DNA from: Actinomycetes bacterium | GTDB taxonomy: Bacteria; Actinomycetota; Actinomycetes; Streptosporangiales; Streptosporangiaceae | NCBI GenBank assembly: GCA_021792855.1 | Contig: JAJYTW010000003.1 | Span: 1-62,399, forward strand | Reading direction: 5' to 3' | DNA length: 62,399 bases | In this document: in pieces, positions 1 to 62,399 of the stretch | How the letters are laid out: the number at the start of each line of letters is the position of its first letter | Numbering within the stretch: position 1 is the first letter of the stretch | The notes under the pieces: model-generated | Database searches by the model: none | What the model was told of the DNA's origin: nothing | What the model saw: the letters and a program-made list of their open reading frames with translations, nothing else | Made by a program: the position numbers and the translations under genes

Positions 1-618
1 CTGCTGGCCGGTGAGATGTTCCAGCGCCGCTCGCCTAAGGGCCGGCACGCCCAGCGGGCACAGCAGGCCGACGACGCCGCGATCGCCACGCCCAGCGTCC
101 GGGTCAGCGGGGCGGGCCTTTCGGGCACGCCGGTCGCGGCCGCAGCGACCGCGGGCGGCGGTTCGGCCGCCGTCGCGATGGCCGCGGAGCACATCGACGA
201 GCGGGATGCCGGAATCGCCTCGGACCGGCGACTGGCCAGGCAGAGCAACGGGCAGGCGGTGCTGATCGGCTCGGCCCAGATCCTGGCCCTGCTGGCCGGG
301 ATCAGCCGGGACGGCGTGGTCATGGTCGCCGGGATGTTCCGCGGGCTGTCCCGCGAGGACGCCGCGCGGTTCTCGTTCCTGCTGTCCGCGCCGGTCATTC
401 TGGCGGCGGGGGCGCTGAAGCTGCCGGTCCTGTTCGGGCCGCAGGGCAAGGGCATCCTGGGGCCGATCCTGGTCGGCAGCGTGCTTGCGGCGGTCGGCGC
501 GTACCTCTCGATCAAGTTCCTGGTCAGCTACCTGCGCACCAGAACCCTGACTCCGTTCGCGATCTACTGCCTGATCGCGGGCGCGTTCAGCATCGTCTAC
601 CTGGGCTTCATCAAGTAG
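1..618 (+). CDS. uppP: Undecaprenyl-diphosphatase UppP (BacA family), 5'-truncated
   Basis: The reading frame is open from base 1, so the N-terminus lies outside the window. The visible part ends in the typical UppP core: a segment with AGISRDGVVMVAGMFRGLSR followed by FSFLLSAPVILAAGALKLP and two more hydrophobic helices. The family dephosphorylates undecaprenyl diphosphate at the membrane and recycles the lipid carrier for cell-wall synthesis. The usual PGxSRSG signature reads AGISRDG here, a variant I recall from a second UppP subgroup of actinobacteria. A long Ala/Gly/Thr-rich linker (about residues 20-55 of the visible part) precedes the core. Confidence 0.85.
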   Translation: MLAGEMFQRRSPKGRHAQRAQQADDAAIATPSVRVSGAGLSGTPVAAAATAGGGSAAVAMAAEHIDERDAGIASDRRLARQSNGQAVLIGSAQILALLAGISRDGVVMVAGMFRGLSREDAARFSFLLSAPVILAAGALKLPVLFGPQGKGILGPILVGSVLAAVGAYLSIKFLVSYLRTRTLTPFAIYCLIAGAFSIVYLGFIK

Positions 619-628
619 CAGCCGCGCA

Positions 629-642
629 CCCGGTCAGCCGGG
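629..642. terminator. Short GC hairpin between convergent uppP and the Nudix-like gene
   Basis: CCCGG-TCAG-CCGGG lies in the 26-base gap between two converging stop codons. It has no T-tract. It could serve either strand but is weak. Confidence 0.25.
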
Positions 643-644
643 CG

Positions 645-1814
645 TCAGCCGAGCAGGTCGCGGCGGTGTTGCCAGGCAAGCCGCAACAGCGCCGCTCCGG
701 CGGACTGGACCGACTCGCTGCCGTTGGTGAATCTGGCGATGTTCTCCGCTGTGAACCCGATGGCCGCCGAGCCATCCTGGGTGACCAGGCTGCCCTCGGC
801 GTTGGCCCGGACCAGCCCGGCGAACACGGCGTCGAACACGTCCCCGTCGAACACCGCGACCGTCAGGATGTCCGTGGCCAGCGTCAGCGGATCGACGCCG
901 ATCCCCAGGCACCGGACGGTCAGCGCGCCAGACTCCCTGGCCCGGGTCAGCTCCTGATGGAACTCCCAGCCCGCGTAATCGAGCACGCCGTCGCTGGTCG
1001 GGTACTCCTCGCTGGTGCCGAGCAGTTCCTCGGAGAACTCCCTGACCAGGCAGCGCCACAGGCTGAAGTCGGCCCGCAGCCCGGCTGGCGTGCCGGCGAT
1101 CGGCTGGAAGATGCCGGTCGGCAGCACCATGAACATGCCCCCGGCGTGATTGACCCGGGCCGGATCCCGCCAGTGCAGCAGGAACGACGCCGACCCGCCG
1201 ACGTCCCGGCGCAGCGTCAGCGTGGCGATCGCGGCGGTCGTCACCCGGCGGGCGAGGTCGCACGGGTCGCCCGCGGCCGCGCGCAGCGGCAGGCCGGAAA
1301 GATCCGGGCCCGGGTGACCGGCGATCGGCCCGGCGGCGGCCGCGAACTCGTGCGCGACCGCCTGGCCGGGGCTGACCCCGTCGAAGTAGCCGCACTGGCC
1401 GAAGGTGAACTCCGGCCGGCCCGCGAGGGTCGCCCCGAGCGGTCGGTAGCACGCCCGGTCCGCATAGTGCGCCGGCCGGTCGAGCGCGCCCACCGCATCC
1501 GCGTAACTGGCGTATCTGGCGCCGTTCCCGGTGGTTACCGTCGGAAGCACATGCGCGGCCTCCCGGCCGGTCGCTGACCAGGCGGGCGCGGGCGGATGGG
1601 GCTGCCACCGCAGCGCGATCGCGGCCAGGTCCACCGGCGTGCCAGGCAGCCACTCCGGCCGCCCGAGCAGGTCGGTGCCTGCCACCCTGGGCACGTTCGG
1701 GTACAGCGCGGCGGCCGCCGCACCCAGCGCGGGCCGCCGTTGCGCCAGCAGCCTCCGTACCGCCAGCCACCGCTCGGTCTCCGGCGCGACGGGCCCCAGC
1801 TGCCCGGCGGTCAG
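645..1814 (-). CDS. Nudix-like protein of the copper operon, probable CTG start
   Basis: I do not recognise a characterised member. A Nudix-box-like run, REFSEELLG, sits in the second half, but the full GX5EX7REUXEEXGU pattern is not clear. The first conventional start is GTG at 1694. The same frame stays open upstream with coding-like base use and encodes a helical N-terminus (ETERWLAVRRLLAQRRPALG) that looks native. No ATG, GTG or TTG exists in that extension. The best candidate is CTG at 1812-1814, overlapping the copZ stop as CTGA, which would couple translation to copZ. The alternative is a shorter protein from 1694. Confidence 0.65.
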   Translation of the reverse strand: MTAGQLGPVAPETERWLAVRRLLAQRRPALGAAAAALYPNVPRVAGTDLLGRPEWLPGTPVDLAAIALRWQPHPPAPAWSATGREAAHVLPTVTTGNGARYASYADAVGALDRPAHYADRACYRPLGATLAGRPEFTFGQCGYFDGVSPGQAVAHEFAAAAGPIAGHPGPDLSGLPLRAAAGDPCDLARRVTTAAIATLTLRRDVGGSASFLLHWRDPARVNHAGGMFMVLPTGIFQPIAGTPAGLRADFSLWRCLVREFSEELLGTSEEYPTSDGVLDYAGWEFHQELTRARESGALTVRCLGIGVDPLTLATDILTVAVFDGDVFDAVFAGLVRANAEGSLVTQDGSAAIGFTAENIARFTNGSESVQSAGAALLRLAWQHRRDLLG

Positions 1815-2032
1815 GCGCTCGCCAGGTGATAGTCGCCCGCCTCGTCCAGCGCCCCGGCGACCTGCTCGTCGGTCAGTTCGGCGTCGCTGGTCACGGTCAC
1901 CGCCGAGCTTCCGCCGGCCACCAGGTTCACCTGCACCTCGCGCACGCCGCCGAGCGCGGACAACTCCTCTGTGACCGCGTGCACGCAGTGCTCGCAGGTC
2001 ATCCCGGTCACCGCATAGGTCGTCGTCGTCAT
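1811..2032 (-). CDS. copZ: CopZ-type copper chaperone (HMA domain)
   Basis: This 73-residue protein is a single heavy-metal-associated domain with the metal site GMTCEHC (Cys13, Cys16). The family binds Cu(I) and hands it to P-type ATPases or to CsoR. A purine-rich ribosome site (GGAAAGGAAG) precedes the ATG. It lies 97 bases downstream of csoR on the same strand, so it is very likely in the CsoR regulon. No copper ATPase is present in the window. Confidence 0.93.
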   Translation of the reverse strand: MTTTTYAVTGMTCEHCVHAVTEELSALGGVREVQVNLVAGGSSAVTVTSDAELTDEQVAGALDEAGDYHLASA

Positions 2033-2129
2033 CAGGGTCTTCCTTTCCGATCTGTCAGGCAGCCGGCCGGCCCCGGGCCGGCCAGTGGGACGCTGGCCCC
2101 GTCAGTTCCGGCCGGGGCTTACCGGTCGG

Positions 2130-2411
2130 TCAGGACCGCACCAGCCGGGCGACCGCGTCCGATGCCTCTTTGATCTTGGCGGTCGCGGTGTCGCCGCCCT
2201 CGGCGATCGCCTGCGCTACGCAGTGCCCGAGGTGCTCCTCAAGGAGCCCGAGGGCCACCGACTCAAGCGCGCTGGTCACGGCGGAGATCTGGGTCAGGAT
2301 GTCGATGCAGTACTTGTCCTCGTCGACCATCCGCTGCAGCCCGCGCACCTGACCCTCGATCCGGCGCAACCGCTTGAGATAGTCGTCCTTGTGCTCGGTG
2401 TATCCGTGCAT
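2130..2411 (-). CDS. csoR: CsoR copper-sensing transcriptional repressor
   Basis: This 93-residue all-alpha protein belongs to the CsoR/RcnR family and has the motif YLKRLRRIEGQVRGLQRMV. The Cu(I) ligands are all present as Cys35, His60 and Cys64, matching the C-H-C set of mycobacterial CsoR. The start at 2411 follows GGAGGG; a longer in-frame reading from 2519 would run through the operator and is rejected. CsoR represses its own operon and leaves DNA when Cu(I) binds. It probably controls copZ and the gene after it. Confidence 0.95.
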   Translation of the reverse strand: MHGYTEHKDDYLKRLRRIEGQVRGLQRMVDEDKYCIDILTQISAVTSALESVALGLLEEHLGHCVAQAIAEGGDTATAKIKEASDAVARLVRS

Positions 2412-2448
2412 GTGCGCCCTCCGGGCCTGGCTCGGTACCGAAATTACC

Positions 2449-2465
2449 ATACCCCCGTGCGGTAT
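2449..2465. promoter_or_regulatory. Probable CsoR operator upstream of csoR
   Basis: ATACC-CCCGTGC-GGTAT is an inverted repeat 38 bases before the csoR start. GC-rich palindromes ending in TACC/GGTA are typical CsoR sites, so autoregulation by copper is likely. Confidence 0.65.
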
Positions 2466-2511
2466 CAAGGAGCCAACTGGCGGCGGTCCGGCGGCCGGGT
2501 AACTCGTTCCG

Positions 2512-3501
2512 CTAGCCACCGAGCAGACGGGTCGCGATCTGGGTCGCGACGCCGATCGGGATCGCGAAGCCCACGCCGATGCTGCCGGACTGCTGGCCGA
2601 CGTAGCCGCCGCCCACGCTGGCGATCGCGGTCGTGATGCCGACCACCCGGCCGGTCGCGTCGACCAGCGCGCCGCCAGAGTTCCCCGGATTGATGGCGGT
2701 GTCGGTCTGGATCATGTCCCTGATGGTGGCGCCGGGCGCCGGGGCGCCCGGGACGCTCTCGTTCGGATCCTGGCCGCCGACCGAGATGGTCCGGTGCAGC
2801 GCCGAGACGATCCCGGCGGTCACCGAGTCCAGGAGGCCGAGCGGACTGCCGATCGCCAGCACGGTGTCCCCGGCCCGCAGGCCGGCGGCGGACCCGATCC
2901 GCGCCACCGGGGCGTTGCTGACCCCCTCGGCCCGGATCACCGCGATGTCGGCGGCCGGGTCCCGCCCGACGATCACGGCGGGCACTGACCGGCCGCTGAC
3001 GAAGGTGACGGTGATCGCGCCGGCTCCCCCGGTCGCGCCGGAGATCACATGATCGTTGGTGATGATCGTCCCGTCCGCGCGGAACACCACGCCCGATCCC
3101 TCGCTCGCCCCGGCGCCGTTCGTCACCTGAATCGTGACCACGCTCGGGCGGGCGACGGCAGCGGCCGCGGCGAGCGACTGCCCGGCCTGCCCGGTTCCGG
3201 TCGCTGGCGAGGCGCCCTGCGCGCCGGGCGATCCGGCGGCGCCGCTACCGCCATGAATGTTCAACGCGATCAGCCCGCCGGCCACGCCGCCCGCCACCAC
3301 GAGCAGGACGGCGATCAGGACCGCCACGACGGCCCGGAACTCGCTCCGCCCGGCTGGCCGGCCGGTCGGCGGCGGCAGGCCACCCCGGGGCGGACCAGGC
3401 CGCGGCGGCTGACCAAGCGGCGGCTGACCAAGCGGCGGCGGCCAGGTTCCCGGCCGGTTCCCGGCCTCCGCGGGCCGGTCCTGGCCCGGCTGTCTGATCA
3501 T
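2512..3501 (-). CDS. HtrA/DegP-type membrane-anchored serine protease without a PDZ domain
   Basis: This is a trypsin-like protease of the DegP/HtrA family, 329 residues from the ATG at 3501, which follows GGGGAGG. The order is a Pro/Gly-rich cytoplasmic tail (residues 1-52, with PPLGQ repeats), one membrane helix (about 57-80), a linker, then the protease domain. The catalytic triad is visible as His151 (TNDHV), Asp185 (AADIAV) and Ser275 (GNSGG). The protein ends right after the protease fold, so the PDZ domain common in HtrA is missing. Predicted to face the cell exterior and act in envelope protein quality control. Confidence 0.9.
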   Translation of the reverse strand: MIRQPGQDRPAEAGNRPGTWPPPLGQPPLGQPPRPGPPRGGLPPPTGRPAGRSEFRAVVAVLIAVLLVVAGGVAGGLIALNIHGGSGAAGSPGAQGASPATGTGQAGQSLAAAAAVARPSVVTIQVTNGAGASEGSGVVFRADGTIITNDHVISGATGGAGAITVTFVSGRSVPAVIVGRDPAADIAVIRAEGVSNAPVARIGSAAGLRAGDTVLAIGSPLGLLDSVTAGIVSALHRTISVGGQDPNESVPGAPAPGATIRDMIQTDTAINPGNSGGALVDATGRVVGITTAIASVGGGYVGQQSGSIGVGFAIPIGVATQIATRLLGG

Positions 3502-3561
3502 GACGACCTCCCCGGGGCCGGTCCCGCCCCGTCCGACCCGGCGCCACTGCGCACGCGGCAT

Positions 3562-3573
3562 CCTGGTACCAGG
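3562..3573. promoter_or_regulatory. 12-bp perfect palindrome between htrA-like and small gene
   Basis: CCTGGTACCAGG lies in the divergent intergenic region, about 60 bases before the htrA start and 105 before the small gene. It could be a regulator site, but nothing identifies the protein. Confidence 0.25.
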
Positions 3574-3677
3574 GTTGGCGCCACGCCGGACGATCGGCCA
3601 GGGGCGGTGGGCCCGGCCTGCCGGGACCTGCGCCATCAGATAACTGGCCGCGGCGACATAACCTGGTCAAGGGAGCG

Positions 3678-3851
3678 ATGACGATGAGCGAAGAACTGAG
3701 GACCGCCGCGATTGCCCGGGCTGACCAGCAGGTCAGCACCGGAGTCCCGGCGCGCGAGGTGCTGGCTAGCCTCTGGGACGAGGCTTTCGAGCAGGGCAGG
3801 CTCGCCGCCCTGGACGAGCTTCAGGACCGGTTCTGCGTGTGCATGAAGTAG
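3678..3851 (+). CDS. Small hypothetical protein, 57 residues, Cys-containing tail
   Basis: A short reading frame with a good ribosome site (AAGGGAG, spaced 4 bases) and ATG at 3678. It encodes an acidic helical peptide: MTMSEELRTAAIARADQQ at the start, a middle with VPAREVLASLWDEAFEQG, and the end FCVCMK. No domain is recognised. Base use is coding-like in this frame and no competing frame overlaps. The CxC close to the C-terminus could bind metal or form a disulfide, but this is a guess. It is divergent from the protease gene and about 180 bases upstream of serC. Confidence 0.6.
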   Translation: MTMSEELRTAAIARADQQVSTGVPAREVLASLWDEAFEQGRLAALDELQDRFCVCMK

Positions 3852-4035
3852 CCGCAGACGCTCGTCGGGCCGGTCGCTGACCGGCCGGACCGGTCGCCGG
3901 GCGGGCGACGGTATCCTGGTGGCACGCCGAACGCGGGCAGATCCCGCTTCCTCCCAGGCCCCGGTGACCAGCCACGGGGACGATAAAACCCGCCTAAAAG
4001 GTTCATTAACCCCGGGAAGTTGTTAAGAAAATATC

Positions 4036-5118
4036 ATGACAAATCCAATCTATAACTTCAGCGCGGGTCCGGCCGTCCTCCCGGCGGCGGTGCTCAAGCG
4101 CGCCCAGGCCGAGCTTCCCGACTTCCGCGGCACCGGCATGAGCGTGCTGGAGATGAGTCACCGGGGCAAGGACTTCGTCGGCATCGCCGCGGCGGCGGAG
4201 GCGTCCCTGCGGTCGCTGATGAACATTCCGGACAGCTACCGGGTGCTCTTCCTTCAGGGCGGCGCGACCGGGCAGTTCGCGGCCGTGCCGATGAACCTCG
4301 CGCCGCGGTCCGGCGCCGCCGACTACGTCGTCACCGGATCGTGGGGCAAGCGCGCGTACGCCGAGGCAGGCAAGTTCCTCGACCGGGTCGGCCTGGCGGC
4401 GAAGACCGACCCGCACACGCACGTGCCCGCCCCCGCGGACTGGCAGCGCACCGACGATGCCGCCTACCTGCACATCACGCTGAACGAGACCATCCACGGG
4501 GTGCGGTTCGACCAGGTGCCGGACACCGCGCCGGTGCCCCTGGTGGCCGACGTCAGCTCGATCATCCTGAGCGAGCCGATCGACGTGACCAGGTTCGGCG
4601 TGCTCTACGCGGGAGCGCAGAAGAACATCGGCCCGGCCGGCCTGACCGTCGTGATCGTCCGCGACGATCTGCTCGGCCGCGCCCGTCCGGACACCCCGTC
4701 GGTCTGGGACTGGGCCGAGATGGCCAAGTCCGACTCGATGACCAACACGCCGCCAACCTATGCCTGGTACATCGCCGGACTGGTCTTCGACTGGGTCGCC
4801 GAGCAGGGCGGCGTCGCCGCCATGGCGGAGGTCAACCGACGCAAGGCGGCCAGGCTGTACGCCGCGATCGACGACTCGGACTTCTACGCCAACCCGGTTC
4901 AGCCTGCCTTCCGGTCCGCGATGAACGTGCCGTTCACGCTGGTCAGGCCGGAGCTTGACGCGGAGTTCCTGGCCCAGGCCCGCGCGGCCGGCCTGGTCAA
5001 CCTGAAGGGTCACCGCAGCGTCGGCGGGATGCGCGCCAGCATCTACAACGCCATGCCGGAGGCCGGCGTCGATGCGCTGGTCGCGTTCATGAAGGAGTTC
5101 GAGGAGCAGCATGGGTAA
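4036..5118 (+). CDS. serC: Phosphoserine aminotransferase
   Basis: SerC converts 3-phosphohydroxypyruvate and glutamate to O-phosphoserine in serine synthesis, using PLP. The 360-residue length and the start YNFSAGPAVLPAAVLKRAQ match the enterobacterial-type SerC closely. The PLP lysine is Lys196 in GAQKNIGP. The leader and first codons are unusually A/T-rich for this window (TAAGAAAATATC before the ATG, then ACA AAT CCA ATC TAT AAC) and there is no strong Shine-Dalgarno. The stop overlaps serA by 8 bases, so the two are one operon. Confidence 0.95.
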   Translation: MTNPIYNFSAGPAVLPAAVLKRAQAELPDFRGTGMSVLEMSHRGKDFVGIAAAAEASLRSLMNIPDSYRVLFLQGGATGQFAAVPMNLAPRSGAADYVVTGSWGKRAYAEAGKFLDRVGLAAKTDPHTHVPAPADWQRTDDAAYLHITLNETIHGVRFDQVPDTAPVPLVADVSSIILSEPIDVTRFGVLYAGAQKNIGPAGLTVVIVRDDLLGRARPDTPSVWDWAEMAKSDSMTNTPPTYAWYIAGLVFDWVAEQGGVAAMAEVNRRKAARLYAAIDDSDFYANPVQPAFRSAMNVPFTLVRPELDAEFLAQARAAGLVNLKGHRSVGGMRASIYNAMPEAGVDALVAFMKEFEEQHG

Positions 5119-6280
5119 GTTCGCGGTCAGGACCTACGACGCCATCTCACCGGTCGGCCTGCACCGGTTCAGTGCCGACTACGAGGTCGCGCCCGACGCC
5201 GAGCAACCCGATGCGATCATGCTCCGCTCGTTCAGCCTGCACAACGAGGCCATCAACGAGTCCGTGCTAGCGATCGGCCGGGCCGGAGCGGGCGTCAACA
5301 ACATCCCGGTCCAGGACATGACCGAGCGTGGCGTCGTGGTGTTCAACGCGCCGGGCGCCAACGCCAACTCGGTCAAGGAACTCGTGGTCGCCGGGATGCT
5401 GCTGGCCGCGCGGAACCTGCCGGGCGCGCTCGCCTACGCCAAGGGCCTGCCCGAGCAGGACATGAAGAAGGCCGTGGAGCGGGGCAAGAAGCAGTTCGCC
5501 GGCGCGGAGCTTAGCGGCAGCACGCTCGGCGTGATCGGCCTCGGGGCGATCGGCTACCGGGTCGCTAACGTGGCCGTCAGCCTCGGCATGCGGGTGCTCG
5601 GCTACGACCCGGCGATCAGCGAGCAGCACGCCGCCGACCTGTCGCCCCAGGTGCACCGGGTGCACAGCCTGGATCACCTGCTCAGCGAGAGCGACTACCT
5701 CACGCTGCACGTGCCGCTGGCCGACACCACCAGGAACCTGCTGGACGCCGAGAAGATCGCGCAGCTCAGGCCGGGCTCGGTGGTGCTGAACTTCGCCCGG
5801 GACGAACTCATCGACGAGGCCGCGCTGCTCGCCGCGCTGAACTCAGGAGCGGTGCGCGGCTACGTGACCGACTTCCCGAACCCGGCCGTGTACGCGCACG
5901 ACAAGGTGATCGTCCTGCCGCACCTCGGCGCGAGCACGAGCAGCGCGGAGGACAACTGCGCGATCATGATCGCCGACCAGTTGCAGGACTACCTGGAGAA
6001 CGGCAACATCAGGCACTCGGTCAACTTCCCTGCCGTATCCCTGCCGCGCCGGGGTTTCCTGCGGCTGACGCTGGCGCACAAGAACACCCCTGGGGTCATC
6101 GCCGAGTTCGCCAAGCTGATCAGCGGGGCGGGGATCAACGTCGTCGAGATGATCAACGACTGCCGCGGCGAGTACGCCTACTCGATCATGGAGATCGAGG
6201 CCGACGCGCTCCCCGAGTCGGTCGCCGCCGAGTTGGCGCGGATGCCGCAGGTGCTCCGGCTGCGGATCATCACGGACTGA
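5111..6280 (+). CDS. serA: D-3-phosphoglycerate dehydrogenase with C-terminal ACT domain
   Basis: SerA oxidises 3-phosphoglycerate to 3-phosphohydroxypyruvate, the first step of serine synthesis; SerC upstream takes the product. In 389 residues it has the NAD-binding signature GVIGLGAIG, the catalytic Arg in FARDEL and the catalytic His in LPHLGAS, then an ACT domain (about 315-389, beginning LAHKNTPGVIAEF) that may give serine feedback. It lacks the intervening domain of the long (about 530-residue) SerA usual in actinobacteria, so it is the short type. The ATG overlaps the end of serC. Confidence 0.93.
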   Translation: MGKFAVRTYDAISPVGLHRFSADYEVAPDAEQPDAIMLRSFSLHNEAINESVLAIGRAGAGVNNIPVQDMTERGVVVFNAPGANANSVKELVVAGMLLAARNLPGALAYAKGLPEQDMKKAVERGKKQFAGAELSGSTLGVIGLGAIGYRVANVAVSLGMRVLGYDPAISEQHAADLSPQVHRVHSLDHLLSESDYLTLHVPLADTTRNLLDAEKIAQLRPGSVVLNFARDELIDEAALLAALNSGAVRGYVTDFPNPAVYAHDKVIVLPHLGASTSSAEDNCAIMIADQLQDYLENGNIRHSVNFPAVSLPRRGFLRLTLAHKNTPGVIAEFAKLISGAGINVVEMINDCRGEYAYSIMEIEADALPESVAAELARMPQVLRLRIITD

Positions 6281-6314
6281 CTGCGCCCTAGCTGACCGGC
6301 CAGGGGACCAACAT

Positions 6315-6327
6315 CCCCGGTCCGGGG
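6315..6327 (+). terminator. GC hairpin downstream of serA
   Basis: CCCCGG-T-CCGGGG, 35 bases after the serA stop, is a tight stem followed by ACCTTTGG. There is no T-tract. The rest of 6281-6562 holds no convincing gene; its frames are shadows reaching into rtcB. Confidence 0.35.
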
Positions 6328-6562
6328 ACCTTTGGCTGGTTCGGCGCGGCCGATCCGGGCATGGTCAGATTAGGCCTGCGGGACGAGCGGGGGAGCCGGA
6401 ACGGCGGCCAGACCGGACATCACCGGTACCAGGCGGCCGGGAAGGCTGAGAGGCCGAAAGGCGACCCCAAGCACCTGATCCGGGCAATGCCGGCGCAGGG
6501 AAATCGGCCCGCAGGCCTCTTCGCTGACCCGATCCGCACAGCCACCGGGGAGGCCGCCGCGG

Positions 6563-7987
6563 ATGGAGATCGTGCAGCGGGCGCCGTACCGGTTCGAGTT
6601 GCCCAGGCATGGCGACATGCGGGTGCCCGGCGTCGTGTTCGCCAGCCGGGCGCTGCTGCCCGACCTGGCGCAGGACCGTTCGCTGGAGCAGGTCGCCAAC
6701 GTGGCGACGCTGCCGGGCATCGTCGAGGCCTCCTACGCGATGCCGGACATCCACTGGGGCTACGGGTTCCCGATCGGCGGCGTGGCGGCCACCGACCCCG
6801 AGCACGGCGGGGTGATCTCACCGGGCGGGGTGGGCTTTGACATTTCCTGCGGAGTCCGACTGCTGGCGGCAAGCCTGGACGCCGGCGAACTCGGCGGGGC
6901 ACTGCCCCGGCTGACGGATGCCCTGGCCGCGGTGATCCCGCGCGGGCCGGGTCGCGGCGGCATCTGGCCGCTGTCCGGCCGGGCCGAGATGACCGCGATT
7001 CTTACCGGCGGCGCCCGTTACGCCGTTCGCCAGGGCCACGGCACCGACCGCGACCTGGCGCGCTGCGAGGACAACGGCGCGGTCGACGACGCCGACCCCT
7101 CGATGGTGAGCGACCGGGCCATCGCGCGCGGAATGCACCAGGTGGGCAGCATCGGCTCCGGCAACCACTTCCTGGAGGTCCAGGTCGTCGACGAGGTGTT
7201 CGACCAGGTCACGGCGGACCGGTTCGGCCTGCGCGCGGGCCAGGTCTGCGTGCTGATTCACTGCGGCTCGCGGGGCCTTGGCCACCAGATCTGCACCGAT
7301 CATGTCCGGGTCATGGACGCCGTGATGCATCGGTACCGGATCAGCGTGCCGGACCGGCAGCTTGCCTGCGCCCCGGTCGGCTCGCCCGAAGGGCGCGGCT
7401 ACCTTGGCGCGATGGCGGCCGCGGCCAACTACGGCCGGGCCAACCGTCAGTTGCTCACCGAGGCGACCAGGGACGTGTTCCGCCGGGTGCTCGGGCCCGC
7501 GGCGGAACTGGATCTGGTCTACGACGTCTCGCACAATCTCGCGAAACTCGAGCGGCATGAGGTCGGCGGCACGCGGCGGATACTGTGCGTGCATCGCAAG
7601 GGCGCGACCAGGGCACTGCCACCCGGCCACGACGATCTGCCCGCGGACCTGCGTTCCGCGGGTCAGCCGGTGCTCATCCCCGGCTCGATGGGAACGTCGT
7701 CCTATGTGCTCGCCGGGGTGCCCGGCGGCGGGGCGTTCAACTCGACCTGTCATGGGGCGGGCCGGGTGCTGAGCCGGCACCAGGCCGCGCGCTCGGTCAC
7801 CGGCCACGAGCTAAGGCAGCGACTTAAGCGCCAGGGCATAGCGGTGCGCGGCACGTCCGCCCGCGGGCTGACCGAGGAGGCCCCGGAGGCGTACAAGGAC
7901 GTGACTCAGGTGGTGCAGGCCGCGGCAGGCGCCGGCCTGTGCCGCCGGGTCGCCCGGTGCGTTCCGGTCGGCGTCGTCAAGGGCTGA
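6563..7987 (+). CDS. rtcB: RNA-splicing ligase RtcB (3'-phosphate/5'-OH RNA ligase)
   Basis: RtcB joins 2',3'-cyclic-phosphate or 3'-phosphate RNA ends to 5'-OH ends using GTP and Mn2+. The 474-residue protein has all signature sites: Asp93 and Cys96 (FDISCGVR), [24 protein letters not shown], and His397 in STCHGAGR, the residue guanylylated in the reaction. In bacteria it repairs RNA cut by stress nucleases. Archease, its activating partner, is encoded on the opposite strand with only 2 bases between the stop codons. Confidence 0.96.
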
Positions 7988-7989
7988 CC

Positions 7990-8445
7990 TCAGACGTCGA
8001 TCGTGGCGCTGGCCAGCCACCGGCCGGGCTCCTCCGGCGCGCAGCGCAGTTCGCTCAGGGACACCGCCTTCGGCGCGGCACCGGTGATGCCGACGCTCTC
8101 CAGGCCGGCCAGGCCAAGGCTCAGCCGGACCGTCTCGGCGGGCTCGCCAGGCTCGGCACCGGCCACCTCGGCGTGCTCGGCCCGCACCGCCACCTCGACC
8201 GGGATCTCGTCCTGGGCGTCGATCCGGTAGATGACCTCATCCAGGATCGCGACCAGCAGGTCGGGATCGGCACCGGCCGCGATCCGCACATCGGCGAACC
8301 GCCGCGGCCGGGCCCCGGCGACGTCCGCGAAGCTATCGACCAGCGCCCGCACCGCCTCGGCCAGGCACTCCTCCCGGTCCGGTGCCCATGCCTCGATCCG
8401 CAGGTCAGCGGTGTGCGGAACGGTGCGGTGCCCGGTGCCGGTCAT
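7990..8445 (-). CDS. Archease, RtcB-activating chaperone
   Basis: This 151-residue protein starts TGHRTVPHTADLRIEAWAPD, with the acidic metal site typical of archease (HTADLRIEA), and has the DPDLLVAILDEVIYRIDAQ helix. Archease speeds RtcB guanylylation and turnover. The start at 8445 is chosen because homology begins there; an upstream in-frame ATG at 8577 would add 44 unrelated residues. It faces rtcB tail to tail. Confidence 0.9.
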   Translation of the reverse strand: MTGTGHRTVPHTADLRIEAWAPDREECLAEAVRALVDSFADVAGARPRRFADVRIAAGADPDLLVAILDEVIYRIDAQDEIPVEVAVRAEHAEVAGAEPGEPAETVRLSLGLAGLESVGITGAAPKAVSLSELRCAPEEPGRWLASATIDV

Positions 8446-8510
8446 GCGCCTAGCCTGCTCTGGGGTCGCCCGGCAGGCAACCGGCGGGCCGGGGTCAGGA
8501 CGGGCCGGGG

Positions 8511-8840
8511 TCAGGACGGGCCGGAGGCGAACACCCGGCGGGAGATGATCCCGTGCCCGATGTCGTGACCGTCCCACATGGTGAACTGCCGTCCGGGAGC
8601 GAGGTACTCGCCCGCGTCGTCGTCGTTCAGGGTGATGGTCACCAGGGCATGATCACCCGGCTTCAGCGGCTCTTCGTCGTCCCTGCAGAACACGGCAGGG
8701 AAGTACTTGTGATGGGATGGCTCTCCAGTCGGGCACGCGTGCACCATCACGGAGTGCGTGCCGCTCGGATACTGCAGTGTCGAAGCACCGGACGCACCAG
8801 CGTCCAAGGTAACGAGAGCCCTGAACATGAACTGCTTCAA
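8511..8840 (-). CDS. Conserved small protein, possible EF-Tu-like beta-barrel
   Basis: 109 residues, no signal peptide or membrane helix. The pattern (FRALVTLDAG early, GDHALVTITLNDDDAGEYLAPG in the middle, then FTMWDGHDIGHGIISRRVF) resembles the beta-barrel domain at the C-terminus of EF-Tu, as in other actinobacterial orphan proteins. Function unknown. A 16-bp unit containing the TGA stop is duplicated just downstream (8485-8516). It is divergent from the MarR gene and may share its control region. Confidence 0.7.
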   Translation of the reverse strand: MKQFMFRALVTLDAGASGASTLQYPSGTHSVMVHACPTGEPSHHKYFPAVFCRDDEEPLKPGDHALVTITLNDDDAGEYLAPGRQFTMWDGHDIGHGIISRRVFASGPS

Positions 8841-8937
8841 TTCCGCACCCTCTTCCAGCGATCTCGTTTCACGCTGTGCTCGGCCGGGTCCGGGGCGAAC
8901 GCCGCCCTACGGCTGCGCGCTCGCGGCTACTCTGGCA

Positions 8938-8956
8938 TAGAGCAAGTGTTGCTTTA
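8938..8956. promoter_or_regulatory. Probable MarR operator with overlapping promoter
   Basis: TAgAGCAAgtgTTGCTtTA is a near-perfect 19-bp inverted repeat. TACAAT at 8957-8962 is a good -10 box directly after it, with CTGGCA at 8932-8937 as a poor -35. The repeat would fall between the two boxes, a classic autorepression layout. Confidence 0.55.
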
Positions 8957-8971
8957 TACAATACTCATCCC

Positions 8972-9457
8972 ATGAGCCGTTCACCAAGCCCCGCCGGTCA
9001 GCCCGATCCCGATACCGAGATCCTGCAGGCCGTCACCCGGGTCCTTGCCGGTGTCGCACTGCACAGCCTGGAGGCACTCGGCGGCCGGGTGTCGCTGGCC
9101 CAGTTCCGACTGCTCGCGGTGCTCGGCGATCTCGGCCCGACCAGGTCCGGGCGGATCGCGCGGGCACTCGGACTTGAGGCGTCCACCGTGACGCGACTCG
9201 CTGACCGACTGGTGGCCAGCGGGCACGTCGCCCGCGGCACCGACCCCGAGCATCGCGGCGTGGTCACGCTGGAACTAACCGCTAGCGGCAAGCGCCTGGT
9301 CACCGAGGTGGCGGCCCGGCGGCGCCAGGAACTTGACCGGATGCTGGCCAGCCTGTCCCCCGGCGACCGGCAGCACGTCATCAGCGGCATGCGACTGCTG
9401 GTCGAGGTGGCCGGCGAGGGACACGGCATCGCGGCCAGGAATCCGGTGCCGCTGTGA
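8972..9457 (+). CDS. MarR-family transcriptional regulator
   Basis: 161 residues with a winged helix-turn-helix: LAQFRLLAVLGDLGPTRSGRIARALGLEASTVTRLADRLVASGHVAR. The wing motif is D-PEHRGVVTLELTASG. The ATG at 8972 lies about 10 bases after a TACAAT box and has no Shine-Dalgarno, so the mRNA may be leaderless. A longer reading frame from 8876 would run through the operator. The effector is unknown. The divergent gene at 8511 is a candidate target. Confidence 0.9.
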   Translation: MSRSPSPAGQPDPDTEILQAVTRVLAGVALHSLEALGGRVSLAQFRLLAVLGDLGPTRSGRIARALGLEASTVTRLADRLVASGHVARGTDPEHRGVVTLELTASGKRLVTEVAARRRQELDRMLASLSPGDRQHVISGMRLLVEVAGEGHGIAARNPVPL

Positions 9458-9475
9458 CCGGATCGGCCGATCCAG

Positions 9476-9548
9476 CCATGATCGTGGTTGATTCTCGGCA
9501 AATATCGCCGAGAATCAACCACCCTCTGAGAAACACTCGCGATCATGG
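9476..9548. repeat. Nested inverted-repeat element (REP/MITE-like) between convergent genes
   Basis: Outer terminal repeats CCATGATCG (9476-9484) and CGATCATGG (9540-9548) enclose a perfect 16-bp hairpin: GTGGTTGATTCTCGGC (9484-9499), a 7-base loop, and its complement (9507-9522). The element is much richer in A/T than its surroundings. It sits between the MarR and PrmC-like stops, so it may act as a two-way terminator; its form also suits a dispersed extragenic repeat. Confidence 0.7.
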
Positions 9549-9560
9549 AACGGGAGAGAA

Positions 9561-10397
9561 TCAGGCATATCGCCCGATGATTACCGCCACGCCCAGATCG
9601 TCGGACGGCTCCACCGTTGGAGAGAGCCCGGCCGCGCGCATTGCCGCCGCGGCCCGGTCGGCCTGCTGCTCGCTGGTCTCGGACAGCAGGTAACCGCCGG
9701 GCGCTAGCCAGCGCGGTGCCGCGTCGGCCACCCGGCGCAGCACCATCAGTCCGTCGCTTCCGCCGTCCAGCGCCGCAGCGGACTCGTGCAGCCGGGCCTC
9801 GGCCGGCAGCAGCCGGATCTGCTCGCTCGGCACGTAGGGGACGTTTGCCGCCAGCAGTCTGACGCGCCCTCGCAGTGTTACCGGGAGCGCCTGGTAGAGG
9901 TCACCCAGATACACCTGCCCGCCGTATGGGCCGACAGCGCGGCGCGCGCACCTGACCGCCGCGGCGTCGATGTCGGCCGCGTGCAACTCCACCGGCCCGG
10001 CCGCGGCGGCGATCGCCGCTCCGATCGCACCGGATCCGCAGCACAGGTCCACCACGACCGGCCTGGCCGGCTCGGCACCGGCCGGGCGCGGCGATTCCTG
10101 GCCGGTCGGGGCACCGCCGAGCAGCGCGACCGCCTGCCGCACCAGCAACTCGGTCCGCCGGCGCGGGACGAACACGCCGCGATCCACCGGCACCCGCAGC
10201 CCGCAGAACTCCGCCCAGCCCACGACGTGCTCGATCGGCAGCCCGGCGGCCCGCCGTTCCACCATGGCCACCAGGGTGGCGGGGTCGGGGGCCGCCGCGA
10301 TCAGCAATCGCGCCTCGTCCTCGGCGAAGACGCAACCCGATGCCCGGAGCGTCGCGGCGACGGCTTCCAGGGACGGCGGCGGCTGGGTCATCGGCAT
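9561..10397 (-). CDS. PrmC/HemK-like protein N5-glutamine methyltransferase, NVPY variant
   Basis: This SAM-dependent methyltransferase of the HemK family is 278 residues long. It has motif I VVDLCCGSGAIG, the acidic SAM ligand in HAADIDAAAVRC, and the substrate-binding NPPY site as NVPYVPSEQI. The N-terminal helical domain (about 1-85) matches release-factor methylating PrmC but is short. NVPY instead of NPPY marks a second PrmC-like group, so the target may not be release factors. An alternative start is ATG at 10391. Confidence 0.85.
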   Translation of the reverse strand: MPMTQPPPSLEAVAATLRASGCVFAEDEARLLIAAAPDPATLVAMVERRAAGLPIEHVVGWAEFCGLRVPVDRGVFVPRRRTELLVRQAVALLGGAPTGQESPRPAGAEPARPVVVDLCCGSGAIGAAIAAAAGPVELHAADIDAAAVRCARRAVGPYGGQVYLGDLYQALPVTLRGRVRLLAANVPYVPSEQIRLLPAEARLHESAAALDGGSDGLMVLRRVADAAPRWLAPGGYLLSETSEQQADRAAAAMRAAGLSPTVEPSDDLGVAVIIGRYA

Positions 10398-10452
10398 CGA
10401 ACGCTACCCCGGGGCCGGTCGCCGGGGCCACAGCGCGGGCCAGTCGTTTTTA

Positions 10453-10468
10453 AACAACGAGAGTTGTT
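10453..10468. promoter_or_regulatory. 16-bp palindrome before the membrane protein gene
   Basis: AACAAC-GAGA-GTTGTT lies within an A/T-rich patch (TTTTTAAAC...GTTGTTAAAATC) between divergent genes, 63 bases before the GTG at 10532. It is of the size used by MarR, TetR or LysR-type regulators. Confidence 0.5.
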
Positions 10469-10531
10469 AAAATCTGCTGCGGGCGACCATGCTCGACGGA
10501 TGATCAGGCGATCTCGGAACGGAAGCCGACT

Positions 10532-11911
10532 GTGCGGCAGGATCAGCGAGCGGGACGGCCGGACCCGCCAGGACCACCGGACCCGCCAGGACCACCGGAC
10601 CGGCCGGGTCGGGCAGGACGTCCGCGCGCGGCGTGGCACACGCTGGCCGGCCTGATCGTCACCGGCTACCTGGTGGCGGCGGCGATCGTGATCGCCGCCC
10701 ACGCGGCGCTGCCGATGCCCGAGTGGCTGGCGCTGCACCTCCTGGTTCTCGGTGCGGCGACGAACGCGGTGTTCGTCTGGAGTCAGCACTTCGCCCAGGC
10801 ACTGCTGCACTCCCGGCCCGGTTCCGAGCGACCTGCCAGGATCCGGATCGCGACGCTGAACGCCGGAATCATCGCCGTGCTCACCGGGGTGAGCGGGAGC
10901 GTGCCGCCGCTCGCGATAGCCGGGGCACTGGTCGTGGTCGGCGCGGTCATCGCGCACACCGCGAGCCTGGCCGCGATGATCCGGGCCTCGCGGCTAGCCG
11001 GCCCGCTGGGAATCGTGGCCAGGTACTACGTGGCCGCCGGGATCGCGCTGACCGCTGGCGGACTGCTCGGCGGACTGCTGGCGTCTGGCTGGATCCGCTC
11101 AGCCGGGCTGCGGACGGCGATCGTCCTCGCCCACGCCCAGTTGAACCTGCTCGGCTGGCTCGGCCTGGCGATCATCGGCACCCAGTTCATGCTGTGGCCG
11201 ATGGTGCTGCGGACCAGGATGAGCGACAGCGCGCCACGGGTCGCCCGGCCGGTGCTCATCCTGACCTCGGGCGGGATCGGCGTCGCGGCGGTGGCCCTGG
11301 CCGGTGTGCACTGGCTGCCCGCTGCCCGCTGGGTCGCCGCGGCGGGCCTGGCCAGCTACCTGGCCGGGGCCGCGTTCTCGCTCCGCCCGGCGATCGCCGT
11401 GGCGCGATCCAGGCCGCCGCGCACCGCTGCCCCGTGGGCCATCGGCGCCGGCAACGTCTGGCTGATCGTCGCACTCGCCGCCGACACGGTCGCGCTGGCG
11501 GCCGGCCCGGCGGCCGCCGACTGGGTGCTCGGGCGGCTGCTGGTGCCGGTGCTCGGCATCGGGGTGATAGGCCAGATCCTGACCGGGGCCCTCACCTTCC
11601 TGCTGCCCGTGGTGCTCGGCGGCGGCCCGGCCGGGAACCGCCGAATGACCCGGACGCTGGAACGGGCCTGGCGCCCGCGCCTGGCGCTTGGCAACGCCGG
11701 GGTACTCGGACTGGCCGTGACCGGCGGCTCGGGCTGGGCGGGCGCCGCTGCCTGGGTGGCGACGCTGGCGGGGTTCGCGGCGTTCCCGGTGCTCGCGATC
11801 GCGGTGATCGCGGGAGGCCGGGCGGGCGGGACCGAACCGGCCGGCCCACCGAGCGGTCCGAAGAACGCACCGGGCGGCCCGCCGGGCACCGCCCAGGGCT
11901 CAGCCCGCTAG
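10532..11911 (+). CDS. Multi-pass membrane protein resembling haem-copper oxidase subunit I / NnrS
   Basis: 459 residues starting at GTG, with a Pro/Gly/Asp tail (about 1-33, repeating PPGPPD) and about 12 hydrophobic segments. Histidines sit where haem-copper oxidase-like proteins keep them: LALHLLVLGAATNAVFVWSQHF and LAHAQLNLLGWLGLAIIGTQF. Similar proteins in actinobacteria accompany multicopper oxidases or nitrite reductases, but none is adjacent here. It may bind haem or copper; catalysis is not established. A palindrome lies in front and a strong hairpin behind. Confidence 0.75.
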   Translation: MRQDQRAGRPDPPGPPDPPGPPDRPGRAGRPRAAWHTLAGLIVTGYLVAAAIVIAAHAALPMPEWLALHLLVLGAATNAVFVWSQHFAQALLHSRPGSERPARIRIATLNAGIIAVLTGVSGSVPPLAIAGALVVVGAVIAHTASLAAMIRASRLAGPLGIVARYYVAAGIALTAGGLLGGLLASGWIRSAGLRTAIVLAHAQLNLLGWLGLAIIGTQFMLWPMVLRTRMSDSAPRVARPVLILTSGGIGVAAVALAGVHWLPAARWVAAAGLASYLAGAAFSLRPAIAVARSRPPRTAAPWAIGAGNVWLIVALAADTVALAAGPAAADWVLGRLLVPVLGIGVIGQILTGALTFLLPVVLGGGPAGNRRMTRTLERAWRPRLALGNAGVLGLAVTGGSGWAGAAAWVATLAGFAAFPVLAIAVIAGGRAGGTEPAGPPSGPKNAPGGPPGTAQGSAR

Positions 11912-12506
11912 GGCTGCGCGTGAGCGCCAGGCATCCGGGCGGCGCGATCCGCTCAGGCCCGTCCGCGAATGCCCGGTGATCTAGGCGCCCGGGCCGTCTG
12001 CGGCCCCGCAGACGGCCCCGCAGACGGCCTCCCGTGGTGGCAGGAATATTGCTCGGGTCTGGCCCGGTGTCGCCACGATCACCAGTACACTGCCGAAACG
12101 ACGGCTCAGTCGTCTCCGGCGGACCATCCGGCGGTGGCGGCCCGCCGTTCTCGCGGACCGGGCCCAGCGATGTCCCCGGCCCGATGCGCGATCCGGTGCC
12201 GGGCGGACACCCGTTGCCCAGCGCCGGCCCTGACTCCCCGCGGGGCGCCCCCCGCGCCAGACAGTCCCGATTCCCGGCGAGGAACTTACGCCTACTGCTC
12301 ACGACGAGTCCGGTACGATACGGTCCCGAGTAAAATGTTATCGACTGAGCGCAGCGCCGCGGTTACGTATCGCATCAGTCGGCAGTGAAATCACATCTGC
12401 AAGCAGGTGGAAACAGGAGCTTGCGCGCTCCGCGCCACGGCGATGAGCGATGCATGCCGCGCGAGGTCGCGGTGGTGTTCCCGAACCCCCAGAAGGAGCC
12501 ACGAGC
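11912..12506. other. About 600-base intergenic region without a convincing gene
   Basis: Holds the hairpin at 11993 and, at 12300-12400, a less GC-rich stretch (AGTAAAATGTTATCG and GTGAAATCACATC) that probably contains the promoter of the glycosyltransferase operon. Frames here read as Pro/Gly/Arg-rich shadow peptides. Confidence 0.5.
11993..12016 (+). terminator. Strong GC hairpin after the membrane protein gene
   Basis: GCCGTCTGCGG-CC-CCGCAGACGGC is an 11-bp perfect stem about 80 bases past the stop, followed by a second copy of CCGCAGACGGCC. There is no T-tract. Confidence 0.45.
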
Positions 12507-13409
12507 ATGACGACGCTGGAGCCAGTGCGCTGGGATCTCCCCGGCGAGGACTCTGCCGGAACGCAGCCGCGTTTCAGCATCGTTGTGCCCGCTTATAATG
12601 AGGCTCAGTTCATCGAGAACTGCCTCGACTCGCTGCTTAACCAGGATTTCCCCGGCGATGTCGAGATCATTGTCGTAGACAACAACAGCACCGACGGTAC
12701 CGCCGATCTGGCCAGGTCAAAAGGGGTCAGGGTGCTGCACGAGAGCCAGCCAGGGGTGTGCTGGGCGCGCCAGTGCGGCACCCAGGCGGCGACCGGCGAA
12801 ATCGTCATCTCCACCGACGCCGACACGATTTTCGCGCCCACCTGGCTATCCACCATCGACCGGCGGTTCCGGGAGAACCCCGAGCGAGTCGCGGTGGCCG
12901 GCCCGTGCAATTTCGTGGAATCCCCGATGTGGGGGCGGATTTACGCTTGGACGCTTTTTCATCTGGTAAAGCTGCTGAGCTTCGTGACCGGACGCGTGCT
13001 TTATGTCACGGCCACGAATATCGCATTCCGCAAGAGCGCGTGGTCGGGCTATGACACCTTCGCCACCCAGGGCGGCGATGAACTCGACCTGCTGCGCAAG
13101 CTTCGCGCGCGGGGGCCGGTGACGTTCGATATCAACAATCCGGTTTTCACGTCATCCAGGCGGCTCTACAAGGGCTTCGCATACAACATCGTGGCCACGT
13201 TCCTCTTCTACTACCTGCTGGGTTACGCGCTGAACCGGATCACCGGCCGCCAGGTGGTCGGGATGGCGCCCGCCTTCCGTACCAAGATCCGCCCGGCGGG
13301 GCGGCGGCGTGGCATGCAGGTGCTCGTGACGGCCGGGGTGTGGCTAGCGGTCATCGCCGTCGTCGGGGGCGTGGGCGACCTCGCCATCCACATCGCGGAC
13401 CGGATCTGA
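12507..13409 (+). CDS. Family 2 glycosyltransferase, membrane-associated
   Basis: GT-A fold glycosyltransferase of 300 residues. The start FSIVVPAYNEAQFIENCLDSL, the VEIIVVDNNSTDGTADLA segment and the metal-binding TDADTIF are typical of GT2 enzymes using nucleotide sugars. Two hydrophobic segments (about 230-250 and 275-295) suggest membrane anchoring. ATG at 12507 follows AAGGAG. The gene is 4 bases from the NodB-like deacetylase, so the pair probably makes or modifies a surface polysaccharide or glycolipid. Base use is slightly less GC-rich than its neighbours. Confidence 0.92.
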   Translation: MTTLEPVRWDLPGEDSAGTQPRFSIVVPAYNEAQFIENCLDSLLNQDFPGDVEIIVVDNNSTDGTADLARSKGVRVLHESQPGVCWARQCGTQAATGEIVISTDADTIFAPTWLSTIDRRFRENPERVAVAGPCNFVESPMWGRIYAWTLFHLVKLLSFVTGRVLYVTATNIAFRKSAWSGYDTFATQGGDELDLLRKLRARGPVTFDINNPVFTSSRRLYKGFAYNIVATFLFYYLLGYALNRITGRQVVGMAPAFRTKIRPAGRRRGMQVLVTAGVWLAVIAVVGGVGDLAIHIADRI

Positions 13410-13413
13410 GGCA

Positions 13414-14157
13414 ATGGGTGGTCTGACCAGGCGCCCGGTCGCCCGCCTGGCAGCCGGAACCGCCGTCACCGCCGCGATCGGCGGAGCGGCCTACTGGCGG
13501 TACATGTCCCCGTTCTCGCAGTCCCTGGGCGACTTCCCGTACCGCGGGCAGACCAGCGAGAAGGTTGTCGCGCTGACCTTCGACGACGGCCCGAACGAGC
13601 CATTCACCTCGCAAATCGCGGACTTCCTGGCGGAGCGCCAGATCCGCGCGACCTTCTTCGAGGTCGGCCGGGCGGTGCTCAACTTCCCCGAAGTGACCCG
13701 CAGACTGGCAGCCGACGGTCATGTGATCGGCAACCACGGGTTCACCCACGAGTTCACCAACTATCTCAGCCCGCGCACGCTGGAGATGGACGTCCGCAAG
13801 GGCCAGGCCGCGCTGGCCACGGTGGGCCTGCGGCCCGCCCTGTACCGGCCGCCGTGGCTGCTGCGCATCCCCGCACTCTGGCCGGTGCTCGACCGCGCGG
13901 GCCTGCGGGTGGTCTCGGGCGAGTTCTGCCATCCGCTTGAGGTGTTCCAGCCCAGCGCGACCATGATCGCCAACGGCGTGCTCGGCAAGGTCAAGCCGGG
14001 TTCGATGATCATCTTCCATGACGGATTCGACGGTCACCCCGGCAACCGGGCAAGCACCGTTGGCGCCGTGCGGATCGTGGTGGACCAACTGGTCCGCGAC
14101 GGATACCGGTTCACCACCGTGGACGCGATGCTCGGAGTGCCCGCCTACCAGGCCTGA
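13414..14157 (+). CDS. Polysaccharide deacetylase (NodB / CE4 domain), membrane-anchored
   Basis: 247 residues: an N-terminal hydrophobic anchor (about 8-28), then a NodB domain. CE4 motifs are complete: TFDDGP (catalytic and metal Asp), HGFTH (metal His pair), RPPW, and IIFHDG. The family removes N-acetyl groups from peptidoglycan, chitin-like or other amino-sugar polymers outside the membrane. It probably acts on the product of the glycosyltransferase just upstream. Confidence 0.92.
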   Translation: MGGLTRRPVARLAAGTAVTAAIGGAAYWRYMSPFSQSLGDFPYRGQTSEKVVALTFDDGPNEPFTSQIADFLAERQIRATFFEVGRAVLNFPEVTRRLAADGHVIGNHGFTHEFTNYLSPRTLEMDVRKGQAALATVGLRPALYRPPWLLRIPALWPVLDRAGLRVVSGEFCHPLEVFQPSATMIANGVLGKVKPGSMIIFHDGFDGHPGNRASTVGAVRIVVDQLVRDGYRFTTVDAMLGVPAYQA

Positions 14158-14192
14158 GCCGGGCCGCCGCCGGGACGCTATCGTGCTGTGTC

Positions 14193-14867
14193 ATGACCAC
14201 TCGTCCGATTGCGGTCGCGTTCGACGTAATCGAAACGCTGATGCCGCTGGAACCGCTCAGAGCCCGATTCGCCGAGGCCGGGCTGCCCGCCACGCTGCTC
14301 GAGCCGTGGTTTATGCGTACCCTGCGCGACGGCGTGGTGCTCGCTGTCACCGGCGACTACGCCCCGTTCGGCGAGGTCGCGAGCCAGGCGCTGCGGATCG
14401 CGTCCGGCTGCCGGGCCGACGAGGCCGCGATCGGGCACGTGCTGGCCGGCCTGAACGATCTGCCCGCTCACCCGGACGTGCTGCCCGCGTTCCGGCTGCT
14501 GGCAGAGAGCGGCAGCGCGGTCGCCTGCCTGACCAACGGCAGTCCAGCTGTGACCGCGGCGTTCGTCGAGCGAGCCGGCCTGGCGCCGTATGTCCAGCGG
14601 GTGATCTCGGTTCAGGAGGCGCAGAGCTGGAAGCCGCCCGCGGTGGTGTACCGGCACGCCGCGTCGGTGCTCGAGGTGGACCCGGCCGATCTCGCCCTGG
14701 TGGCCGCGCACGCGTGGGACTGCCACGGCGCGAAGCGCGCGGGCCTGACCACGGGCTGGGTGAGCCGCCTGGAGCACGAGTACGCGCCGATCTTCGCCCC
14801 GGCCGATGTCACCGGCGACGACCTGACCGAGGTCGCCCGCGGCCTGCTCGCCCTGCCGCCGCGCTGA
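14193..14867 (+). CDS. HAD-superfamily hydrolase, haloacid dehalogenase type II-like
   Basis: 224 residues. HAD motifs: FDVIETLMPL (nucleophile Asp10), LTNGSP, the Lys in SWKPP, and the closing acidic region around AHAWDCHGAKRAG. The overall pattern is the L-2-haloacid dehalogenase subgroup, whose members hydrolyse C-halogen bonds or small phosphoesters. Motif I has I-E where D-x-G-T is common. Substrate unknown. Confidence 0.85.
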   Translation: MTTRPIAVAFDVIETLMPLEPLRARFAEAGLPATLLEPWFMRTLRDGVVLAVTGDYAPFGEVASQALRIASGCRADEAAIGHVLAGLNDLPAHPDVLPAFRLLAESGSAVACLTNGSPAVTAAFVERAGLAPYVQRVISVQEAQSWKPPAVVYRHAASVLEVDPADLALVAAHAWDCHGAKRAGLTTGWVSRLEHEYAPIFAPADVTGDDLTEVARGLLALPPR

Positions 14868-14916
14868 TCGGGGCTGCCCGCACGCGGAGCGCCGGAGCCG
14901 GCTCGCCGAGGTCGGC

Positions 14917-15741
14917 CTACCGGCCGGCCAGGGCCAGCACGAGCAGCACGGCGAGCGTGGATAGCTCGATGATGGCGCCGTAGACGTCGCCGGTCAGTCC
15001 GCCGAGCACGGTGCGGGCGGCCCGCGCGACCGCGTGGCCGGTCGCCAGCCCGGCCAGCACGGCGACCGTCAGCCAGAGCGCCAGGCCGGGTCCCGCGGTG
15101 AGCGCACCCGCAGCGAGGGCACCGCCCAGCAGGAGCCCGGCCGCCGCGGCCCGGGTCCGGCCCGGGGTCATCCCGGCGGCCAGGGCGCCGATGCCATCGG
15201 GCCGGGCGGCCGGGAACGCCGGGCCGGTGGCCAGCACGACCGCGGTCCGGCCGGTGATCGCGGCGGCCACCAGGCCCAGCGCGGCCGGCGCCCGTGCGGG
15301 GACCGCCGCCAGGGCGGTGACCTGAAGCCCGATCGTGAGAATCAGCGCGGTTACCCCCATCGGCCCGGTGTCGGACCGGCGCATGATCTCCAGCGCCCGC
15401 TCGCCCCGGCGGCGGCTGCCCAGGCCATCAGCGGTATCCGCGAGTCCGTCCAGGTGCAGTCCGCCAGTGGCGACGGCGAGGACCGCGACGGCCAGCGTGG
15501 CGCCGAGCAACCGGTGTGCCGGTCCGGCGCCGACGGCCCCCACCGCGAGCAGCACCGCGCCCGCCGCGACCCCGAGCAGGCCGCCGATCACGGGGAGTCG
15601 CGCGATGACGCCGGGCATCTGCCCGGGCCGGATCTCAGCCGGGGCGCGCACCGGTATGAGCGTGAACAGGCTCGCGGCGGCGACCCAGGCACCGCGGCGG
15701 CTGGTCTGCTCCGGGGTGCCGTCACCGCGGATGGCCGTCAT
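14917..15741 (-). CDS. cobS: Adenosylcobinamide-GDP ribazoletransferase
   Basis: CobS joins adenosylcobinamide-GDP and alpha-ribazole in the last assembly step of cobalamin, at the membrane. 274 residues, about seven hydrophobic helices, with the signature GGLHLDGLADTADGLGSR and RRSDTGPMGV. ATG at 15741 overlaps the cobU stop as ATGA; an in-frame start at 15804 would lie inside cobU. Confidence 0.95.
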   Translation of the reverse strand: MTAIRGDGTPEQTSRRGAWVAAASLFTLIPVRAPAEIRPGQMPGVIARLPVIGGLLGVAAGAVLLAVGAVGAGPAHRLLGATLAVAVLAVATGGLHLDGLADTADGLGSRRRGERALEIMRRSDTGPMGVTALILTIGLQVTALAAVPARAPAALGLVAAAITGRTAVVLATGPAFPAARPDGIGALAAGMTPGRTRAAAAGLLLGGALAAGALTAGPGLALWLTVAVLAGLATGHAVARAARTVLGGLTGDVYGAIIELSTLAVLLVLALAGR

Positions 15742-16268
15742 CGCAGCCGCCTGCCGATCCCCGCGGTGCAGAGCCAGACCTCGTCGCTGTGCTCGGCCAG
15801 GCACGCGTTCAGCGCTCCGAGTTCGTCCCGGAACCGACGTCCGCTATCGGTCTCCGGCGGCAAATCCGAACCGACCTCGTTGCTGACCGCGACGACCCGG
15901 CGGCCAGTCTCGCGCCAGGCCCGGACGAGTTCGGCCCGCCGGGCGTTCAGCACGACATCCGCTCCGACCCGCCGGTCCCAGCATCCGCAGTCGTCCATTA
16001 CCCGGGCCAGCCAGGTGCCGACGCAGTCCACCAGGACCGGCGCCGGGTCCGGACGTGCCAGCATCCCGGCCACATCGACCGTCTCGAACGTGCGCCAGGC
16101 CGCGGGTCGCCGTTCCCGGTGCGCGCGGATCCTGGCGTCCCATTCCGGGTCGCCGGCCTGCGGCGGTCGTCCGGTGGCGACATAGTCGGCGGGGCCGCCG
16201 GCGAGCATCCGCTCGGCGGTCACCGACTTTCCCGACCGGGCTCCGCCGAGCACGAGCACCCGGGTCAC
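15738..16268 (-). CDS. cobU: Adenosylcobinamide kinase / guanylyltransferase
   Basis: CobU phosphorylates adenosylcobinamide and then adds GMP, giving the substrate of CobS. 176 residues, P-loop GGARSGKSVTAERM at the N-terminus, then HRERRPAAWRTFE, LVDCVGTWLARVM and VAVSNEVGSDLPPE, all typical of CobU. It overlaps both neighbours by 4 bases, so cbiG-cobJ, cobU and cobS are one translationally coupled unit. Confidence 0.95.
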   Translation of the reverse strand: MTRVLVLGGARSGKSVTAERMLAGGPADYVATGRPPQAGDPEWDARIRAHRERRPAAWRTFETVDVAGMLARPDPAPVLVDCVGTWLARVMDDCGCWDRRVGADVVLNARRAELVRAWRETGRRVVAVSNEVGSDLPPETDSGRRFRDELGALNACLAEHSDEVWLCTAGIGRRLR

Positions 16269-18064
16269 GACGGCGGCGCGGTGACGAACCGCCCGGCGGT
16301 CACCGAACTGTCGCTGGCACCGACGATGACCACGGTCCCGGCCGCGGCCTGGTCCGGGCGATCCGGCCAGGCGGCACGGGCGTCTAGGTCCTTCAGCGTT
16401 CCGATCAGGTCACCGGATCCGGGCTGCCCGGCATCCCGGACCACCGCGACGGGGGTCGCGGGCGGACGGTGCCCGGCGAGGATCTTCAGCACCGCGGCAA
16501 GCCGGTCAGCGGCGCCCGGACCGACCGGGTGGCATAGGGCGACCACGAAGTCGGCCTCGGCCACCGCGTGCACCCGTCGTTCCACCGCGGGCCAGTCCGA
16601 CTCGCCGCCCAGGCAGATGACCGCCTGCTCGTGGCCGAGTGGCGCGCCGACCAGGGCGGCGGCGGCCACGGGCAGCGTCACCCCGGGCACCGCGACCACG
16701 TCGATATCGGCACCGGCCGCGGCCAGCGCGCGCCTACCCAGCGCGGCGGTCCCCGCGTCGCCGGCCCCCACCAGAGCGACCGACCGGCCAAGCCGGGCCT
16801 GCTGAACCGCTGCCTCGGCGATGTCGACTCCCGATCCAGCGGCGGTCGGGGCGCCGGTCGCGGCGGCACCGCCGGCACCGGACGCGACAGCAGCACCGGG
16901 CGCGACACCGGTCAGGACGCTGGTGCCGGGACGGAGCAGGTCGGTGATCCTGGCGACGTCCCGGCCGCTGCCGACCACGACCGAGGAGCGGCGCAACTCG
17001 CTGACCGCGCGCGGCACGAGCAGGTCACGCGCACCGGGCCCGAGGCCGATCAGCGCCAGGCGACCACGCGGCCGGATCCTGGCGACCGCGACCGCCGCCC
17101 CCGGCGAGGTCAGCGTGGCCGCGATCCGCTCGGCGCCGGCCGCCCGCGCCGCCTGCTCGGCGCGCTTCGCGGCAGCGGAATCACCATCTCCGGTGGCATT
17201 ATCCGTGCCGCCAGCATCCTCCGCCGCCGCGGCGTCGACCCCGGATCTGGCGTCAGGCTGACCAGGGTCCCCGGCCGGACCGGGCCGGTCGGCTACGGGC
17301 AGCAGCGTCCAGTGGCGGCGGCGTGCGGCCGCCGCGATGCCAGGCTCGGCGGCCTCGGCGTCCAGGCAGGCCAGGCCGCTGACGCTAGACGGCGACAGTG
17401 CGGCCTGGACCAGGGCGGTGTCGACCAGCCTGAGCACCTCATCCGCGGCGGTCCCGGGCCGTGCGGTCACGCCGACGACCAGCGACGGCGGGCGCAGGAT
17501 CGCGGTACGGCCATCCAGGCCAACCAGGCGATCGGTGATCAGGATCCGGAATTCGCCGTCCGGGCGGCCGATCGAGTCGGGCAGCGGCGGCAGCGGCCAG
17601 GTCGCATCCGCCTCGAGCCGGACCGGGTCCCCGTCCAGCATGGCCCGGCTGACCAGCCCGATCACTCCCTCGGCGGGCCAGCCAAGCTGATCCAGGCCGG
17701 GCAGGCCAACCACCTCGGTGGCGGTCGTGATCACCGGCCGGGTGGCGAGAGCGTCGGCGACCCGTCCGGCCAGCGCGTTGGCCCCGGCGGCATGCCCGCC
17801 GACCACCGCTACCGCGTGCCGCCCCGACTCGTCCACGCACACCACGGCCGGATCGGTCCACTTGCTGTCCAGCAGCGGCGCGATCAGTCGCACGGTCGCC
17901 CCGACCGCCAGGAAGCAGACCAGCCCGTCGCACTGCGCCCAGGCGACCGGCAGAGTCTGCCGGGCCGGGCCGTGGAAGGTCCTGGTCTGCCCGGGCCAGG
18001 CCCGGGCCAGCCGGGCCGCGCGCTCGCGACCCGCGGCCGTCACCGCGATCAGGCCGATCAGCAC
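16265..18064 (-). CDS. cobJ: CbiG-CobJ fusion: cobalamin biosynthesis protein and precorrin-3B C17-methyltransferase
   Basis: 599 residues from a GTG start. Residues 1-240 are CbiG-like (CFLAVGATVRLIAPLLDSK, VVGGHAAGANALA; C-terminal CbiG part with VVGVTARPGTAADEV), which opens the lactone ring in the anaerobic route. An Ala/Asp/Gly-rich linker follows (about 260-315). The rest is a tetrapyrrole methylase of the CobJ/CbiH type, with LALIGLGPGARDLLVPRA binding SAM. The usual GDPG motif reads GAGDAGTAALGR and there is a second low-complexity insert, so this domain is somewhat divergent. Such fusions occur in other actinobacteria. Confidence 0.9.
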   Translation of the reverse strand: MLIGLIAVTAAGRERAARLARAWPGQTRTFHGPARQTLPVAWAQCDGLVCFLAVGATVRLIAPLLDSKWTDPAVVCVDESGRHAVAVVGGHAAGANALAGRVADALATRPVITTATEVVGLPGLDQLGWPAEGVIGLVSRAMLDGDPVRLEADATWPLPPLPDSIGRPDGEFRILITDRLVGLDGRTAILRPPSLVVGVTARPGTAADEVLRLVDTALVQAALSPSSVSGLACLDAEAAEPGIAAAARRRHWTLLPVADRPGPAGDPGQPDARSGVDAAAAEDAGGTDNATGDGDSAAAKRAEQAARAAGAERIAATLTSPGAAVAVARIRPRGRLALIGLGPGARDLLVPRAVSELRRSSVVVGSGRDVARITDLLRPGTSVLTGVAPGAAVASGAGGAAATGAPTAAGSGVDIAEAAVQQARLGRSVALVGAGDAGTAALGRRALAAAGADIDVVAVPGVTLPVAAAALVGAPLGHEQAVICLGGESDWPAVERRVHAVAEADFVVALCHPVGPGAADRLAAVLKILAGHRPPATPVAVVRDAGQPGSGDLIGTLKDLDARAAWPDRPDQAAAGTVVIVGASDSSVTAGRFVTAPPS

Positions 18065-18194
18065 ACCGGCCCCGATTCGCCGGGCAGTCGGGCGGGGGCA
18101 GCCGAAGACGGTGTCACCTGGACCGCCAGGTCGAGCGGTGCATCGGACTCAGCCCTTCTCGGGGTGACCGTGCCCCGGACTCGAAGGATAGACG

Positions 18195-18335
18195 GCGAGC
18201 GCCTCCGGGCTTCCTGCCCAGGATTCCCCGCTCATCCCGCCGCCGTGCGGTCACGACCCCGGTACGGGCCGTCCCCCGGTCACAGTGCCGACGCCGGGCC
18301 GGGCTCACGCCGACCTGCCGCGCCGCCGTCGACAG
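18195..18335 (-). promoter_or_regulatory. Probable cobalamin riboswitch upstream of cbiG-cobJ
   Basis: Read on the minus strand, this region has the ordered blocks of an actinobacterial B12 aptamer: AGGTCGGCGTGAGCCCGG, then GTCGGCACTGTGACCGGGG (compare the conserved GCCACTGTGA), then a B12-box-like GGGCAGGAAGCCCGGAG. The B12 box differs from the strict consensus. It lies about 130 bases before the GTG of the cobalamin operon. A TTGACG...TGAACT promoter candidate (18368-18373, 18345-18350) stands directly upstream. Confidence 0.6.
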
Positions 18336-18408
18336 ACGCTCCGGAGTTCACCACACGGGCCGGATCGCGTCAAGGCGACCCCACCACCGCGAACCCGCCG
18401 ATCCAGGC

Positions 18409-19365
18409 TCAGTGCCGCTCGAGGCGTCGCTCCACCATGTCATGCAGTCCATCACCGACCAGGTTGACCGACAGCACGATCAGCACGATCGCGACCGCGG
18501 CCGGCCAGAGCTGCCACCAGTACCCGTTGTAGTACTGGTTGATGCCATTGGTCAGCATATCGCCCCAGCTAGTGGCGGGCGGCGGGATGCTCAGGCCGAG
18601 GAATGCCATGCCGGCGTAGGCCAGGATCGCGTCGGCCATCTTCAGGGTGGCGTTGACCGCGACCACGCCGAGCACGTTGGGCGTCAGGTGCCGGAAGATC
18701 ACGTACCAGTGCCGCGCCCCGAAGCTCTTGCTCGCCGCGACGTACTCCCTGGTCCGCAGTGACAGCACCTCCCCGCGGACCAGTCGGGCGGTGGACAGCC
18801 AGCTGACGGCGGTAATCGAGATCACGATCACGATCAGGTTCGGCCGCAGGATCTCGGCGAGCAGCACGATGAAGAAGAGGAACGGGATCGCCAGCACCGC
18901 GTCCACGACGCGCATCATCACCGCGTCCACGAAACCGCCCACGTAGCCGGCGATCGCACCCCAGACCATCCCGAACAGGGTCGCGACGATCGCCACCGCG
19001 AAGCCGACTTCCAGCGTGCTCTGGCCGCCGAGCATGAGCCGGCCAAGCTCGTCCCGGCCCTGGGCCGAGGTGCCGAGCGGATGGGCCGCCGACGGCGCGA
19101 GGTTCTCCAGTGCCAGGTTCGCGCTGACCTGATCGGTGTGGTAGATCAGCGGTCCCACGAAGCAGAACAGCGTCAGCAGCACGAGGATCGCCAGGCCCAC
19201 CACCGCTAGCCGGTTCTGCCAGGCCGCGCTGCGGATCAGCCGGACCCGCCTGGCCGGCAGCCGCGAGTCCGCTCCGCCTCCGGGTTGCACTGCGGGGAGC
19301 GTGACGACCGAGTCGGCGCCCGGCACCGCTAGGCCACCCGAAAGCTGCGGATCAAGAGCGGACAT
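18409..19365 (-). CDS. ABC transporter permease, DppC/OppC type
   Basis: 318 residues, about six membrane helices, with an N-terminal tail. The binding-protein-dependent transport loop is visible (EYVAASKSFGARHWYVIFRHLTPN). The C-terminus NLVGDGLHDMVERRLERH is typical of DppC. It pairs with the permease at 19352 (14-base overlap) and the binding protein at 20385. No ATPase gene belongs to this unit. Confidence 0.92.
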   Translation of the reverse strand: MSALDPQLSGGLAVPGADSVVTLPAVQPGGGADSRLPARRVRLIRSAAWQNRLAVVGLAILVLLTLFCFVGPLIYHTDQVSANLALENLAPSAAHPLGTSAQGRDELGRLMLGGQSTLEVGFAVAIVATLFGMVWGAIAGYVGGFVDAVMMRVVDAVLAIPFLFFIVLLAEILRPNLIVIVISITAVSWLSTARLVRGEVLSLRTREYVAASKSFGARHWYVIFRHLTPNVLGVVAVNATLKMADAILAYAGMAFLGLSIPPPATSWGDMLTNGINQYYNGYWWQLWPAAVAIVLIVLSVNLVGDGLHDMVERRLERH

Positions 19366-20299
19366 AGCGCACCCTCGGGTCGAGCAACGCGTATCCAAGG
19401 TCGGCTATCAGCGACCCCACGACTACCGCGAGCGTCACGATCAGCACCACGCCGAGCAGCACCGGATAGTCCCTGGTCTGGGTCGCGTTCCAGAACAACA
19501 ACCCGACTCCGGGGAAGTTGAATAGCTCCTCGATGATCAGCGCCCCGGAGAGAACGTACGGCAGGGTCAGGCCGATCATCGTCATCGTGCTGGACATGGA
19601 GTTGCGGAGCACATGGTTCAGCAGCACCCGGCGCGGCGCGTTCCCGACGGCGCGCGCCGTCCGGACGTAGTCCTCCAGCAGGTTGTCGATGACCGAGGAC
19701 CGCATGTACCGGCTGTAGTACGTGATGTTGCCGAGCATCAGCGTGCCGATCGGCAGGATCAGCACGGCGACGTCGGTGCCGAAGCCGGCGCCGTAATTCG
19801 TCGCCGTGGACGGGAACAGCGGGAAGTCCAGGCTGAGCACGATGATGCCAATGATCCCGAGCAGGTAGGCGGGCATCGCGTACAGGATCAGCATCGTGGC
19901 GCTCAGGACGTGGTCGTCGACCCGGTTCCGCCGGAAGCCCTGCCAGATCCCCATCGGGATCGCGATCCCGATCGCGAGCACGGTCGAGATCCCGGCGAGC
20001 AGCAGCGTCCGCGGCACGTAGCGGGTGAGCAGGCTGGCCACCGTCTGGTTGTAGTGGTAGGAGAAGCCCAGGTTGCCCTTCAGCAGGTTGACCAGCCAGA
20101 TCAGGTACTGCACAGGAAGCGGCTTCAGCAGGCCCTCGGTGACCTCAAGCTGGTGCACCTGGAAGGTGGACGCCTTCGGGCCAAGCTGAGCCCGGACCAG
20201 GCCGCCGGGGAGCGCGTGCAGCAGGATGAACACGATCACCGACACGATCAGCATGACCACGACGGCCTGCAGCAAGCGCCGCACGAGGTAGCCGGTCAC
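19352..20299 (-). CDS. ABC transporter permease, DppB/OppB type
   Basis: 315 residues from a GTG start, beginning MTGYLVRRLLQAVVVMLIVS as DppB proteins do, with six helices and the EAA-like loop YVRTARAVGNAPRRVLLNHVLRN. The C-terminus ADLGYALLDPRVRYVRS is typical. Takes up peptides or similar solutes with the DppC-like partner downstream. Confidence 0.93.
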   Translation of the reverse strand: MTGYLVRRLLQAVVVMLIVSVIVFILLHALPGGLVRAQLGPKASTFQVHQLEVTEGLLKPLPVQYLIWLVNLLKGNLGFSYHYNQTVASLLTRYVPRTLLLAGISTVLAIGIAIPMGIWQGFRRNRVDDHVLSATMLILYAMPAYLLGIIGIIVLSLDFPLFPSTATNYGAGFGTDVAVLILPIGTLMLGNITYYSRYMRSSVIDNLLEDYVRTARAVGNAPRRVLLNHVLRNSMSSTMTMIGLTLPYVLSGALIIEELFNFPGVGLLFWNATQTRDYPVLLGVVLIVTLAVVVGSLIADLGYALLDPRVRYVRS

Positions 20300-20384
20300 G
20301 ACCGCACCACCAGCCTCCCCGGCGCGATGCCGGAGCGGCTACCTGGGGGGCGGCGGCGTGCCCGCCGCCCCCGTAGCACGTCCG

Positions 20385-22247
20385 TCACTTTGTGAAGTAC
20401 CAGTTCTCGGCCATCGGGGCGGCGAAGGCCTGCTGTGGCTGCCAGCCGCCGAGCTTGTTGCTGACCACCGAGATGGAGTTGTCCACGGTCGGGAACCACA
20501 GCGCGGCCACCTGCCTGGACAGGTAGTTCTCCTCCGCGTACAGGTGCGACACTCCGTTGTCCACCTGGGCCGCCTGCATCAGCTTGTTCGCGGTGGCCGA
20601 GGAGTAGCCGCCACCCCAGTAGTTGCCGGAGTTGAACTCGCCCTCGGAGGACGGGTAGACGTCACCCTGGCCGTAGTTCCACATCCAGGACGAGTAGATC
20701 AGGATGCCCCAGTTGCACGGCCCTGGCGGGCAGGTGCCGCCGATGGAGAACATCGAGGTCTCGGTCTGCGGGTTGAAGGTGATCTGGATGCCCGCGGTCT
20801 TGGCCGCGGTCTGGTAGGCCTCGACCTCAGAGACCAGGGACGGCGATCCGGTCGAGTACATCATCGAGAAGCTGAGCTGGCGTCCGGCCGCGATGCCCGC
20901 GCCGCACTGGCTGCTCCCGGTGCCCGGGTGCTTGCACACCATGTAGCCGCCCGCCCCTGGCGCCCAGCCATGCGAGGTGAGCAGGGCCCGGGCCGCGGTA
21001 GCCGAGTACGGGTAGGGGTCGACCTTCTCCTGCGGGCTCACGTACGGGCTGCCCGGCAGGTTCGGCACCGGTCCGTAGGTGTACTGGCCGAAGCCGTGGA
21101 ACAGCTTGTTCATGTACAGCGGCTGGTTCACCAGGTGCTGCAGCGCCTGGCGGATGTATAGCTGCTTCACCAGCGGGCCGTAGGTCTTGCTGGTGTAGCC
21201 AAGCTCGGCCCACTGCACGTAGTCCGGCGCCCACGGCGCGATCGTGAAGCCCTGCCGCTGCAGCGTCCCGGACAGGCCGTAGTCGCTGAACGGCAGGTAG
21301 CCGTAGGTGAGCGAGCCGGACCGGAGCGCGTCAAGTTCGGCGGTGTTGCTCGGGAAGCTCTCGATCACGAACTTGGCCAGGTGGGCCTTGACCGGGCCGG
21401 AGTAGTTCTTGTTCGGCGACAGCGTGGTCTCGAAGGTGGTCGCGTTGTAGCCGGTGAGGCGCCATGGACCGTCGACGACCTGCCACAGCGGGTTGGTCGC
21501 GTAGGTCGAGACCTGCCGGGACTGGGCGAACAGAAACTTGAAGACCGCCTGGGCCCCGGCGGTGGTCAGGTCGTAGTTGCCGACCTTGCCGGTCGCGCTG
21601 GTCTTGTCCCAGACGTGCTGCGGCAGGGCGAACAGCCAGGTCAGCTGGTTGTTGTCGAACCACAGCGGGCTGTAGGCCCGGTTCAGGTTGATGACGATGG
21701 TGGAGGCGTTCGGGTAGCTGACGCTCTTGATGTTGTCCGGCATGGCGCCCGGCGTGTACCAGGAGTCCTGGGTCTTGTTCGCGCGCTCGAGATTCATGAA
21801 GAACTGGACGTCACGCGAGGTGACCGGCTTGCCGTCGGACCACATGTAGTGCTTGAGCGTGATCGTCACGGTCTGGTTCTTGTTAGACCAGACCGGCGGG
21901 TTCGCGATGCTCAGACTGTTGTCGATGACCGGCTTGGCGCCCTGCCCGGCGAAATACAGCGGGCGCCAGAGCGAGGCCTCGACGTTGAGGTCCCACGGCT
22001 CGTTGTTCGCCTGATTCTCGATCGGGAAGATCCAGCTAAAGTCCTCGCCGATCGGCAGCGCGAACGTCGCGGTCCCGCCCTGGACCGGCTTGCCCGTGGG
22101 ATGCCCGGCCGCGGAACCGCCCGTCTGTCCGGCGCAGCCGGCCACCGTGAGCAGGCACGCGGCGCCGCCGACCGCGAGCAGTCGCCGGAATTTCGACCGC
22201 TGGCTCACCGGCAGGCCGGCTCCCGTGATCCGTGGATGTCTTCTCAT
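20385..22247 (-). CDS. Extracellular solute-binding protein, family 5 (lipoprotein)
   Basis: 620 residues. The signal peptide ends in a lipobox (LLTVAGC), so the mature protein is lipid-anchored outside the membrane. The fold is that of the peptide-binding DppA/OppA family: DLNVEASLWRPLYFAG, VTITLKHYMWSDGKPVTSRDVQFFMN and AELDALRSGSLTYGYLP. ATG at 22247 follows GGAGCTGGCG. It captures the substrate for the two permeases downstream. The promoter region holds several strong palindromes. Confidence 0.92.
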   Translation of the reverse strand: MRRHPRITGAGLPVSQRSKFRRLLAVGGAACLLTVAGCAGQTGGSAAGHPTGKPVQGGTATFALPIGEDFSWIFPIENQANNEPWDLNVEASLWRPLYFAGQGAKPVIDNSLSIANPPVWSNKNQTVTITLKHYMWSDGKPVTSRDVQFFMNLERANKTQDSWYTPGAMPDNIKSVSYPNASTIVINLNRAYSPLWFDNNQLTWLFALPQHVWDKTSATGKVGNYDLTTAGAQAVFKFLFAQSRQVSTYATNPLWQVVDGPWRLTGYNATTFETTLSPNKNYSGPVKAHLAKFVIESFPSNTAELDALRSGSLTYGYLPFSDYGLSGTLQRQGFTIAPWAPDYVQWAELGYTSKTYGPLVKQLYIRQALQHLVNQPLYMNKLFHGFGQYTYGPVPNLPGSPYVSPQEKVDPYPYSATAARALLTSHGWAPGAGGYMVCKHPGTGSSQCGAGIAAGRQLSFSMMYSTGSPSLVSEVEAYQTAAKTAGIQITFNPQTETSMFSIGGTCPPGPCNWGILIYSSWMWNYGQGDVYPSSEGEFNSGNYWGGGYSSATANKLMQAAQVDNGVSHLYAEENYLSRQVAALWFPTVDNSISVVSNKLGGWQPQQAFAAPMAENWYFTK

Positions 22248-22305
22248 CGCCAGCTCCTGCCGCCCATTTCGCGCAGTTGACCGCGCCCGCGTCACGCACC
22301 GCAAA

Positions 22306-22368
22306 GCCAGACTGGATAGCCCAGTCTGGCAAGCATGACTGAATAGATATCTACCTACTGATTCAGTC
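22306..22368. promoter_or_regulatory. Cluster of palindromes upstream of the binding-protein gene
   Basis: GCCAGACTGG-ATAGC-CCAGTCTGGC (22306-22330), TAGATATCTA (22344-22353), and GACTGAAT...ATTCAGTC (22337-22344 with 22361-22368) are packed into 63 bases in a locally A/T-rich region, 59 bases before the ATG. They probably bind a regulator encoded elsewhere. Confidence 0.5.
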
Positions 22369-22494
22369 GTCTTTGGCTGTATTAGCGACGAAAATAGTCC
22401 GCTAGATCATCGAGTGTCAACGGTTTAGTGGGCTAGTCGGGAGTAACGCTACCGACTTGTGACATCGCGGGCGTACCGGCTGCGGGCTTGGCCG

Positions 22495-23868
22495 TCAGAG
22501 CAGCTTGCCCGGGTTCATGATGCCGGCCGGATCGAGCGCGTCCTTGATCGCGTGATGCACCGCCATCGACTCCTCGCCGAGTTCCCTGGCGAGCCAGCGG
22601 CGCTTGATCACGCCGACGCCGTGCTCGCCGGTCAGCGTGCCGCCAAGCTCCAGTGCGGCGCTGAACACCTCGTCGGCAGCGGCCCAGACCGGCTCCGGCA
22701 GGTCGTCAGGACCGGGATCGGTGACGAACACCGGATGCAGGTTGCCGTCCCCGGCGTGCGCGACGGTGGCGATCGGAACGCCATGAGTAGCGGCCGCCGC
22801 CTCGATCCGCGCGACCATCTCGGCCAGTGCGGTGCGCGGCACGCAGACGTCCTCCACCAGTGCGCGGCCAAGCCGTTCCACCGCCGGGTAGGCCAGTCTG
22901 CGGATCTCGAGCAACTGCCGGGACTCGGCCTCGTCGGCCGAGATCTCGGCCAGGCTCGCACCCTGCGCCAGGCAGATCGCCCGCATCTCCTCGACCGGCC
23001 TGGCCCCGCCGCCGGCATCGTCCTGCGCGATCAGCAGCGCGCCGGTGCGATCGCCGAACCCGAGGCCGCGGTAGTCGTCGATCGCGCGGAGGGTGGCCCG
23101 GTCGATCAGTTCGAGCAGGCTCGGGGACAGCCGCGCGGCCAGGATCGCCATCACCGCCCGGGCCGCGGCCGCGAAACTGCCGAACGCCGCGGTCATCGTC
23201 CGCGGGTACTCGGCCGGCCGGGCCCGGAGCCGCAACGTGGCCGAGGTGATCACGCCGAGCGTGCCCTCCGAGCCGACGAACAGGCTGGTCAGGTCGTATC
23301 CGGCCACCCCCTTGACGGTGCGGCGGCCGGTCCGCAGCACCCGGCCGCCGGCCAGCACGACCTCGATCCCGAGCACCGAATCCCTGGTCACGCCGTACTT
23401 CACGCAGCGCAGGCCCCCGGCGTTGGTGGCCAGGTTCCCGCCGATCGTGGAGATCTCGAAGCTGGACGGGTCCGGCGCGTACATCAGGCCGTGCCCGGCG
23501 GCCGCCCGGTCAAGCTCGGCGTTGCGCACCCCGGCCTCGGCCACTGCCAGTTCGTTCGCCGGGTCAAGCTCGGTGATCGCGGTCATCTTGTCCAGGGTCA
23601 GGACCACGCAGCCATCCACCGCGGTCGCGCCGCCAGCCAGGCTGGTGCCACCGCCCCTGGGCACCACCGGAACCCGATGCCGCTGCGCCCACTCCAGCGT
23701 GGCCGCGACATCGCTGGTCGAGCGCGCGGCCACCACGCAGAGCGGCCTGCCGGGCGCGACGATCGTGGTCTGATCGCGCCGGTAGCCCTCGACGACGTCC
23801 GGGTCGGTGCTGATGCTGGCCCGCCCGGCGGACAGCGCCGATCGAAGGTCGTCGAGCGCTGTTGCCAT
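22495..23868 (-). CDS. FAD-binding oxidase of the GlcD / D-lactate dehydrogenase family
   Basis: 457 residues. N-terminal FAD-binding domain of the vanillyl-alcohol-oxidase type (PVVPRGGGTSLAGGATA, GGNLATNAGGLRCVKYG, LFVGSEGTLGVITSATLRLR), then a C-terminal oxidase domain with IATVAHAGDGNLHP and the end TGEHGVGVIKRRWL. The family oxidises 2-hydroxy acids such as glycolate or D-lactate. It is the stand-alone type, with no iron-sulfur GlcF domain or partner nearby. ATG at 23868 is chosen over 23943, where homology is absent. Confidence 0.92.
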   Translation of the reverse strand: MATALDDLRSALSAGRASISTDPDVVEGYRRDQTTIVAPGRPLCVVAARSTSDVAATLEWAQRHRVPVVPRGGGTSLAGGATAVDGCVVLTLDKMTAITELDPANELAVAEAGVRNAELDRAAAGHGLMYAPDPSSFEISTIGGNLATNAGGLRCVKYGVTRDSVLGIEVVLAGGRVLRTGRRTVKGVAGYDLTSLFVGSEGTLGVITSATLRLRARPAEYPRTMTAAFGSFAAAARAVMAILAARLSPSLLELIDRATLRAIDDYRGLGFGDRTGALLIAQDDAGGGARPVEEMRAICLAQGASLAEISADEAESRQLLEIRRLAYPAVERLGRALVEDVCVPRTALAEMVARIEAAAATHGVPIATVAHAGDGNLHPVFVTDPGPDDLPEPVWAAADEVFSAALELGGTLTGEHGVGVIKRRWLARELGEESMAVHHAIKDALDPAGIMNPGKLL

Positions 23869-24002
23869 CGGCTGACCCCTGTGCGGCTCCGGTCCGGGCG
23901 CCCGGCCGGTCCGGCCGGGCACGGCCACCGGGCGCGTGCCCACCCACGAGCCGGCGGCCCGGTGGTCCGGTGGTCATTGTGCCGGGTGCCAGCCGGATCC
24001 GG

Positions 24003-24494
24003 CTACCCGGCGGTCGCCGCCAGTGCCCGCCGTTCCGGCTCGGCGGCCAGCATCGGCCGCAGCGAATCGGCCAGCAGCAGCGCTTCCTCGCACTGCTCGA
24101 CCGGGCCGGGCACCGACTCCGGCCGCCGGTAGCTGATCTGCCACAGGTGACCGTCCAGGTCCCGGAACGCGCCGCTGTAGGCGGCGGGTTCCGGCTCGAT
24201 CGGCCATGGACGGCCGCCGGCCGCGATCGCCCGGGCCAGGATCTGGTCCACCTCTAGCTCGCTGTCGACCGCTAGGCCGGTCAGGAACTCGCCGGCGATC
24301 CCGAGGCTGTCCCCATTGATCTGGTCCTGGAACCGGTCTCGCTCGATCAGCAGCACGCGCACGTTGTCGTCGATGACCACGCAGGCGCTCTGCGCACCGG
24401 CCGGCTCGGGGCTGACCGTGAATCCGACCGCCTCGAAGAACGCGGCGGACACCCGGAGATTCGCGACCGGCAGGCTAACAAGAATGGAGCGCAT
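24003..24494 (-). CDS. VOC-family (glyoxalase/bleomycin-resistance fold) protein
   Basis: 163 residues. The first half starts ILVSLPVANLRVSAAFFEAVGF and the second ends FRDLDGHLWQISYRR, the two halves of a vicinal-oxygen-chelate fold. It is the PhnB-like small type, of unknown substrate. A Glu/Ala-rich tail of about 40 residues follows the fold. An earlier ATG at 24506 adds four residues. Confidence 0.85.
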   Translation of the reverse strand: MRSILVSLPVANLRVSAAFFEAVGFTVSPEPAGAQSACVVIDDNVRVLLIERDRFQDQINGDSLGIAGEFLTGLAVDSELEVDQILARAIAAGGRPWPIEPEPAAYSGAFRDLDGHLWQISYRRPESVPGPVEQCEEALLLADSLRPMLAAEPERRALAATAG

Positions 24495-24741
24495 CGGGGC
24501 CACCACCTTCCAGATCAGCGACCACCGCTACGGCGGTCGTCGCTGCCGCGACCATCACGGATTACCTGGATAGCCGCCCGGCGTGCAGGACCTGTGCAGC
24601 CGGCTGGGAGACGATATGCAGTGACGGCGGCGCCGGCCACATGACCAGAACCGGCGTGGGTAGCTCGTCCATAGGGCAGCGCGGCGCGGGGAGCGATCGG
24701 TTGATGCGAGGGAGCCTGACCTGGTAGCGACGGGGATCGCG

Positions 24742-25638
24742 GTGCTCTGCGCGCTGGCGGCTGCCTGCTGCTTCGCGCTGGCCGCCGTGGTGCAGCACGG
24801 GGCTGCCAGGGAATCCGGGCGCCGGATGCTCAGCATCGGACTGCTGGTCGCCCTGGTCAGGAATCCGCGCTGGCTGGCCGGCGGCCTGCTCGGCGCGCTG
24901 TCCTTCGCGATCATGGGCCTGGCGCTGGCCTTCGGCCCGCTGTCCCTGGTGCAGCCGATCGCCGCGACCGACGTGCTGTTCGCGCTCCCGATGATCGCGG
25001 TCCGGCACCGCTACCGGCTCACCCGCCGGGACTGGGTCGGCGCGATCGCCGTGGGCAGCGGGATCGCGGTGTTCCTGACCGTCTCGCCGCCGGTCGCCGG
25101 GGTCAGCGCGCCGGGGATCGTGGCGTGGATCCCGGTGCTCGCATCGGTCACCGGGATCAACGCCCTCGCCGCGGTGCTGGCCTGGCGGGTGCGGGGCCGG
25201 GCCCGGGTGATCTGGCTCGCCGCGGCCGCCGGGGTCACGTTCGGGGTGGTCGACGCGCTGACCAAGAGCTTCGTGGACCTGCTGGCCAGCCAGGGCAGCG
25301 CGGCGCTGGTGTCCTGGGAACCGTATGCGCTGATGGCGGCCGGCCTGCTCGGCGCGCTGGTCTCGCAGAGCGCGTTCCAGGCGGGCGCCCTGTCCGTGAG
25401 CCTGCCGGTCATCGACACGCTCGAACCGGTCAGTGCCGTGCTGATCGCGGCCACGGTGTTCAGCGAGCGGCTCGCCTCCTCGCCGGGCCAGCTAGCCGCC
25501 CAGCTTGCGGGCGGGGCCGTCGCGGTCGCCGGGATCGCCGCGCTGAGCAGATCCTCGGTCGCAGCCGCGGAGGTCCGGCAGCCCGCGGCAGCCGATCCGG
25601 GCCCGCAGCCGCAGACCGGGCGGCCGGCCACCAGGTAG
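24742..25638 (+). CDS. DMT-superfamily permease (EamA/NIPA-like)
   Basis: 298 residues, about nine or ten membrane helices in two halves. The pattern AAACCFALAAVVQHGAA, LAFGPLSLVQPIAATDVLFA and SLPVIDTLEPVSAVLIAATVF is that of drug/metabolite-type permeases found as DMT or magnesium-transporter (NIPA) homologues. The start is uncertain: GTG at 24742 is the first usable codon, but helix 1 seems to begin a few codons earlier. An 18-bp direct repeat (25624-25659) spans the stop codon. Confidence 0.8.
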   Translation: MLCALAAACCFALAAVVQHGAARESGRRMLSIGLLVALVRNPRWLAGGLLGALSFAIMGLALAFGPLSLVQPIAATDVLFALPMIAVRHRYRLTRRDWVGAIAVGSGIAVFLTVSPPVAGVSAPGIVAWIPVLASVTGINALAAVLAWRVRGRARVIWLAAAAGVTFGVVDALTKSFVDLLASQGSAALVSWEPYALMAAGLLGALVSQSAFQAGALSVSLPVIDTLEPVSAVLIAATVFSERLASSPGQLAAQLAGGAVAVAGIAALSRSSVAAAEVRQPAAADPGPQPQTGRPATR

Positions 25639-25782
25639 CGACCGGCCACCAGGTAGCGACCGGCGCGGGCGACAGCCCGCCCCGGCTGGTGTTCGAAAAC
25701 ATCCCGGCCGGGTAGGGAGGGGCGGGTGCGCCGCCGCCATCCGCGCCCGAAGCGCGCGGCGAGCGAGCCAGAATGGGTAGGG

Positions 25783-27156
25783 ATGAGGTTCGTGCCGCAC
25801 CGTCCGCACCGGCAGATCGCCTATGCGGCGGGCTGCCTGGCGGTCGCCGCGGTGTCGATCACGGTGGCTCTGCTGGTCACGCCCATGCAGCCGGTGTCGC
25901 TGGCCGGCCAGAACCTGCGGGTGGGCGCGGCCGCCCCGTCGTTCAGCCTGTCCGGCCCGGGCGAGCTTGACCTATTCGGCCAGCGCCTGCCCACGAAGAT
26001 CGCCTTCGCCGGGCCGGTCCGCCCGCGGCTTGAGCTCACCCAGCTCACGCTCGGCGCCCAGCTTGGCTCCTTCTTCGCCCAGCGGCACGATGGCGCGCAG
26101 CAGGCGATCGGGCGTGCCCTGGCGGCCGGCTGGACCCGCTATTTCCTGTGGGAGATCGGGTTCACCGCGGGCTGCGCGCTGTTCCTGTCCGGCGCGCTGG
26201 CCGGCTGGGCCCGGCTCGGCTGGCGCGGCACGGTCGTGCTGGTGGCCGCCGGGCTGGTCCTGACCGAGGCGATCAACGTCGGCGGAATCATGTTCACCGC
26301 GTATACGGCGCCCGGCAGGCTGCGCCAGGTGCGCTCGCTGACCGCGCTGGCCGGCCGATCGGAACTGCCCCCGGTCCCGCGCGCAACCGGCCGGACCGAC
26401 CCGGGGACCACCACAGTCGTGCTCGGCGACTCCACGGCCGCCGGTCTTGGCAACCCGCCGCCGGCTCATCCGACCCGGCTCGACCAGGCCTGCGGCCGGA
26501 GCGCCGATACCTATGCGGCCGACCTGGCCGCGATCAACACCTGGCAGGTGGAGAACCTGGCGTGCAGCGGGGCCACGATCCGGGCCGGGCTGCTCGGCTC
26601 GCAGCCACTGGGCGGCGTCACCGCGCCGCCTCAGCTGGCGGTGGCCAGGAAGGCGATCCATGCCTCGATCGTGATCGTCCGCGTCGGCGCCGACGATCTG
26701 CACTGGTCGGCCCTGCTCCGGCTGTGCGTCGTGACGACGACCTGTGACAGCAAGGCCTCGGTCGCCTACTTCCAGCAGCGCCTAGCGGCGTTCACGGTCA
26801 GCTACTACCAGCTGCTCAAGCAGCTTGCGACGCTGCCGTCGCACCCGGTGGTGCTGATCAACCTCTATTACAACCCGTTCGACCCGAGCCAGCACTGCCT
26901 GGACAAGGTGGGCCTCACACCGGCCAAGGAACGGTCACTCGGCCGGCTGCTGAGCGCGCTCAACAGCGTGCTCGCGGCAGGTGCCCGGGCCTCGGCGATG
27001 ACCCCGGTCACGCCCGATTTCACCGGTCACGCGCTCTGTGACCCCGAGCCGTACGTGCAGGGCCTGCACGCCAGCGCCCCGTTCCACCCGAACCCGGCCG
27101 GCCAGCTAGCGATCGCGCTCGCCGACCAGCACGCGCTCACCACCTATCACCGGTGA
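25783..27156 (+). CDS. Membrane-anchored SGNH/GDSL hydrolase
   Basis: 457 residues with two or three N-terminal membrane helices (about 11-31, 130-150, 158-185), then an extracellular SGNH esterase domain. Catalytic blocks: VLGDSTAAGLG (Ser nucleophile), VRVGADDL (block III, where Asn is usual), and PFHPNPAGQLAIA (catalytic His). Several cysteines in the outside domain suggest disulfides. Likely hydrolyses esters of lipids or cell-surface sugars. The start could be 25726; 25783 is preferred because the first 19 residues are low-complexity and basic. Confidence 0.8.
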   Translation: MRFVPHRPHRQIAYAAGCLAVAAVSITVALLVTPMQPVSLAGQNLRVGAAAPSFSLSGPGELDLFGQRLPTKIAFAGPVRPRLELTQLTLGAQLGSFFAQRHDGAQQAIGRALAAGWTRYFLWEIGFTAGCALFLSGALAGWARLGWRGTVVLVAAGLVLTEAINVGGIMFTAYTAPGRLRQVRSLTALAGRSELPPVPRATGRTDPGTTTVVLGDSTAAGLGNPPPAHPTRLDQACGRSADTYAADLAAINTWQVENLACSGATIRAGLLGSQPLGGVTAPPQLAVARKAIHASIVIVRVGADDLHWSALLRLCVVTTTCDSKASVAYFQQRLAAFTVSYYQLLKQLATLPSHPVVLINLYYNPFDPSQHCLDKVGLTPAKERSLGRLLSALNSVLAAGARASAMTPVTPDFTGHALCDPEPYVQGLHASAPFHPNPAGQLAIALADQHALTTYHR

Positions 27157-27204
27157 CCCGCGTGCCTCCCGGCCACCCGGCGGCAGGCCACGGGCCGGGA
27201 CCGG

Positions 27205-27969
27205 TCAGGCCCCATCGATCAGGCCGGTGATGGTCCCGAGCAGGCTCTCCGCGTCGAACTCGGCGGTCGGGGCATCCCGGACGACCCGGCCAAGGCGCAG
27301 CACCACGATCCGGTTCGTCACCTCGAGCACGTGCGGCAGCGTGTGCGAGATGAACACCACGCCGAGACCCTTGTCCCTGGCCGCCTTGATCACCGAGAGC
27401 ACCTCGACCGACTGGCGTGCGCCCAGGTGGTTGGTGGGCTCATCGAGCAGGATCACCTTGCGGGCCCAGGACACGGCGCGCCCGATCGCCACCGCCTGCC
27501 GCTGCCCGCCGGATAGCTCGGACACGGTGCGGTTGGACGGCGGCACCGCGATGCCGACCCGCTCGAGGTCGGCTAGGGCCTCCCGCTCCATCTCCTGCTG
27601 CGCCAGGAAGCCGAGCCTGCCGAGCAGGCCGGGCCGCAGCTTCTCCCGGCCGAGAAACACGTTGGACCCGATGGTCAGGTGCGGGGCCAGACCGGCGTCC
27701 TGGTAGAGCGTCTCGACCCCGGCCTGGATGGCCTCATGCGGTGACTTCCAGTGCCGGCGCACGCCGTCGAGAAACAGCTCGCCGCTGTCTGGGGCGTGGA
27801 CGCCGGAGAGCACCTTCACGAGCGTGGACTTACCGGCGCCGTTGTCGCCGACCAGGCCGACCACCTCGCCCGGGTAGAGCGCGAAGCTCACGTCGATGAG
27901 AGCGGCCACGCTGCCATAGCTCTTGCTGATCTGCCGTGCCTCGTACAGCGGCTGGCCCTGGGCGGTCAT
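27205..27969 (-). CDS. ABC transporter ATPase, ribose/simple-sugar type, single domain
   Basis: 254 residues. Walker A GDNGAGKST, signature LSGGQRQ, Walker B VILLDEPTNHLG and the switch His (ISHTLPHVLEVTNRIVVLRLG). It resembles one half of RbsA and works as a dimer. The ATG overlaps the permease stop by 4 bases. It powers the sugar importer formed with the two genes upstream. Confidence 0.93.
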   Translation of the reverse strand: MTAQGQPLYEARQISKSYGSVAALIDVSFALYPGEVVGLVGDNGAGKSTLVKVLSGVHAPDSGELFLDGVRRHWKSPHEAIQAGVETLYQDAGLAPHLTIGSNVFLGREKLRPGLLGRLGFLAQQEMEREALADLERVGIAVPPSNRTVSELSGGQRQAVAIGRAVSWARKVILLDEPTNHLGARQSVEVLSVIKAARDKGLGVVFISHTLPHVLEVTNRIVVLRLGRVVRDAPTAEFDAESLLGTITGLIDGA

Positions 27970-28994
27970 GTCTGGCTCCTGTTCTGCGGCCTGAGCGCCT
28001 GCAGGCTGGCCGCGATCGCGATGCAGATGGCGATGGCGACCTGGCTGTAATTTGGCGAGACGTTGGCGATGATCAGCCCGCTCTGGACCACGGTCAGGAT
28101 CAGCGCGCCGAGGATCGTCCCGGTCAGCCGGCCCATGCCGCCGAACAGGCTCACGCCGCCGATCACCACCGCGGCGATAGCGGGAAGCTCGGCGCCATTG
28201 CCTGACGAAGGCGCGCCGGAGCCAAGCTGCATGTAGAAGACCATCCCGGTGAGGCCGGCCAGCAGGCCGGACAGAACGTAGACCGACGTGGTGTGCCGGC
28301 GCACGTTGATGCCGGCGGCCCGGGCGGCGAAGGCGTTCGAGCCGATCGCGAAGGTATACCTGCCGTAACGGCTCAGGTGCAGATAGACCCAGCAGACCGC
28401 GACGATCACGAGAACGATCAGCGCCAGGTACGGGAGCGGGCCGATCCGCGCGGCGGCCAGGTTGATCGCGGCCGCGTCGGCACCGATCGGCGCGCCTCCG
28501 GTCAGCACGAGCGACATGCCGGTGGCGGCGCCGAGGGTGATCAGCGTCGCGACGAACGGCACCAGCCGGGCCCAGTTCATCAATATCGCGTTGACCAGCC
28601 CGATCCCGACTCCGACGGCGGCGCAGATCACCGTCCCGACGGTCAGCACCAGGGCCTCCGGGCTGTGGCCGGCCAGCAGGTCGCGCATCGCGAACGCGGC
28701 CACCACGCCGGCGAAGCCCGCCGTCGCGCCGACGGACAGATCGATGCCGCCGGTGATGATCACGTAGGTCTCGCCGACGGCCATCAGGATCAGCTCGGAG
28801 AAGGTCGCGAGCATGGTCGCCACCTCACCGCTGGAGATGAAGACCGAGTCGCGGGAGGTGAAGTAGGCGACCAGCGCCGCCAGGGCCACCAGCAACAGGA
28901 ACTGCTGATTGGTCAGCAGCGACCTGAGCCGGCCCGGCGAGGCCGCGACCGCCGTGCTGGCCGGCTTGGCCGGCTTGTCGGTGACGCTCGACAT
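27966..28994 (-). CDS. ABC transporter permease, ribose (RbsC) type
   Basis: 342 residues with about nine or ten helices. Family features are IISGEVATML-like SGEVATMLATFSELILMAVG, the ITGGIDLSVGATAGFAGVVA loop, and NAFAARAAGINVRRHTTSVYVLSG. Carries a sugar across the membrane with the periplasmic-type binding protein at 29068. It lies between that gene and the ATPase, all on the minus strand. Confidence 0.94.
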   Translation of the reverse strand: MSSVTDKPAKPASTAVAASPGRLRSLLTNQQFLLLVALAALVAYFTSRDSVFISSGEVATMLATFSELILMAVGETYVIITGGIDLSVGATAGFAGVVAAFAMRDLLAGHSPEALVLTVGTVICAAVGVGIGLVNAILMNWARLVPFVATLITLGAATGMSLVLTGGAPIGADAAAINLAAARIGPLPYLALIVLVIVAVCWVYLHLSRYGRYTFAIGSNAFAARAAGINVRRHTTSVYVLSGLLAGLTGMVFYMQLGSGAPSSGNGAELPAIAAVVIGGVSLFGGMGRLTGTILGALILTVVQSGLIIANVSPNYSQVAIAICIAIAASLQALRPQNRSQT

Positions 28995-29067
28995 CGTGCA
29001 TTCCTCTCTGCGCGGCGCGCCGACCGGCGGGCGGGCGCACGCGCCCGCCCGCCGGCCTACCCGGGCG

Positions 29068-30120
29068 CTAGGCCGTCGGGTAGGTGTACTTCGCCAGCAC
29101 CGAGGCGGGCGTGGACGGGGTCAGCACGATGTTCGGGAGAGTGACCAGGTGCTGGATGCCGGCCTTGCTCTTGCCGGAGCGCAGGTACTTCACGATGTCG
29201 GCAATGGCCATCTGGCCCTCCAGCGTCGGCTGCTGCGCGATCAGCGCCGCGAAGACGTGCTGCTGCAGCAGCGCCACGTTGGTGGCATACGCGTCGTAAC
29301 CGACCAGTGCGATCTTGCCGACCAGGCCGTGTGCCTGAAGGGCAGCCGCGGCGCCGGTGGCGTTGGTCCCGTCGATCGCGAAGATGCCCTTGAGGTTGGG
29401 GTACTTGGTCAGCCAGTTGTTCACATTGGCGTTCGCGGTGGCCGCGACCGACTCCGAGTAGGCGACGGACATGATCTTGATTCCGGGGTACTTCTTGGCG
29501 ATCTCCGCCTTGAACCCGGCCAGCCTGGCCACGTTCGTCGTGGTGGTCGGCGAGCTCATGCCGACGACCACCTGGTAGGAGTGGCCGGACTGGTAGTGCA
29601 TGGCCTTGGCCATGGCATCGGCGGCGACCGCGCCGCCCTGCTGGTTGTTGCCGGTGATGAAGGACAGCACCTTGGAGATGTCGTTCACATGGGTGTCCAC
29701 GTTGACGACCGGGATCCCCTGCGCCAGAGCCTGGTTGACGACCGGCTGGAGCGCCGCCGGGTCGGTCGGCGCGATCACCAGGGCACTCGGGTGCTCCGCG
29801 AGCAACTGGTCGGCGATCGGGATCTGAGTGGCCGGCGAGTAGACGGACGGATCCCCCTGCCAGATCAGATTGACCCCGAGCTTCTTGGCCTCGGCGGCGG
29901 CGCCGACGTTCATGGCGATGAAGAACGGATCCGCCTCGGCGCCCATGTTGAAGGCGATGGTGATCTTGCCCGATGATCCCTTGGCGCTCGGGCTGGTCGA
30001 GCTGGAGGTGCTCGATCCGGAGCTAGAGCTACTGCACGCGGCGAGCACGCCGACCGAGGCGACCGCCAGTACGGCGACGCTACGGCGCCCGAGCCGCGAG
30101 GTCGTTAGCCGATGACCCAT
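29068..30120 (-). CDS. Sugar-binding lipoprotein of the RbsB type
   Basis: 350 residues. Signal peptide with lipobox VLAACS, a Ser-rich spacer, then a type 1 periplasmic-binding fold starting ITIAFNMGAEADPFFIAMN, with ALVIAPTDPAALQPVVNQAL and the GIFAIDGTNATGAA hinge region. Binds a monosaccharide or derivative for the importer. ATG at 30120 follows GGAAAGGGA. Transcription starts beyond a LacI-type operator and three tandem repeats. Confidence 0.93.
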   Translation of the reverse strand: MGHRLTTSRLGRRSVAVLAVASVGVLAACSSSSSGSSTSSSTSPSAKGSSGKITIAFNMGAEADPFFIAMNVGAAAEAKKLGVNLIWQGDPSVYSPATQIPIADQLLAEHPSALVIAPTDPAALQPVVNQALAQGIPVVNVDTHVNDISKVLSFITGNNQQGGAVAADAMAKAMHYQSGHSYQVVVGMSSPTTTTNVARLAGFKAEIAKKYPGIKIMSVAYSESVAATANANVNNWLTKYPNLKGIFAIDGTNATGAAAALQAHGLVGKIALVGYDAYATNVALLQQHVFAALIAQQPTLEGQMAIADIVKYLRSGKSKAGIQHLVTLPNIVLTPSTPASVLAKYTYPTA

Positions 30121-30154
30121 GGCCAGATTCCCTTTCCTGCGGTTGCCGGAGCAC

Positions 30155-30223
30155 GCCCAGCACCTTGCCGAGATAACGCCCAGCACCTTGCCGAGATAAC
30201 GCCCAGCACCTTGCCGAGATAAC
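30155..30223. repeat. Three perfect 23-bp tandem repeats carrying operator half-sites
   Basis: Units lie at 30155-30177, 30178-30200 and 30201-30223. Each ends in GAGATAAC, the left half of the palindromic operator that overlaps the last unit. They are in the 5' untranslated region of the sugar-binding protein gene. Confidence 0.9.
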
Positions 30224-30231
30224 GTTGTCTC
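30216..30231. promoter_or_regulatory. LacI-family operator before the sugar transporter operon
   Basis: GAGATAACGTTGTCTC is a 16-bp palindrome with one mismatched pair. Its core recurs before the lacI-type gene (30441-30452). On the minus strand a perfect -35 TTGACA (complement of 30258-30263) stands upstream, with GACCCT 17 bases later as a weak -10, so the operator covers the transcription start. Confidence 0.75.
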
Positions 30232-30428
30232 CACAGGGTCATGCATCGGATATGCGCTGTCAAGAGTTACATCTAGGTTAAATTCGCGCGTCTGACATCG
30301 ATGTCTCAGAAGGGCCACGACGAGCCAGCTACCGGCGTGCGGTCTGATCGCTCAAAGTGACCTAATTCCGATAAATAACGCACTCAGCAGGCCCGGGAAA
30401 CCGACATAGCAGCTAAACAGGAATGCTC

Positions 30429-30457
30429 TTGGCTTTCCGTACAACGTTATCTAGACT
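30429..30457 (+). promoter_or_regulatory. Promoter of the lacI-pfkB operon with operator in the spacer
   Basis: TTGGCT (30429-30434), a 17-base spacer, and TAGACT (30452-30457). The spacer contains ACAACGTTATCT, the same core as the site before the transporter genes, implying autorepression. Confidence 0.7.
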
Positions 30458-30541
30458 GGCCGGTGCCAGAGGTTGCCAACAGGCAAGCAGAACGCAGGAC
30501 TCACGCACGTAGCTCGTGTTGCCGGGCCAAGGGAGACATCG

Positions 30542-31603
30542 ATGTCTGAGGCGAGCAGCACCAGCCAGCCTGCCCGGCCGACGATGAAGGACGTCGCGGC
30601 GCTGGCGGGCGTGGCGATCAAGACCGTGTCCCGGGTGATGAACGGCGAGCCGACCGTCGCGCCCGAGCTTGCCAGCCGGGTGCGGCAGGCCGCGGCGAAG
30701 CTCGGCTACCGGCCGAACCTGACCGCGAGCAGCCTGCGCCGCGGCGACCGGCGGACCGCCACCATCGGGTTGCTGCTCGAGGACGTGGCCAACCCGTTCT
30801 CGGCGGCGCTGCTGCGCGCGGTGGAGGACGTGGCCAGGCAGCGCGGGGTGCAGATCCTGATCGGCAGCCTGGACGAGAACCCCGACCGGGAACGGGAACT
30901 GGCGATCACGCTGATCGATCGCGGCGTAGACGGCCTGATCATCGTGCCCGCGGCCACCGACCAGAGCTATCTGCTGGCCGAGCGGAAGCTGGGCATCCGG
31001 GTGGTCTTCCTGGACCGGGAGCCCCGGCTGCTTGACGCGGACGCGGTGGTCTCAGCGAACCGGGACGGCGCGATCGAGGCGGTGCAGCACCTGCTGGCCG
31101 CCGGGCACCGGAGAATCGCCTACCTCGGCGACAGCCTGCGGATCGTGACCGCGGCACAGCGGTTCGACGGATTCCTGCTCGCTCTCGAGCGGGCGGGCCT
31201 GACCGCCGATCCGCTACTGATCAGACACGAACTGCGCACCAGCGAGGCGGCGATGACAGCGACCAGCGAGTTGATCAGCCTGCCCGAGCCGCCGACCGCG
31301 CTGTTCGCCAGTCAGAACCTGGTCACGATCGGCGCGGTCCGAGCCCTGCGGGGCGCGGGCCGGCAGCACTCGATCGCCCTGATCGGGTTCGATGACTTCC
31401 TGCTCGCCGATGTCCTCGACCCGGGCGTCACCGTGGTCACCCAGGACGCGACCGAACTCGGCAGCCTGGCGACCAGGCTGCTGTTCGCCAGGCTCGACGG
31501 TGACGAGTCGCCGCCGCGCACGCATGTCGTGCCGACCGGGATGCTGGCCAGGGGCTCGGGCGAAATCGCGCCGCCGGTAGCGGCGCGCACGGACCGCCGG
31601 TGA
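30542..31603 (+). CDS. LacI-family transcriptional repressor of the sugar locus
   Basis: 353 residues. N-terminal LacI helix-turn-helix and hinge (MKDVAALAGVAIKTVSRVMN, residues about 15-35), then a sugar-sensing periplasmic-binding fold (IGLLLEDVANPFSAALLRAV; ALIGFDDFLLADVLDPGVTVV). ATG at 30542 follows AAGGGAG. It probably binds the AACGTT-centred palindromes before itself and the transporter and releases them when the sugar or its phosphate is present. Its stop overlaps the kinase start as GTGA. Confidence 0.93.
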   Translation: MSEASSTSQPARPTMKDVAALAGVAIKTVSRVMNGEPTVAPELASRVRQAAAKLGYRPNLTASSLRRGDRRTATIGLLLEDVANPFSAALLRAVEDVARQRGVQILIGSLDENPDRERELAITLIDRGVDGLIIVPAATDQSYLLAERKLGIRVVFLDREPRLLDADAVVSANRDGAIEAVQHLLAAGHRRIAYLGDSLRIVTAAQRFDGFLLALERAGLTADPLLIRHELRTSEAAMTATSELISLPEPPTALFASQNLVTIGAVRALRGAGRQHSIALIGFDDFLLADVLDPGVTVVTQDATELGSLATRLLFARLDGDESPPRTHVVPTGMLARGSGEIAPPVAARTDRR

Positions 31604-32580
31604 CCGCGGAGAGCGCACCCGGCGGCAGCCGGGTCACCGTGCTCGGCGAGGCGCTGATCGACCTGGTGCCTGGCACTGTTCCAGGGACGTTCACCGCGGC
31701 GGCGGGCGGCAGCCCGTACAACGTGGCGATCGGACTGGCCCGGCTCGGAGTGCCCACCTCGCTGATGGCCCGGCTGGCCGACAACGCGCTAGGGCGGATC
31801 CTGCGCGGCGGCGCCGAGGCCGAGGGAATCGACCTGACCGCGGCCCCGCTCGCGGCCGAGCCGACCACGCTCGCGGTGGTCTCACTGGACGCGCAGGCGC
31901 GGGCCAGCTACGACTTCTACCACCAGGGCACGGCCGACTGGCAGTGGAGCGCCGACGAGCTCAGCCGGGTTCCCGAATCCACCGGCGTGCTGCACTTCGG
32001 CTCGCTGGCGTCCTGGCTGCCGCCCGGGGATGAGCGCATCCTGGATCTGGCCAGGCGGGTGCGCGCCCGGGGTGACGTGCTGGTCAGCTACGACCCGAAC
32101 GTCCGGCCCACGCTACTGCGCGACCCGGGTCGTGGCCGGGCCCTGGTGGAGCGGGCCGTGCGGATCGCGCATCTGGTGAAGGCCAGCGAGGAGGACATCG
32201 CCTGGCTCTACCCCGGCCGCAGCACGGCTGAGGTGGCGCGCCAGTGGCTCGCGCTCGGCGCGAGCCTGGTGGTGATCACCGATGGCGGGCGCGGCGCCGG
32301 AGCCTTCACCGGCCCCGGGCTGGTCATCCACCGGCCGGCCGTCGAGGTCATGGTCGCCGACACGGTGGGCGCCGGGGACTCGTTCACCGCCGGACTGATC
32401 GCGGCGCTGATCCGGCGTGGCCGGCGGTCCCCGCTTGGCCTGGCCGGTCTCCCGGCCGGCGACCTGGCCGCGGTGCTCGACGAGGCCATCATGGTGGCGG
32501 CGCTGAACTGTCGGCACATTGGCAACGATCCGCCCACCGCCGCGGATCTGCGTGCCGCCCTCGCCGCCCGCGCGAGCTAG
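31600..32580 (+). CDS. PfkB-family carbohydrate kinase
   Basis: 326 residues from a GTG overlapping the lacI-type stop. Ribokinase-fold features: VTVLGEALIDLVPG, the GGSPYNVAIGLARLG substrate motif, VKASEEDIAWLYPG, and DTVGAGDSFTAGL with the catalytic Asp. Closest in style to fructokinases. It should phosphorylate the sugar brought in by the adjacent importer; which sugar cannot be read from sequence. Confidence 0.92.
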   Translation: MTAESAPGGSRVTVLGEALIDLVPGTVPGTFTAAAGGSPYNVAIGLARLGVPTSLMARLADNALGRILRGGAEAEGIDLTAAPLAAEPTTLAVVSLDAQARASYDFYHQGTADWQWSADELSRVPESTGVLHFGSLASWLPPGDERILDLARRVRARGDVLVSYDPNVRPTLLRDPGRGRALVERAVRIAHLVKASEEDIAWLYPGRSTAEVARQWLALGASLVVITDGGRGAGAFTGPGLVIHRPAVEVMVADTVGAGDSFTAGLIAALIRRGRRSPLGLAGLPAGDLAAVLDEAIMVAALNCRHIGNDPPTAADLRAALAARAS

Positions 32581-32948
32581 CCCACCGAGTAAGGGGTACC
32601 TGGTCGGGGTGCGGGCGACGTTCGGCAGCACGACCGTGCGTATGCCCAACCGAGGCGATCGACGCACTGCTCACCGAGTTCGCCGCACCAGCGGCTACCT
32701 GCTGCTGTTCGCGGCTAACGTGGGCGCGGTGATCGCTCACGCACGTGATCATGATCGCGGTGGTGATCGCCGTGGTGGCCACGATCGGCGGCCGCGACCG
32801 TGGTGCGGCGCCGCGTATGGTCGGCCAGATTGCCGGCCCGATCGGCGCACCTGCCGTCCCGAACCGGACAGCTGCCACTAGGATGGGCGGGCGCGGCCCG
32901 GTGCCAGCGCACCGCGCGCATCAGCCAAGGCAATTCTGGAGGCATGCG
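32581..32948. other. 368-base region before ilvD without a convincing gene
   Basis: Short hydrophobic frames occur (for example around 32745 and 32690), but they shift frame and have no ribosome site, so they may be chance or a decayed gene. I recognised no attenuator or T-box. Confidence 0.4.
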
Positions 32949-34784
32949 GTGCCTGCTCTGCGTTCGCGGACATCTACTCACGGCCGGAACATGGCCGGCG
33001 CCCGGGCACTGTGGCGGGCAACGGGCATGACCGACGACGACTTCGGCAAGCCGATCGTCGCGATCGCGAACAGCTTCACGCAGTTCGTACCCGGGCACGT
33101 GCACCTGCGGGACATGGGCAAGCTGGTGGCCGACGCGGTCGCCGCGGCCGGCGGCGTGGGCCGGGAATTCAACACGATCGCCGTCGACGACGGGATCGCG
33201 ATGGGACATGGCGGCATGCTGTACAGCCTGCCCAGCCGGGAACTGATCGCCGACTCGGTCGAGTACATGGTGCAGGCCCACCAGGCCGACGCCCTGGTCT
33301 GCATCAGCAACTGCGACAAGATCACGCCCGGAATGCTGATCGCGGCGATGCGGCTGAACATCCCGACCGTCTTCGTCAGCGGCGGCCCGATGGAGGCCGG
33401 CAAGGCCGTGGTCACCGATGGCGTGGCCAGGACCGGGCTTGACCTGATCGACGCGATGACCGCCTCGGCCGACCCGAACGTCAGCGACGAGGAGCTTGCC
33501 TCGATCGAGCGGTCCGCCTGCCCGACCTGCGGATCGTGCGCGGGCATGTTCACCGCGAACTCGATGAACTGCCTGGTCGAGGCGCTCGGCCTGGCGCTGC
33601 CCGGCAACGGCAGCACGCTCGCCACCAGCGCGGTGCGGCGTGACCTATTCGTCCGGGCCGGCGAACTGATCGTCGACCTGGCCCGGCGCTACTACGACAA
33701 GGACGACGAGGGCGTGCTGCCGCGCAGCATCGCCAGCCGCTCGGCGTTCGGCAACGCGATGGCCGTCGACATCGCGATGGGCGGCTCCACGAACACCGTG
33801 CTGCACCTGCTCGCCGCCGCCCGCGAGGGCGGGGTGGACTTCGACCTGGCCGCGATCGACGCGCTCAGCCGGGTGACCCCGTGCATCTGCAAGGTCGCGC
33901 CGAGTTCCAGCTTCCACATGGAGGACGTGCACCGGGCCGGCGGCATCCCGGCCATCATGGGCGAGCTTGACCGGGCCGGCATGCTAGACCGCGGTGTGCA
34001 CGCCGTGCACGCGGACGGGCTGACCGAGTGGCTCGCCGAGTGGGACATCCGCGGAGGCACGGCCAGCGCCCGGGCGATCGAGATGTACTCGGCCGCTCCC
34101 GGCGGGGTCCGGACCACGGAGGCGTTCTCCTCCACCGCGACCTGGGACAGCCTGGACACCGACGCGGAGACCGGCTGCATCCGCTCGACGGCGACTCCGT
34201 ACAGCGCCGATGGCGGACTCGCCGTGCTGCGCGGCAACCTCGCACCGGACGGCGCGATCGTCAAGACCGCGGGCGTCTCTGACGACCTGCTCACCTTCCG
34301 CGGCCCAGCCAGGGTCACCGAGAGCCAGGAGGAGGCGGTCGAGGCCATCCTGGGTGGCAGGATCAAGCCGGGCGACGTGGTGATCGTGCGCTACGAGGGC
34401 CCGCGTGGCGGCCCCGGCATGCAGGAGATGCTGTACCCGACCAGCTTCCTCAAGGGCCGCGGGCTCGGCAAGGCCTGCGCGCTGATCACCGATGGCAGGT
34501 TCTCCGGTGGCACCAGCGGGCTGTCCATCGGTCACGTTTCGCCGGAAGCGGCCGCCGGCGGCATGATCGCGCTGGTCGAGGACGGCGACATGATCGAGAT
34601 CGACATCCCGGCCCGGTCCATGACGCTCGCCGTCGACGAGCAGACTCTCGCCCGGCGGCGGGCAGCCAGGGAGCGGGCTGGCTGGCGGCCGGCCGCCAGG
34701 AACCGGCCGGTCAGCGCGGCGCTGCGGGCCTACGCCTCGATGGCGTTGTCCGCGGATCAGGGTGCCGCCCGGCACGTCGACTGA
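32949..34784 (+). CDS. ilvD: Dihydroxy-acid dehydratase
   Basis: IlvD dehydrates dihydroxy-acids in valine, leucine and isoleucine synthesis with an iron-sulfur cluster. 611 residues from a GTG at 32949 with CTGGAGG in front. The start [20 protein letters not shown] and [29 protein letters not shown] match the long enterobacterial-type enzyme. The open frame upstream to 32745 is not part of the protein because homology begins at the GTG. Followed after 18 bases by a Crp-type gene. Confidence 0.95.
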
Positions 34785-34802
34785 GCCGGGGCCAGACCGC
34801 TG

Positions 34803-35483
34803 ATGGCGCCGGATGTGGCGGGAGTCCTGCGGCGCACCGTGCTGCTCGCCAGCGCGCCGGAGCACGAGCTTACGGCGCTGACCGCGGCCGCCAGGCTACG
34901 GACGTTCCGCCGGGGCCAGGTGGTCTGCACCGCCGCTGACCCAGGCGAGACCCTGATGGTCGTGATCACCGGCCGCCTCAAGATCGTGGTTCGATCCGCC
35001 GACGGCGGCGAGCTAACTCTCACCTCGGTCGGTCCGGCCGGCCTGGTCGGCGAGGTCAGCGTGGCCGACGGCGGGCCGCGGTCGGCCGATGTCGAGGCGA
35101 TCGAGGACAGCGACGTGCTGGTAGTTCCGCGGGCGGCAGTGCAGGATCTGTGCGGGCGGGTGCCGTCGGTGGCGCTCGCCCTGGCCGCGTCGGTCGCCGG
35201 GACCCTGCGCCGGCTCACCGAGGCGACCTCCGACCTGGTCTTCCTCGACCTGCCCCGGCGGGTTGCCAAGATGCTGCTCGCGCAGTCCACGGACGACTCC
35301 GGGCAGATCAAGCCGCCGGTGCCCCAGGGTGAGCTTGCCCGTCAGGTCGGCGGCACCCGGCAGAGCGTCAACGCGGCCCTGCGGGCGTTCGAGCGGCGCG
35401 GCTGGATTGAGATCGCCGGCCGTTCGCTGACCGTGCGCGATCCCGGCGAGCTTGCCCGGTTCGCCGGCGAATGGGCGACCTGA
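34803..35483 (+). CDS. Crp/Fnr-family transcriptional regulator
   Basis: 226 residues. An N-terminal cyclic-nucleotide-binding beta-roll (RRGQVVCTAADPGETLMVVITGRLKIVV; VGEVSVADGGPRSADVEA in the phosphate-binding position) and a C-terminal winged helix (PVPQGELARQVGGTRQSVNAALRAF). The phosphate-binding cassette GEVSVADGGPRSA is close to the cAMP-binding pattern of CRP (GELAL-RSA), so cAMP is a plausible ligand. A class III cyclase gene follows, and an MFS protein with a similar domain lies further on. Confidence 0.88.
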   Translation: MAPDVAGVLRRTVLLASAPEHELTALTAAARLRTFRRGQVVCTAADPGETLMVVITGRLKIVVRSADGGELTLTSVGPAGLVGEVSVADGGPRSADVEAIEDSDVLVVPRAAVQDLCGRVPSVALALAASVAGTLRRLTEATSDLVFLDLPRRVAKMLLAQSTDDSGQIKPPVPQGELARQVGGTRQSVNAALRAFERRGWIEIAGRSLTVRDPGELARFAGEWAT

Positions 35484-35673
35484 GGGCCGGGTATCCGGAA
35501 CGGATATCGGATCGGCCATCCCGGGATGGAATTGTGGTTACCCGGCTTTGCTGACATCTTTAACAAGAGCTCGACAGTTCCGACGCTCACTTCCATGGCG
35601 AATTCCCGGCGTCTGTGATAATCGCTCAGTTGACGCCCGGTAGCCACGCCGCACGCCAGGCGAGGGGGAAGGC

Positions 35674-38600
35674 ATGAATCGCTGCCGGTCCTGCGGAGCG
35701 CCGCTGGAGCACGACGATCGGTTCTGCGGAGACTGCGGCGCGCCCGCCGGCGGATGCCCTGGGTGCGGCGCGGCCGTGCTGCCGGGCAAGCGGTTCTGCC
35801 GGTCCTGCGGCATGCTGCTGGCCGGGCCGGACCCGGCCGGATCGGTCGGCGGCCCCGGCGCCGAGAGCGGACGGCTGGCCATCGCCGACCCGTCCGGCAC
35901 CGATGGTCAGGTAGCCAGGGTCGCGACGGGCCGGGGCACCCTTCCGGAGATGGAGCGGCGGGTGTGCTCAGTGCTCTTCTGCGACCTGGTCGGCTTCACC
36001 CCGCTGTCGGAGTCCATGGACCCGGAGAGCGTGCGGGAACTGCTATCGGGCTATTTCGACGTGGCACGGACCATCATCGGCCGATACGGCGGCGTGGTGG
36101 AGAAGTTCATCGGCGACGCGGTGATGGCCGTCTGGGGTGCACCGCGAGCCTCGGAGTCGGACGCCGAACGGGCCGTTCGGGCCGGCCTAGACCTGGTGCG
36201 GGCCGTGGCCGACCTGGGCGCGGACACGCAGATCCCGGGGCTGACTGCCAGGGCCGGAGTGGTGACCGGCGAGGTCGCGGTCGCGCTCGGGGCGACGGGC
36301 GAGGGCATGGTCGCCGGGGACGCGGTCAATACCGCAGCACGGGTCCAGTCGGCCGCCACGCCGGGATCGGTGTGGACGGACGAAACCACCAGGCGGATGG
36401 CCGAGGCGGCAGTGGCGTTCGCCGAGGCAGGCGCCCACGCGCTGAAGGGCAAGTCCGAGCCGATCCGGCTGTGGGAGGCGACCCGGGTGCTGTCGGCGGT
36501 CGGCGGCGTGCAGCGGGTGGACGGCCTGGAGGCCCCCCTGGTCGGCCGGGACGCCGAACTGCGGACGATCCGCGAGATGTTTCACGCCGCCGCGGACCGG
36601 CGGGCGGCGCGCATGGTTCTCGTCTGCGGCCCGGCCGGGGCAGGGAAATCCCGGCTCGCCTGGGAATTCGAGAAGTACACCGACGGCCTCGCGAGCACGT
36701 TGTGGTGGCACCGCGGCCAGTGCGCGGCCTATGGCGAGGGCGCTCCGTTCCGCGCGCTTGCCCAGATCATCCGGCAGCGACTCGGCATCGCCGAGGACGC
36801 GCCGACGGCCGAAGCGGCGCGCAGGCTCGCCGAGGGCCTGGAGCGGTTCGTGCCCGAAGCCGCCGAGCGCGAGTACACCGGGTCCAGGCTCGGTCGCCTG
36901 CTCGGCCTGGCGCTGCCCGGCGATACCGGCACGCAGCTTCCCCGCGAGGAACTATTCGCCGGGTGGCGGCTGTTCCTGGAGCGGCTCGCCGCTACCAGCC
37001 CCGTGGTGCTACTGATCGAGGACGTCGAGAACGCCGATCCCGGCCTGCTGGACTTCCTCGACTACCTGACCGACTGGAGCCGGGGCGCGGCGATCTACAT
37101 CCTGCTGCTCGCGCGCCCCGAACTGCTGCTCGGCCGCCCGGGTTTCGGCACCGGCCGGAACCGGGTCACGCTGACCCTCGACCCACTGGACCCGGCGTCG
37201 ATGAACACCCTGATCGACGCCCTCGTGCCCGGCATGCCGCCCGGCGCCCGCGCCGCCGTCACCGCGCAGGCACAGGGCTTGCCGCTGTTCGCGGTCGAGA
37301 CGATCCGCTCGCTGATCGACCACGACATCGTGACCGGCACCGACACCGGCTACCGGCTCACCGGCCAGATCCACGACCTGGCCGTGCCGCAGACCCTGCA
37401 CGCCCTGCTGGCGGCGCGACTGGACGCGCTGCCACCCGGCGTTCGCCGGCTGGCCAGCGACGCCGCGGTGCTGGGCACCAGCTTCCACCCGGCCACCCTG
37501 GCCGGTCTCGCCGGCACCGATGGCGACGCGATCGAGGCGGGACTCGCCGAACTCACCCGCCGCGAGGTGCTCACCCGGAACATCGACCCGCTCTCCCCGG
37601 ACCGCGGCAGCTACCAGTTCACCCACCACCTGCTTCGCCAGGTGGCCTACGACACCCTGTCGCGCCGGGACCGCAAGGCCCGGCATCTGGCCGCCGCCAG
37701 CAAGTTGGGCGCGGATGCCGCCGGGGCCGGCGACGGCGCCGCTGAGCTCATCGCCAGGCACTACATTGACGCGCTCAACGCGGTGCCCGGCGACCCGGAC
37801 GCATCGGCGATCCGGACCAAGGCCATCACCGCGCTGGTCCGGGCGGCCGAGCACGCCGAGCAGGCTGGCGCGCCCGGATCGGCGGCGGCCAGTTACGCCA
37901 GCGCCGCGCGGCTCACCGCCGAGCGTGACTCCGACGGTCCCGCCAGCCCCGGAGGCGAACCGGATGGGAGCGGCGCCGGGACGCCGAGCGCTGGCCGGCT
38001 CTGGGAACTGGCCGCCGCGTCGGAGACCATCAACGGCGCCCGCCAGGACGCGCTCGACTACGCGGCCCTGGCCAGGGAGTTCTACCAGCGGCGCGGCGAC
38101 ACCCGGGGGGCGGCGCGGGCGCAGGTCGCGACCGGCCGAGTGCTGCGGCTCCAGGGCAGGCTGAGCGAGGCACGCGAGCACCTGGCCGCCGCACTCGACG
38201 CGCTGCGCACCGATCCCGACATCGATACCGTGCGCACCCTGTATCAGCTTGGCGCGGCGGAGGTTGCCGTCGCCGCCCCGGACGCCGATGCCCGCACCAC
38301 CGAGGCACTGATCCTCGGCCAGGCGCTCGCGGTCGACGAGTCCAACCTGGCCAGCGTCCTCACCCTGCGCGGCGGGTACCTCGCCGCCGCCGGGCGGTAC
38401 GCGGAGGCGGCTGCGCACCTGCGGGAAGCCACCAGGCTAGGTGGCCATAGCGCCCGCGGAAACGCCCAGCTCAACCTGGCCGACGTGCTCGGGCAGACCG
38501 ATCCGGCCGCGGCCGTCGAGGCGGCCCGTGCGGCCGCTGGCCATTTGCGCCAGGTCGGGAACCGGCCGGTGCTCGCGTTCGCGCTGGCCAACCTCATCCA

Positions 38601-39321
38601 GTCGCTGCTCATGCTGGGCGAATGGGACACCGCGGATGCCGAGCTTGCCAGGGCCGCCGACGAGGACAACCTGGCCGACAACGAATTGCTCACCTGCTGC
38701 CGGGCCTGGATCGCGGCGCTGCGCGGCGACTGCGGCAGCGCCGATGCCATGCTCGCGGAACTTGCCGACATGCCGGCTTCGGAAGATCCGCAGGACATGG
38801 CGTTCATCGCGGTCATCCGCGGCTTCAGCGCGGCAGCCAGGCTCCGGCCGGGTGACGCCCTCGCGCACGCCAGGGCCGCGCTCGATCACGCCACGGCGCT
38901 CGGCATCGGGGTCGACTACCTGCGCTGGGCGTGGCCGCTAGCCGCCCGAGCGGCGCACGACCTGGCCGACCGCGAGGCGATTACCGACCTGCTCGCGATG
39001 CTCGACACCCGCCAGCCTGGTTACCTTCCGCCGATGCTGCGGGCCGAACGCGAACTGGCCAGGGCCCGGATCGCCGGCCCAGCGGGCGGGGCCGCCGCCG
39101 GTGCGCTGCGCGCCGCCGTCGCGGCCATGCGCGCGCAGTCGACTCCGTACCACCTGGCGCACGCGCTGCTCGACCAGGCCGGTGACCTGCTGGCCGCGGG
39201 CGACGAGCAGGCAGGCGCGCAGGCTGTGGACGAGGCTCGCAAGATCGCCGACCGGCTCGGCTGCGAGCCGCTGCTATCGCGCGCCGCCGCGCTGAGCGCC
39301 GTGGTCGTGCCAGGCGCCTGA
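35674..39321 (+). CDS. Class III adenylate cyclase with zinc ribbons, AAA ATPase and TPR-like repeats
   Basis: 1215 residues. Order: two zinc ribbons (CRSCG...CGDCG; CPGCG...CRSCG, residues 1-50), a cyclase homology domain (about 85-265), an ATPase of the AfsR/MalT type (P-loop CGPAGAGKSRLAWEF near residue 318), then a long helical TPR-like region to the end. In the cyclase, both metal Asp residues (LFCDLVGFT, FIGDAVMAVWG), the adenine-selecting Lys (VEKFIGD) and the transition-state Arg (VNTAARVQ) are present, so it should make cAMP. Likely cytoplasmic, signal unknown; the ATPase-TPR part may control the cyclase. A double hairpin terminates it. Confidence 0.93.
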   Translation: MNRCRSCGAPLEHDDRFCGDCGAPAGGCPGCGAAVLPGKRFCRSCGMLLAGPDPAGSVGGPGAESGRLAIADPSGTDGQVARVATGRGTLPEMERRVCSVLFCDLVGFTPLSESMDPESVRELLSGYFDVARTIIGRYGGVVEKFIGDAVMAVWGAPRASESDAERAVRAGLDLVRAVADLGADTQIPGLTARAGVVTGEVAVALGATGEGMVAGDAVNTAARVQSAATPGSVWTDETTRRMAEAAVAFAEAGAHALKGKSEPIRLWEATRVLSAVGGVQRVDGLEAPLVGRDAELRTIREMFHAAADRRAARMVLVCGPAGAGKSRLAWEFEKYTDGLASTLWWHRGQCAAYGEGAPFRALAQIIRQRLGIAEDAPTAEAARRLAEGLERFVPEAAEREYTGSRLGRLLGLALPGDTGTQLPREELFAGWRLFLERLAATSPVVLLIEDVENADPGLLDFLDYLTDWSRGAAIYILLLARPELLLGRPGFGTGRNRVTLTLDPLDPASMNTLIDALVPGMPPGARAAVTAQAQGLPLFAVETIRSLIDHDIVTGTDTGYRLTGQIHDLAVPQTLHALLAARLDALPPGVRRLASDAAVLGTSFHPATLAGLAGTDGDAIEAGLAELTRREVLTRNIDPLSPDRGSYQFTHHLLRQVAYDTLSRRDRKARHLAAASKLGADAAGAGDGAAELIARHYIDALNAVPGDPDASAIRTKAITALVRAAEHAEQAGAPGSAAASYASAARLTAERDSDGPASPGGEPDGSGAGTPSAGRLWELAAASETINGARQDALDYAALAREFYQRRGDTRGAARAQVATGRVLRLQGRLSEAREHLAAALDALRTDPDIDTVRTLYQLGAAEVAVAAPDADARTTEALILGQALAVDESNLASVLTLRGGYLAAAGRYAEAAAHLREATRLGGHSARGNAQLNLADVLGQTDPAAAVEAARAAAGHLRQVGNRPVLAFALANLIQSLLMLGEWDTADAELARAADEDNLADNELLTCCRAWIAALRGDCGSADAMLAELADMPASEDPQDMAFIAVIRGFSAAARLRPGDALAHARAALDHATALGIGVDYLRWAWPLAARAAHDLADREAITDLLAMLDTRQPGYLPPMLRAERELARARIAGPAGGAAAGALRAAVAAMRAQSTPYHLAHALLDQAGDLLAAGDEQAGAQAVDEARKIADRLGCEPLLSRAAALSAVVVPGA

Positions 39322-39338
39322 TCCGCCGGAGGCGGATC
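39320..39338 (+). terminator. Hairpin at the cyclase stop codon
   Basis: GATCCGCC-GGA-GGCGGATC overlaps the TGA. A second interrupted stem (GGATCC.GGC...GCCGGATCC, 39335-39357) follows at once. Likely terminator despite the lack of a T-tract. Confidence 0.5.
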
Positions 39339-39497
39339 CCGGCCCGTGCCGGATCCCGGCAGGTGTCGGGAAGATGACACCGGAACTGTCGGGCAGGTGA
39401 CTGAGCGCCGCATCCCGCCGCGGGCAGACTGCGGACCAGGCTGAACCGGCGTGAACCGGGACAGCCCAGCCGTCAGCCCTTGTGCTCAGGAGTTCCG

Positions 39498-41408
39498 ATG
39501 CGGGATCCGATCAGCCGCCGTGCCAGTTACCGTTCCGCACTGCGCTCGCGGGACCTACGGGTGCTGCTCGGCAGCGGGCTGATCTCGGCCAGCGGGTCGT
39601 GGGCCTACAACGTCGCGCTGATGGTGCTGCTCTACGAGCGCACCCACTCCGCCGCCTGGGTCGCGGCGGGCGCGGCCGGCCGGTTCCTGCCCGCGCTGGT
39701 GTTCAGCGCCTACGGCGGGGTGATCGCCGAGCGATTCGAGCGGGTCAGGCTGATGGTCTGGCTGAACCTCGCCGCGCTGGCGCTGCAAGCCGGTCTCGCG
39801 GCCGCGGCCTGGCAGCGGGCGCCCGCACTGGTCGACGTGGCGCTCGCGGCGGCGACCTCGGTGCTGATGACCGGATACGAGCCGGCCGTCGCCGCACTGG
39901 TGCCACAAGTGGTTGGCGAGGACGACCTAGCCGCGGCCAACGCGCTGAACGCCGTCATCCAGAACCTCGTCGTCGTGGTCGGCCCGGCGATCGGCGCCGT
40001 GCTGCTGCTGGCCGGCGGCCCGACGCTGGCGATTCTCGTCAACGCGCTCACCTTCGGCGTCGCCGCCGCGTGGCTGCCGCGGATGTCGGCCCGGAGCGCA
40101 CCCAGCGATGTCACCGGCGGGGGAAAGGTCGGCCCGATCCGGCAGGTCACCGACGGATTCCGCGCACTGGCCACCTCGTCGGCCGCGATGACCTTCGTCG
40201 GCTTCAGCGTCCTCGCGTCCTTCCTGTACGGAACGGACACCGTACTGTTCATCCCGATCTCCCGGATCCAGTTGCACACCGGGGCCTCGGGCTACGGCTA
40301 CCTGCTTGCCGGGCTTGGGGTGGGCGGAGTCGCGGGGGCGGCGTTCGTGAACAAGCTAGCGGCGCGGCGCAGGCTGGCGGCGGCGATTTTCGGGGGCATC
40401 GCCGCCTACTGCCTGCCAACCGCGCTGCTGATCGTGGTGCACCAGCCGGCGGCCGGCTTCGCGCTCCAGGTCGTGCGCGGGGCCGGCACCCTGGTGGTGG
40501 ACACGCTGGCGATCACCGCGCTCCAGCGCTCGGTGCCACGGGACATGGTCGCCCGGGTGTACGGGGTCTTCCTGACCCTGGTGCTCGCGGCGATCTCGCT
40601 TGGCGCCCTGCTCACCCCGGTCCTGCTCCGGATTGGCCTGCACCAGACCATGCTGATCTACGGAGCGGTCGTCCCGGCACTGTGCCTGCTGACGCTGCCG
40701 TGGCTGCTGGCCGCCGACCGGCGGGCCGCGGCCGTGGCCGCCGCGGTAGCCCCGCGGGTGGCGATCCTGGAGCGGCTCGGCCTGTTCCTGAACGCGTCCC
40801 GGTCCAGCCTGGAGAGCCTGGCGGCGTCTGCGGCGGAGGTGTCCGTCCCGGCCGGGGCCGTGATCATGGCCGAGGGCGAGGAAGCCGACGCCTTCTTCAT
40901 CCTGACCGACGGGGAGCTTGAGGTCACCGCGATCGGCGAGCGCCAATCCGCGCCGGTCCGACTCGGCACGCTCGCACCGGTCAGCTACGCCGGGGAGATC
41001 GGCCTGCTCGGGCAGATGCCGAGAACGGCCACCGTGACCGCCCGAACATCGGCCGAATTGCTGCGGATCGACGGCGCCACCTTCCTCAGCGCGCTGACCA
41101 GCCTGACCGCGTCGCCGATGCTGCTGACCCAGGCGCAGAGCCGACTGGCCACCACCCACCCGGCCCGCGCGCTCGCCGCACCGCTCGATCAGGACGAGGT
41201 GATCGACGACGTCGTCCCGGTGCCGGTGCCGCGGGTGTTACCGGCCGGCAGCCGGACGGTGAGTCCGTCGGACGCGGCCCGGACCGGCACCGCCCGACCG
41301 GCGAAGCCGGCCACCAGTTCGTCGATCGCGTCGTCGGTCCGGCCGGGAGCGTGGTGGAAGAGCATCACCTGCCGCGCGCCGGCCGCCTCGGCGAGGCTGA
41401 CCGCGTAG
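39498..41408 (+). CDS. MFS transporter fused to a cyclic-nucleotide-binding domain, with read-through tail
   Basis: 636 residues from ATG at 39498 (CAGGAG ahead). Residues 1-415 are a 12-helix MFS of the MFS_3/enterobactin-exporter-like type. Residues about 430-545 are a cNMP-binding domain (VPAGAVIMAEGEEADAFFILTDGELEV; YAGEIGLLGQMPRTATV). The last 70 or so residues are Pro/Ser/Arg-rich and are simply the complement of the MBL gene on the other strand, a 220-base convergent overlap. The ancestral stop was probably lost. The cNMP domain may gate export by cAMP. Confidence 0.88.
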   Translation: MRDPISRRASYRSALRSRDLRVLLGSGLISASGSWAYNVALMVLLYERTHSAAWVAAGAAGRFLPALVFSAYGGVIAERFERVRLMVWLNLAALALQAGLAAAAWQRAPALVDVALAAATSVLMTGYEPAVAALVPQVVGEDDLAAANALNAVIQNLVVVVGPAIGAVLLLAGGPTLAILVNALTFGVAAAWLPRMSARSAPSDVTGGGKVGPIRQVTDGFRALATSSAAMTFVGFSVLASFLYGTDTVLFIPISRIQLHTGASGYGYLLAGLGVGGVAGAAFVNKLAARRRLAAAIFGGIAAYCLPTALLIVVHQPAAGFALQVVRGAGTLVVDTLAITALQRSVPRDMVARVYGVFLTLVLAAISLGALLTPVLLRIGLHQTMLIYGAVVPALCLLTLPWLLAADRRAAAVAAAVAPRVAILERLGLFLNASRSSLESLAASAAEVSVPAGAVIMAEGEEADAFFILTDGELEVTAIGERQSAPVRLGTLAPVSYAGEIGLLGQMPRTATVTARTSAELLRIDGATFLSALTSLTASPMLLTQAQSRLATTHPARALAAPLDQDEVIDDVVPVPVPRVLPAGSRTVSPSDAARTGTARPAKPATSSSIASSVRPGAWWKSITCRAPAASARLTA

Positions 41409-42079
41409 TCCGGGCAGGAATGCCCGTAGTCAGCGAGGTCCGGCAGTTCGGCGGCCGTGTACTGGGCGTCGTGAATCAGCACGTCGACCCCGGCGGCGAG
41501 GGCCAGCGCCGCGGGATTGAGTTCGCCGACGCCTAGCGGGCCGGGCCCCACCGCGAGCGGATGATGATCGGACAGGTAGGCGACCGACCGCTCGCCGTGG
41601 GTGATCCGGAATCCGAAGGTGCGCCCGCCCTTGTGCGGGATCTCCGCCGCCAGTACCGAGAACCCCTCGATCGTATGCTCGCCCGGTTCGATCGACCCGA
41701 ACCGCCATCCGGCGCCAAGCTCACCGGGCCGGATCGGGAAGTGCGGCGGCGAGAAGGCCCTCGCCAGCACGGCCTCGGCGGGGTCGGCCTGGCCGGGTAT
41801 CAGCACCCGGACCCGATGCCCGGGCCGCGCACCGGCGGCGAAGAACGGCATGCCATGAGTGTGATCCCAGTGCAGATGACCCAGGAGCAGCGTGCCGCGG
41901 AACGGCACCGACCCGAGCGCCGCGTCCAGATTGACCAGTCCGGTGCCCGCGTCCAGGATCAGTTCGGGTGGCGCGCCGTCCCTGGCCAGACCGACGCACG
42001 AGGTGTGGCCGCCGTAGCGGACGAAGGATCGCCCGGGCGCCGGCGTCGACCCGCGGGTGCCGCAGAAGTAGATATCCAC
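41189..42079 (-). CDS. Metallo-beta-lactamase-fold hydrolase
   Basis: About 296 residues from GTG at 42079. It starts VDIYFCGTRGSTPAPG, typical of MBL proteins of the cyclic-phosphodiesterase/RNase Z-like group. Metal sites: GHLHWDHTHG (HxHxDH), SDHHPL, IHDAQY and LFHHAPGRTDD. It probably hydrolyses a phosphodiester or small ester. An in-frame ATG at 42178 would add 33 residues without homology. The C-terminal Thr/Ser-rich tail lies in the overlap with the MFS gene. Confidence 0.85.
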   Translation of the reverse strand: MDIYFCGTRGSTPAPGRSFVRYGGHTSCVGLARDGAPPELILDAGTGLVNLDAALGSVPFRGTLLLGHLHWDHTHGMPFFAAGARPGHRVRVLIPGQADPAEAVLARAFSPPHFPIRPGELGAGWRFGSIEPGEHTIEGFSVLAAEIPHKGGRTFGFRITHGERSVAYLSDHHPLAVGPGPLGVGELNPAALALAAGVDVLIHDAQYTAAELPDLADYGHSCPDYAVSLAEAAGARQVMLFHHAPGRTDDAIDELVAGFAGRAVPVRAASDGLTVRLPAGNTRGTGTGTTSSITSS

Positions 42080-42263
42080 CCCGGCCTCAGACCTGCCGTC
42101 CCTGACGCGCGCCGGGCCCGGCGCCCGCTCGTAACATTCGGGCACTGTATCGCAAACCAGCCCAGCCCCGGTGGTCATCGCCGGGGCGGATCACGGTGCC
42201 GTAAGCCCGGCAGTCCGTCGGCCCGCGGCCGTTCCGTCGGCGGCAGATAGCAGAATGGGCAGC

Positions 42264-43100
42264 ATGACGGAAACCAACGACATCGTCTGGCGCGCGTCCG
42301 GCGAGTACACCGACATCAGGTACGAGACCACGGCCGATGGCATCGCCAAGATCACGATCTGCCGCCCTGAGGTGCACAACGCGTTCCGGCCCAAGACGCT
42401 GATCGAGATCTCCGACGCGCTGGTCACGGCCCGCGAGGACACCTCGGTCGGCGTCATCATCCTGACCGGCGAGGGTGACCAGGCGTTCTGCTCGGGCGGC
42501 GACCAGCGGGTGCGCGGTGACACCGGTTACCTCGAGGAGGGCGCGGAGGTCGGCCGGTTCCACGTCACCGACCTGCACGTGCAGATGCGCCGCTGCCCGA
42601 AGCCGATCGTCGCGATGGTCGCGGGCTGGGCGATCGGTGGCGGCCACGTCCTGCACCTGGTTTGCGACCTCACGATCGCGGCGGACAACGCCAAGTTCGG
42701 CCAGGTCGGCCCGAAGGTGGGCTCGTTTGACGGCGGATTCGGCGCCAGCCTGCTCGCCCAGCAGGTCGGGCTGAAGAAGGCCAAGGAGATCTGGTTCCTG
42801 TGCCGCCGGTACACCGCCGCGCAGGCGCTGGAAATGGGCCTGATCAACGCGGTGGTGCCGGTCGCCGACCTGGAGCGGGAGACGGTCGCCTGGTGCCGGG
42901 AGATGCTCGCGCTGTCCCCGTTCGCGCTTCGCCTGATGAAGGCGAGCTTCCACGCCGCCGAGGACGGCTACGCGGGCATCCAGCAGCTTGCCCACGACGC
43001 GAACCTGCTGTTCTACGCCAGTGCCGAGGCCAGAGAGGGTCGCGAGGCATTCAAGGCCAAGCGCAGCCCGGACTTCGGCACGTTCCCGCGGCGGGCCTAG
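42264..43100 (+). CDS. menB: 1,4-Dihydroxy-2-naphthoyl-CoA synthase (MenB), crotonase family
   Basis: 278 residues. Enoyl-CoA hydratase/isomerase fold with MenB-specific features: the start [32 protein letters not shown], the oxyanion loop [18 protein letters not shown] and [20 protein letters not shown]. MenB closes the second ring of menaquinone from o-succinylbenzoyl-CoA. No other men gene is in the window. ATG at 42255 is an alternative start. An MFS gene begins 9 bases after the stop. Confidence 0.92.
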
Positions 43101-43109
43101 GGCCCGGAT

Positions 43110-44699
43110 GTGAAGATCGCCACCCCCCGGGCGATATCCCGGCTGATCTCGGCGACCGGTCGTGCCGCCGGAGCCGGCCAGGCGCGCCTCACCGTCGCAC
43201 TCGGCGGTTCCACCAGGACCAGGGTCGTGGTCACGCTCGCCTGCGTGCTGAGCCTGAGCAGCGCCGACGTCGCGACGGTCGGCGCGTCGGCCACCGAACT
43301 GCGGCAGGCGCTGCACATCGGCAACACCGAACTCGGGCTGCTCGTGACGATCACGTCGCTGGTGGCCGCGTTCGCGAACCTGCCGTTCGGCGTGCTCGCC
43401 GACCGGGTCCGCCGCACCTGGACCCTGGCGGCCGCGATCACCTGCTGGGGCGCGGCGATGGTGTGGAGCGCGACGGCCGGATCCTTCGAGCAGTTGCTGC
43501 TCGCCAGGCTGCTGCTCGGCGTGGTAACCGCCGCGGCCGGGCCGGTGATCGCCTCGCTGACCGGCGATTACTTCCTGGAGTCCGAGCGCGGCCGGATCTA
43601 CGGCTACATCCTGGCCGGTGAACTCGTCGGTGCCGGACTCGGCTTCGGGGTTACCGGCGACATCGCCGCGCTGTCCTGGCGGGCGGCGTTCCTGATCCTG
43701 GCCATCCCCGCGTTCGTGCTGGCCTGGATGGTCGCCCGGCTACCCGAGCCAGCCCGGGGCGGGGCGGGCGCCCTGGCGCCGGAGACACCGGCCGACGGTC
43801 GGCTCCGGGTGGTGCCGGACGGATCCGCGCCGACCGGCCCAGACACCGCCAGCCACGCCGGCCAGCCGGCCCCGGGTCTCGGCCAGCCGCCGGGCACCGG
43901 CGCGACGGGGCGCACCACCGCACAGGAACTGGCCGCCGAGCGCGGCCTGGTCGGCGACCCCGACCTGGTGCTGACCGCGGACCCGCGCCGGATGAGCCTG
44001 CTGGAGGCGACCAGGTACGTGCTGCGGATCCGCACGAACGTGGTGCTGATCATCGCCAGCGCGTGCGGCTACTACTTCCTGGCCGGGATCGAGGTGTTCG
44101 GTAACGAGTTCGCCCGCAGCCAGTACCGGGTCAACCTGGCGGTGGCGAACCTGGTGCTGCTGGTGATCGGCGTGGGGGCGATCGGCGGCGTGCTGGTCGG
44201 CGGGGCCGCGGGCGACGCACTGCTGCGCCGCCGGCACCTGAACGGCCGGATAATGATCAGCGCGATCACCGCGACCGCCGCCGTGCTGCTGTTCATCCCC
44301 GCGCTGCTGACCCGGAGCCTGCTCACCTCGCTGCCCTACCTGATCGTCGCGGCGTTCTGCCTGTCCGCGCAGAATCCGCCGCTGGACGCGGCCAGGCTGG
44401 ACATCGTTCCGCCGCTGCTGTGGGGCCGGGCGGAGGCGGTGCGCTCGCTGCTCCGGTCGGCTGCCCAGGCCCTCGCCCCGCTGATGTTCGGATTGTTCGC
44501 CCAGCACGTGTTCGGCGGCGGCCGGGCCGGGCTGCAGTGGACCTTCGCGGTCATGCTGCTACCACTCGCGGTCAGCGCGATCATGCTCTACCGGTCGCTC
44601 CGGTCCTACCCGGCGGACGTCGCGACCGCCGCTGCGGCGCCGCCACCGCAGACGTTCTGGCCGGCGGTGCCCGAGCCCGGCCGGGCCGGCGCCGCCTGA
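43110..44699 (+). CDS. MFS transporter, 12 helices
   Basis: 529 residues from GTG. Two six-helix halves are split by a long Pro/Gly/Ala-rich central loop (about 215-290). The loop after helix 2 is the MFS signature GVLADRVRRTW. It resembles sugar-phosphate/organic-anion or Spns-type MFS, but the substrate cannot be told. It is probably co-transcribed with menB, though a functional link is not evident. Confidence 0.88.
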   Translation: MKIATPRAISRLISATGRAAGAGQARLTVALGGSTRTRVVVTLACVLSLSSADVATVGASATELRQALHIGNTELGLLVTITSLVAAFANLPFGVLADRVRRTWTLAAAITCWGAAMVWSATAGSFEQLLLARLLLGVVTAAAGPVIASLTGDYFLESERGRIYGYILAGELVGAGLGFGVTGDIAALSWRAAFLILAIPAFVLAWMVARLPEPARGGAGALAPETPADGRLRVVPDGSAPTGPDTASHAGQPAPGLGQPPGTGATGRTTAQELAAERGLVGDPDLVLTADPRRMSLLEATRYVLRIRTNVVLIIASACGYYFLAGIEVFGNEFARSQYRVNLAVANLVLLVIGVGAIGGVLVGGAAGDALLRRRHLNGRIMISAITATAAVLLFIPALLTRSLLTSLPYLIVAAFCLSAQNPPLDAARLDIVPPLLWGRAEAVRSLLRSAAQALAPLMFGLFAQHVFGGGRAGLQWTFAVMLLPLAVSAIMLYRSLRSYPADVATAAAAPPPQTFWPAVPEPGRAGAA

Positions 44700-44846
44700 C
44701 CGGGGCGGCCGATCCGGTCCGGGCAGAGCTATACCGTTGTGCCATGAGACTCATCGACCGGGCCGGGCGGTCGTGCCGCTTGGGCCGCTGATGCGGCACC
44801 AGGCCGGGGGGCGCGGGCCCGGTAACCGGGGGCTGCGAGCCGCCCG

Positions 44847-45506
44847 GTGAACGTGGCCACGCTCATCCCGTCGCTCGGCTACCTGGTGGTCTTCGCGATG
44901 GTTGCCGCCGAGAGCCTGGGCGTGCCGCTGCCCGGTGAGACCACCCTGGTGCTGGCCGCCATCTACGCAGGACAGTCGCATCGGCTGTCGATCTGGCTGC
45001 TTTTCGTGGTCGCCGCGGTGGCGGCGATCCTGGGCGACAACATCGGCTACTGGATCGGCGACAAGGGCGGCTACCGAGTGGTCCGGGCGATCGAGCGGCA
45101 CGGCATCAGGATCTGGCTCGGCCGCTGGCGCACGGTGCGGCCGATCGACGAGGCCAAGCTCAAGGTGGCCAGATACCTGTTCGATCAGCATGGTCCGAAG
45201 GTGGTCTTCTTCGGCCGCTTCGTCTCGGTGCTCCGGACCTACGCCGCGTTCCTGGCCGGGGTGAACCGGATGCGCTGGCGCCGGTTCGCGGTGGCCAACG
45301 CGGCGGGCGGGATTGTCTGGGCGGCCATCTATACCTTCGCGGCGTACCTAGCCGGCACGGCGCTGGAGCGGGCCACCGGCACGATCAGCGTGATCCTGGG
45401 CGTGCTCGCGGTCACGGCGGTCGTGATCGGCTTCATCCTGACCAGGCGCCGGCTGGCGGTGCTGACGGTCCGGGCCGAGGCCGCCTACCCGGGGCCGTTC
45501 GAGTGA
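44847..45506 (+). CDS. DedA-family membrane protein (SNARE-associated Golgi domain)
   Basis: 219 residues from GTG. DedA features: ESLGVPLPGETTLVLAA, GDNIGYWIGDKGGYRV, and FFGRFVSVLRTYAAFLAGVNRM. DedA proteins act in lipid transport across the membrane, including recycling of undecaprenyl phosphate or phospholipids. A 15-codon reading frame (MRLIDRAGRSCRLGR, 44744-44791) stands upstream and might be a leader. The stop overlaps the next small gene. Confidence 0.92.
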   Translation: MNVATLIPSLGYLVVFAMVAAESLGVPLPGETTLVLAAIYAGQSHRLSIWLLFVVAAVAAILGDNIGYWIGDKGGYRVVRAIERHGIRIWLGRWRTVRPIDEAKLKVARYLFDQHGPKVVFFGRFVSVLRTYAAFLAGVNRMRWRRFAVANAAGGIVWAAIYTFAAYLAGTALERATGTISVILGVLAVTAVVIGFILTRRRLAVLTVRAEAAYPGPFE

Positions 45507-45730
45507 CCGCGCGCCGAGCCGAGCCGACGGAGCCCGCCGAAACCGCCGAAACCGCCGAGCCCGCGCAGCCCACCAGACCGACGGCCCCGGCGCCAGGCCC
45601 CCGGATTTCGACCCCGGCGCTACCCGACCGCGGTTCGGCCGACTCCGACGCTAGCTGGGGCGAGCGGCCGGAACTCGATGACGAGGAGCGATTGCGCCGG
45701 GACCGGCCGCCGCACTGGGGGTCGCTCTAG
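45503..45730 (+). CDS. Small acidic, disordered protein
   Basis: 75 residues from a GTG overlapping the dedA stop (GTGA). The first half is a Thr/Glu/Pro/Ala repeat (EPAETAETAEPAQPTRP), the end is SWGERPELDDEERLRRDRPPHW. Similar short proteins with a terminal RPPHW are seen in other actinobacteria. Function unknown. Confidence 0.65.
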   Translation: MTARRAEPTEPAETAETAEPAQPTRPTAPAPGPRISTPALPDRGSADSDASWGERPELDDEERLRRDRPPHWGSL

Positions 45731-45761
45731 CCGCGACGCCCGCCGAAGCCGGGCCCAGCAG

Positions 45762-46604
45762 CTAGGCCGCGGCCCCGCCAGGTGGCGTGGGCAGGTGGCC
45801 GAGCGCCGGAACCGCGGCCAGCAGGGCGCGGGTGTACTCGTGCCGCGGCCGCGCGTAGATCTGGTCGGTCTCGCCGGTCTCCACGATCTCGCCCCGGTAC
45901 AGCACGACCACCTCGTCGCACAGATGGCGCACCACCGCCATGTCGTGCGAGATGAACACGAGCGTCAGGCTGAATTCGCCGATTAGGCGCTTGAGCAGGT
46001 TCAGGATCTGGGCCCGGACGGACACGTCGAGAGCGCTCACCGGCTCGTCGGCCACCAGGACCTCGGGCATCGGGCCGAGCGCGCGCGCGATCGCGATCCG
46101 CTGCCGCTGGCCACCGGAGAACTCATGCGGATACAACCGGGCGCTGGTCCGCGGCAGGCCGACGGCATCGAGCAACTCGGGCACCCGGGTCCGCTCGTCA
46201 CCCGCGTCCAGCGCGCGGAGCGGTTCGGCGAGGATGTCGTGTACCCGCATCCGGGGGTCGAGTGAGGACATCGGATCCTGGAACACGATCTGCACCCGGC
46301 GGCGGAACGAGCGCAGCCGACGCTCGGGCAGTCCGCTCACCACCTCGCCGCGGTACCTGATCTCCCCGGTGGTAGGTGTCTCCAGCGCCATCAGCAGCCG
46401 GGCCAGGGTGGACTTCCCCGAGCCGGACTCCCCGACGATGCCGACCGTGGCCCCCTCGGCGATCGAGACGTCCACGTCGGCCAGGGCGCGCACCCCCAAG
46501 CCGCGCTGGCCGCCGTAGACCTTGCTGACGCCCCTGGCAGCCAGGATGGGCGCGGGCACGGCGGATGCGGCGGGCACGGCGGGCACGGCGTCGGTTGAGT
46601 CCAC
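45762..46604 (-). CDS. ABC transporter ATPase, DppF/OppF type
   Basis: 280 residues. Walker A GESGSGKSTLARLL, signature FSGGQRQRIAIARALG, Walker B LVADEPVSALDVS, and the OppF-like VFQDPMSSLDPRMRV. Last gene of a five-gene oligopeptide-type importer running from 51152 down. It forms the ATPase heterodimer with the gene upstream. Confidence 0.93.
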   Translation of the reverse strand: MDSTDAVPAVPAASAVPAPILAARGVSKVYGGQRGLGVRALADVDVSIAEGATVGIVGESGSGKSTLARLLMALETPTTGEIRYRGEVVSGLPERRLRSFRRRVQIVFQDPMSSLDPRMRVHDILAEPLRALDAGDERTRVPELLDAVGLPRTSARLYPHEFSGGQRQRIAIARALGPMPEVLVADEPVSALDVSVRAQILNLLKRLIGEFSLTLVFISHDMAVVRHLCDEVVVLYRGEIVETGETDQIYARPRHEYTRALLAAVPALGHLPTPPGGAAA

Positions 46605-46609
46605 GAGGC

Positions 46610-47632
46610 CTACTCCTTGCCGGACTCGGCGAGGTCCGCCGGGATCTGCGGGCTGGCCGGGATCTGCGGGCTGGCCGGTCCGCCCAGCGGGTGGTGGCAG
46701 GCCGCGAGGTGGTCACCGACCGCCTCGATCGGCGGCATCACCGCGCACTCGGCGGTGGCCCGGTCGCACCTGGACCGGAACGGGCAGCCGGCCGGGAACG
46801 ATCCGACCGCCGGGACCTGACCGGGGATGTACGGGACCTCCAGGCGGGTCCGGTCGCTGTCCAGGGAGACCGCCGCCGAGGTGGCGAGCAACCCGGCCGT
46901 ATAGGGATGCCGCGGCGCGGCCAGCACCTGCGCCGTGTTGCCCGACTCGACCACGTGCCCGCCGTACATCACCATCACCCGCTCGCACATCCCGCTGACC
47001 ACGGCCAGGTCGTGACTGATCAGCACCAGGGCGGCGTTCTCCTCGGTGACCAGCCGGGCCATCAGCGCCAGCATCTGGGCCTGCACGGTCACGTCCAACG
47101 CGGTGGTCGGCTCGTCGGCCAGGATCACCGCGGGGTCGCACGCGATCGCCATCGCCAGCATCACCCGCTGCCGCTGGCCGCCGGATAGCTGGTGCGGGTA
47201 GGACCTGGCCTGCCGGGCCGGGTCGGTGAACTCGACCCTGGCCAGCAGTTCGGTGGCCCGCTGCCGGGCCTCGGCGCGGGTGCACCGCTGGTGCGCTCGG
47301 ATCGCCTCGGCGATCTGCCTGCCGACCCGCATGGTCGGGTTGAGCGCGGTCATCGGCTCCTGGAACACCATCGCCATCGTGCCGCCGCGCACCTCGCAGC
47401 GCTGCCGCTCGGTCATGGCAAGCAGGTCCCGGTCGCCGATCAGCACCTGGCCGGTGGCCCGCAGCGACGGCGCAAGCAGGCCCATCACGGCCAGCGCGGT
47501 GACCGTCTTTCCCGACCCGGACTCGCCGATGATCCCCAGCCGCTGGCCGGGTTCGAGGTCGAAGGACACGCCATCGACCACCACGGCCGCGCCTAGGGTG
47601 ACGGTGAGATTCCGGACCGACAGGGTGCTCAT
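46610..47632 (-). CDS. ABC transporter ATPase, DppD/OppD type
   Basis: 340 residues. Walker A GESGSGKTVTALAVMG, signature LSGGQRQRVMLAMAIA, Walker B ILADEPTTALDVT, and the C-terminal Cys-rich extension GCPFRSRCDRATAEC, typical of OppD/DppD (in some family members it binds a 4Fe-4S cluster). The tail contains an exact 18-bp duplication (PASPQI repeat, 46641-46676). Starts with a 4-base overlap with the permease. Confidence 0.93.
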   Translation of the reverse strand: MSTLSVRNLTVTLGAAVVVDGVSFDLEPGQRLGIIGESGSGKTVTALAVMGLLAPSLRATGQVLIGDRDLLAMTERQRCEVRGGTMAMVFQEPMTALNPTMRVGRQIAEAIRAHQRCTRAEARQRATELLARVEFTDPARQARSYPHQLSGGQRQRVMLAMAIACDPAVILADEPTTALDVTVQAQMLALMARLVTEENAALVLISHDLAVVSGMCERVMVMYGGHVVESGNTAQVLAAPRHPYTAGLLATSAAVSLDSDRTRLEVPYIPGQVPAVGSFPAGCPFRSRCDRATAECAVMPPIEAVGDHLAACHHPLGGPASPQIPASPQIPADLAESGKE

Positions 47633-48546
47633 TGGCGCAGCCTCGGGTCGAGCACCTCGCGCAGGCCGTCGCCGAGCAGGTTGAAGCCGAGCACCGCCAG
47701 GAAGATGGCGATGCCTGGCCAGACCGCGAGCATCGGGTCCTCGGCGAGGTAGTTCTGGGCGGTGCCGATCATCTGTCCCCAGGACGCCGTCGGCGGCGGC
47801 GTACCGAGGCCGAGGAAGTCCAGCGCGGTCTCGGCCAGGATCGCGACCGAGAACAGCAGGCTCGCCTGGACGATCAGGATCGCGGCGATGTTCGGCAGGA
47901 CGTGCCTGCGGAGCACGGCGAACGGGCGCCTGCCGTAGGCCCGGGCGGCTAGCACGAAGTCCGAGCTAAGCACGGCCAGCGCGCTGCCCCTGGTCACCCG
48001 CGCGAATACCGGGATGTAGGCGATCCCGATCGCGATCATCGCGACCGTGGTCGACGCCCCGAGCGCCGCCGACAGGGTGATCGCGGCCAGCAGCGCGGGG
48101 AAGCCGTAGATGACGTCGCCGGTTCGCATGATCGCCTCGTCCAGCAGACCGCCCCGCTGGGCCGCGAACAGCCCGGCGGGAATACCGATCAGGCCGGCGA
48201 TCAGCACCGACACCACGCCCGCGTAGATCGTGATGCGAGCCCCGGCGATCAACCGGCTGAGCACGTCCCTGCCGTACTGGTCGGTGCCAAGCAGGTGTGC
48301 CGAGGACGGGCCGTGCAGCGCGATCTGCGGCGCGATGCCGAGCGGGTTGTACGGGGTCCAGACGAACGAGAGGATCGCCATCAGCACCATGATCGCCACG
48401 ATCGTGCCGCCGATCAGGAGGCTCGGGCTGTGCCGGGCCCGGCGCCACGCCACGCTCAGCCTGGCGGTCCCGGCGGGTGCGCCGGCCGGGCCGTCGGAGA
48501 TGGGTGCGGCCACCGCCGCGGCCACCGGATCGCCGCCGATGCTCAC
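47629..48546 (-). CDS. ABC transporter permease, DppC/OppC type
   Basis: 305 residues, six helices. Typical loop ARAYGRRPFAVLRRHVLPN and C-terminus GFNLLGDGLREVLDPRLRQ. Overlaps its neighbours by 4 bases on both sides, so the importer genes are translationally coupled. Confidence 0.93.
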   Translation of the reverse strand: MSIGGDPVAAAVAAPISDGPAGAPAGTARLSVAWRRARHSPSLLIGGTIVAIMVLMAILSFVWTPYNPLGIAPQIALHGPSSAHLLGTDQYGRDVLSRLIAGARITIYAGVVSVLIAGLIGIPAGLFAAQRGGLLDEAIMRTGDVIYGFPALLAAITLSAALGASTTVAMIAIGIAYIPVFARVTRGSALAVLSSDFVLAARAYGRRPFAVLRRHVLPNIAAILIVQASLLFSVAILAETALDFLGLGTPPPTASWGQMIGTAQNYLAEDPMLAVWPGIAIFLAVLGFNLLGDGLREVLDPRLRQ

Positions 48547-49496
48547 GGCCTGCTCCCAACGCGCGGGTCGAGCAGCCGGTAGGACAGGTCGACCAGGAAG
48601 TTCAGCAGCAGCACCACCGCCGAGACTCCGATGACCACGTCCTGCACAAGCAGCAGGTCCCGGTTGTCCACCGCCTGCAGCAGCATGGTCCCCACTCCCG
48701 GCAGGGTGAAGACGTTCTCGACCACGATCGCCCCGACAATCAGGCCGGCCATCTCCAGCCCGAACACGGTCACCACCGGGATCAGAGCGTTCCTGGTGCC
48801 ATGCCGCCGCAGCGCCTGCAGCGGCCGCAGGCCCTTGGCCCGCGCCGTGCGGTAGTAATCCGACCGCAGCACCTCAAGGATCGAGGCACGGACGAACCGG
48901 CTGAGGATCGCGCCCTCCACGACCCCGAGCGCGATCGCGGGCAGGATCAGCGACCGGAAGGCCTGCACCGGACTCTGCTGCCAGGTCACGAAGCCGCCGG
49001 AGGGCAGCAGGTGCACCGTGACCGCGAACACGATGATCAGCAGGATGCCGCCGACGAAGGTCGGGATCGCGATGCCCACCTGGCTCAGCGCGCTCACCAG
49101 TGCGCCGCTCGGCCGGTCGGCGCGCAGCGCCGAGATCATCCCGAGCGGCACCGCGATCAGCACGCCGACCGCCAGGCCCATCAGGATCAGCGGGACCGTG
49201 ACCTGAAGCGCCGCCGATAGCTGCGCCCAGATCGGCTGGCCGGAGATGTAGGAGATGCCCAGATGGCCGGTCAGCAGCCCGCCGACCCAGTCGGCGTACT
49301 GCTGCCACAGCGGCTTGTCGAGTCCGAGCTTGGCGGTCAGGGCCGCCACCGAGGCTGGCGTCGCCTGGGTGCCGAGGATCACCTGGGCGGGACTGCCCGG
49401 CAGCACCGCCAGGACCAGGAAGACCAGCACCGATGCGGCGAACAGCGAGGCGATGAGGATGAGCAGGCGCCGCAGGGCCTGCAGCAGAGCACTCAT
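48543..49496 (-). CDS. ABC transporter permease, DppB/OppB type
   Basis: 317 residues, six helices, with TARAKGLRPLQALRRHGTRN and the C-terminal DLSYRLLDPRVG. ATG at 49496 is directly after GAGG; a GTG two codons earlier is also possible. Lies 72 bases after the binding-protein gene. Confidence 0.93.
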   Translation of the reverse strand: MSALLQALRRLLILIASLFAASVLVFLVLAVLPGSPAQVILGTQATPASVAALTAKLGLDKPLWQQYADWVGGLLTGHLGISYISGQPIWAQLSAALQVTVPLILMGLAVGVLIAVPLGMISALRADRPSGALVSALSQVGIAIPTFVGGILLIIVFAVTVHLLPSGGFVTWQQSPVQAFRSLILPAIALGVVEGAILSRFVRASILEVLRSDYYRTARAKGLRPLQALRRHGTRNALIPVVTVFGLEMAGLIVGAIVVENVFTLPGVGTMLLQAVDNRDLLLVQDVVIGVSAVVLLLNFLVDLSYRLLDPRVGSRP

Positions 49497-49568
49497 CCTC
49501 ACTCGCCTCGCTGTTCTCGTCCTCGCCCGGCCACGGTAACAGCCGTGCGCCGGTCCAACGTCGGTCCG

Positions 49569-51152
49569 TTAGCCCGCGAAGCCCTGGGCCTTCGCCTGGC
49601 TGGACAGGGTTCCGCCGATGGATGCGTACATCAGGTTGAACGACTCGGTCAGCCCGGTGGCTGGCAGGCCAACGATGTTCGACTTGGCGACCGTGATCTG
49701 GTCCGGGTTGTACAGCCAGCAGTTCACGGCGTCCGCTGTGATCATCTTGAGCACCTGGGTGTACTTGGCGACCTGACCGGCCTGGGTCGGGGCCGCGTCG
49801 CCCGCGGCGAGCAGGCTGGCCACCTGGGAGGTCTTGTTGTACTGCCAGTAGTAGCTCGGGATGGCGTAGTTGCCGATATCACGCGCCTCGACGTGGTCGA
49901 CGATCGTCATGTCGAAGTTGTGGTTGGTGAACACCTGGCTCAGCCAGAGCGGCCACTGGATGTCCTTGATCGTGACGTTGATGCCGACCGACTTGAGGTT
50001 GGCGGCGATCAGCGGGCCGGCCGCGGTCGCGTACCCGTACGGCGGCAGGGTCAGGGTGATGTTGAAGCCGTGCGGGTAGCCCGCCTGCGTCAGCAGTTGC
50101 CTGGCCTTGCCCGGGTTGTACGGGTAGACCTTCGCGTAGCTGGGCGAGTACCACGGGTCGCCCGGCACGGTGTCGCTGCCGATCACGGTGCCGTAGCCGG
50201 CCGCGGTGGTCTGCACGATCGCCGCCTTGTCGATCGCGTAGGAGATCGCCCGGCGCACCAGGACGTTCTTCAGCGGGCCGGCGGTGTTGTTCAGGGTGAG
50301 CTGGATCTTGCCGTTGGTCGGCCCGGAGATGATCTTGTAAGCCGAGTTCCCCTGGAACTGCTTGGCGTCCGGCGGGTTCGACAGATTGTCGATGACCTGG
50401 ATCTGCCCGCTCTGCAGGGCGCTGTTCTCGGCGTTGGAGTTGGCGAAGTACCGGAACACCACCGTGGACGGGCCGGGCGCGGTGCCCCAGTAGTCCGGGT
50501 TCTTGACCAGGGTGATGCTGTAGTTGCTCACCTCGGAGGAGTACTTGTACGGTCCGGTGCCGACCGGCTGGGTAGCGATCTTGCTGACCGCTGCCGGGTC
50601 CAGGATCACGCCGTTGCTGTAGGCGGCGAACTGATACAGCCACTCGTTGTTGGGCTGCGACAGGGTCACGGCCACCTGGTCGGAGGAGACCTTGGTGACC
50701 GAGGTGACGGTGCCCATCAGCGCCTTGTACGGGTAGGTGGACTTCGGCGCGACCACCCGCTTGATGCTGTACACCACGTCGGCGGCGGTCATCGGGTCCC
50801 CGTTGGAGAACTTGACGCCCTTGCGCAGCGTGAAGGTGATGGTCTTGCGGTTCGCCGACCAGGAGTAGGAGGTGGCGAGCACCGGCACGATCTGGCCCTT
50901 GGGGTCTAGCTGCACCAGGTGCTGGTAGACGTTGTAGTCGAACACCTCGTCGATCGCCGCGGCCGGGTTGGCGGTCAGGTCGAGCGTCGGCGGGGCGACG
51001 CTGGAGCCAATGGTCAGGGTGCCGCCCTTGCCGCCGGACGTGCTGCCTCCGGTGGAGGTCGAACCTGAGCTGCCCGAGGAGCAGCCGGCCACGAGGGCCA
51101 GGGACGCGGCCACCGCTGGCAAGGCGAGCCCTAGCATCCGCCGTCTCATCAT
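49569..51152 (-). CDS. Extracellular solute-binding protein, family 5 (lipoprotein)
   Basis: 527 residues. Signal peptide with lipobox LALVAGC and a Ser/Gly/Thr spacer, then the DppA-like fold (EVFDYNVYQHLVQLDPKG; ITFTLRKGVKFSNGDPMTAADVVYSI; RRAISYAIDKAAIVQT). It captures the substrate of the importer and probably defines its specificity for peptides or related amides. A FadR-type operator stands 123 bases before the start, linking it to the regulator at 51375. Confidence 0.93.
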   Translation of the reverse strand: MMRRRMLGLALPAVAASLALVAGCSSGSSGSTSTGGSTSGGKGGTLTIGSSVAPPTLDLTANPAAAIDEVFDYNVYQHLVQLDPKGQIVPVLATSYSWSANRKTITFTLRKGVKFSNGDPMTAADVVYSIKRVVAPKSTYPYKALMGTVTSVTKVSSDQVAVTLSQPNNEWLYQFAAYSNGVILDPAAVSKIATQPVGTGPYKYSSEVSNYSITLVKNPDYWGTAPGPSTVVFRYFANSNAENSALQSGQIQVIDNLSNPPDAKQFQGNSAYKIISGPTNGKIQLTLNNTAGPLKNVLVRRAISYAIDKAAIVQTTAAGYGTVIGSDTVPGDPWYSPSYAKVYPYNPGKARQLLTQAGYPHGFNITLTLPPYGYATAAGPLIAANLKSVGINVTIKDIQWPLWLSQVFTNHNFDMTIVDHVEARDIGNYAIPSYYWQYNKTSQVASLLAAGDAAPTQAGQVAKYTQVLKMITADAVNCWLYNPDQITVAKSNIVGLPATGLTESFNLMYASIGGTLSSQAKAQGFAG

Positions 51153-51274
51153 AAGTCTCTCCCGTCAGGGGCCGAGTGCGCCAAACCCGAGCGAACAGCG
51201 ACCATAGCCGCTAGCCCGCCCGATAGGTAGACAAGATTGCCCCTGGCCGAGTGACCTCGTCAAGTACTTGGTCA

Positions 51275-51289
51275 ACTGGTCCGGCCAGT
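51275..51289. promoter_or_regulatory. FadR-type operator, copy 1 (importer operon)
   Basis: ACTGGTCCGGCCAGT is a 15-bp palindrome matching the sites at 52248 and 52267. It carries the TGGTnnnnCCA core favoured by FadR-subfamily GntR proteins. Confidence 0.65.
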
Positions 51290-51374
51290 AGCTTTGGTGA
51301 AGCGTGGGTAAACCAGGATGATCTATACCATCTTATGGATATCAGCCCGATATCAATATCAATCGAGTTCGTCA

Positions 51375-52145
51375 TCAATCCAGCGCCTCGGCGTCGATCA
51401 GCGCCTCGAGCATCGGGCGCTGCTCCTCGGGCACGTAGCTCGCGTAGTACTCGTACAGGTTCGCCCTGGCCAGCCTGGCCGCCTCCGCGCCGTCACCGCG
51501 GCGGACCGCCTCGAAGACCTCGGTGTGGTGGCGCAGCGACTGGCGCATCAACTCGGCCCGGTCCGGGGCCAGGTCCAGCTTGCCGGCGATCAGCCTGAGC
51601 ACCACGTCGCGCACCACCTCGGCGCAGACCTGGATCAGCATGTTGCCGCTGGCCTGCGCGACGATCTCGTGGAAGGCCACATCGGCCTCGCTGAACGCGG
51701 CATGGCCGCTGCCGATCGCCTCGCGCATCCGGCCCAGCGCCGCCTCCATCGCAGCGACCTGGTCGTCCGTGCAGAGCCGGGCCGCGAGCAGGTTGGCCGA
51801 CCCCTCCAGGATCATCCGGAACTGGACGAGTTCCCCGAGGCTGAGTTCCTCCACCCGGGCCAGTCGGAGCACGGACTTACGCAGCGTGCCGGCCGAGAAC
51901 GGCAGCACCTCGGCGCCATGCGGATCGCCCGGCCTGGACCGGATCAGGCCGGAGCTTTCCAGCACCCGCAGGGCCTCGCGCACCGTCGACCGGCTGACCG
52001 CGAACTGGGCCATCAGGTCCCGTTCGCTCGGCAGCCTGCTGCCGGGCTGCAGGCTGCCGCGGGCGAGTGCGTCCTCGACCTGTTCCACGATGGCCTCGTA
52101 CGCACGGACCGCGCGCACGGGCCGGAAGCCTTGTTCGTCCGACAC
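51375..52145 (-). CDS. GntR-family regulator, FadR (FCD) subfamily
   Basis: 256 residues from GTG with GAGG ahead. N-terminal winged helix (LQPGSRLPSERDLMAQFAVSRSTVREALRVLESSGLI), C-terminal all-helical FCD domain with metal/ligand residues in EADVAFHEIVAQASGN and SLRHHTEVFEAVRRGD. FCD regulators usually sense carboxylic acids. It lies between the importer and the catabolic operon, and matching palindromes stand before both, so it is their probable controller. Confidence 0.92.
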   Translation of the reverse strand: MSDEQGFRPVRAVRAYEAIVEQVEDALARGSLQPGSRLPSERDLMAQFAVSRSTVREALRVLESSGLIRSRPGDPHGAEVLPFSAGTLRKSVLRLARVEELSLGELVQFRMILEGSANLLAARLCTDDQVAAMEAALGRMREAIGSGHAAFSEADVAFHEIVAQASGNMLIQVCAEVVRDVVLRLIAGKLDLAPDRAELMRQSLRHHTEVFEAVRRGDGAEAARLARANLYEYYASYVPEEQRPMLEALIDAEALD

Positions 52146-52247
52146 GCCTCAACCTCGCCTCGTCGCGCACGGGGCGTGCGCAGCTACGGTGAGCGACCTT
52201 GACGCCCACGATCGCACCATGACACTCTACCGAAGTTCGCGTAGCCT

Positions 52248-52262
52248 ACTGGTCTGACCAGT
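52248..52262. promoter_or_regulatory. FadR-type operator, copy 2 (catabolic operon)
   Basis: ACTGGTCTGACCAGT, a perfect 15-bp palindrome in the divergent region between the regulator and the dehydrogenase gene. It contains TGGTCTGACCA, nearly identical to known FadR sites. Confidence 0.75.
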
Positions 52263-52266
52263 ACCC

Positions 52267-52281
52267 GGTAGTCTGACCGGT
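52267..52281. promoter_or_regulatory. FadR-type operator, copy 3, weaker
   Basis: GGTAGTCTGACCGGT repeats the GTCTGACC centre exactly 19 bases after copy 2, so two dimers could sit on nearly the same face of the helix. Confidence 0.55.
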
Positions 52282-52302
52282 GCCAACCGAGCGGGAGGAC
52301 GT

Positions 52303-53400
52303 GTGGCGAAGATCCCTGTCGCGGTGATCCCAGGCGATGGGATCGGCCCCGAGGTCGTCGCGGCAACCGTTCCGGTGCTGGTCGCGGCGGCCGCCCGGGA
52401 GGGCGCCACGCTCGCCATCACCGAATACGACTGGGGCGCCGAACGCTATCTGCGCACCGGGGCCGCCATGCCGGCCGACGGCCCAGACCAGGTCAGGTCC
52501 GCCCGCGCGGCGCTGTTCGGGGCGGTCGGCCACCCCGGCGTCCCGGACCACGAACTGGTGTGGGGCCTGATCATCAGGCTCCGGCAGGCCCTGGATCTGG
52601 CCGTCAATCTCCGCCCGGTACGAAGCTGGCCGGGAGTCAGCACGCCGCTCAGGGACGCCGAGGGCACCGACATCCTCATCGTCAGGGAGAACACCGAGGG
52701 CGAGTACACCGGGGTCGGCGGGCGGGTACGGCCGGGCGCCGACGCCGAGATCGCCCTGGAGGTCGCGGTGCACTCGCGGGCCGTGATCGCCCGTGCGGCC
52801 CGCTACGCCTTCGACGCCGCCAGGGCCAGGCGCGGCCACCTGGCCCTGGTAACCAAGTCCAACGCGATGCGCCACGGGTACACCCTCTGGGACGCGGTGG
52901 TCGACGAGGTCGCCGCCGACTATCCGGACGTCAGGTACGAGCGGGTTCTCGTTGACGCCATGGCCGCCCGACTGGTGCAGCGCCCGCGCAGCCTGGACGT
53001 GCTGCTCGCCAGCAACCTGTTCGGCGACATCCTGTCCGACCTCGCCGCCGTGCTGGCCGGCGGGCTCGGAATGGCGCCAAGCGGGAACGTCCTGCCCGGG
53101 CAGAGCCCCGGCGTGTTCGAGTCGGTGCACGGCTCGGCCCCGGACATCGCCGGGCGCGGCATCGCCAACCCGGTCGCCTGCCTGCTGTCGGGCGCGATGC
53201 TGCTCGATCACGTCGGCCTGCCCGGCGCCGCCGAGGCGGTCCGCACCGCGGTCGGCGCGGCGCTCGCCGACCCGGCGAACCACACCCCGGACCTGGGCGG
53301 CGCCGGCACCACCACGACCCTGGCCGGCGCCGTGCTCGCGGCGCTCCCCGACGCCCCGGTGCCGGCCGTGACGGCAACGGGAGGGAATGGGCAATCATGA
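52303..53400 (+). CDS. Beta-decarboxylating dehydrogenase, tartrate/D-malate type
   Basis: 365 residues from GTG. Isocitrate/isopropylmalate dehydrogenase fold: IPVAVIPGDGIGPEVVAATV, NLRPVRSWPG, DILIVRENTEGEYTGVGG, VTKSNAMRHGYTLWD (catalytic Lys) and LVDAMAARLV with LASNLFGDILSDLAA for metal binding. Closest in style to tartrate dehydrogenase/decarboxylase and D-malate dehydrogenase. First gene of the operon; its stop overlaps the next start as ATGA. GGGAGG precedes the GTG. Confidence 0.92.
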   Translation: MAKIPVAVIPGDGIGPEVVAATVPVLVAAAAREGATLAITEYDWGAERYLRTGAAMPADGPDQVRSARAALFGAVGHPGVPDHELVWGLIIRLRQALDLAVNLRPVRSWPGVSTPLRDAEGTDILIVRENTEGEYTGVGGRVRPGADAEIALEVAVHSRAVIARAARYAFDAARARRGHLALVTKSNAMRHGYTLWDAVVDEVAADYPDVRYERVLVDAMAARLVQRPRSLDVLLASNLFGDILSDLAAVLAGGLGMAPSGNVLPGQSPGVFESVHGSAPDIAGRGIANPVACLLSGAMLLDHVGLPGAAEAVRTAVGAALADPANHTPDLGGAGTTTTLAGAVLAALPDAPVPAVTATGGNGQS

Positions 53401-54617
53401 CCAGCACAAGCGAGTCCGCGCCGGCGGTCCCCGACGTCGACGTCGCCGCCATGCTCGGCTTCCTGCGCGACCTGATCCGGATCCGCAGCGTGCACGACCC
53501 CGACGGTGGCACCGACGAGAGCGCGGCCGCCGCGCTGGTGGCCGCCAAGATGCGCGAGTTCGGCTGGACGCCTGAGATCGTCGAGGTCGCGCCCGGCCGG
53601 CCCAACGTGTTCGCCACCGTCGAGGGCGGCGGCGGTCCGGGACCTACGCTGGCCTTCGAGGGGCACACCGACGTGGTCACCGAGGGGGCGCTGGACGCGT
53701 GGACTGTCGACCCGTACGGCGCCGAACTGCGGGACGGCCGGATCTACGGCCGCGGCTCGGCGGACATGAAGTCCGGCGTGGCCGCCATGCTGTACGCGAC
53801 CGCCGCGGTCGCGGCCGCGGGCCCGTTCCCCGGGCGGATCAGGCTGTGCGTGCTGGTCGATGAGGAGGGCATGATGCTCGGCGCCAAGCACGCCTGCGCG
53901 TCCGGCGCCCTGGCCGGCGTCGACGGGGCGATCTGCTGCGAGCCCGAGGAGGGCGAGATCTGCGCGGTCTCCAAGGGCGCGCTCCGGCTCAGGGTCGACG
54001 TGATCGGCAAGATGGCGCACGGCGCGATGCCCCAGCACGGCCGGAACCCGCTGCCCGTGGTCGGCCGCCTGCTCGCGGCCGCGACCGAGCTTGAGCGCCG
54101 GCTCCAGCGCGAGCACCCCGCACACGAGCACCTGGGCGAGATCTACCTGACCCCGACCGTGGTCACCGCCGGCCATCCGGTGCAGATGAACGTGATCGGC
54201 CGGCAGGCCAGCGTCTACTTCGACATCCGGACCATTCCCGGGGCCGACCACGCAGCGATCACCGCCGACCTGCGCGCGCTGGCGCGTGCGGCCTGCACCG
54301 AGGGCATCACCGCCGAGGTGACGGTGATCGACGACCGGCCCCCGGTCGACACCCCGGTGGACCATCCGGTCGTGGCCAGCCTGGCCGCCGCGCACGAGCA
54401 GGTCACCGGATCGCCGGCCAGGTACGGCGGAGTGCCGGGCACCACCGACGGAACCATCCTGACCAGGGACGCGGGCATCGCCACCGTGGTCTACGGCCCG
54501 GGCGGGAAGTGGATCGCCCACCAGGCGGACGAGTTCGTCGAGGTCGCCGACGTCGAGCGGTGCGCGCGGGTGTACGCGGCCACGGCCCGCCGCTTCCTGG
54601 CCGGGAGCCGGGCATGA
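53397..54617 (+). CDS. M20-family amidohydrolase/deacylase (ArgE/DapE-like)
   Basis: 406 residues. Zinc-site motifs: LAFEGHTDVVTEG (His, Asp), GRGSADMKSGVAAML, LVDEEGMMLGAKHA (catalytic and metal Glu) and CEPEEGEICAVSKGAL. A dimerisation insert sits around 190-300. The family removes acyl groups from N-acyl amino acids or cleaves small amides. Overlaps both neighbours by 4 bases. The exact substrate is unknown. Confidence 0.92.
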   Translation: MTSTSESAPAVPDVDVAAMLGFLRDLIRIRSVHDPDGGTDESAAAALVAAKMREFGWTPEIVEVAPGRPNVFATVEGGGGPGPTLAFEGHTDVVTEGALDAWTVDPYGAELRDGRIYGRGSADMKSGVAAMLYATAAVAAAGPFPGRIRLCVLVDEEGMMLGAKHACASGALAGVDGAICCEPEEGEICAVSKGALRLRVDVIGKMAHGAMPQHGRNPLPVVGRLLAAATELERRLQREHPAHEHLGEIYLTPTVVTAGHPVQMNVIGRQASVYFDIRTIPGADHAAITADLRALARAACTEGITAEVTVIDDRPPVDTPVDHPVVASLAAAHEQVTGSPARYGGVPGTTDGTILTRDAGIATVVYGPGGKWIAHQADEFVEVADVERCARVYAATARRFLAGSRA

Positions 54618-55774
54618 CCGGCGGCGCGGACACCGGACCGGGCGGTGCCGGGGCGGGCGGTGCCGGGGCGGGCGGTGCCGGTGCGGGCGGCGCCGGGGCG
54701 GTCCCTGCCGGGGCGGGACCGGCCAACGGCCTCACCGACGTCCGCGGCCTGCGGGTCGGCCACGCGACGCTGACCACCGCTGGCTGGCTGACCGGCACCA
54801 CGGTGGTGCTCGCCGACGGCGAGGGCGCCGTGGCCGGGGTGGACGTCCGGGGCTCGGGTCCGGGCACCAGGGAGACGGACCTGCTCGACCCGCGCAACAC
54901 GGTCGAGCGGGTCCAGGCCATCGTGCTCAGCGGCGGCAGCGCCTACGGCCTGGCCGCGGCCACCGGCGTGATGGGCGCCCTGGCGGCGGCGGGCCGCGGC
55001 GTGCAGGTCGCACCGGACCCGGCCAGCGTCGTGCCCATCGTCCCGGCCGCGATCCTGTTCGACCTCGGCCGGGGCGGCGTCTTCGGCCACCACCCGGGCG
55101 AGGAGGCCGGGCGCGCTGCCTATAACGACGCGGTCGGCCCGGCGGGAGCCGGCCCGGTGCGACAGGGCAACGTCGGCGCGGGCACCGGCGCCGTGGCCGG
55201 CGGGATCCGGGGCGGTATCGGAACCGCCAGCGCGGTGCTCCCCGGCGGAGCGGTGGTCGCCGCCCTCGCCGCGGTGAACGCGCACGGCTCCCCTTACCAC
55301 CCCGCGACCGGCGTGCTGTACGGCGCCCAGTTCGGGCTGCCCGGCGAGTTCGACTGGCTCCGGCCGCCCGCCGAGACGCCGACCGCGAGCGGTGTGCCCG
55401 GGGCTGGCCTGTTCGGCCACGGCGCCGACGCCCAGCCGTTCAACACCACCATCGGCGTGGTCGCCACCGACCTCACGCTCACCAAGGCGCAATGCTCCAA
55501 GCTCGCCGCCGTCGGCCAGGACGGCCTGGCCCGCGCGATCCGGCCCGCCCACACCATGAGCGACGGCGACACCATCTTCGGACTGGCCACCTGCGCGGGT
55601 CCGGCACCATCCCTGGCTGAGACCCACGACCTGCTGGCCGCCGCGGCGGACTGCTTCACCCGGGCCGTCATGCACGCCGTGCTCGCGGCCACCACGGTCA
55701 GCACTCCAGCCGGAACCTGGCTTTCCTATCTGGACACCTTCCCTACCGCTGCCTCACCGGGAGTTTCCGCATGA
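54614..55774 (+). CDS. P1-family (S58) N-terminal-nucleophile hydrolase, NylC-like
   Basis: 386 residues. The DmpA/BapA/NylC fold is clear: GLRVGHATLTTAGWLTGTTV, VLSGGSAYGLAAATGVM, GNVGAGTGAVAGGIRGGIGT and DGLARAIRPAHTMSDGDTIF. These enzymes cut themselves and expose a nucleophile. Here the site reads FNTTIGVVATD, so cleavage between Asn277 and Thr278 with Thr278 as nucleophile is expected, as in the nylon-oligomer hydrolase NylC, rather than Ser as in DmpA. Relatives cleave beta-peptides or omega-amide oligomers. The N-terminus carries five Gly/Ala-rich 15-bp repeats. Confidence 0.9.
   Translation: MTGGADTGPGGAGAGGAGAGGAGAGGAGAVPAGAGPANGLTDVRGLRVGHATLTTAGWLTGTTVVLADGEGAVAGVDVRGSGPGTRETDLLDPRNTVERVQAIVLSGGSAYGLAAATGVMGALAAAGRGVQVAPDPASVVPIVPAAILFDLGRGGVFGHHPGEEAGRAAYNDAVGPAGAGPVRQGNVGAGTGAVAGGIRGGIGTASAVLPGGAVVAALAAVNAHGSPYHPATGVLYGAQFGLPGEFDWLRPPAETPTASGVPGAGLFGHGADAQPFNTTIGVVATDLTLTKAQCSKLAAVGQDGLARAIRPAHTMSDGDTIFGLATCAGPAPSLAETHDLLAAAADCFTRAVMHAVLAATTVSTPAGTWLSYLDTFPTAASPGVSA
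54641..54715 (+). repeat. Five imperfect 15-bp tandem repeats in the NylC-like gene
   Basis: Units of the form GGCGGTGCCGGGGCG begin at 54641, 54656, 54671, 54686 and 54701 and encode GGAGA four times, then VPAGA. They lie before the folded domain and may vary in copy number. Confidence 0.85.
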
Positions 55775-57222
55775 CGATGTTCGAGCCGCCCTACCCGGCC
55801 GGCCTGCCGATCGGCGACGCCTGGGTACCGGCCCCGGCCACCGCGCCGGTGATCTTCCCGTTCGATGGCAGCGTCGTCGCCGACGCCCCGGTCGGTGACG
55901 TGGCGACCGCCCGGCGGGCGGTCGACGAGGCCGTCGCCGTCGCGCGGGCGACCGCCGCGCTGCCATCGCACCTCCGGCGGGCGGTCCTGCAGGCCACCCA
56001 CGACGCGATGGCCAGCCACCGCGCGGAGTTCGAGGACCTGCTCGTGCTGGAGTCCGGCAAGCCACTGGTCGACTGCCGGACCGAGGTCGCCAGGACGCTC
56101 GTCACCCTCCAGGCATCGGCGGAGGAGGTCGCCAGGCTGCACGGCGAGACCGTGCCGCTCGACCTGCTGCCGGCCGGCGAGGGACTGGTCGGGTTCTGGA
56201 CCCGCCGCCCGATCGGGCCGGTCGTCGGCATCGCCGGATACAACTACCCGCTGCTGCTGGCCAGCCACAAGATGGCCCCATCGTTCGCGGCCGGGTGCCC
56301 CGTCATCGTCAAGCCGGCTCCGGCGACCCCGCTCGCGACGCTGTGGATGATCCACCTGATGCGCGAGGCGCTAGCGCGGGCCGGGGCGCCCGTGGCGGCC
56401 GTTCAACTGGTCACCGGAGACGCCGAGGTGGGCTCGGCCATGGTCACCGACCGCCGGATCGGCGCGGTGTCATTCACCGGATCGGCCGCGGTCGGGCACC
56501 GAATCGCCAGGGACGCCGCGCCCACCAAGGTGCTGCTCGAACTCGGGTCGAACTCGGCGCTCGTGGTCGCGGCCGACGCCGACATCGACGCCGCGGTCGA
56601 TGCCATCCTGCGCGGCGGCTATTACGCGTCCGGCCAGGCGTGCATCGCGGTGCAGCGGGTGATCGTAGTGGCCGAGGTGGCCGAGAGGCTGACCCGGGCG
56701 CTGAACGCCAGGATCGGCGAGGTGGTCACCGGCGACCCGCGCGACCCGGCGACCCGGGTGGCCCGGCTGATCAACTCGGCCGCCACCGACCGGGTACGGG
56801 ACTGGATCGGCCAGGCGGTCACCGCCGGGGCGAGCGTGCTGGCCGGCGGCTCCGTGCTGGACGGAGTGATCACGCCGACGGTGCTCGCCGACGTGCCGGA
56901 CGGCACGGCCGCCTGGGACGAGGAGATCTTCGCCCCGGTCGTCGCGGTGCGGGTCGTCCCCGACCTCGACGCCGCCTTCGAGGTGGTCAACCACTCCAGG
57001 TACGGGCTGCACGCCAGCGTGTTCACCCGGTCGCTGGCCACCGCATTCCGGGCGATCGACACCCTCGAGGTCGGCGGAGTGGTCGTGAACGAGGTACCCG
57101 GCTTCCGCGCCGACACCATGCCGTACGGCGGCGTGAAGGACTCCGGCATCGGCCGGGAGGGGCCACGGTTCGCGATCGAGGAACTGACCGTCACCCGGAT
57201 GGCGATCATCCGGCCAGCCTGA
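55771..57222 (+). CDS. NAD(P)-dependent aldehyde dehydrogenase
   Basis: 483 residues, ALDH superfamily. Catalytic Cys291 (SGQACIAVQR) and Glu257 (LLELGSN), the NAD-binding FTGSAAVG and the Asn in AGYNYPLLL are present. It resembles succinate-semialdehyde and other short acid-semialdehyde dehydrogenases, which would suit breakdown of an omega-amino acid. Overlaps the hydrolase stop by 4 bases. Confidence 0.92.
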   Translation: MTMFEPPYPAGLPIGDAWVPAPATAPVIFPFDGSVVADAPVGDVATARRAVDEAVAVARATAALPSHLRRAVLQATHDAMASHRAEFEDLLVLESGKPLVDCRTEVARTLVTLQASAEEVARLHGETVPLDLLPAGEGLVGFWTRRPIGPVVGIAGYNYPLLLASHKMAPSFAAGCPVIVKPAPATPLATLWMIHLMREALARAGAPVAAVQLVTGDAEVGSAMVTDRRIGAVSFTGSAAVGHRIARDAAPTKVLLELGSNSALVVAADADIDAAVDAILRGGYYASGQACIAVQRVIVVAEVAERLTRALNARIGEVVTGDPRDPATRVARLINSAATDRVRDWIGQAVTAGASVLAGGSVLDGVITPTVLADVPDGTAAWDEEIFAPVVAVRVVPDLDAAFEVVNHSRYGLHASVFTRSLATAFRAIDTLEVGGVVVNEVPGFRADTMPYGGVKDSGIGREGPRFAIEELTVTRMAIIRPA

Positions 57223-57233
57223 GAGGCGCCGAC

Positions 57234-58016
57234 ATGGACTACAGCAAGCTGTTCCGGCTCGACGGCCGCACCGCGGTGGTGGTCGGCGCGGGCGGCGGCA
57301 TCGGCCGGGAGTGCGCGCTCGCCCTGGCCGCCCACGGCGCCAGCGTGGTGTGCGCGGACATCGATGCAGAGGCCGCCGCCCGTACCGTCACCGCGGTCGC
57401 CGAGGCTGGTGGCGCCACCGGGTCGGCCTACCAGCTTGACGTGCTGGACACCGCGGCGATCGGCGCCGCGGCGGCCCGGTTCGCCGACGCGGACGTGCTG
57501 GTCTTCACCACCGGCATGAACGTGCGCAAGCGACTGCTCGACTACTCCCCGGCGGAGTTCGACAAGGTGGTAGCGCTCAACCTGCGGGCATCGTTCGACC
57601 TGATCCGGGCGTTCGCCCCGGCCATGGTCGAGCGGGGGCAGGGCAGCATCATCGGCTTCTCCTCGATCCGGGCGCTCACCGTCGAACCCGGCCAGGGCGT
57701 GTACGCGGCGACCAAGGCGGGGCTCGTCCAGCTCACCAGGACGGCGGCGGCCGAGCTTGGCCCGGCCGGAGTCCGGGTCAACGTGGTCGCGCCGGGGGTA
57801 GTGGAGACCCCGCTGACCGCGCCGATCCGGGCCAGCAAGCCGTGGGCGGACGCGTACGCCACCAAGAGCGCACTCGGCCGGTGGGCGCGGCCGGACGAGA
57901 TGGCCGGCGCCGTCGTCTACCTGGCCTCCGACGCCGCGAGCTTCGTCACCGGTACCGTGCTGCTCGTCGATGGCGGCTGGACCGCCGTGGACGGCCGGTT
58001 CGACCCGCCTGCCTGA
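57234..58016 (+). CDS. Short-chain dehydrogenase/reductase
   Basis: 260 residues. Rossmann motif VVGAGGGIGRE (in place of TGxxxGIG), CADIDAEAAA for cofactor choice (Asp favours NAD), catalytic Tyr157 and Lys161 (VYAATK) with FSSIRA supplying Ser, and the end SFVTGTVLLVDGGW. Last gene of the operon, 11 bases after the ALDH stop. Confidence 0.93.
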   Translation: MDYSKLFRLDGRTAVVVGAGGGIGRECALALAAHGASVVCADIDAEAAARTVTAVAEAGGATGSAYQLDVLDTAAIGAAAARFADADVLVFTTGMNVRKRLLDYSPAEFDKVVALNLRASFDLIRAFAPAMVERGQGSIIGFSSIRALTVEPGQGVYAATKAGLVQLTRTAAAELGPAGVRVNVVAPGVVETPLTAPIRASKPWADAYATKSALGRWARPDEMAGAVVYLASDAASFVTGTVLLVDGGWTAVDGRFDPPA

Positions 58017-58081
58017 CCCGAGCGAGCCGGATCGGCCGAAGTCATGACCGTGCGTAAGGTCATCGGTGCGAGCATGGGCCG

Positions 58082-58537
58082 ATGACGGCGTGGCGGGATG
58101 TCGAGCGGACGGAGCCGGAGTTCGCGCGGCGGGTGCGGATGCTGTTCGACGCGCAGCGGCATAAGACACTCGCCACCATCCGGGCCGACGGGTCGCCGCG
58201 GATCTCAGGGATCGAGGCCGCCTTCGAGGACGGCGACCTGGTCTTCGGCTCGATGCCGAACTCCCGCAAGGGCGCCGACCTGCGCCGGGACCCGCGGTTC
58301 GCCCTGCATAGCGCGACCACCGACCCGGTCGAGGGCGCCGAGGCAGCGTGGCCGGGCGAGGCCAAGATCTCCGGCCGGGCGATCCCGGCCGGACCGGTCA
58401 CCGACGACCCGGCCGGCGATCGCTTCCGCGCCGACATCGCCGAGGTGGTGCACACCCACCTCGATGAGCAGGCCGCGATGCTCGTCGTCGAGTGGTGGAC
58501 GCCCGGAAGCGGACTGCGGAGGATCGAGCGCGAGTAA
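58082..58537 (+). CDS. Pyridoxamine-5'-phosphate-oxidase-like flavin/F420-binding protein
   Basis: 151 residues, split-barrel fold of the PNPOx/FDOR group: FDAQRHKTLATIRADGSPRISGIEA, LVFGSMPNSRKGADLRRDPRFALH. In actinobacteria such proteins use F420 or flavin, or bind haem. Function unknown. It stands 65 bases after the operon and may be separate. Confidence 0.85.
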   Translation: MTAWRDVERTEPEFARRVRMLFDAQRHKTLATIRADGSPRISGIEAAFEDGDLVFGSMPNSRKGADLRRDPRFALHSATTDPVEGAEAAWPGEAKISGRAIPAGPVTDDPAGDRFRADIAEVVHTHLDEQAAMLVVEWWTPGSGLRRIERE

Positions 58538-58590
58538 ACCCCGCGCCGACCAATCTGGCGGGAGGTCCGCGACGCCCGGCCAACCGGGAG

Positions 58591-59727
58591 TCAGCCGAGC
58601 GCGTCCGCCAGCCGCCGGTAATCGTCGAGGGTGTTGTACAGCTGCGCGGACAGCCGGAGCCATTGCCAGCCGCCGTGGTTGGTCACGGGCAAGACCACGC
58701 CGTGCCGCTCGAGCAGCCGGGTCTCCAGCGCCCTGGCCGCCGGCTCGGTCAGCGGCTCGGGCAGCCGCACCAGCCGCATCGCGGCTGCCAGGCCGTCTGC
58801 CTCGGGCGTCGTGGTACCCACCCGGGCGGCGACAAGCTCGGCGCCCGCCCGGGCCAGATCGTTGTTGTGTGCGCGGACCGCCTCCCAGCCAGCCTGGCCG
58901 AAGAAGTCCAGTGCCGCCGGGACCGCGAGCAGCGCGGTCGGATCCCGGGTGCCGGTCCAGTCGAACGCCGGGCGGAAGCCGGCCGGCGTCCCGTGCGAGG
59001 CGACCAGCGGGCGCAGCGAGTCCCGCCACGGCGGCGCCGCGTACAGGACCGCGGACGCCTTCGGCGCGCACACCCACTTGTGCAGGTTGCCCACCCAGAA
59101 ATCGGCGCCGATCGCGCCGAGATCGACGTCCAGCATGCCGGTCGCGTGCGCGCCGTCCACCAGGATCGGCACGCCGCGAGCCCGGGCTCCGGCCGCGATC
59201 TGGCCGACCGGGAACACCATGCCGCTGCACGAGGCGACGTGATCGACCACCACCAGGCGGGTGCGCTCGGTCAACTCGGACAGCACCGCGTCGGCGACCG
59301 CGGCCGGCCCGCCGGCCGGGATCGGCACCGAGGCGACCCGCACGCCGGCGCCCGTCGCGGCGGCGGCCCGGCGCACCTGCTCCACGACGGCCGGGTAGCT
59401 GTGGTCGGTGATCAGCACCTCGTCCCCGGCGGCCAGGCCGATCTGCGCGATCACGGTCTGGGTTCCGGTCGTCGCGTTGTCGGTGAAGGCCAGGCCGGCC
59501 GGGTCGGCGCGGAGGAACTCCGCGACCCGGTCCCGCACCAAGCCGAGCAGGCCGGGAAGCTGCCTGGTCAGGAAGCCGGTCGGGTTGGCCTCCAGCGCGG
59601 CGCGCAGTTCCCGCTGCCGCTCCAGCACGGGGATCGGCGTCGCGCCGAATCCACCGTGGTTCAGGTAGGCGAGGTCAGGATCGAGCGTCCACGCGGACGC
59701 GTCAGGTAGCGCGTGCACGATAGCCAT
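58591..59727 (-). CDS. Class V aminotransferase, isopenicillin-N epimerase / cysteine desulfurase-like
   Basis: 378 residues. PLP fold type I: YLNHGGFGATPIPVL at the N-terminus, ATTGTQTVIAQIGL, VVVDHVASCSGMVFPV, VDGAHATGM, and the PLP Lys in VGNLHKWVCAPKAS. This is the CefD/ergothioneine lyase-like group, which performs epimerisation or C-S lysis. Substrate unknown. It converges on the PNPOx-like gene. Confidence 0.9.
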   Translation of the reverse strand: MAIVHALPDASAWTLDPDLAYLNHGGFGATPIPVLERQRELRAALEANPTGFLTRQLPGLLGLVRDRVAEFLRADPAGLAFTDNATTGTQTVIAQIGLAAGDEVLITDHSYPAVVEQVRRAAAATGAGVRVASVPIPAGGPAAVADAVLSELTERTRLVVVDHVASCSGMVFPVGQIAAGARARGVPILVDGAHATGMLDVDLGAIGADFWVGNLHKWVCAPKASAVLYAAPPWRDSLRPLVASHGTPAGFRPAFDWTGTRDPTALLAVPAALDFFGQAGWEAVRAHNNDLARAGAELVAARVGTTTPEADGLAAAMRLVRLPEPLTEPAARALETRLLERHGVVLPVTNHGGWQWLRLSAQLYNTLDDYRRLADALG

Positions 59728-59784
59728 ATCGAACGGATGCTAACACCGGCCAGGCCGGGGCCGGTTCCGGCCGTACGGCCGGCC

Positions 59785-62399
59785 TCATCGCCGGCCGCAT
59801 GGCGATCGGTATGGCACGCCGGGCACGTAGGTTGCCCACTCCTGGCGGGTCAGGGGCTGGCCGGCGTTTGCGCAGATCGCCGCCGCGACCGCCGCCGGGT
59901 CGGTGTTCCACAGGTGCACGGTGCCGTCCGCGCTGGGCGCGACGAGCAGGTGCCCGGCCGGGGCGAAGTCCACGGCGTAGACGTGATCACCGGGCCCGGT
60001 GAGGGTGGCGATCAGGCTCGGGTGCGCTGGCCTGGCGACGTTCCAGAGCCAGACGTCGTTGTCGGTGTCCGCCGCCGCCGCCAGGGCGGTGCCATCCGGG
60101 CTGAAGGCGAGGCCGTAGATCTCGCTGGCCGGCCCGCCGATCGGCGCGCCGACGGCCACCGGGTGGGCCGGGTTGGTCACGTTCCATAGCTGGACCGTCC
60201 TAGCCGCTCCGCCGACCGCCAGCAGGTGCCCGTCCGGGCTGTACGCCACGGCGATGGTGAAGGCGGTCGGGCTGCCGAGCGGCCGGCCGAGCGGCCGGGG
60301 GCGGGCCGGATCGGCGACATCCCAGATCCGGGTGCCGCTGTTGGTGCTGGTGACGGCCAGGGTCTTGCCGTTCGGCGCGAACGCGATCTCCATCACATTG
60401 CCGCTGGTGTCGTGGACGACCGCCAGCAGTCTGGGGGCGGCCGGGGCGCTGACCGACCAGATCCGCACGGTCCCGTCGTCGCCACCGGTCGCCAGCACCG
60501 CGCCGTCCGGGCGGAATGCGACGCATTCCACCTGCCCGGTGCTCGATCCGGTGAGATACGGGCTCAGCGGCCGCAGTGCCCGGTCGGCGCTCCACAGCCG
60601 GAACTCGCTGTTGCTGTAGGTGACCGCGAGGTAACGGCCGCCCGGGGCGAACGCGACCGCGTTGGCGAACGTGGGAAGCCGGGTCGACCGCGCGGCGAGC
60701 AGACGCCTCGTCCTGGTGTCCCACAGTTGCAGACCCGTTGCGGTGGTAACGGCGAGCATGCCGCCGTCCGGGCTGAATACGGCGTCGTAGGCGGGACTGC
60801 CGGTGAGCAGCACCGGGTTCGGCAGGGTCCAGACCGACACGTACCCGGTCCCGTCGCCGGCCGCGAGCCGGCCGGCGCCGTCCCAGGCGAGCGAGGTGAC
60901 CGGCTGCGGGTGCGGCAGGCTGGCCGCCAGCGCCCGGCTGGCCAGGCTCCACACCAGGACGCTGGCGTCACTGGTCGCCGCCGCCACCTCGGTGCCGTCC
61001 GGGCTGAACGCCACCGCGTTCACCCAGTCGGTCGCCCCGGTCAGCACGCCGTCCGGAGTCGCCCGGGCGCCGCCGCCCGGCGCGGTCCCGATCCGCCACA
61101 GCCACACCTTGTCGTCCTTGCTGCCCGCCGCCAGCATGGCGCCGTCCGGGCTGAACGTCACCGAGGTGACCATCTCGCGGGGACCGCCGAGCACCGGTCC
61201 GAGCGGCCGCGGCCGGGCGGGATCGGCGATGTCCCACAACCGGACGGTGCCATTCGCGCTGCCGGCCGCGAGGATCGGGCCGGCCGGACTGAACGCGATG
61301 GATTCGACACCGCCGCCGGGCACGGCCAGCGGCGCCCCGAGCGCAACCGGCCTGGCCAGGCCGGTCACGCGCCACAGGCGCACCGTCCCGGTCGCGCTAT
61401 TGTCCCCGCTGCCGACCGCGAGTACCGTGCCCGCCGGGTTGAACGCCACCGAGTAGATGGTCCCGTGCGGCCCGGTCAGCGGAGGACCAGCGCGGACCGG
61501 CCGCCCGGACCTGGCGAGATCCCACAGGGCGACCGTGCCCTGCGCGCCCGCGGCCGCCAGCAGCCGGCCGTTTGGGCTGAACGCGGTCGTGTAGAGCGGG
61601 AACGCGCCGGCCCGTGCCAGCGGCGCTCCGATCGGGCTGGCGTGCCCCGGATCGGATACCTGCCACAGCCGCAGCGTCCCGTCGCTGGCCGCGACCGCGA
61701 GCAGCCGCCGATCGGGGCTGAAGCTGACCGACTGGACGGCGCCCGCGGAGGAGTCAGGCAGCCGGGCTACCGACGGCAGGTCGGACGAGCCGAGCAGGCT
61801 GGCCGTGGCCTGCGGGGTGTGAGCGATGGTATAGGCGGCGCTGCTGAACTGCGCCGCGATCGAGACGTCCTGACCGCGAAGCTGACTCGCCACGAGCGCG
61901 ACCTGGCGGGAGTCCGCGCCGCTCCGTGCCGCCACCGCGATGTTCCTGGCGGAAACCGCGTGCTCGCGCTGCTGGAACGCGTACACTGCCAGGCCGAACA
62001 CGGCCACGGTCAGCGCCGTCATGGTGGCGGCCAGTCGCTGCAGCCGGCGGGTGCGGCGCTGCTCGGCCAGCTCCCTGGCCTGGTCCTCGGCGACCGACGC
62101 GGCCAGGAACTGTGCAGCCAGCGTTCCGGCGCCCGCCAGGTTGCCCGGGTCCTCCGCCCAGTCCCTGGCGATCGCAAGCTGGCTGCCGCGCCACAGCGCC
62201 GCCGCCTCGTGCCCGGTCTCCTGCCAGGCCCTGGCCGCTTCGGTGATCCGGTGCCGGGTCCGCAGGTCGGCCGTCCCCGCCTCGATCCAGGCGCGCAGCC
62301 TGGGCCAGGCGGTCAGCAGGGCGTCGTGCGTGATCTGGGCGGCGCCGGATCCCATGGTGATCAGCCGCTCGTCGACGAACCTGCCGAGCACCTGCTCGG
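59785..62399 (-). CDS. nSTAND-type protein C-terminus with 14 WD40 repeats, 5'-truncated
   Basis: The frame is open to the window end, so the N-terminus is missing. The visible part starts with the end of an nSTAND ATPase module (FVDERLITMGSGAAQITHDALLTAWPRL...), a helix-rich hinge, one membrane-type helix (LTVAVFGLAVYAF), then 14 WD40 units, for example FSPDGAMLAAGSKDDKVWLW. Fourteen units fit two seven-bladed propellers. The C-terminus has a Cys-containing cap (AAAICANAGQPLT...SPCGRR). Such proteins are actinobacterial signalling scaffolds, often with a kinase or helix-turn-helix in front; some nSTANDs are defence sensors. Confidence 0.88.
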   Translation of the reverse strand, partial: EQVLGRFVDERLITMGSGAAQITHDALLTAWPRLRAWIEAGTADLRTRHRITEAARAWQETGHEAAALWRGSQLAIARDWAEDPGNLAGAGTLAAQFLAASVAEDQARELAEQRRTRRLQRLAATMTALTVAVFGLAVYAFQQREHAVSARNIAVAARSGADSRQVALVASQLRGQDVSIAAQFSSAAYTIAHTPQATASLLGSSDLPSVARLPDSSAGAVQSVSFSPDRRLLAVAASDGTLRLWQVSDPGHASPIGAPLARAGAFPLYTTAFSPNGRLLAAAGAQGTVALWDLARSGRPVRAGPPLTGPHGTIYSVAFNPAGTVLAVGSGDNSATGTVRLWRVTGLARPVALGAPLAVPGGGVESIAFSPAGPILAAGSANGTVRLWDIADPARPRPLGPVLGGPREMVTSVTFSPDGAMLAAGSKDDKVWLWRIGTAPGGGARATPDGVLTGATDWVNAVAFSPDGTEVAAATSDASVLVWSLASRALAASLPHPQPVTSLAWDGAGRLAAGDGTGYVSVWTLPNPVLLTGSPAYDAVFSPDGGMLAVTTATGLQLWDTRTRRLLAARSTRLPTFANAVAFAPGGRYLAVTYSNSEFRLWSADRALRPLSPYLTGSSTGQVECVAFRPDGAVLATGGDDGTVRIWSVSAPAAPRLLAVVHDTSGNVMEIAFAPNGKTLAVTSTNSGTRIWDVADPARPRPLGRPLGSPTAFTIAVAYSPDGHLLAVGGAARTVQLWNVTNPAHPVAVGAPIGGPASEIYGLAFSPDGTALAAAADTDNDVWLWNVARPAHPSLIATLTGPGDHVYAVDFAPAGHLLVAPSADGTVHLWNTDPAAVAAAICANAGQPLTRQEWATYVPGVPYRSPCGRR

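Follow-up and report, generated by a model that had tools for sequence, protein, structure and literature searches.

Introduction

In bacteria, cAMP is known above all for its role in transcription. One described kind of class III cyclase joins its cyclase domain (CHD) to AAA and TPR parts, as in the M. tuberculosis Rv0386/Rv1358-type proteins, which also carry LuxR, and in bacterial sAC-like enzymes. Cyclic-nucleotide-binding (cNMP) domains also occur in MFS-cNMP-patatin proteins of the Rv3239c/Rv3728 type. As kinds of protein, both CHD-AAA-TPR cyclases and fusions of an MFS transporter to such a domain (MFS-CNBD) are already known. MFS-CNBD fusions have been recorded as a domain architecture (PMC10710835), and Rv1339, YhfI and C. 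glutamicum CpdA have been grouped as atypical class II phosphodiesterases (PMC9293780). In the open-access literature that we searched (most subscription journals lie outside it), we found no description of the recurrent four-gene cluster reported here or of the contrast between its cyclase-paired transporters and their LuxR-paired relatives; nor did we find there an experimental study of an MFS-CNBD protein, the one source being a review that mentions the fusion. Here we describe a locus, within a 62,399-nt stretch of DNA from a soil-type actinobacterium (hereafter the window), in which a Crp-type regulator, a cyclase, an MFS-cNMP transporter and a metallo-beta-lactamase-fold hydrolase lie together, and we ask how it compares with these systems.

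Results

Gene content and layout

The first-pass annotation of the window had described three adjacent genes on one strand, and all three are present on the + strand: a Crp/Fnr-type regulator of 226 amino acids (34803-35483), a cyclase of 1215 amino acids (35674-39321) and an MFS_3 transporter with a C-terminal cNMP-binding domain (39498-41408, in an open reading frame that runs from 39480). A fourth member, absent from that description, lies convergent with the MFS gene on the - strand (41189-42178) and encodes a metallo-beta-lactamase-fold (MBL) hydrolase (Pfam PF12706) with the motif GHLHWDH. The locus sits in a neighbourhood of metabolic genes. The last ~70 codons of the MFS frame (about 220 nt, 41189-41408) run antisense into the MBL gene; in the close homologues L043 and L045 the two genes overlap by about 9 nt only. 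The long overlap in the window would stem either from loss of the stop codon or from an error in the assembly.

The regulator and cyclase genes are separated by 190 bp and the cyclase and MFS genes by about 160-180 bp. Directly 3′ of the cyclase gene, at 39337-39371, there is an imperfect, hairpin-like 16-nt inverted repeat, possibly a terminator or attenuator between the cyclase and MFS genes; other inverted repeats between the genes of the module looked unremarkable. The CRP operator TGTGAN6TCACA matched 4 times in the window against 10 expected, i.e. not above chance, and none of these matches fell between the genes of the module.

Crp regulator

The regulator matches the Pfam models cNMP_binding (73 bits) and HTH_Crp_2 (54 bits), both above the curated cut-offs, and the solved structures closest to it are those of M. 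tuberculosis CRP. Its phosphate-binding cassette, which had been called cAMP-like, is indeed kept (GEVSVADGGPRSA), but the likeness ends at the adenine-contact positions of the C-helix. The residues that align with T127/S128 of E. coli CRP are Leu-Thr, where E. coli CRP has Thr-Ser and M. tuberculosis CRP has Thr-Asn; the Leu-Thr pair also occurs in the Crp proteins of the Dormibacterota loci and in those of L085 and L094. Because the C-helix is without the usual adenine contacts, the ligand of this protein may not be cAMP.

Cyclase

The annotation had given the cyclase zinc ribbons, an ATPase and TPR-like repeats, and the domain order found agrees with this: an N-terminal double zinc ribbon, a class III CHD (Guanylate_cyc, PF00211, 68 bits against a curated cut-off of 21.9), AAA_16 (75 bits) and a TPR region whose TPR_12 match is weak and below the cut-off. 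No LuxR or kinase domain was found in the Pfam scan, and the NCBIfam model TIGR03903 scored below its cut-off. The nearest solved relatives are bacterial class III cyclases. The segments FCDLVGF and EKFIGDAVM hold the two metal-binding Asp residues and the base-selecting Lys, and VNTAAR holds the transition-state Asn and Arg. The earlier claim that all catalytic residues and the adenine-selecting Lys are present therefore stands for the metal, Lys, Asn and Arg positions; it fails at the partner purine site, where the segment GMVAGDAVN has Met in place of the Asp or Thr of canonical adenylyl cyclases. Alignment with Pseudomonas CyaB, a solved relative of the cyclase domain, places the Met at the same site. 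MFS-paired homologues with a single CHD mostly have Met there as well, a few having Leu or another residue. CyaB has Lys at the base-selecting site, as here, and given this Lys the predicted product of the enzyme is most likely cAMP.

The genome measures 4.71 Mb at 93% completeness. By PF00211, the cyclase domain described here is its single one of class III, and of its five cNMP domains two directly flank the cyclase. The closest cyclase orthologue found within the family to which the window belongs (G015, 56%) lacks an adjacent MFS-cNMP gene. This orthologue adjoins the gene for a cNMP-domain protein (L141:6392-7432) whose cassette looks degenerate, with GG for GE, and whose N-terminal part matched no assigned domain. 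We also noted cyclases with two CHDs beside MFS-cNMP genes (L043, L045, L047, L064, L065, L069, L070, L075, L092 and L093). They have the metal Asp residues in domain 1 and, in most, the Asn and Arg in domain 2, and domain 2 often has Glu or Asp at the position of the base-selecting Lys, so that these double-CHD enzymes might not be adenylyl cyclases.

MFS transporter with a cNMP domain

The fusion proposed in the first reading is borne out by matches to MFS_3 (90 bits) and cNMP_binding (60 bits), above the Pfam cut-offs, in one open reading frame. This frame opens with TTG at 39480; because homology begins near residue 13-17, the start is likely the ATG at 39498. The cassette of the cNMP domain is AGEIGLLGQMPRTATV, and its Gly-Glu(-Ile) and Arg-Thr-Ala elements are kept in all homologues. 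The nearest solved relatives of the C-terminus are PKA and PKG regulatory domains. A structural model (pLDDT 86) has 12 transmembrane helices, a linker helix (residues 400-427) and a cNMP beta-barrel with a C-helix; its transport part resembles the drug exporters MdfA, SotB and NorA, and its cNMP part again PKA and PKG. Both termini of MFS proteins are normally cytosolic, so that the cNMP domain would face the pool made by the cyclase. Among plasmid records, the protein had no match at E 1e-30.

MBL-fold hydrolase

The MBL family occurs in 25 of the 47 genomes searched, as a single copy in most carriers, and adjoins the MFS-cNMP gene in 14 of 24 carrier genomes, where 0.09 would be expected. 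In two further carriers, G087:C66 and G089:C7, a comparison of coordinates suggests that it has a cyclase domain close by, on another contig. The best solved match of its structural model (pLDDT 79) is YhfI (6KNS; TM 0.82 by target length); the model also resembles Apyc1, among many others. The sequence profile is nearer RNase Z than YhfI, and the motif GHLHWDH has Gly where the published [T/S]HxHxDH has Thr or Ser, as do many homologues (S/THLHWDH). On the NCBIfam phosphodiesterase model NF041851 the protein reached 29.5 bits, far below the 400-bit cut-off, and we reject it as a true member of the Rv1339/YhfI type. From its context and fold we propose the MBL protein as a candidate cyclic-nucleotide phosphodiesterase.

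Recurrence of the cluster

A scan of genome contigs with the MFS-cNMP alignment gave 80 named loci, and neighbouring domains were counted within ±10 kb with our own profiles over all open reading frames. We compared 48 loci having an intact MFS-cNMP gene (among them L048-L050, which are near-identical to one another and all lack a cyclase, as well as L035 and L090, which are one locus from two sources) with 25 loci of related MFS genes lacking the cNMP domain. A cyclase lay nearby at 23 of the 48 MFS-cNMP loci and at none of the 25 controls (Fisher 8e-6), and the MBL gene at 16 of 48 and none of 25 (Fisher 6e-4). Crp was found at 8 of 48 loci and at 1 of 25 controls. The pattern reversed for AAA proteins without a cyclase domain, which stood near 10 of the 25 control genes and near only 2 of the 48. 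About half of the MFS-cNMP loci have no cyclase nearby, though many of the contigs are short.

When the expectation was drawn from each genome's own number of cyclases, 24 of 46 loci had a nearby cyclase against 1.3 expected, a ratio somewhat inflated by the greater sensitivity of the neighbour profiles over the PF00211 counts behind the expectation; none of 200,000 simulation runs exceeded 8. For Crp, 8 were observed against 1.4 expected (P 5e-5). A second sample, drawn from 297 further genomes of the class and reduced to 25 loci by removing those near-identical to loci of the first, had 9 loci with a cyclase, 7 with Crp and 5 with the MBL gene; 9 of the 12 closer orthologues had a partner. 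In these counts the contigs from metagenome-assembled genomes are short and close strains are still partly double counted. The clustering of cyclase, Crp and MBL genes with MFS-cNMP genes is not due to chance.

Synteny of the three genes first described, which had been put forward as a check, was found elsewhere, contrary to the refuting case that they never co-occur. Crp, cyclase and MFS-cNMP genes stand together at no fewer than eight further loci (L059, L060, L076, L079, L186, L187, L190 and L196), in Actinomycetota and Dormibacterota, with differing gene order and orientation and well in excess of what genome-wide counts predict. In G053 the cyclase and MFS-cNMP genes lie on one strand and overlap by one base. 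Two further arrangements were seen. Stand-alone small cNMP-domain proteins recur near MFS-cNMP genes (L055, L088, L072, L073, L094, L192 and L207), and L032 (G048:C166, 69-7903) groups three genes for cNMP-bearing membrane proteins with an MBL gene, in the order DHA2 MFS-cNMP-patatin, MFS_3-cNMP, MBL and MFS_3-cNMP; the product of the first resembles M. tuberculosis Rv3239c.

Relationships of the transporters

In a phylogenetic tree, most cNMP-bearing MFS proteins fell into one clade of 48 rows (support 100/99), while a few branched deeply outside this clade; the LuxR-paired MFS proteins formed a clade of their own (100/100). Members of the sister clade are MFS_3 proteins without a cNMP domain beside AAA-TPR regulators (L095-L100, L102, L106 and L107); all four of the AAA neighbours scanned with Pfam are AAA_16-TPR-LuxR proteins. 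The sister clades are thus paired with a similar sensor and differ in its output. Within the cNMP clade the cyclase partner switches between a single CHD with zinc ribbons and a double CHD, and stands in several orientations. This change of partner suggests that the element kept is a source of cyclic nucleotide and not a particular protein, and the two cyclase types and several orientations fit a link through a diffusible messenger, not one inherited operon.

No close MFS-cNMP orthologue was found in the same-genus or same-family genomes examined, so that the module may have been acquired recently or may lie on a misassigned contig. The adjacent ilvD has an 87% match (246 amino acids, a fragment) in a same-genus genome, higher than in any other. 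The assignment of the contig to its host is likely, not certain.

Discussion

Based on the gene content and domains, the conserved residues of the cyclase and cNMP domains, the non-random clustering and the different partners of the LuxR-paired clade, we propose that this locus encodes a local cyclic-nucleotide circuit that makes a messenger, senses it twice (in Crp and in the transporter) and probably degrades it. We give this reading a probability of roughly 0.68; the activities of the cyclase and the phosphodiesterase, the ligand, the gating of the transporter, its cargo and the input to the circuit are inferred. The AAA/TPR part of a cytosolic, ATP-dependent cyclase protein would bind the input and switch on the cyclase domain, which would make a cyclic nucleotide, most likely cAMP. 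The messenger would then act along two branches, a slow one through Crp to transcription, and a fast one in which binding to the cNMP domain would allosterically gate transport by a 12-helix MFS exporter resembling proton antiporters. The MBL enzyme would probably hydrolyse the messenger and so reset the circuit. More tentatively, at odds somewhat short of even, we suggest a widespread actinobacterial and Dormibacterota system in which cAMP from an AAA-TPR sensor cyclase directly gates a secondary transporter, the output of the sensor being exchanged relative to the AAA-TPR-LuxR and MFS pairs, with Crp and a dedicated MBL phosphodiesterase completing the circuit.

The same circuit could run on cGMP or another cyclic nucleotide, sensed by Crp and the MFS protein. 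The Met at the second purine site of the cyclase, the Leu-Thr of the Crp C-helix in place of Thr-Ser/Asn, the presence of PKG domains among the top structural matches of the MFS cNMP domain, and the frequent Glu or Asp at the Lys position in domain 2 of double-CHD cyclases beside MFS homologues all point in this direction. They are opposed by the Lys that the single-CHD cyclases carry at the primary base-selecting site and share with CyaB; we regard cAMP as the likely messenger and another nucleotide as an unlikely one, worth perhaps a fifth of our belief. It would be a further departure if the MFS cNMP domain served structure or assembly only, bound no ligand and reflected mere co-expression with the cyclase. 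The review that mentions MFS-CNBD fusions gives no characterised example (PMC10710835), which leaves room for such a role, but every MFS homologue retains the Gly-Glu / Arg-Thr-Ala cassette, and the domain is present in the cyclase-paired group and absent from the LuxR-paired clade. We consider a ligand-free domain improbable.

Cyclases and cNMP proteins are common in such genomes, some of which have more than ten cyclases; the genes in the window, spaced 190 bp and about 160-180 bp apart, could be mere neighbours, co-located by chance. Against this stand the 24 loci observed where 1.3 were expected, the 0 of 25 in the control MFS group, the agreement of the second sample and the one cyclase domain of this genome, and we reject a chance neighbourhood on the control group, the genome-wide expectation and the second sample; of all the alternatives it retains the least credibility. 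Scarcely more probable is Pycsar-type anti-phage signalling, which combines a cyclase with a cNMP-binding effector in the membrane. The PADLOC matches of the cyclase and cNMP parts to PycC and PycTIR that would favour it are weak and extend no further than the generic CHD and cNMP domains, and the structural likeness of the MBL-fold protein to Apyc1 is one among many. The effector here is a full 12-helix efflux-type MFS protein, not a TIR or short transmembrane effector, and the locus includes Crp and a candidate phosphodiesterase and sits among metabolic genes; Pycsar membership is not supported, in view of the weak generic-domain matches and the nature of the effector.

If the more tentative, cAMP-gated system is correct, the AAA-TPR cyclase and MFS-cNMP pair would be to transporters what cyclic-nucleotide-gated channels are to channels. 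Direct control of a secondary transporter by a second messenger, through a cNMP domain fused to it, would go beyond the literature searched, which records the domain fusion only. The compact cluster unites an enzyme for making the messenger, two receptors for it and a candidate for removing it, and its cultured hosts, such as Nocardioides mangrovi (L076), make it directly testable. The cyclase-paired, cNMP-bearing and the LuxR-paired, cNMP-lacking transporters also form a natural evolutionary experiment on the switching of a sensor's output between transcription and a second messenger.

Several described systems resemble parts of the locus. Proteins of the Rv3239c/Rv3728 type share the plan of an MFS core with a C-terminal cNMP domain, whereas here the core is of the MFS_3 type, lacks patatin and stands repeatedly beside cyclase, Crp and MBL genes. 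The known CHD-AAA-TPR cyclases have the same order of cyclase domain, AAA ATPase and TPR; the present enzyme differs in its N-terminal double zinc ribbon, in having no LuxR or kinase domain found, and in its recurrent MFS-cNMP neighbour. In the pairs of a LuxR-type AAA-TPR (LAL) regulator and an MFS_3 protein, too, the MFS core is related and its neighbour has a similar AAA-TPR sensor part, but the output is a DNA-binding domain and the MFS protein has no cNMP domain. The MBL protein shares PF12706, HxHxDH and its best structural match, YhfI, with the atypical class II phosphodiesterases (Rv1339, YhfI, CpdA; PMC9293780), yet falls far below the NCBIfam equivalog cut-off and is nearer RNase Z in sequence. 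Finally, cyclic-nucleotide-gated channels such as MloK1 and SthK offer a comparison of working principle, since their membrane-embedded transport part also ends in a cNMP sensor at the C-terminus; their transport fold is unrelated, and in the present locus the sensor is joined not to a channel but to an MFS secondary transporter.

Follow-up and report, generated by a model that had tools for sequence, protein, structure and literature searches.

A co-regulated actinobacterial gene locus that probably serves the catabolism of pantetheine and pantothenate

In the window, i.e. the whole stretch of 62,399 nucleotides analysed here (contig JAJYTW010000003.1 of a Streptosporangiaceae genome), we observed a complete Dpp-type importer (45762-51152), an adjoining FadR-type regulator and a tightly coupled five-gene operon, which together are probably a catabolic system for pantetheine and pantothenate (vitamin B5). 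The oxidation of pantoate needs an SDR, an aldehyde dehydrogenase (ALDH) and a decarboxylating malate-type dehydrogenase. Pantoate is the most likely part to be released by the hydrolases of the locus, and this would explain why these three types of enzyme travel together.

All the named genes were found, with good family matches, in profile searches of the window. The importer is encoded on the minus strand by a DppF/OppF-like ATPase (45762..46604; an open reading frame with ABC features, whose tblastn orthologs occupy the same position in relatives), a DppD/OppD-like ATPase (46610..47632; ABC_tran and oligo_HPY, with OppD/DppD subfamily matches), a DppC-like permease (47629..48546; BPD_transp_1 and OppC_N), a DppB-like permease (48543..49502; BPD_transp_1 and BPD_transp_1_N) and a lipoprotein-type SBP_bac_5 solute-binding protein (49569..51152; PF00496, E 5e-87). 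The FadR-type (GntR/FCD) regulator follows on the same strand (51375..52145; PF00392 and PF07729), and its orthologs, 54-65% identical, lie beside related clusters. The operon, on the plus strand, has neighbouring genes that share 4 bp or sit 11 bp apart, and consists of an Iso_dh-family decarboxylating dehydrogenase (52303..53400; PF00180, E 8.7e-94), an M20 (ArgE/DapE) amidohydrolase (53397..54617), an S58 Ntn hydrolase (54614..55774; PF03576, E 7.9e-61; NTT motif), an ALDH (55771..57222; PF00171, E 2.1e-126; catalytic Cys and Glu motifs) and an SDR (57234..58016; PF13561, E 5.3e-61). The family matches thus confirm the importer, regulator and operon described in an earlier sequence-only reading, with the correction that the importer reaches beyond the span then given for the locus (49569-58016), down to 45762.

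A pattern scan of the window gave two places, and only two, at which the operator matches with zero mismatches, namely ACTGGTCTGACCAGTA (52248..52263) before the five-gene operon and ACTGGTCCGGCCAGTA (51275..51290) before the importer. With up to 3 mismatches, 12 matches were counted as compared to 3.35 expected, and none of 100 shuffles reached 12; the matching operators noticed in the sequence-only reading are therefore real. In the 4.7-Mb assembly, there is a single copy of the fully palindromic form. Orthologous clusters of other genera are preceded by this palindrome as well, M20-type and amidase-signature-type clusters have one common operator upstream, and in Nonomuraea-type clusters the operator is also found directly before the separately transcribed SDR. 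Outside the cluster, further copies in the genomes of Acidiferrimicrobium, two Kribbella and a Streptomyces are mostly inside genes, and the one that both Kribbella have close to an RpiR-type gene may be due to chance. The regulator combines a GntR HTH with an FCD domain and is predicted to bind DNA, with ACTGGTCNGACCAGT as its putative target; it would probably keep both transcription units repressed through the two operators as long as no compound of the pathway is bound.

In the pathway that we propose, the substrate would be taken up by the Dpp-type importer, the S58 enzyme would act as pantetheine hydrolase and release pantothenate and cysteamine, and the M20 enzyme, as pantothenase, would split pantothenate into pantoate and beta-alanine. 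The SDR (proposed pantoate 4-dehydrogenase) would then oxidise the primary alcohol of pantoate to 4-dehydropantoate, the ALDH (proposed 4-dehydropantoate dehydrogenase) would convert this compound to 3,3-dimethylmalate, and the Iso_dh-family enzyme (proposed 3,3-dimethylmalate dehydrogenase) would produce 2-oxoisovalerate by oxidative decarboxylation, feeding valine catabolism. Degradation of pantothenate is known biochemically in Pseudomonas fluorescens, with pantothenase (EC 3.5.1.22), pantoate 4-dehydrogenase (EC 1.1.1.106), 4-dehydropantoate dehydrogenase (EC 1.2.1.33) and 3,3-dimethylmalate dehydrogenase (EC 1.1.1.84). These four reaction types pair one to one with the M20 or amidase, SDR, ALDH and Iso_dh enzymes; the Pseudomonas pathway is however known from biochemistry, and the window adds to it a pantetheinase-like gene, an importer and a regulator. 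EC 1.1.1.84 and 1.2.1.33 were validated orphans in a 2007 catalogue (PMC1940265), and a paper of 2023 calls pantothenase unidentified (PMC10393543). In the freely accessible literature searched, we found no genes of the pantothenate degradation pathway, and the view that this gene set is undescribed holds within the same scope.

Clusters were compared in a set of 80 loci chosen solely by similarity to the SDR, whose copies, 54-74% identical, lie in clusters of Actinomycetota, Thermus and others. An M20 gene was present in 31 of the 80 loci and an amidase-signature enzyme in 27 (one or the other in 58), and no locus contained both; the Fisher p for this mutual exclusion, among the 56 loci with an importer or ALDH, is 1.9e-7. 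One amidase-signature homologue lies at 10764-12140 of L063, and cultured carriers of the cluster include Amycolatopsis orientalis, Kribbella, Nonomuraea and Thermus thermophilus JL-18. S58 is optional alongside either amidase type. The M20 protein of the window, in which the metal-site motifs are present, belongs to the ArgE/DapE deacylase subfamily (TIGR01910, 247.8 bits against a cut-off of 217.6) and is encoded together with the oxidation genes; its action on pantothenate is our proposal. That M20, SDR and ALDH are broad families counts against the pantothenate reading. The gene cluster is kept in other actinobacteria, and the nearest layouts (L065 and L060) retain all five genes in order. 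The set of alcohol, aldehyde and decarboxylating beta-carboxy hydroxy-acid dehydrogenases is present in the window, and the last of these (TTC) is missing in several relatives; some clusters are without ALDH or TTC, and others have SDR, ALDH and TTC with no amidase in the locus. The SDR loci of Herbaspirillum, Variovorax, Bordetella and Bradyrhizobium (45-48% identity) contained no amidase or TTC, and for this reason the cluster could not be linked to Pseudomonas.

A class III transaminase of the beta-alanine type and a malonate/methylmalonate-semialdehyde dehydrogenase (MMSDH) of the malonate-semialdehyde type lie beside clusters of Thermus, Acidiferrimicrobium and Thermoanaerobaculia. Orthologs of the two (61 and 67%, respectively) stand side by side on another contig (C357) of the window's genome, and this pair, whose substrate we infer, would dispose of the beta-alanine. 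The neighbours of the Arthrobacter dokdonellae cluster are panC and a lipoyl acyltransferase, and nucleotide pyrophosphatases are neighbours in two phyla, in one case along with S58 and a PhoD phosphatase. The four Nocardia loci with panC look biosynthetic rather than catabolic. The SSF symporters beside the SDR in L095 and L106 matched only general SSF/SSS families, so that no PanF identity is claimed, and a reading of the SusD-like gene in L105 was dropped. The same enzymology might act on another natural substrate, either a related pantoyl amide (panthenol or another N-pantoyl compound) or the amide of a different 2,4-dihydroxy acid, considering that any 2,4-dihydroxy acid fits the oxidation set and that S58 enzymes can be promiscuous (the match of the window protein to the nylon-66 hydrolase 9cxr has an E of 2.6e-40). 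However, the beta-alanine genes, panC and the nucleotide pyrophosphatases indicate the CoA/pantothenate series, and we consider this alternative unlikely.

Assignment of the hydrolase to Peptidase S58 is clear (PF03576, 206.6 bits against a cut-off of 23.9), and its self-cleavage-site motif, FNTTIG, places the predicted nucleophile at Thr278, after Asn277. Among solved structures, those of ThnT are nearest (phmmer E about 1e-94), the S58 enzyme by which the pantetheine arm is cut in the biosynthesis of thienamycin; the Asn-Thr cleavage and nucleophile motif is common to both, and identity with a ThnT-type protein is 53.4% over 94%. ThnT is nevertheless biosynthetic and, according to PMC6097109, acts after attachment of the arm to the carbapenem. 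In the S58 tree, ThnT pairs with L020, outside the clade of the cluster proteins, and does not group with them as an ortholog would; S58 proteins of uncharacterised function that occur apart from such clusters show the same degree of similarity. For both reasons, transfer of specificity from ThnT is uncertain. NylC (E 2.2e-7) and DmpA/BapA (about 1e-6 to 1e-5) belong to the same Pfam family and probably have the same self-cleaving mechanism, but are much more distant in sequence. The nearest characterised relative is not a 6-aminohexanoate oligomer hydrolase, and the NylC/DmpA-like identity given to the enzyme in the sequence-only reading has to be abandoned.

These distances bear also on the catabolism of beta-alanyl peptides or beta-peptides, in which S58 and M20 would free beta-amino acids and ALDH and SDR would take semialdehydes, e.g. 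malonate semialdehyde. There are beta-aminopeptidases among S58 enzymes, a Dpp importer is suited to peptides, and beta-alanine could be processed by the neighbouring transaminase and MMSDH; yet the enzyme is far nearer to ThnT than to DmpA/BapA, and the decarboxylating malate-type dehydrogenase, panC and the amidase-less SDR-ALDH-TTC clusters are left unexplained, which makes this route quite improbable. Uptake of nylon-type amide oligomers or of N-acyl amino acids for hydrolysis, as first suggested, is very improbable: the S58 family is the same and N-acyl amino acids are substrates of M20 amidases, but NylC is remote, the operon has no aminotransferase for 6-aminohexanoate, the decarboxylating dehydrogenase has no role, and the fixed chemistry of the locus is conserved in soil actinobacteria. 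Pantoate is the more fitting released part. The first interpretation therefore stands as to the co-regulated locus for uptake, amide hydrolysis and oxidation, its conservation and, in the literature searched, the lack of a described set, whereas the hydrolase identity and the substrates were wrong or too general.

The decarboxylating dehydrogenase shares the Iso_dh family with tartrate dehydrogenase and LeuB, and its nearest structure is tartrate dehydrogenase 3flk (E 7e-80). Its best NCBIfam match is TIGR02089 (tartrate dehydrogenase), but the score of 389.4 bits is under the 470.4 cut-off and does not place it among these enzymes; in the Iso_dh tree, it forms its own branch together with L055, L060 and L065. 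The TTC enzymes of the clusters fall in three separate places of this tree, and it therefore seems that the same chemistry was recruited repeatedly. TTC is missing from many clusters. In two Kribbella (G062, G063), one Nonomuraea (G064) and G007, which have importer, amidase, ALDH and SDR, the single full-length Iso_dh-type match (42-45%) is probably LeuB, so that a different enzyme would have to act on dimethylmalate in these genomes. A dedicated TTC was looked for elsewhere in Kribbella and in part of the Nonomuraea-type genomes, and none was found. Tartrate- or malate-type hydroxy-acid catabolism with incidental amidases, to which the top TIGR02089 match might point, is hardly tenable, given the score under the cut-off, the exclusive, filled amidase slot of most clusters and the many clusters without the decarboxylating dehydrogenase.

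Returning to pantetheine and pantothenate catabolism, we favour on balance a broader picture, in which many actinobacteria have a dedicated and regulated system for the import of pantetheine, or of pantothenate derived from CoA, and for its complete degradation to central metabolites, a system that is partly present also in Thermus, Acidobacteriota, Gemmatimonadota and Chloroflexota. If this is true, the locus provides gene candidates for as many as four enzyme activities that were known for decades without a sequence (for pantothenase, two that are unrelated to each other), and ThnT-like S58 enzymes gain a role in bacterial catabolism. Many genes that at present bear no closer annotation than SDR, ALDH, M20, amidase or P1 peptidase could be named on this basis. 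With two unrelated pantothenases and a repeatedly recruited decarboxylating dehydrogenase, vitamin B5 and CoA would serve as common sources of carbon and nitrogen in soil, and that soil bacteria eat vitamin B5 and the CoA arm would bear on vitamin exchange in microbial communities.

The locus is made up of two divergent transcription units, as judged from the gene calls and family matches in the window. The minus strand carries the gene for a regulator of the GntR/FCD type (51375-52145) together with those of a complete Dpp/Opp-type importer, which start with that of the solute-binding protein (SBP, 49569-51152), continue with B, C, D and F, and run downward to 45762. The plus strand carries a five-gene operon (52303-58016) for a decarboxylating dehydrogenase of the Iso_dh family (TTC), an M20 hydrolase, an S58 hydrolase, an ALDH and an SDR. 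All five enzymes retained intact catalytic motifs on inspection; the genes overlap by 4 bp at each of the first three junctions, and the last junction is an 11-bp gap. A small pyridoxamine-phosphate-oxidase-like gene (58082-58537) lies 65 bp 3' of the SDR gene and, since none was seen in related clusters, is probably outside the system.

Pantothenate consists of pantoate and beta-alanine joined by an amide bond. Its degradation (EC 3.5.1.22, 1.1.1.106, 1.2.1.33 and 1.1.1.84) requires an amidase, dehydrogenases for a primary alcohol and for an aldehyde, and a decarboxylating dehydrogenase that yields 2-oxoisovalerate. Family matches provide one operon gene for each of these four types; beyond the known biochemistry, the operon adds a pantetheine-type hydrolase. 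We consider it probable that the locus serves pantothenate/pantetheine catabolism. The importer may bring in the substrate, and a pathway compound may be the inducer of the regulator.

The sequence-only reading had likened the S58 enzyme to NylC, which was not borne out. Among solved structures, ThnT, the pantetheine-cleaving enzyme of thienamycin biosynthesis, was the best match (E about 1e-94), followed by nylon-66 hydrolase (2.6e-40), whereas NylC gave 2.2e-7 and DmpA/BapA about 1e-6 to 1e-5. The protein is 53% identical, over 94% of the query, to the product of an unannotated S58 gene on the Streptantibioticus (Streptomyces) cattleyicolor plasmid, which we take to be thnT. In the tree, the S58 proteins of the clusters formed a clade that did not include ThnT, so that the likeness offers a lead on the chemistry rather than proof of the substrate. 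The window's genome has five S58 matches (contigs C316, C200, C321, C144 and C251), and two of the other proteins, when tested, were far from the ThnT-like group. A Mycobacterium-like genome encodes an S58 protein (L026, 9612-10640) that shares about 50% identity with that of the window and whose gene surroundings seem to resemble the Rv1333 region, and two Acidobacteriota copies (L103, L108) have a signal-peptide-like start, which suggests export.

Two relatives of the window's genome at family level (L018, L028) show the arrangement GntR, then SBP-BCDF-M20-S58-ALDH-SDR; a third (L019) has a close variant, and more distant kin (L024) only parts. The nearest layouts, L065 and L060, keep TTC-M20-S58-ALDH-SDR as in the window, L065 with the divergent importer too. 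An SDR-alignment scan of named genomes gave 80 loci, in which genes within 10 kb of the SDR included ALDH (47), M20 (31), an amidase-signature enzyme (27), S58 (19), TTC (16), class III transaminase (12), malonate/methylmalonate-semialdehyde dehydrogenase (MMSDH, 6) and panC (4). These associations were far above chance against random placement with generous assumed copy numbers, related loci not being independent. M20 and the amidase never shared a locus (Fisher p 1.9e-7, 56 loci with SBP or ALDH), and S58 was accompanied by M20 in 14 loci, by the amidase in 3 and by neither in 2. This pattern is the one expected if M20 and amidase, though unrelated, catalysed the same step and S58 an optional earlier one. 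Loci lacking both often have homologues elsewhere in the genome (M20, 64% and 57% in the L071 and L086 genomes; amidase, 49-70% in those of L062, L034, L093 and L078), and ALDH is absent from some clusters. A hydantoinase/oxoprolinase A gene adjoins TTC-ALDH-SDR in Pseudonocardia (L093), and large unassigned ORFs take its place in Actinomycetospora (L107); this may be a third way of carrying out the amide or lactone step.

Arthrobacter dokdonellae plasmid pDCT5 groups TTC, ALDH, SDR, FadR and panC, with a lipoyl acyltransferase and an acyl-CoA dehydrogenase close by. Thermus plasmids carry MMSDH, SDR, M20 and a Dpp importer, T. thermophilus JL-18 adding a class III transaminase. The set is complete in Acidiferrimicrobium (L061), where it is extended by transaminase and MMSDH (TIGR01722 above cut-off). 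In the window's genome, orthologs of the transaminase (61%) and MMSDH (67%) lie side by side on contig C357, and panC is present once. In a Gemmatimonadota locus (L105), SDR and TTC are joined by ALDH, a PhoD phosphatase and a phosphodiesterase/nucleotide pyrophosphatase whose start is signal-like, with S58 at the edge; a pyrophosphatase of this kind also occurs in Granulicella (L077). Such neighbours might break CoA down as far as pantetheine outside the cytoplasm. Four Nocardia loci (L067, L079, L080, L084) have a 66-67% identical SDR clustered with genes for PEP mutase, a TPP-dependent decarboxylase, an ALDH, an AMP-ligase and a class III transaminase, along with a panC-like gene; such a cluster might make a phosphonate natural product by way of pantoate-type chemistry.

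Cluster members occupy three places in the Iso_dh tree: the window with L055, L060 and L065; L095 with L105; and, next to LeuB-type proteins, L061 together with members from Micrococcales and Pseudonocardiaceae. Therefore, the same kind of reaction was probably recruited to the SDR more than once. A dedicated decarboxylating dehydrogenase was not found in Kribbella, one Nonomuraea genome and genome G007, so the last step or the product would differ there. In six Amycolatopsis loci (L044, L047, L050, L053, L058, L063), two genes reading as CitE-type lyases adjoin the cluster; these might provide another route for dimethylmalate, as a CoA ester, or be unrelated.

Operators were found about 40 bp upstream of the operon (ACTGGTCTGACCAGTA) and about 120 bp upstream of the SBP gene (ACTGGTCCGGCCAGTA); in its perfect form, the palindrome is present a single time in the window's assembly. 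Upstream of the importer, ACTGGTCNGACCAGT or a palindrome close to it is present in clusters of the amidase type (Amycolatopsis, Kribbella, Streptomyces, Cryobacterium) as well as in those of the M20/S58 type (Nonomuraea, Acidiferrimicrobium, L018, L028), and this shared operator links the two variants. Copies numbered 1-4 in 18 of 22 genomes, the other four having none; reversed-pattern controls gave 0-2. In Nonomuraea-type clusters, the SDR gene is transcribed separately, with its own operator copy directly upstream. Two Kribbella genomes have an additional copy near an RpiR-type regulator gene (L145:6536, L146:7512).

EC 1.1.1.84 and 1.2.1.33 appear as validated orphan activities in a published list (PMC1940265); according to a paper from 2023, it is not known which protein is the pantothenase (PMC10393543). 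The literature searched yielded no paper that assigns genes to the pantothenate degradation pathway. The roles of the two hydrolases of the locus could be swapped or overlapping; the likeliest assignment is that S58 acts as the pantetheinase and M20 as the pantothenase.
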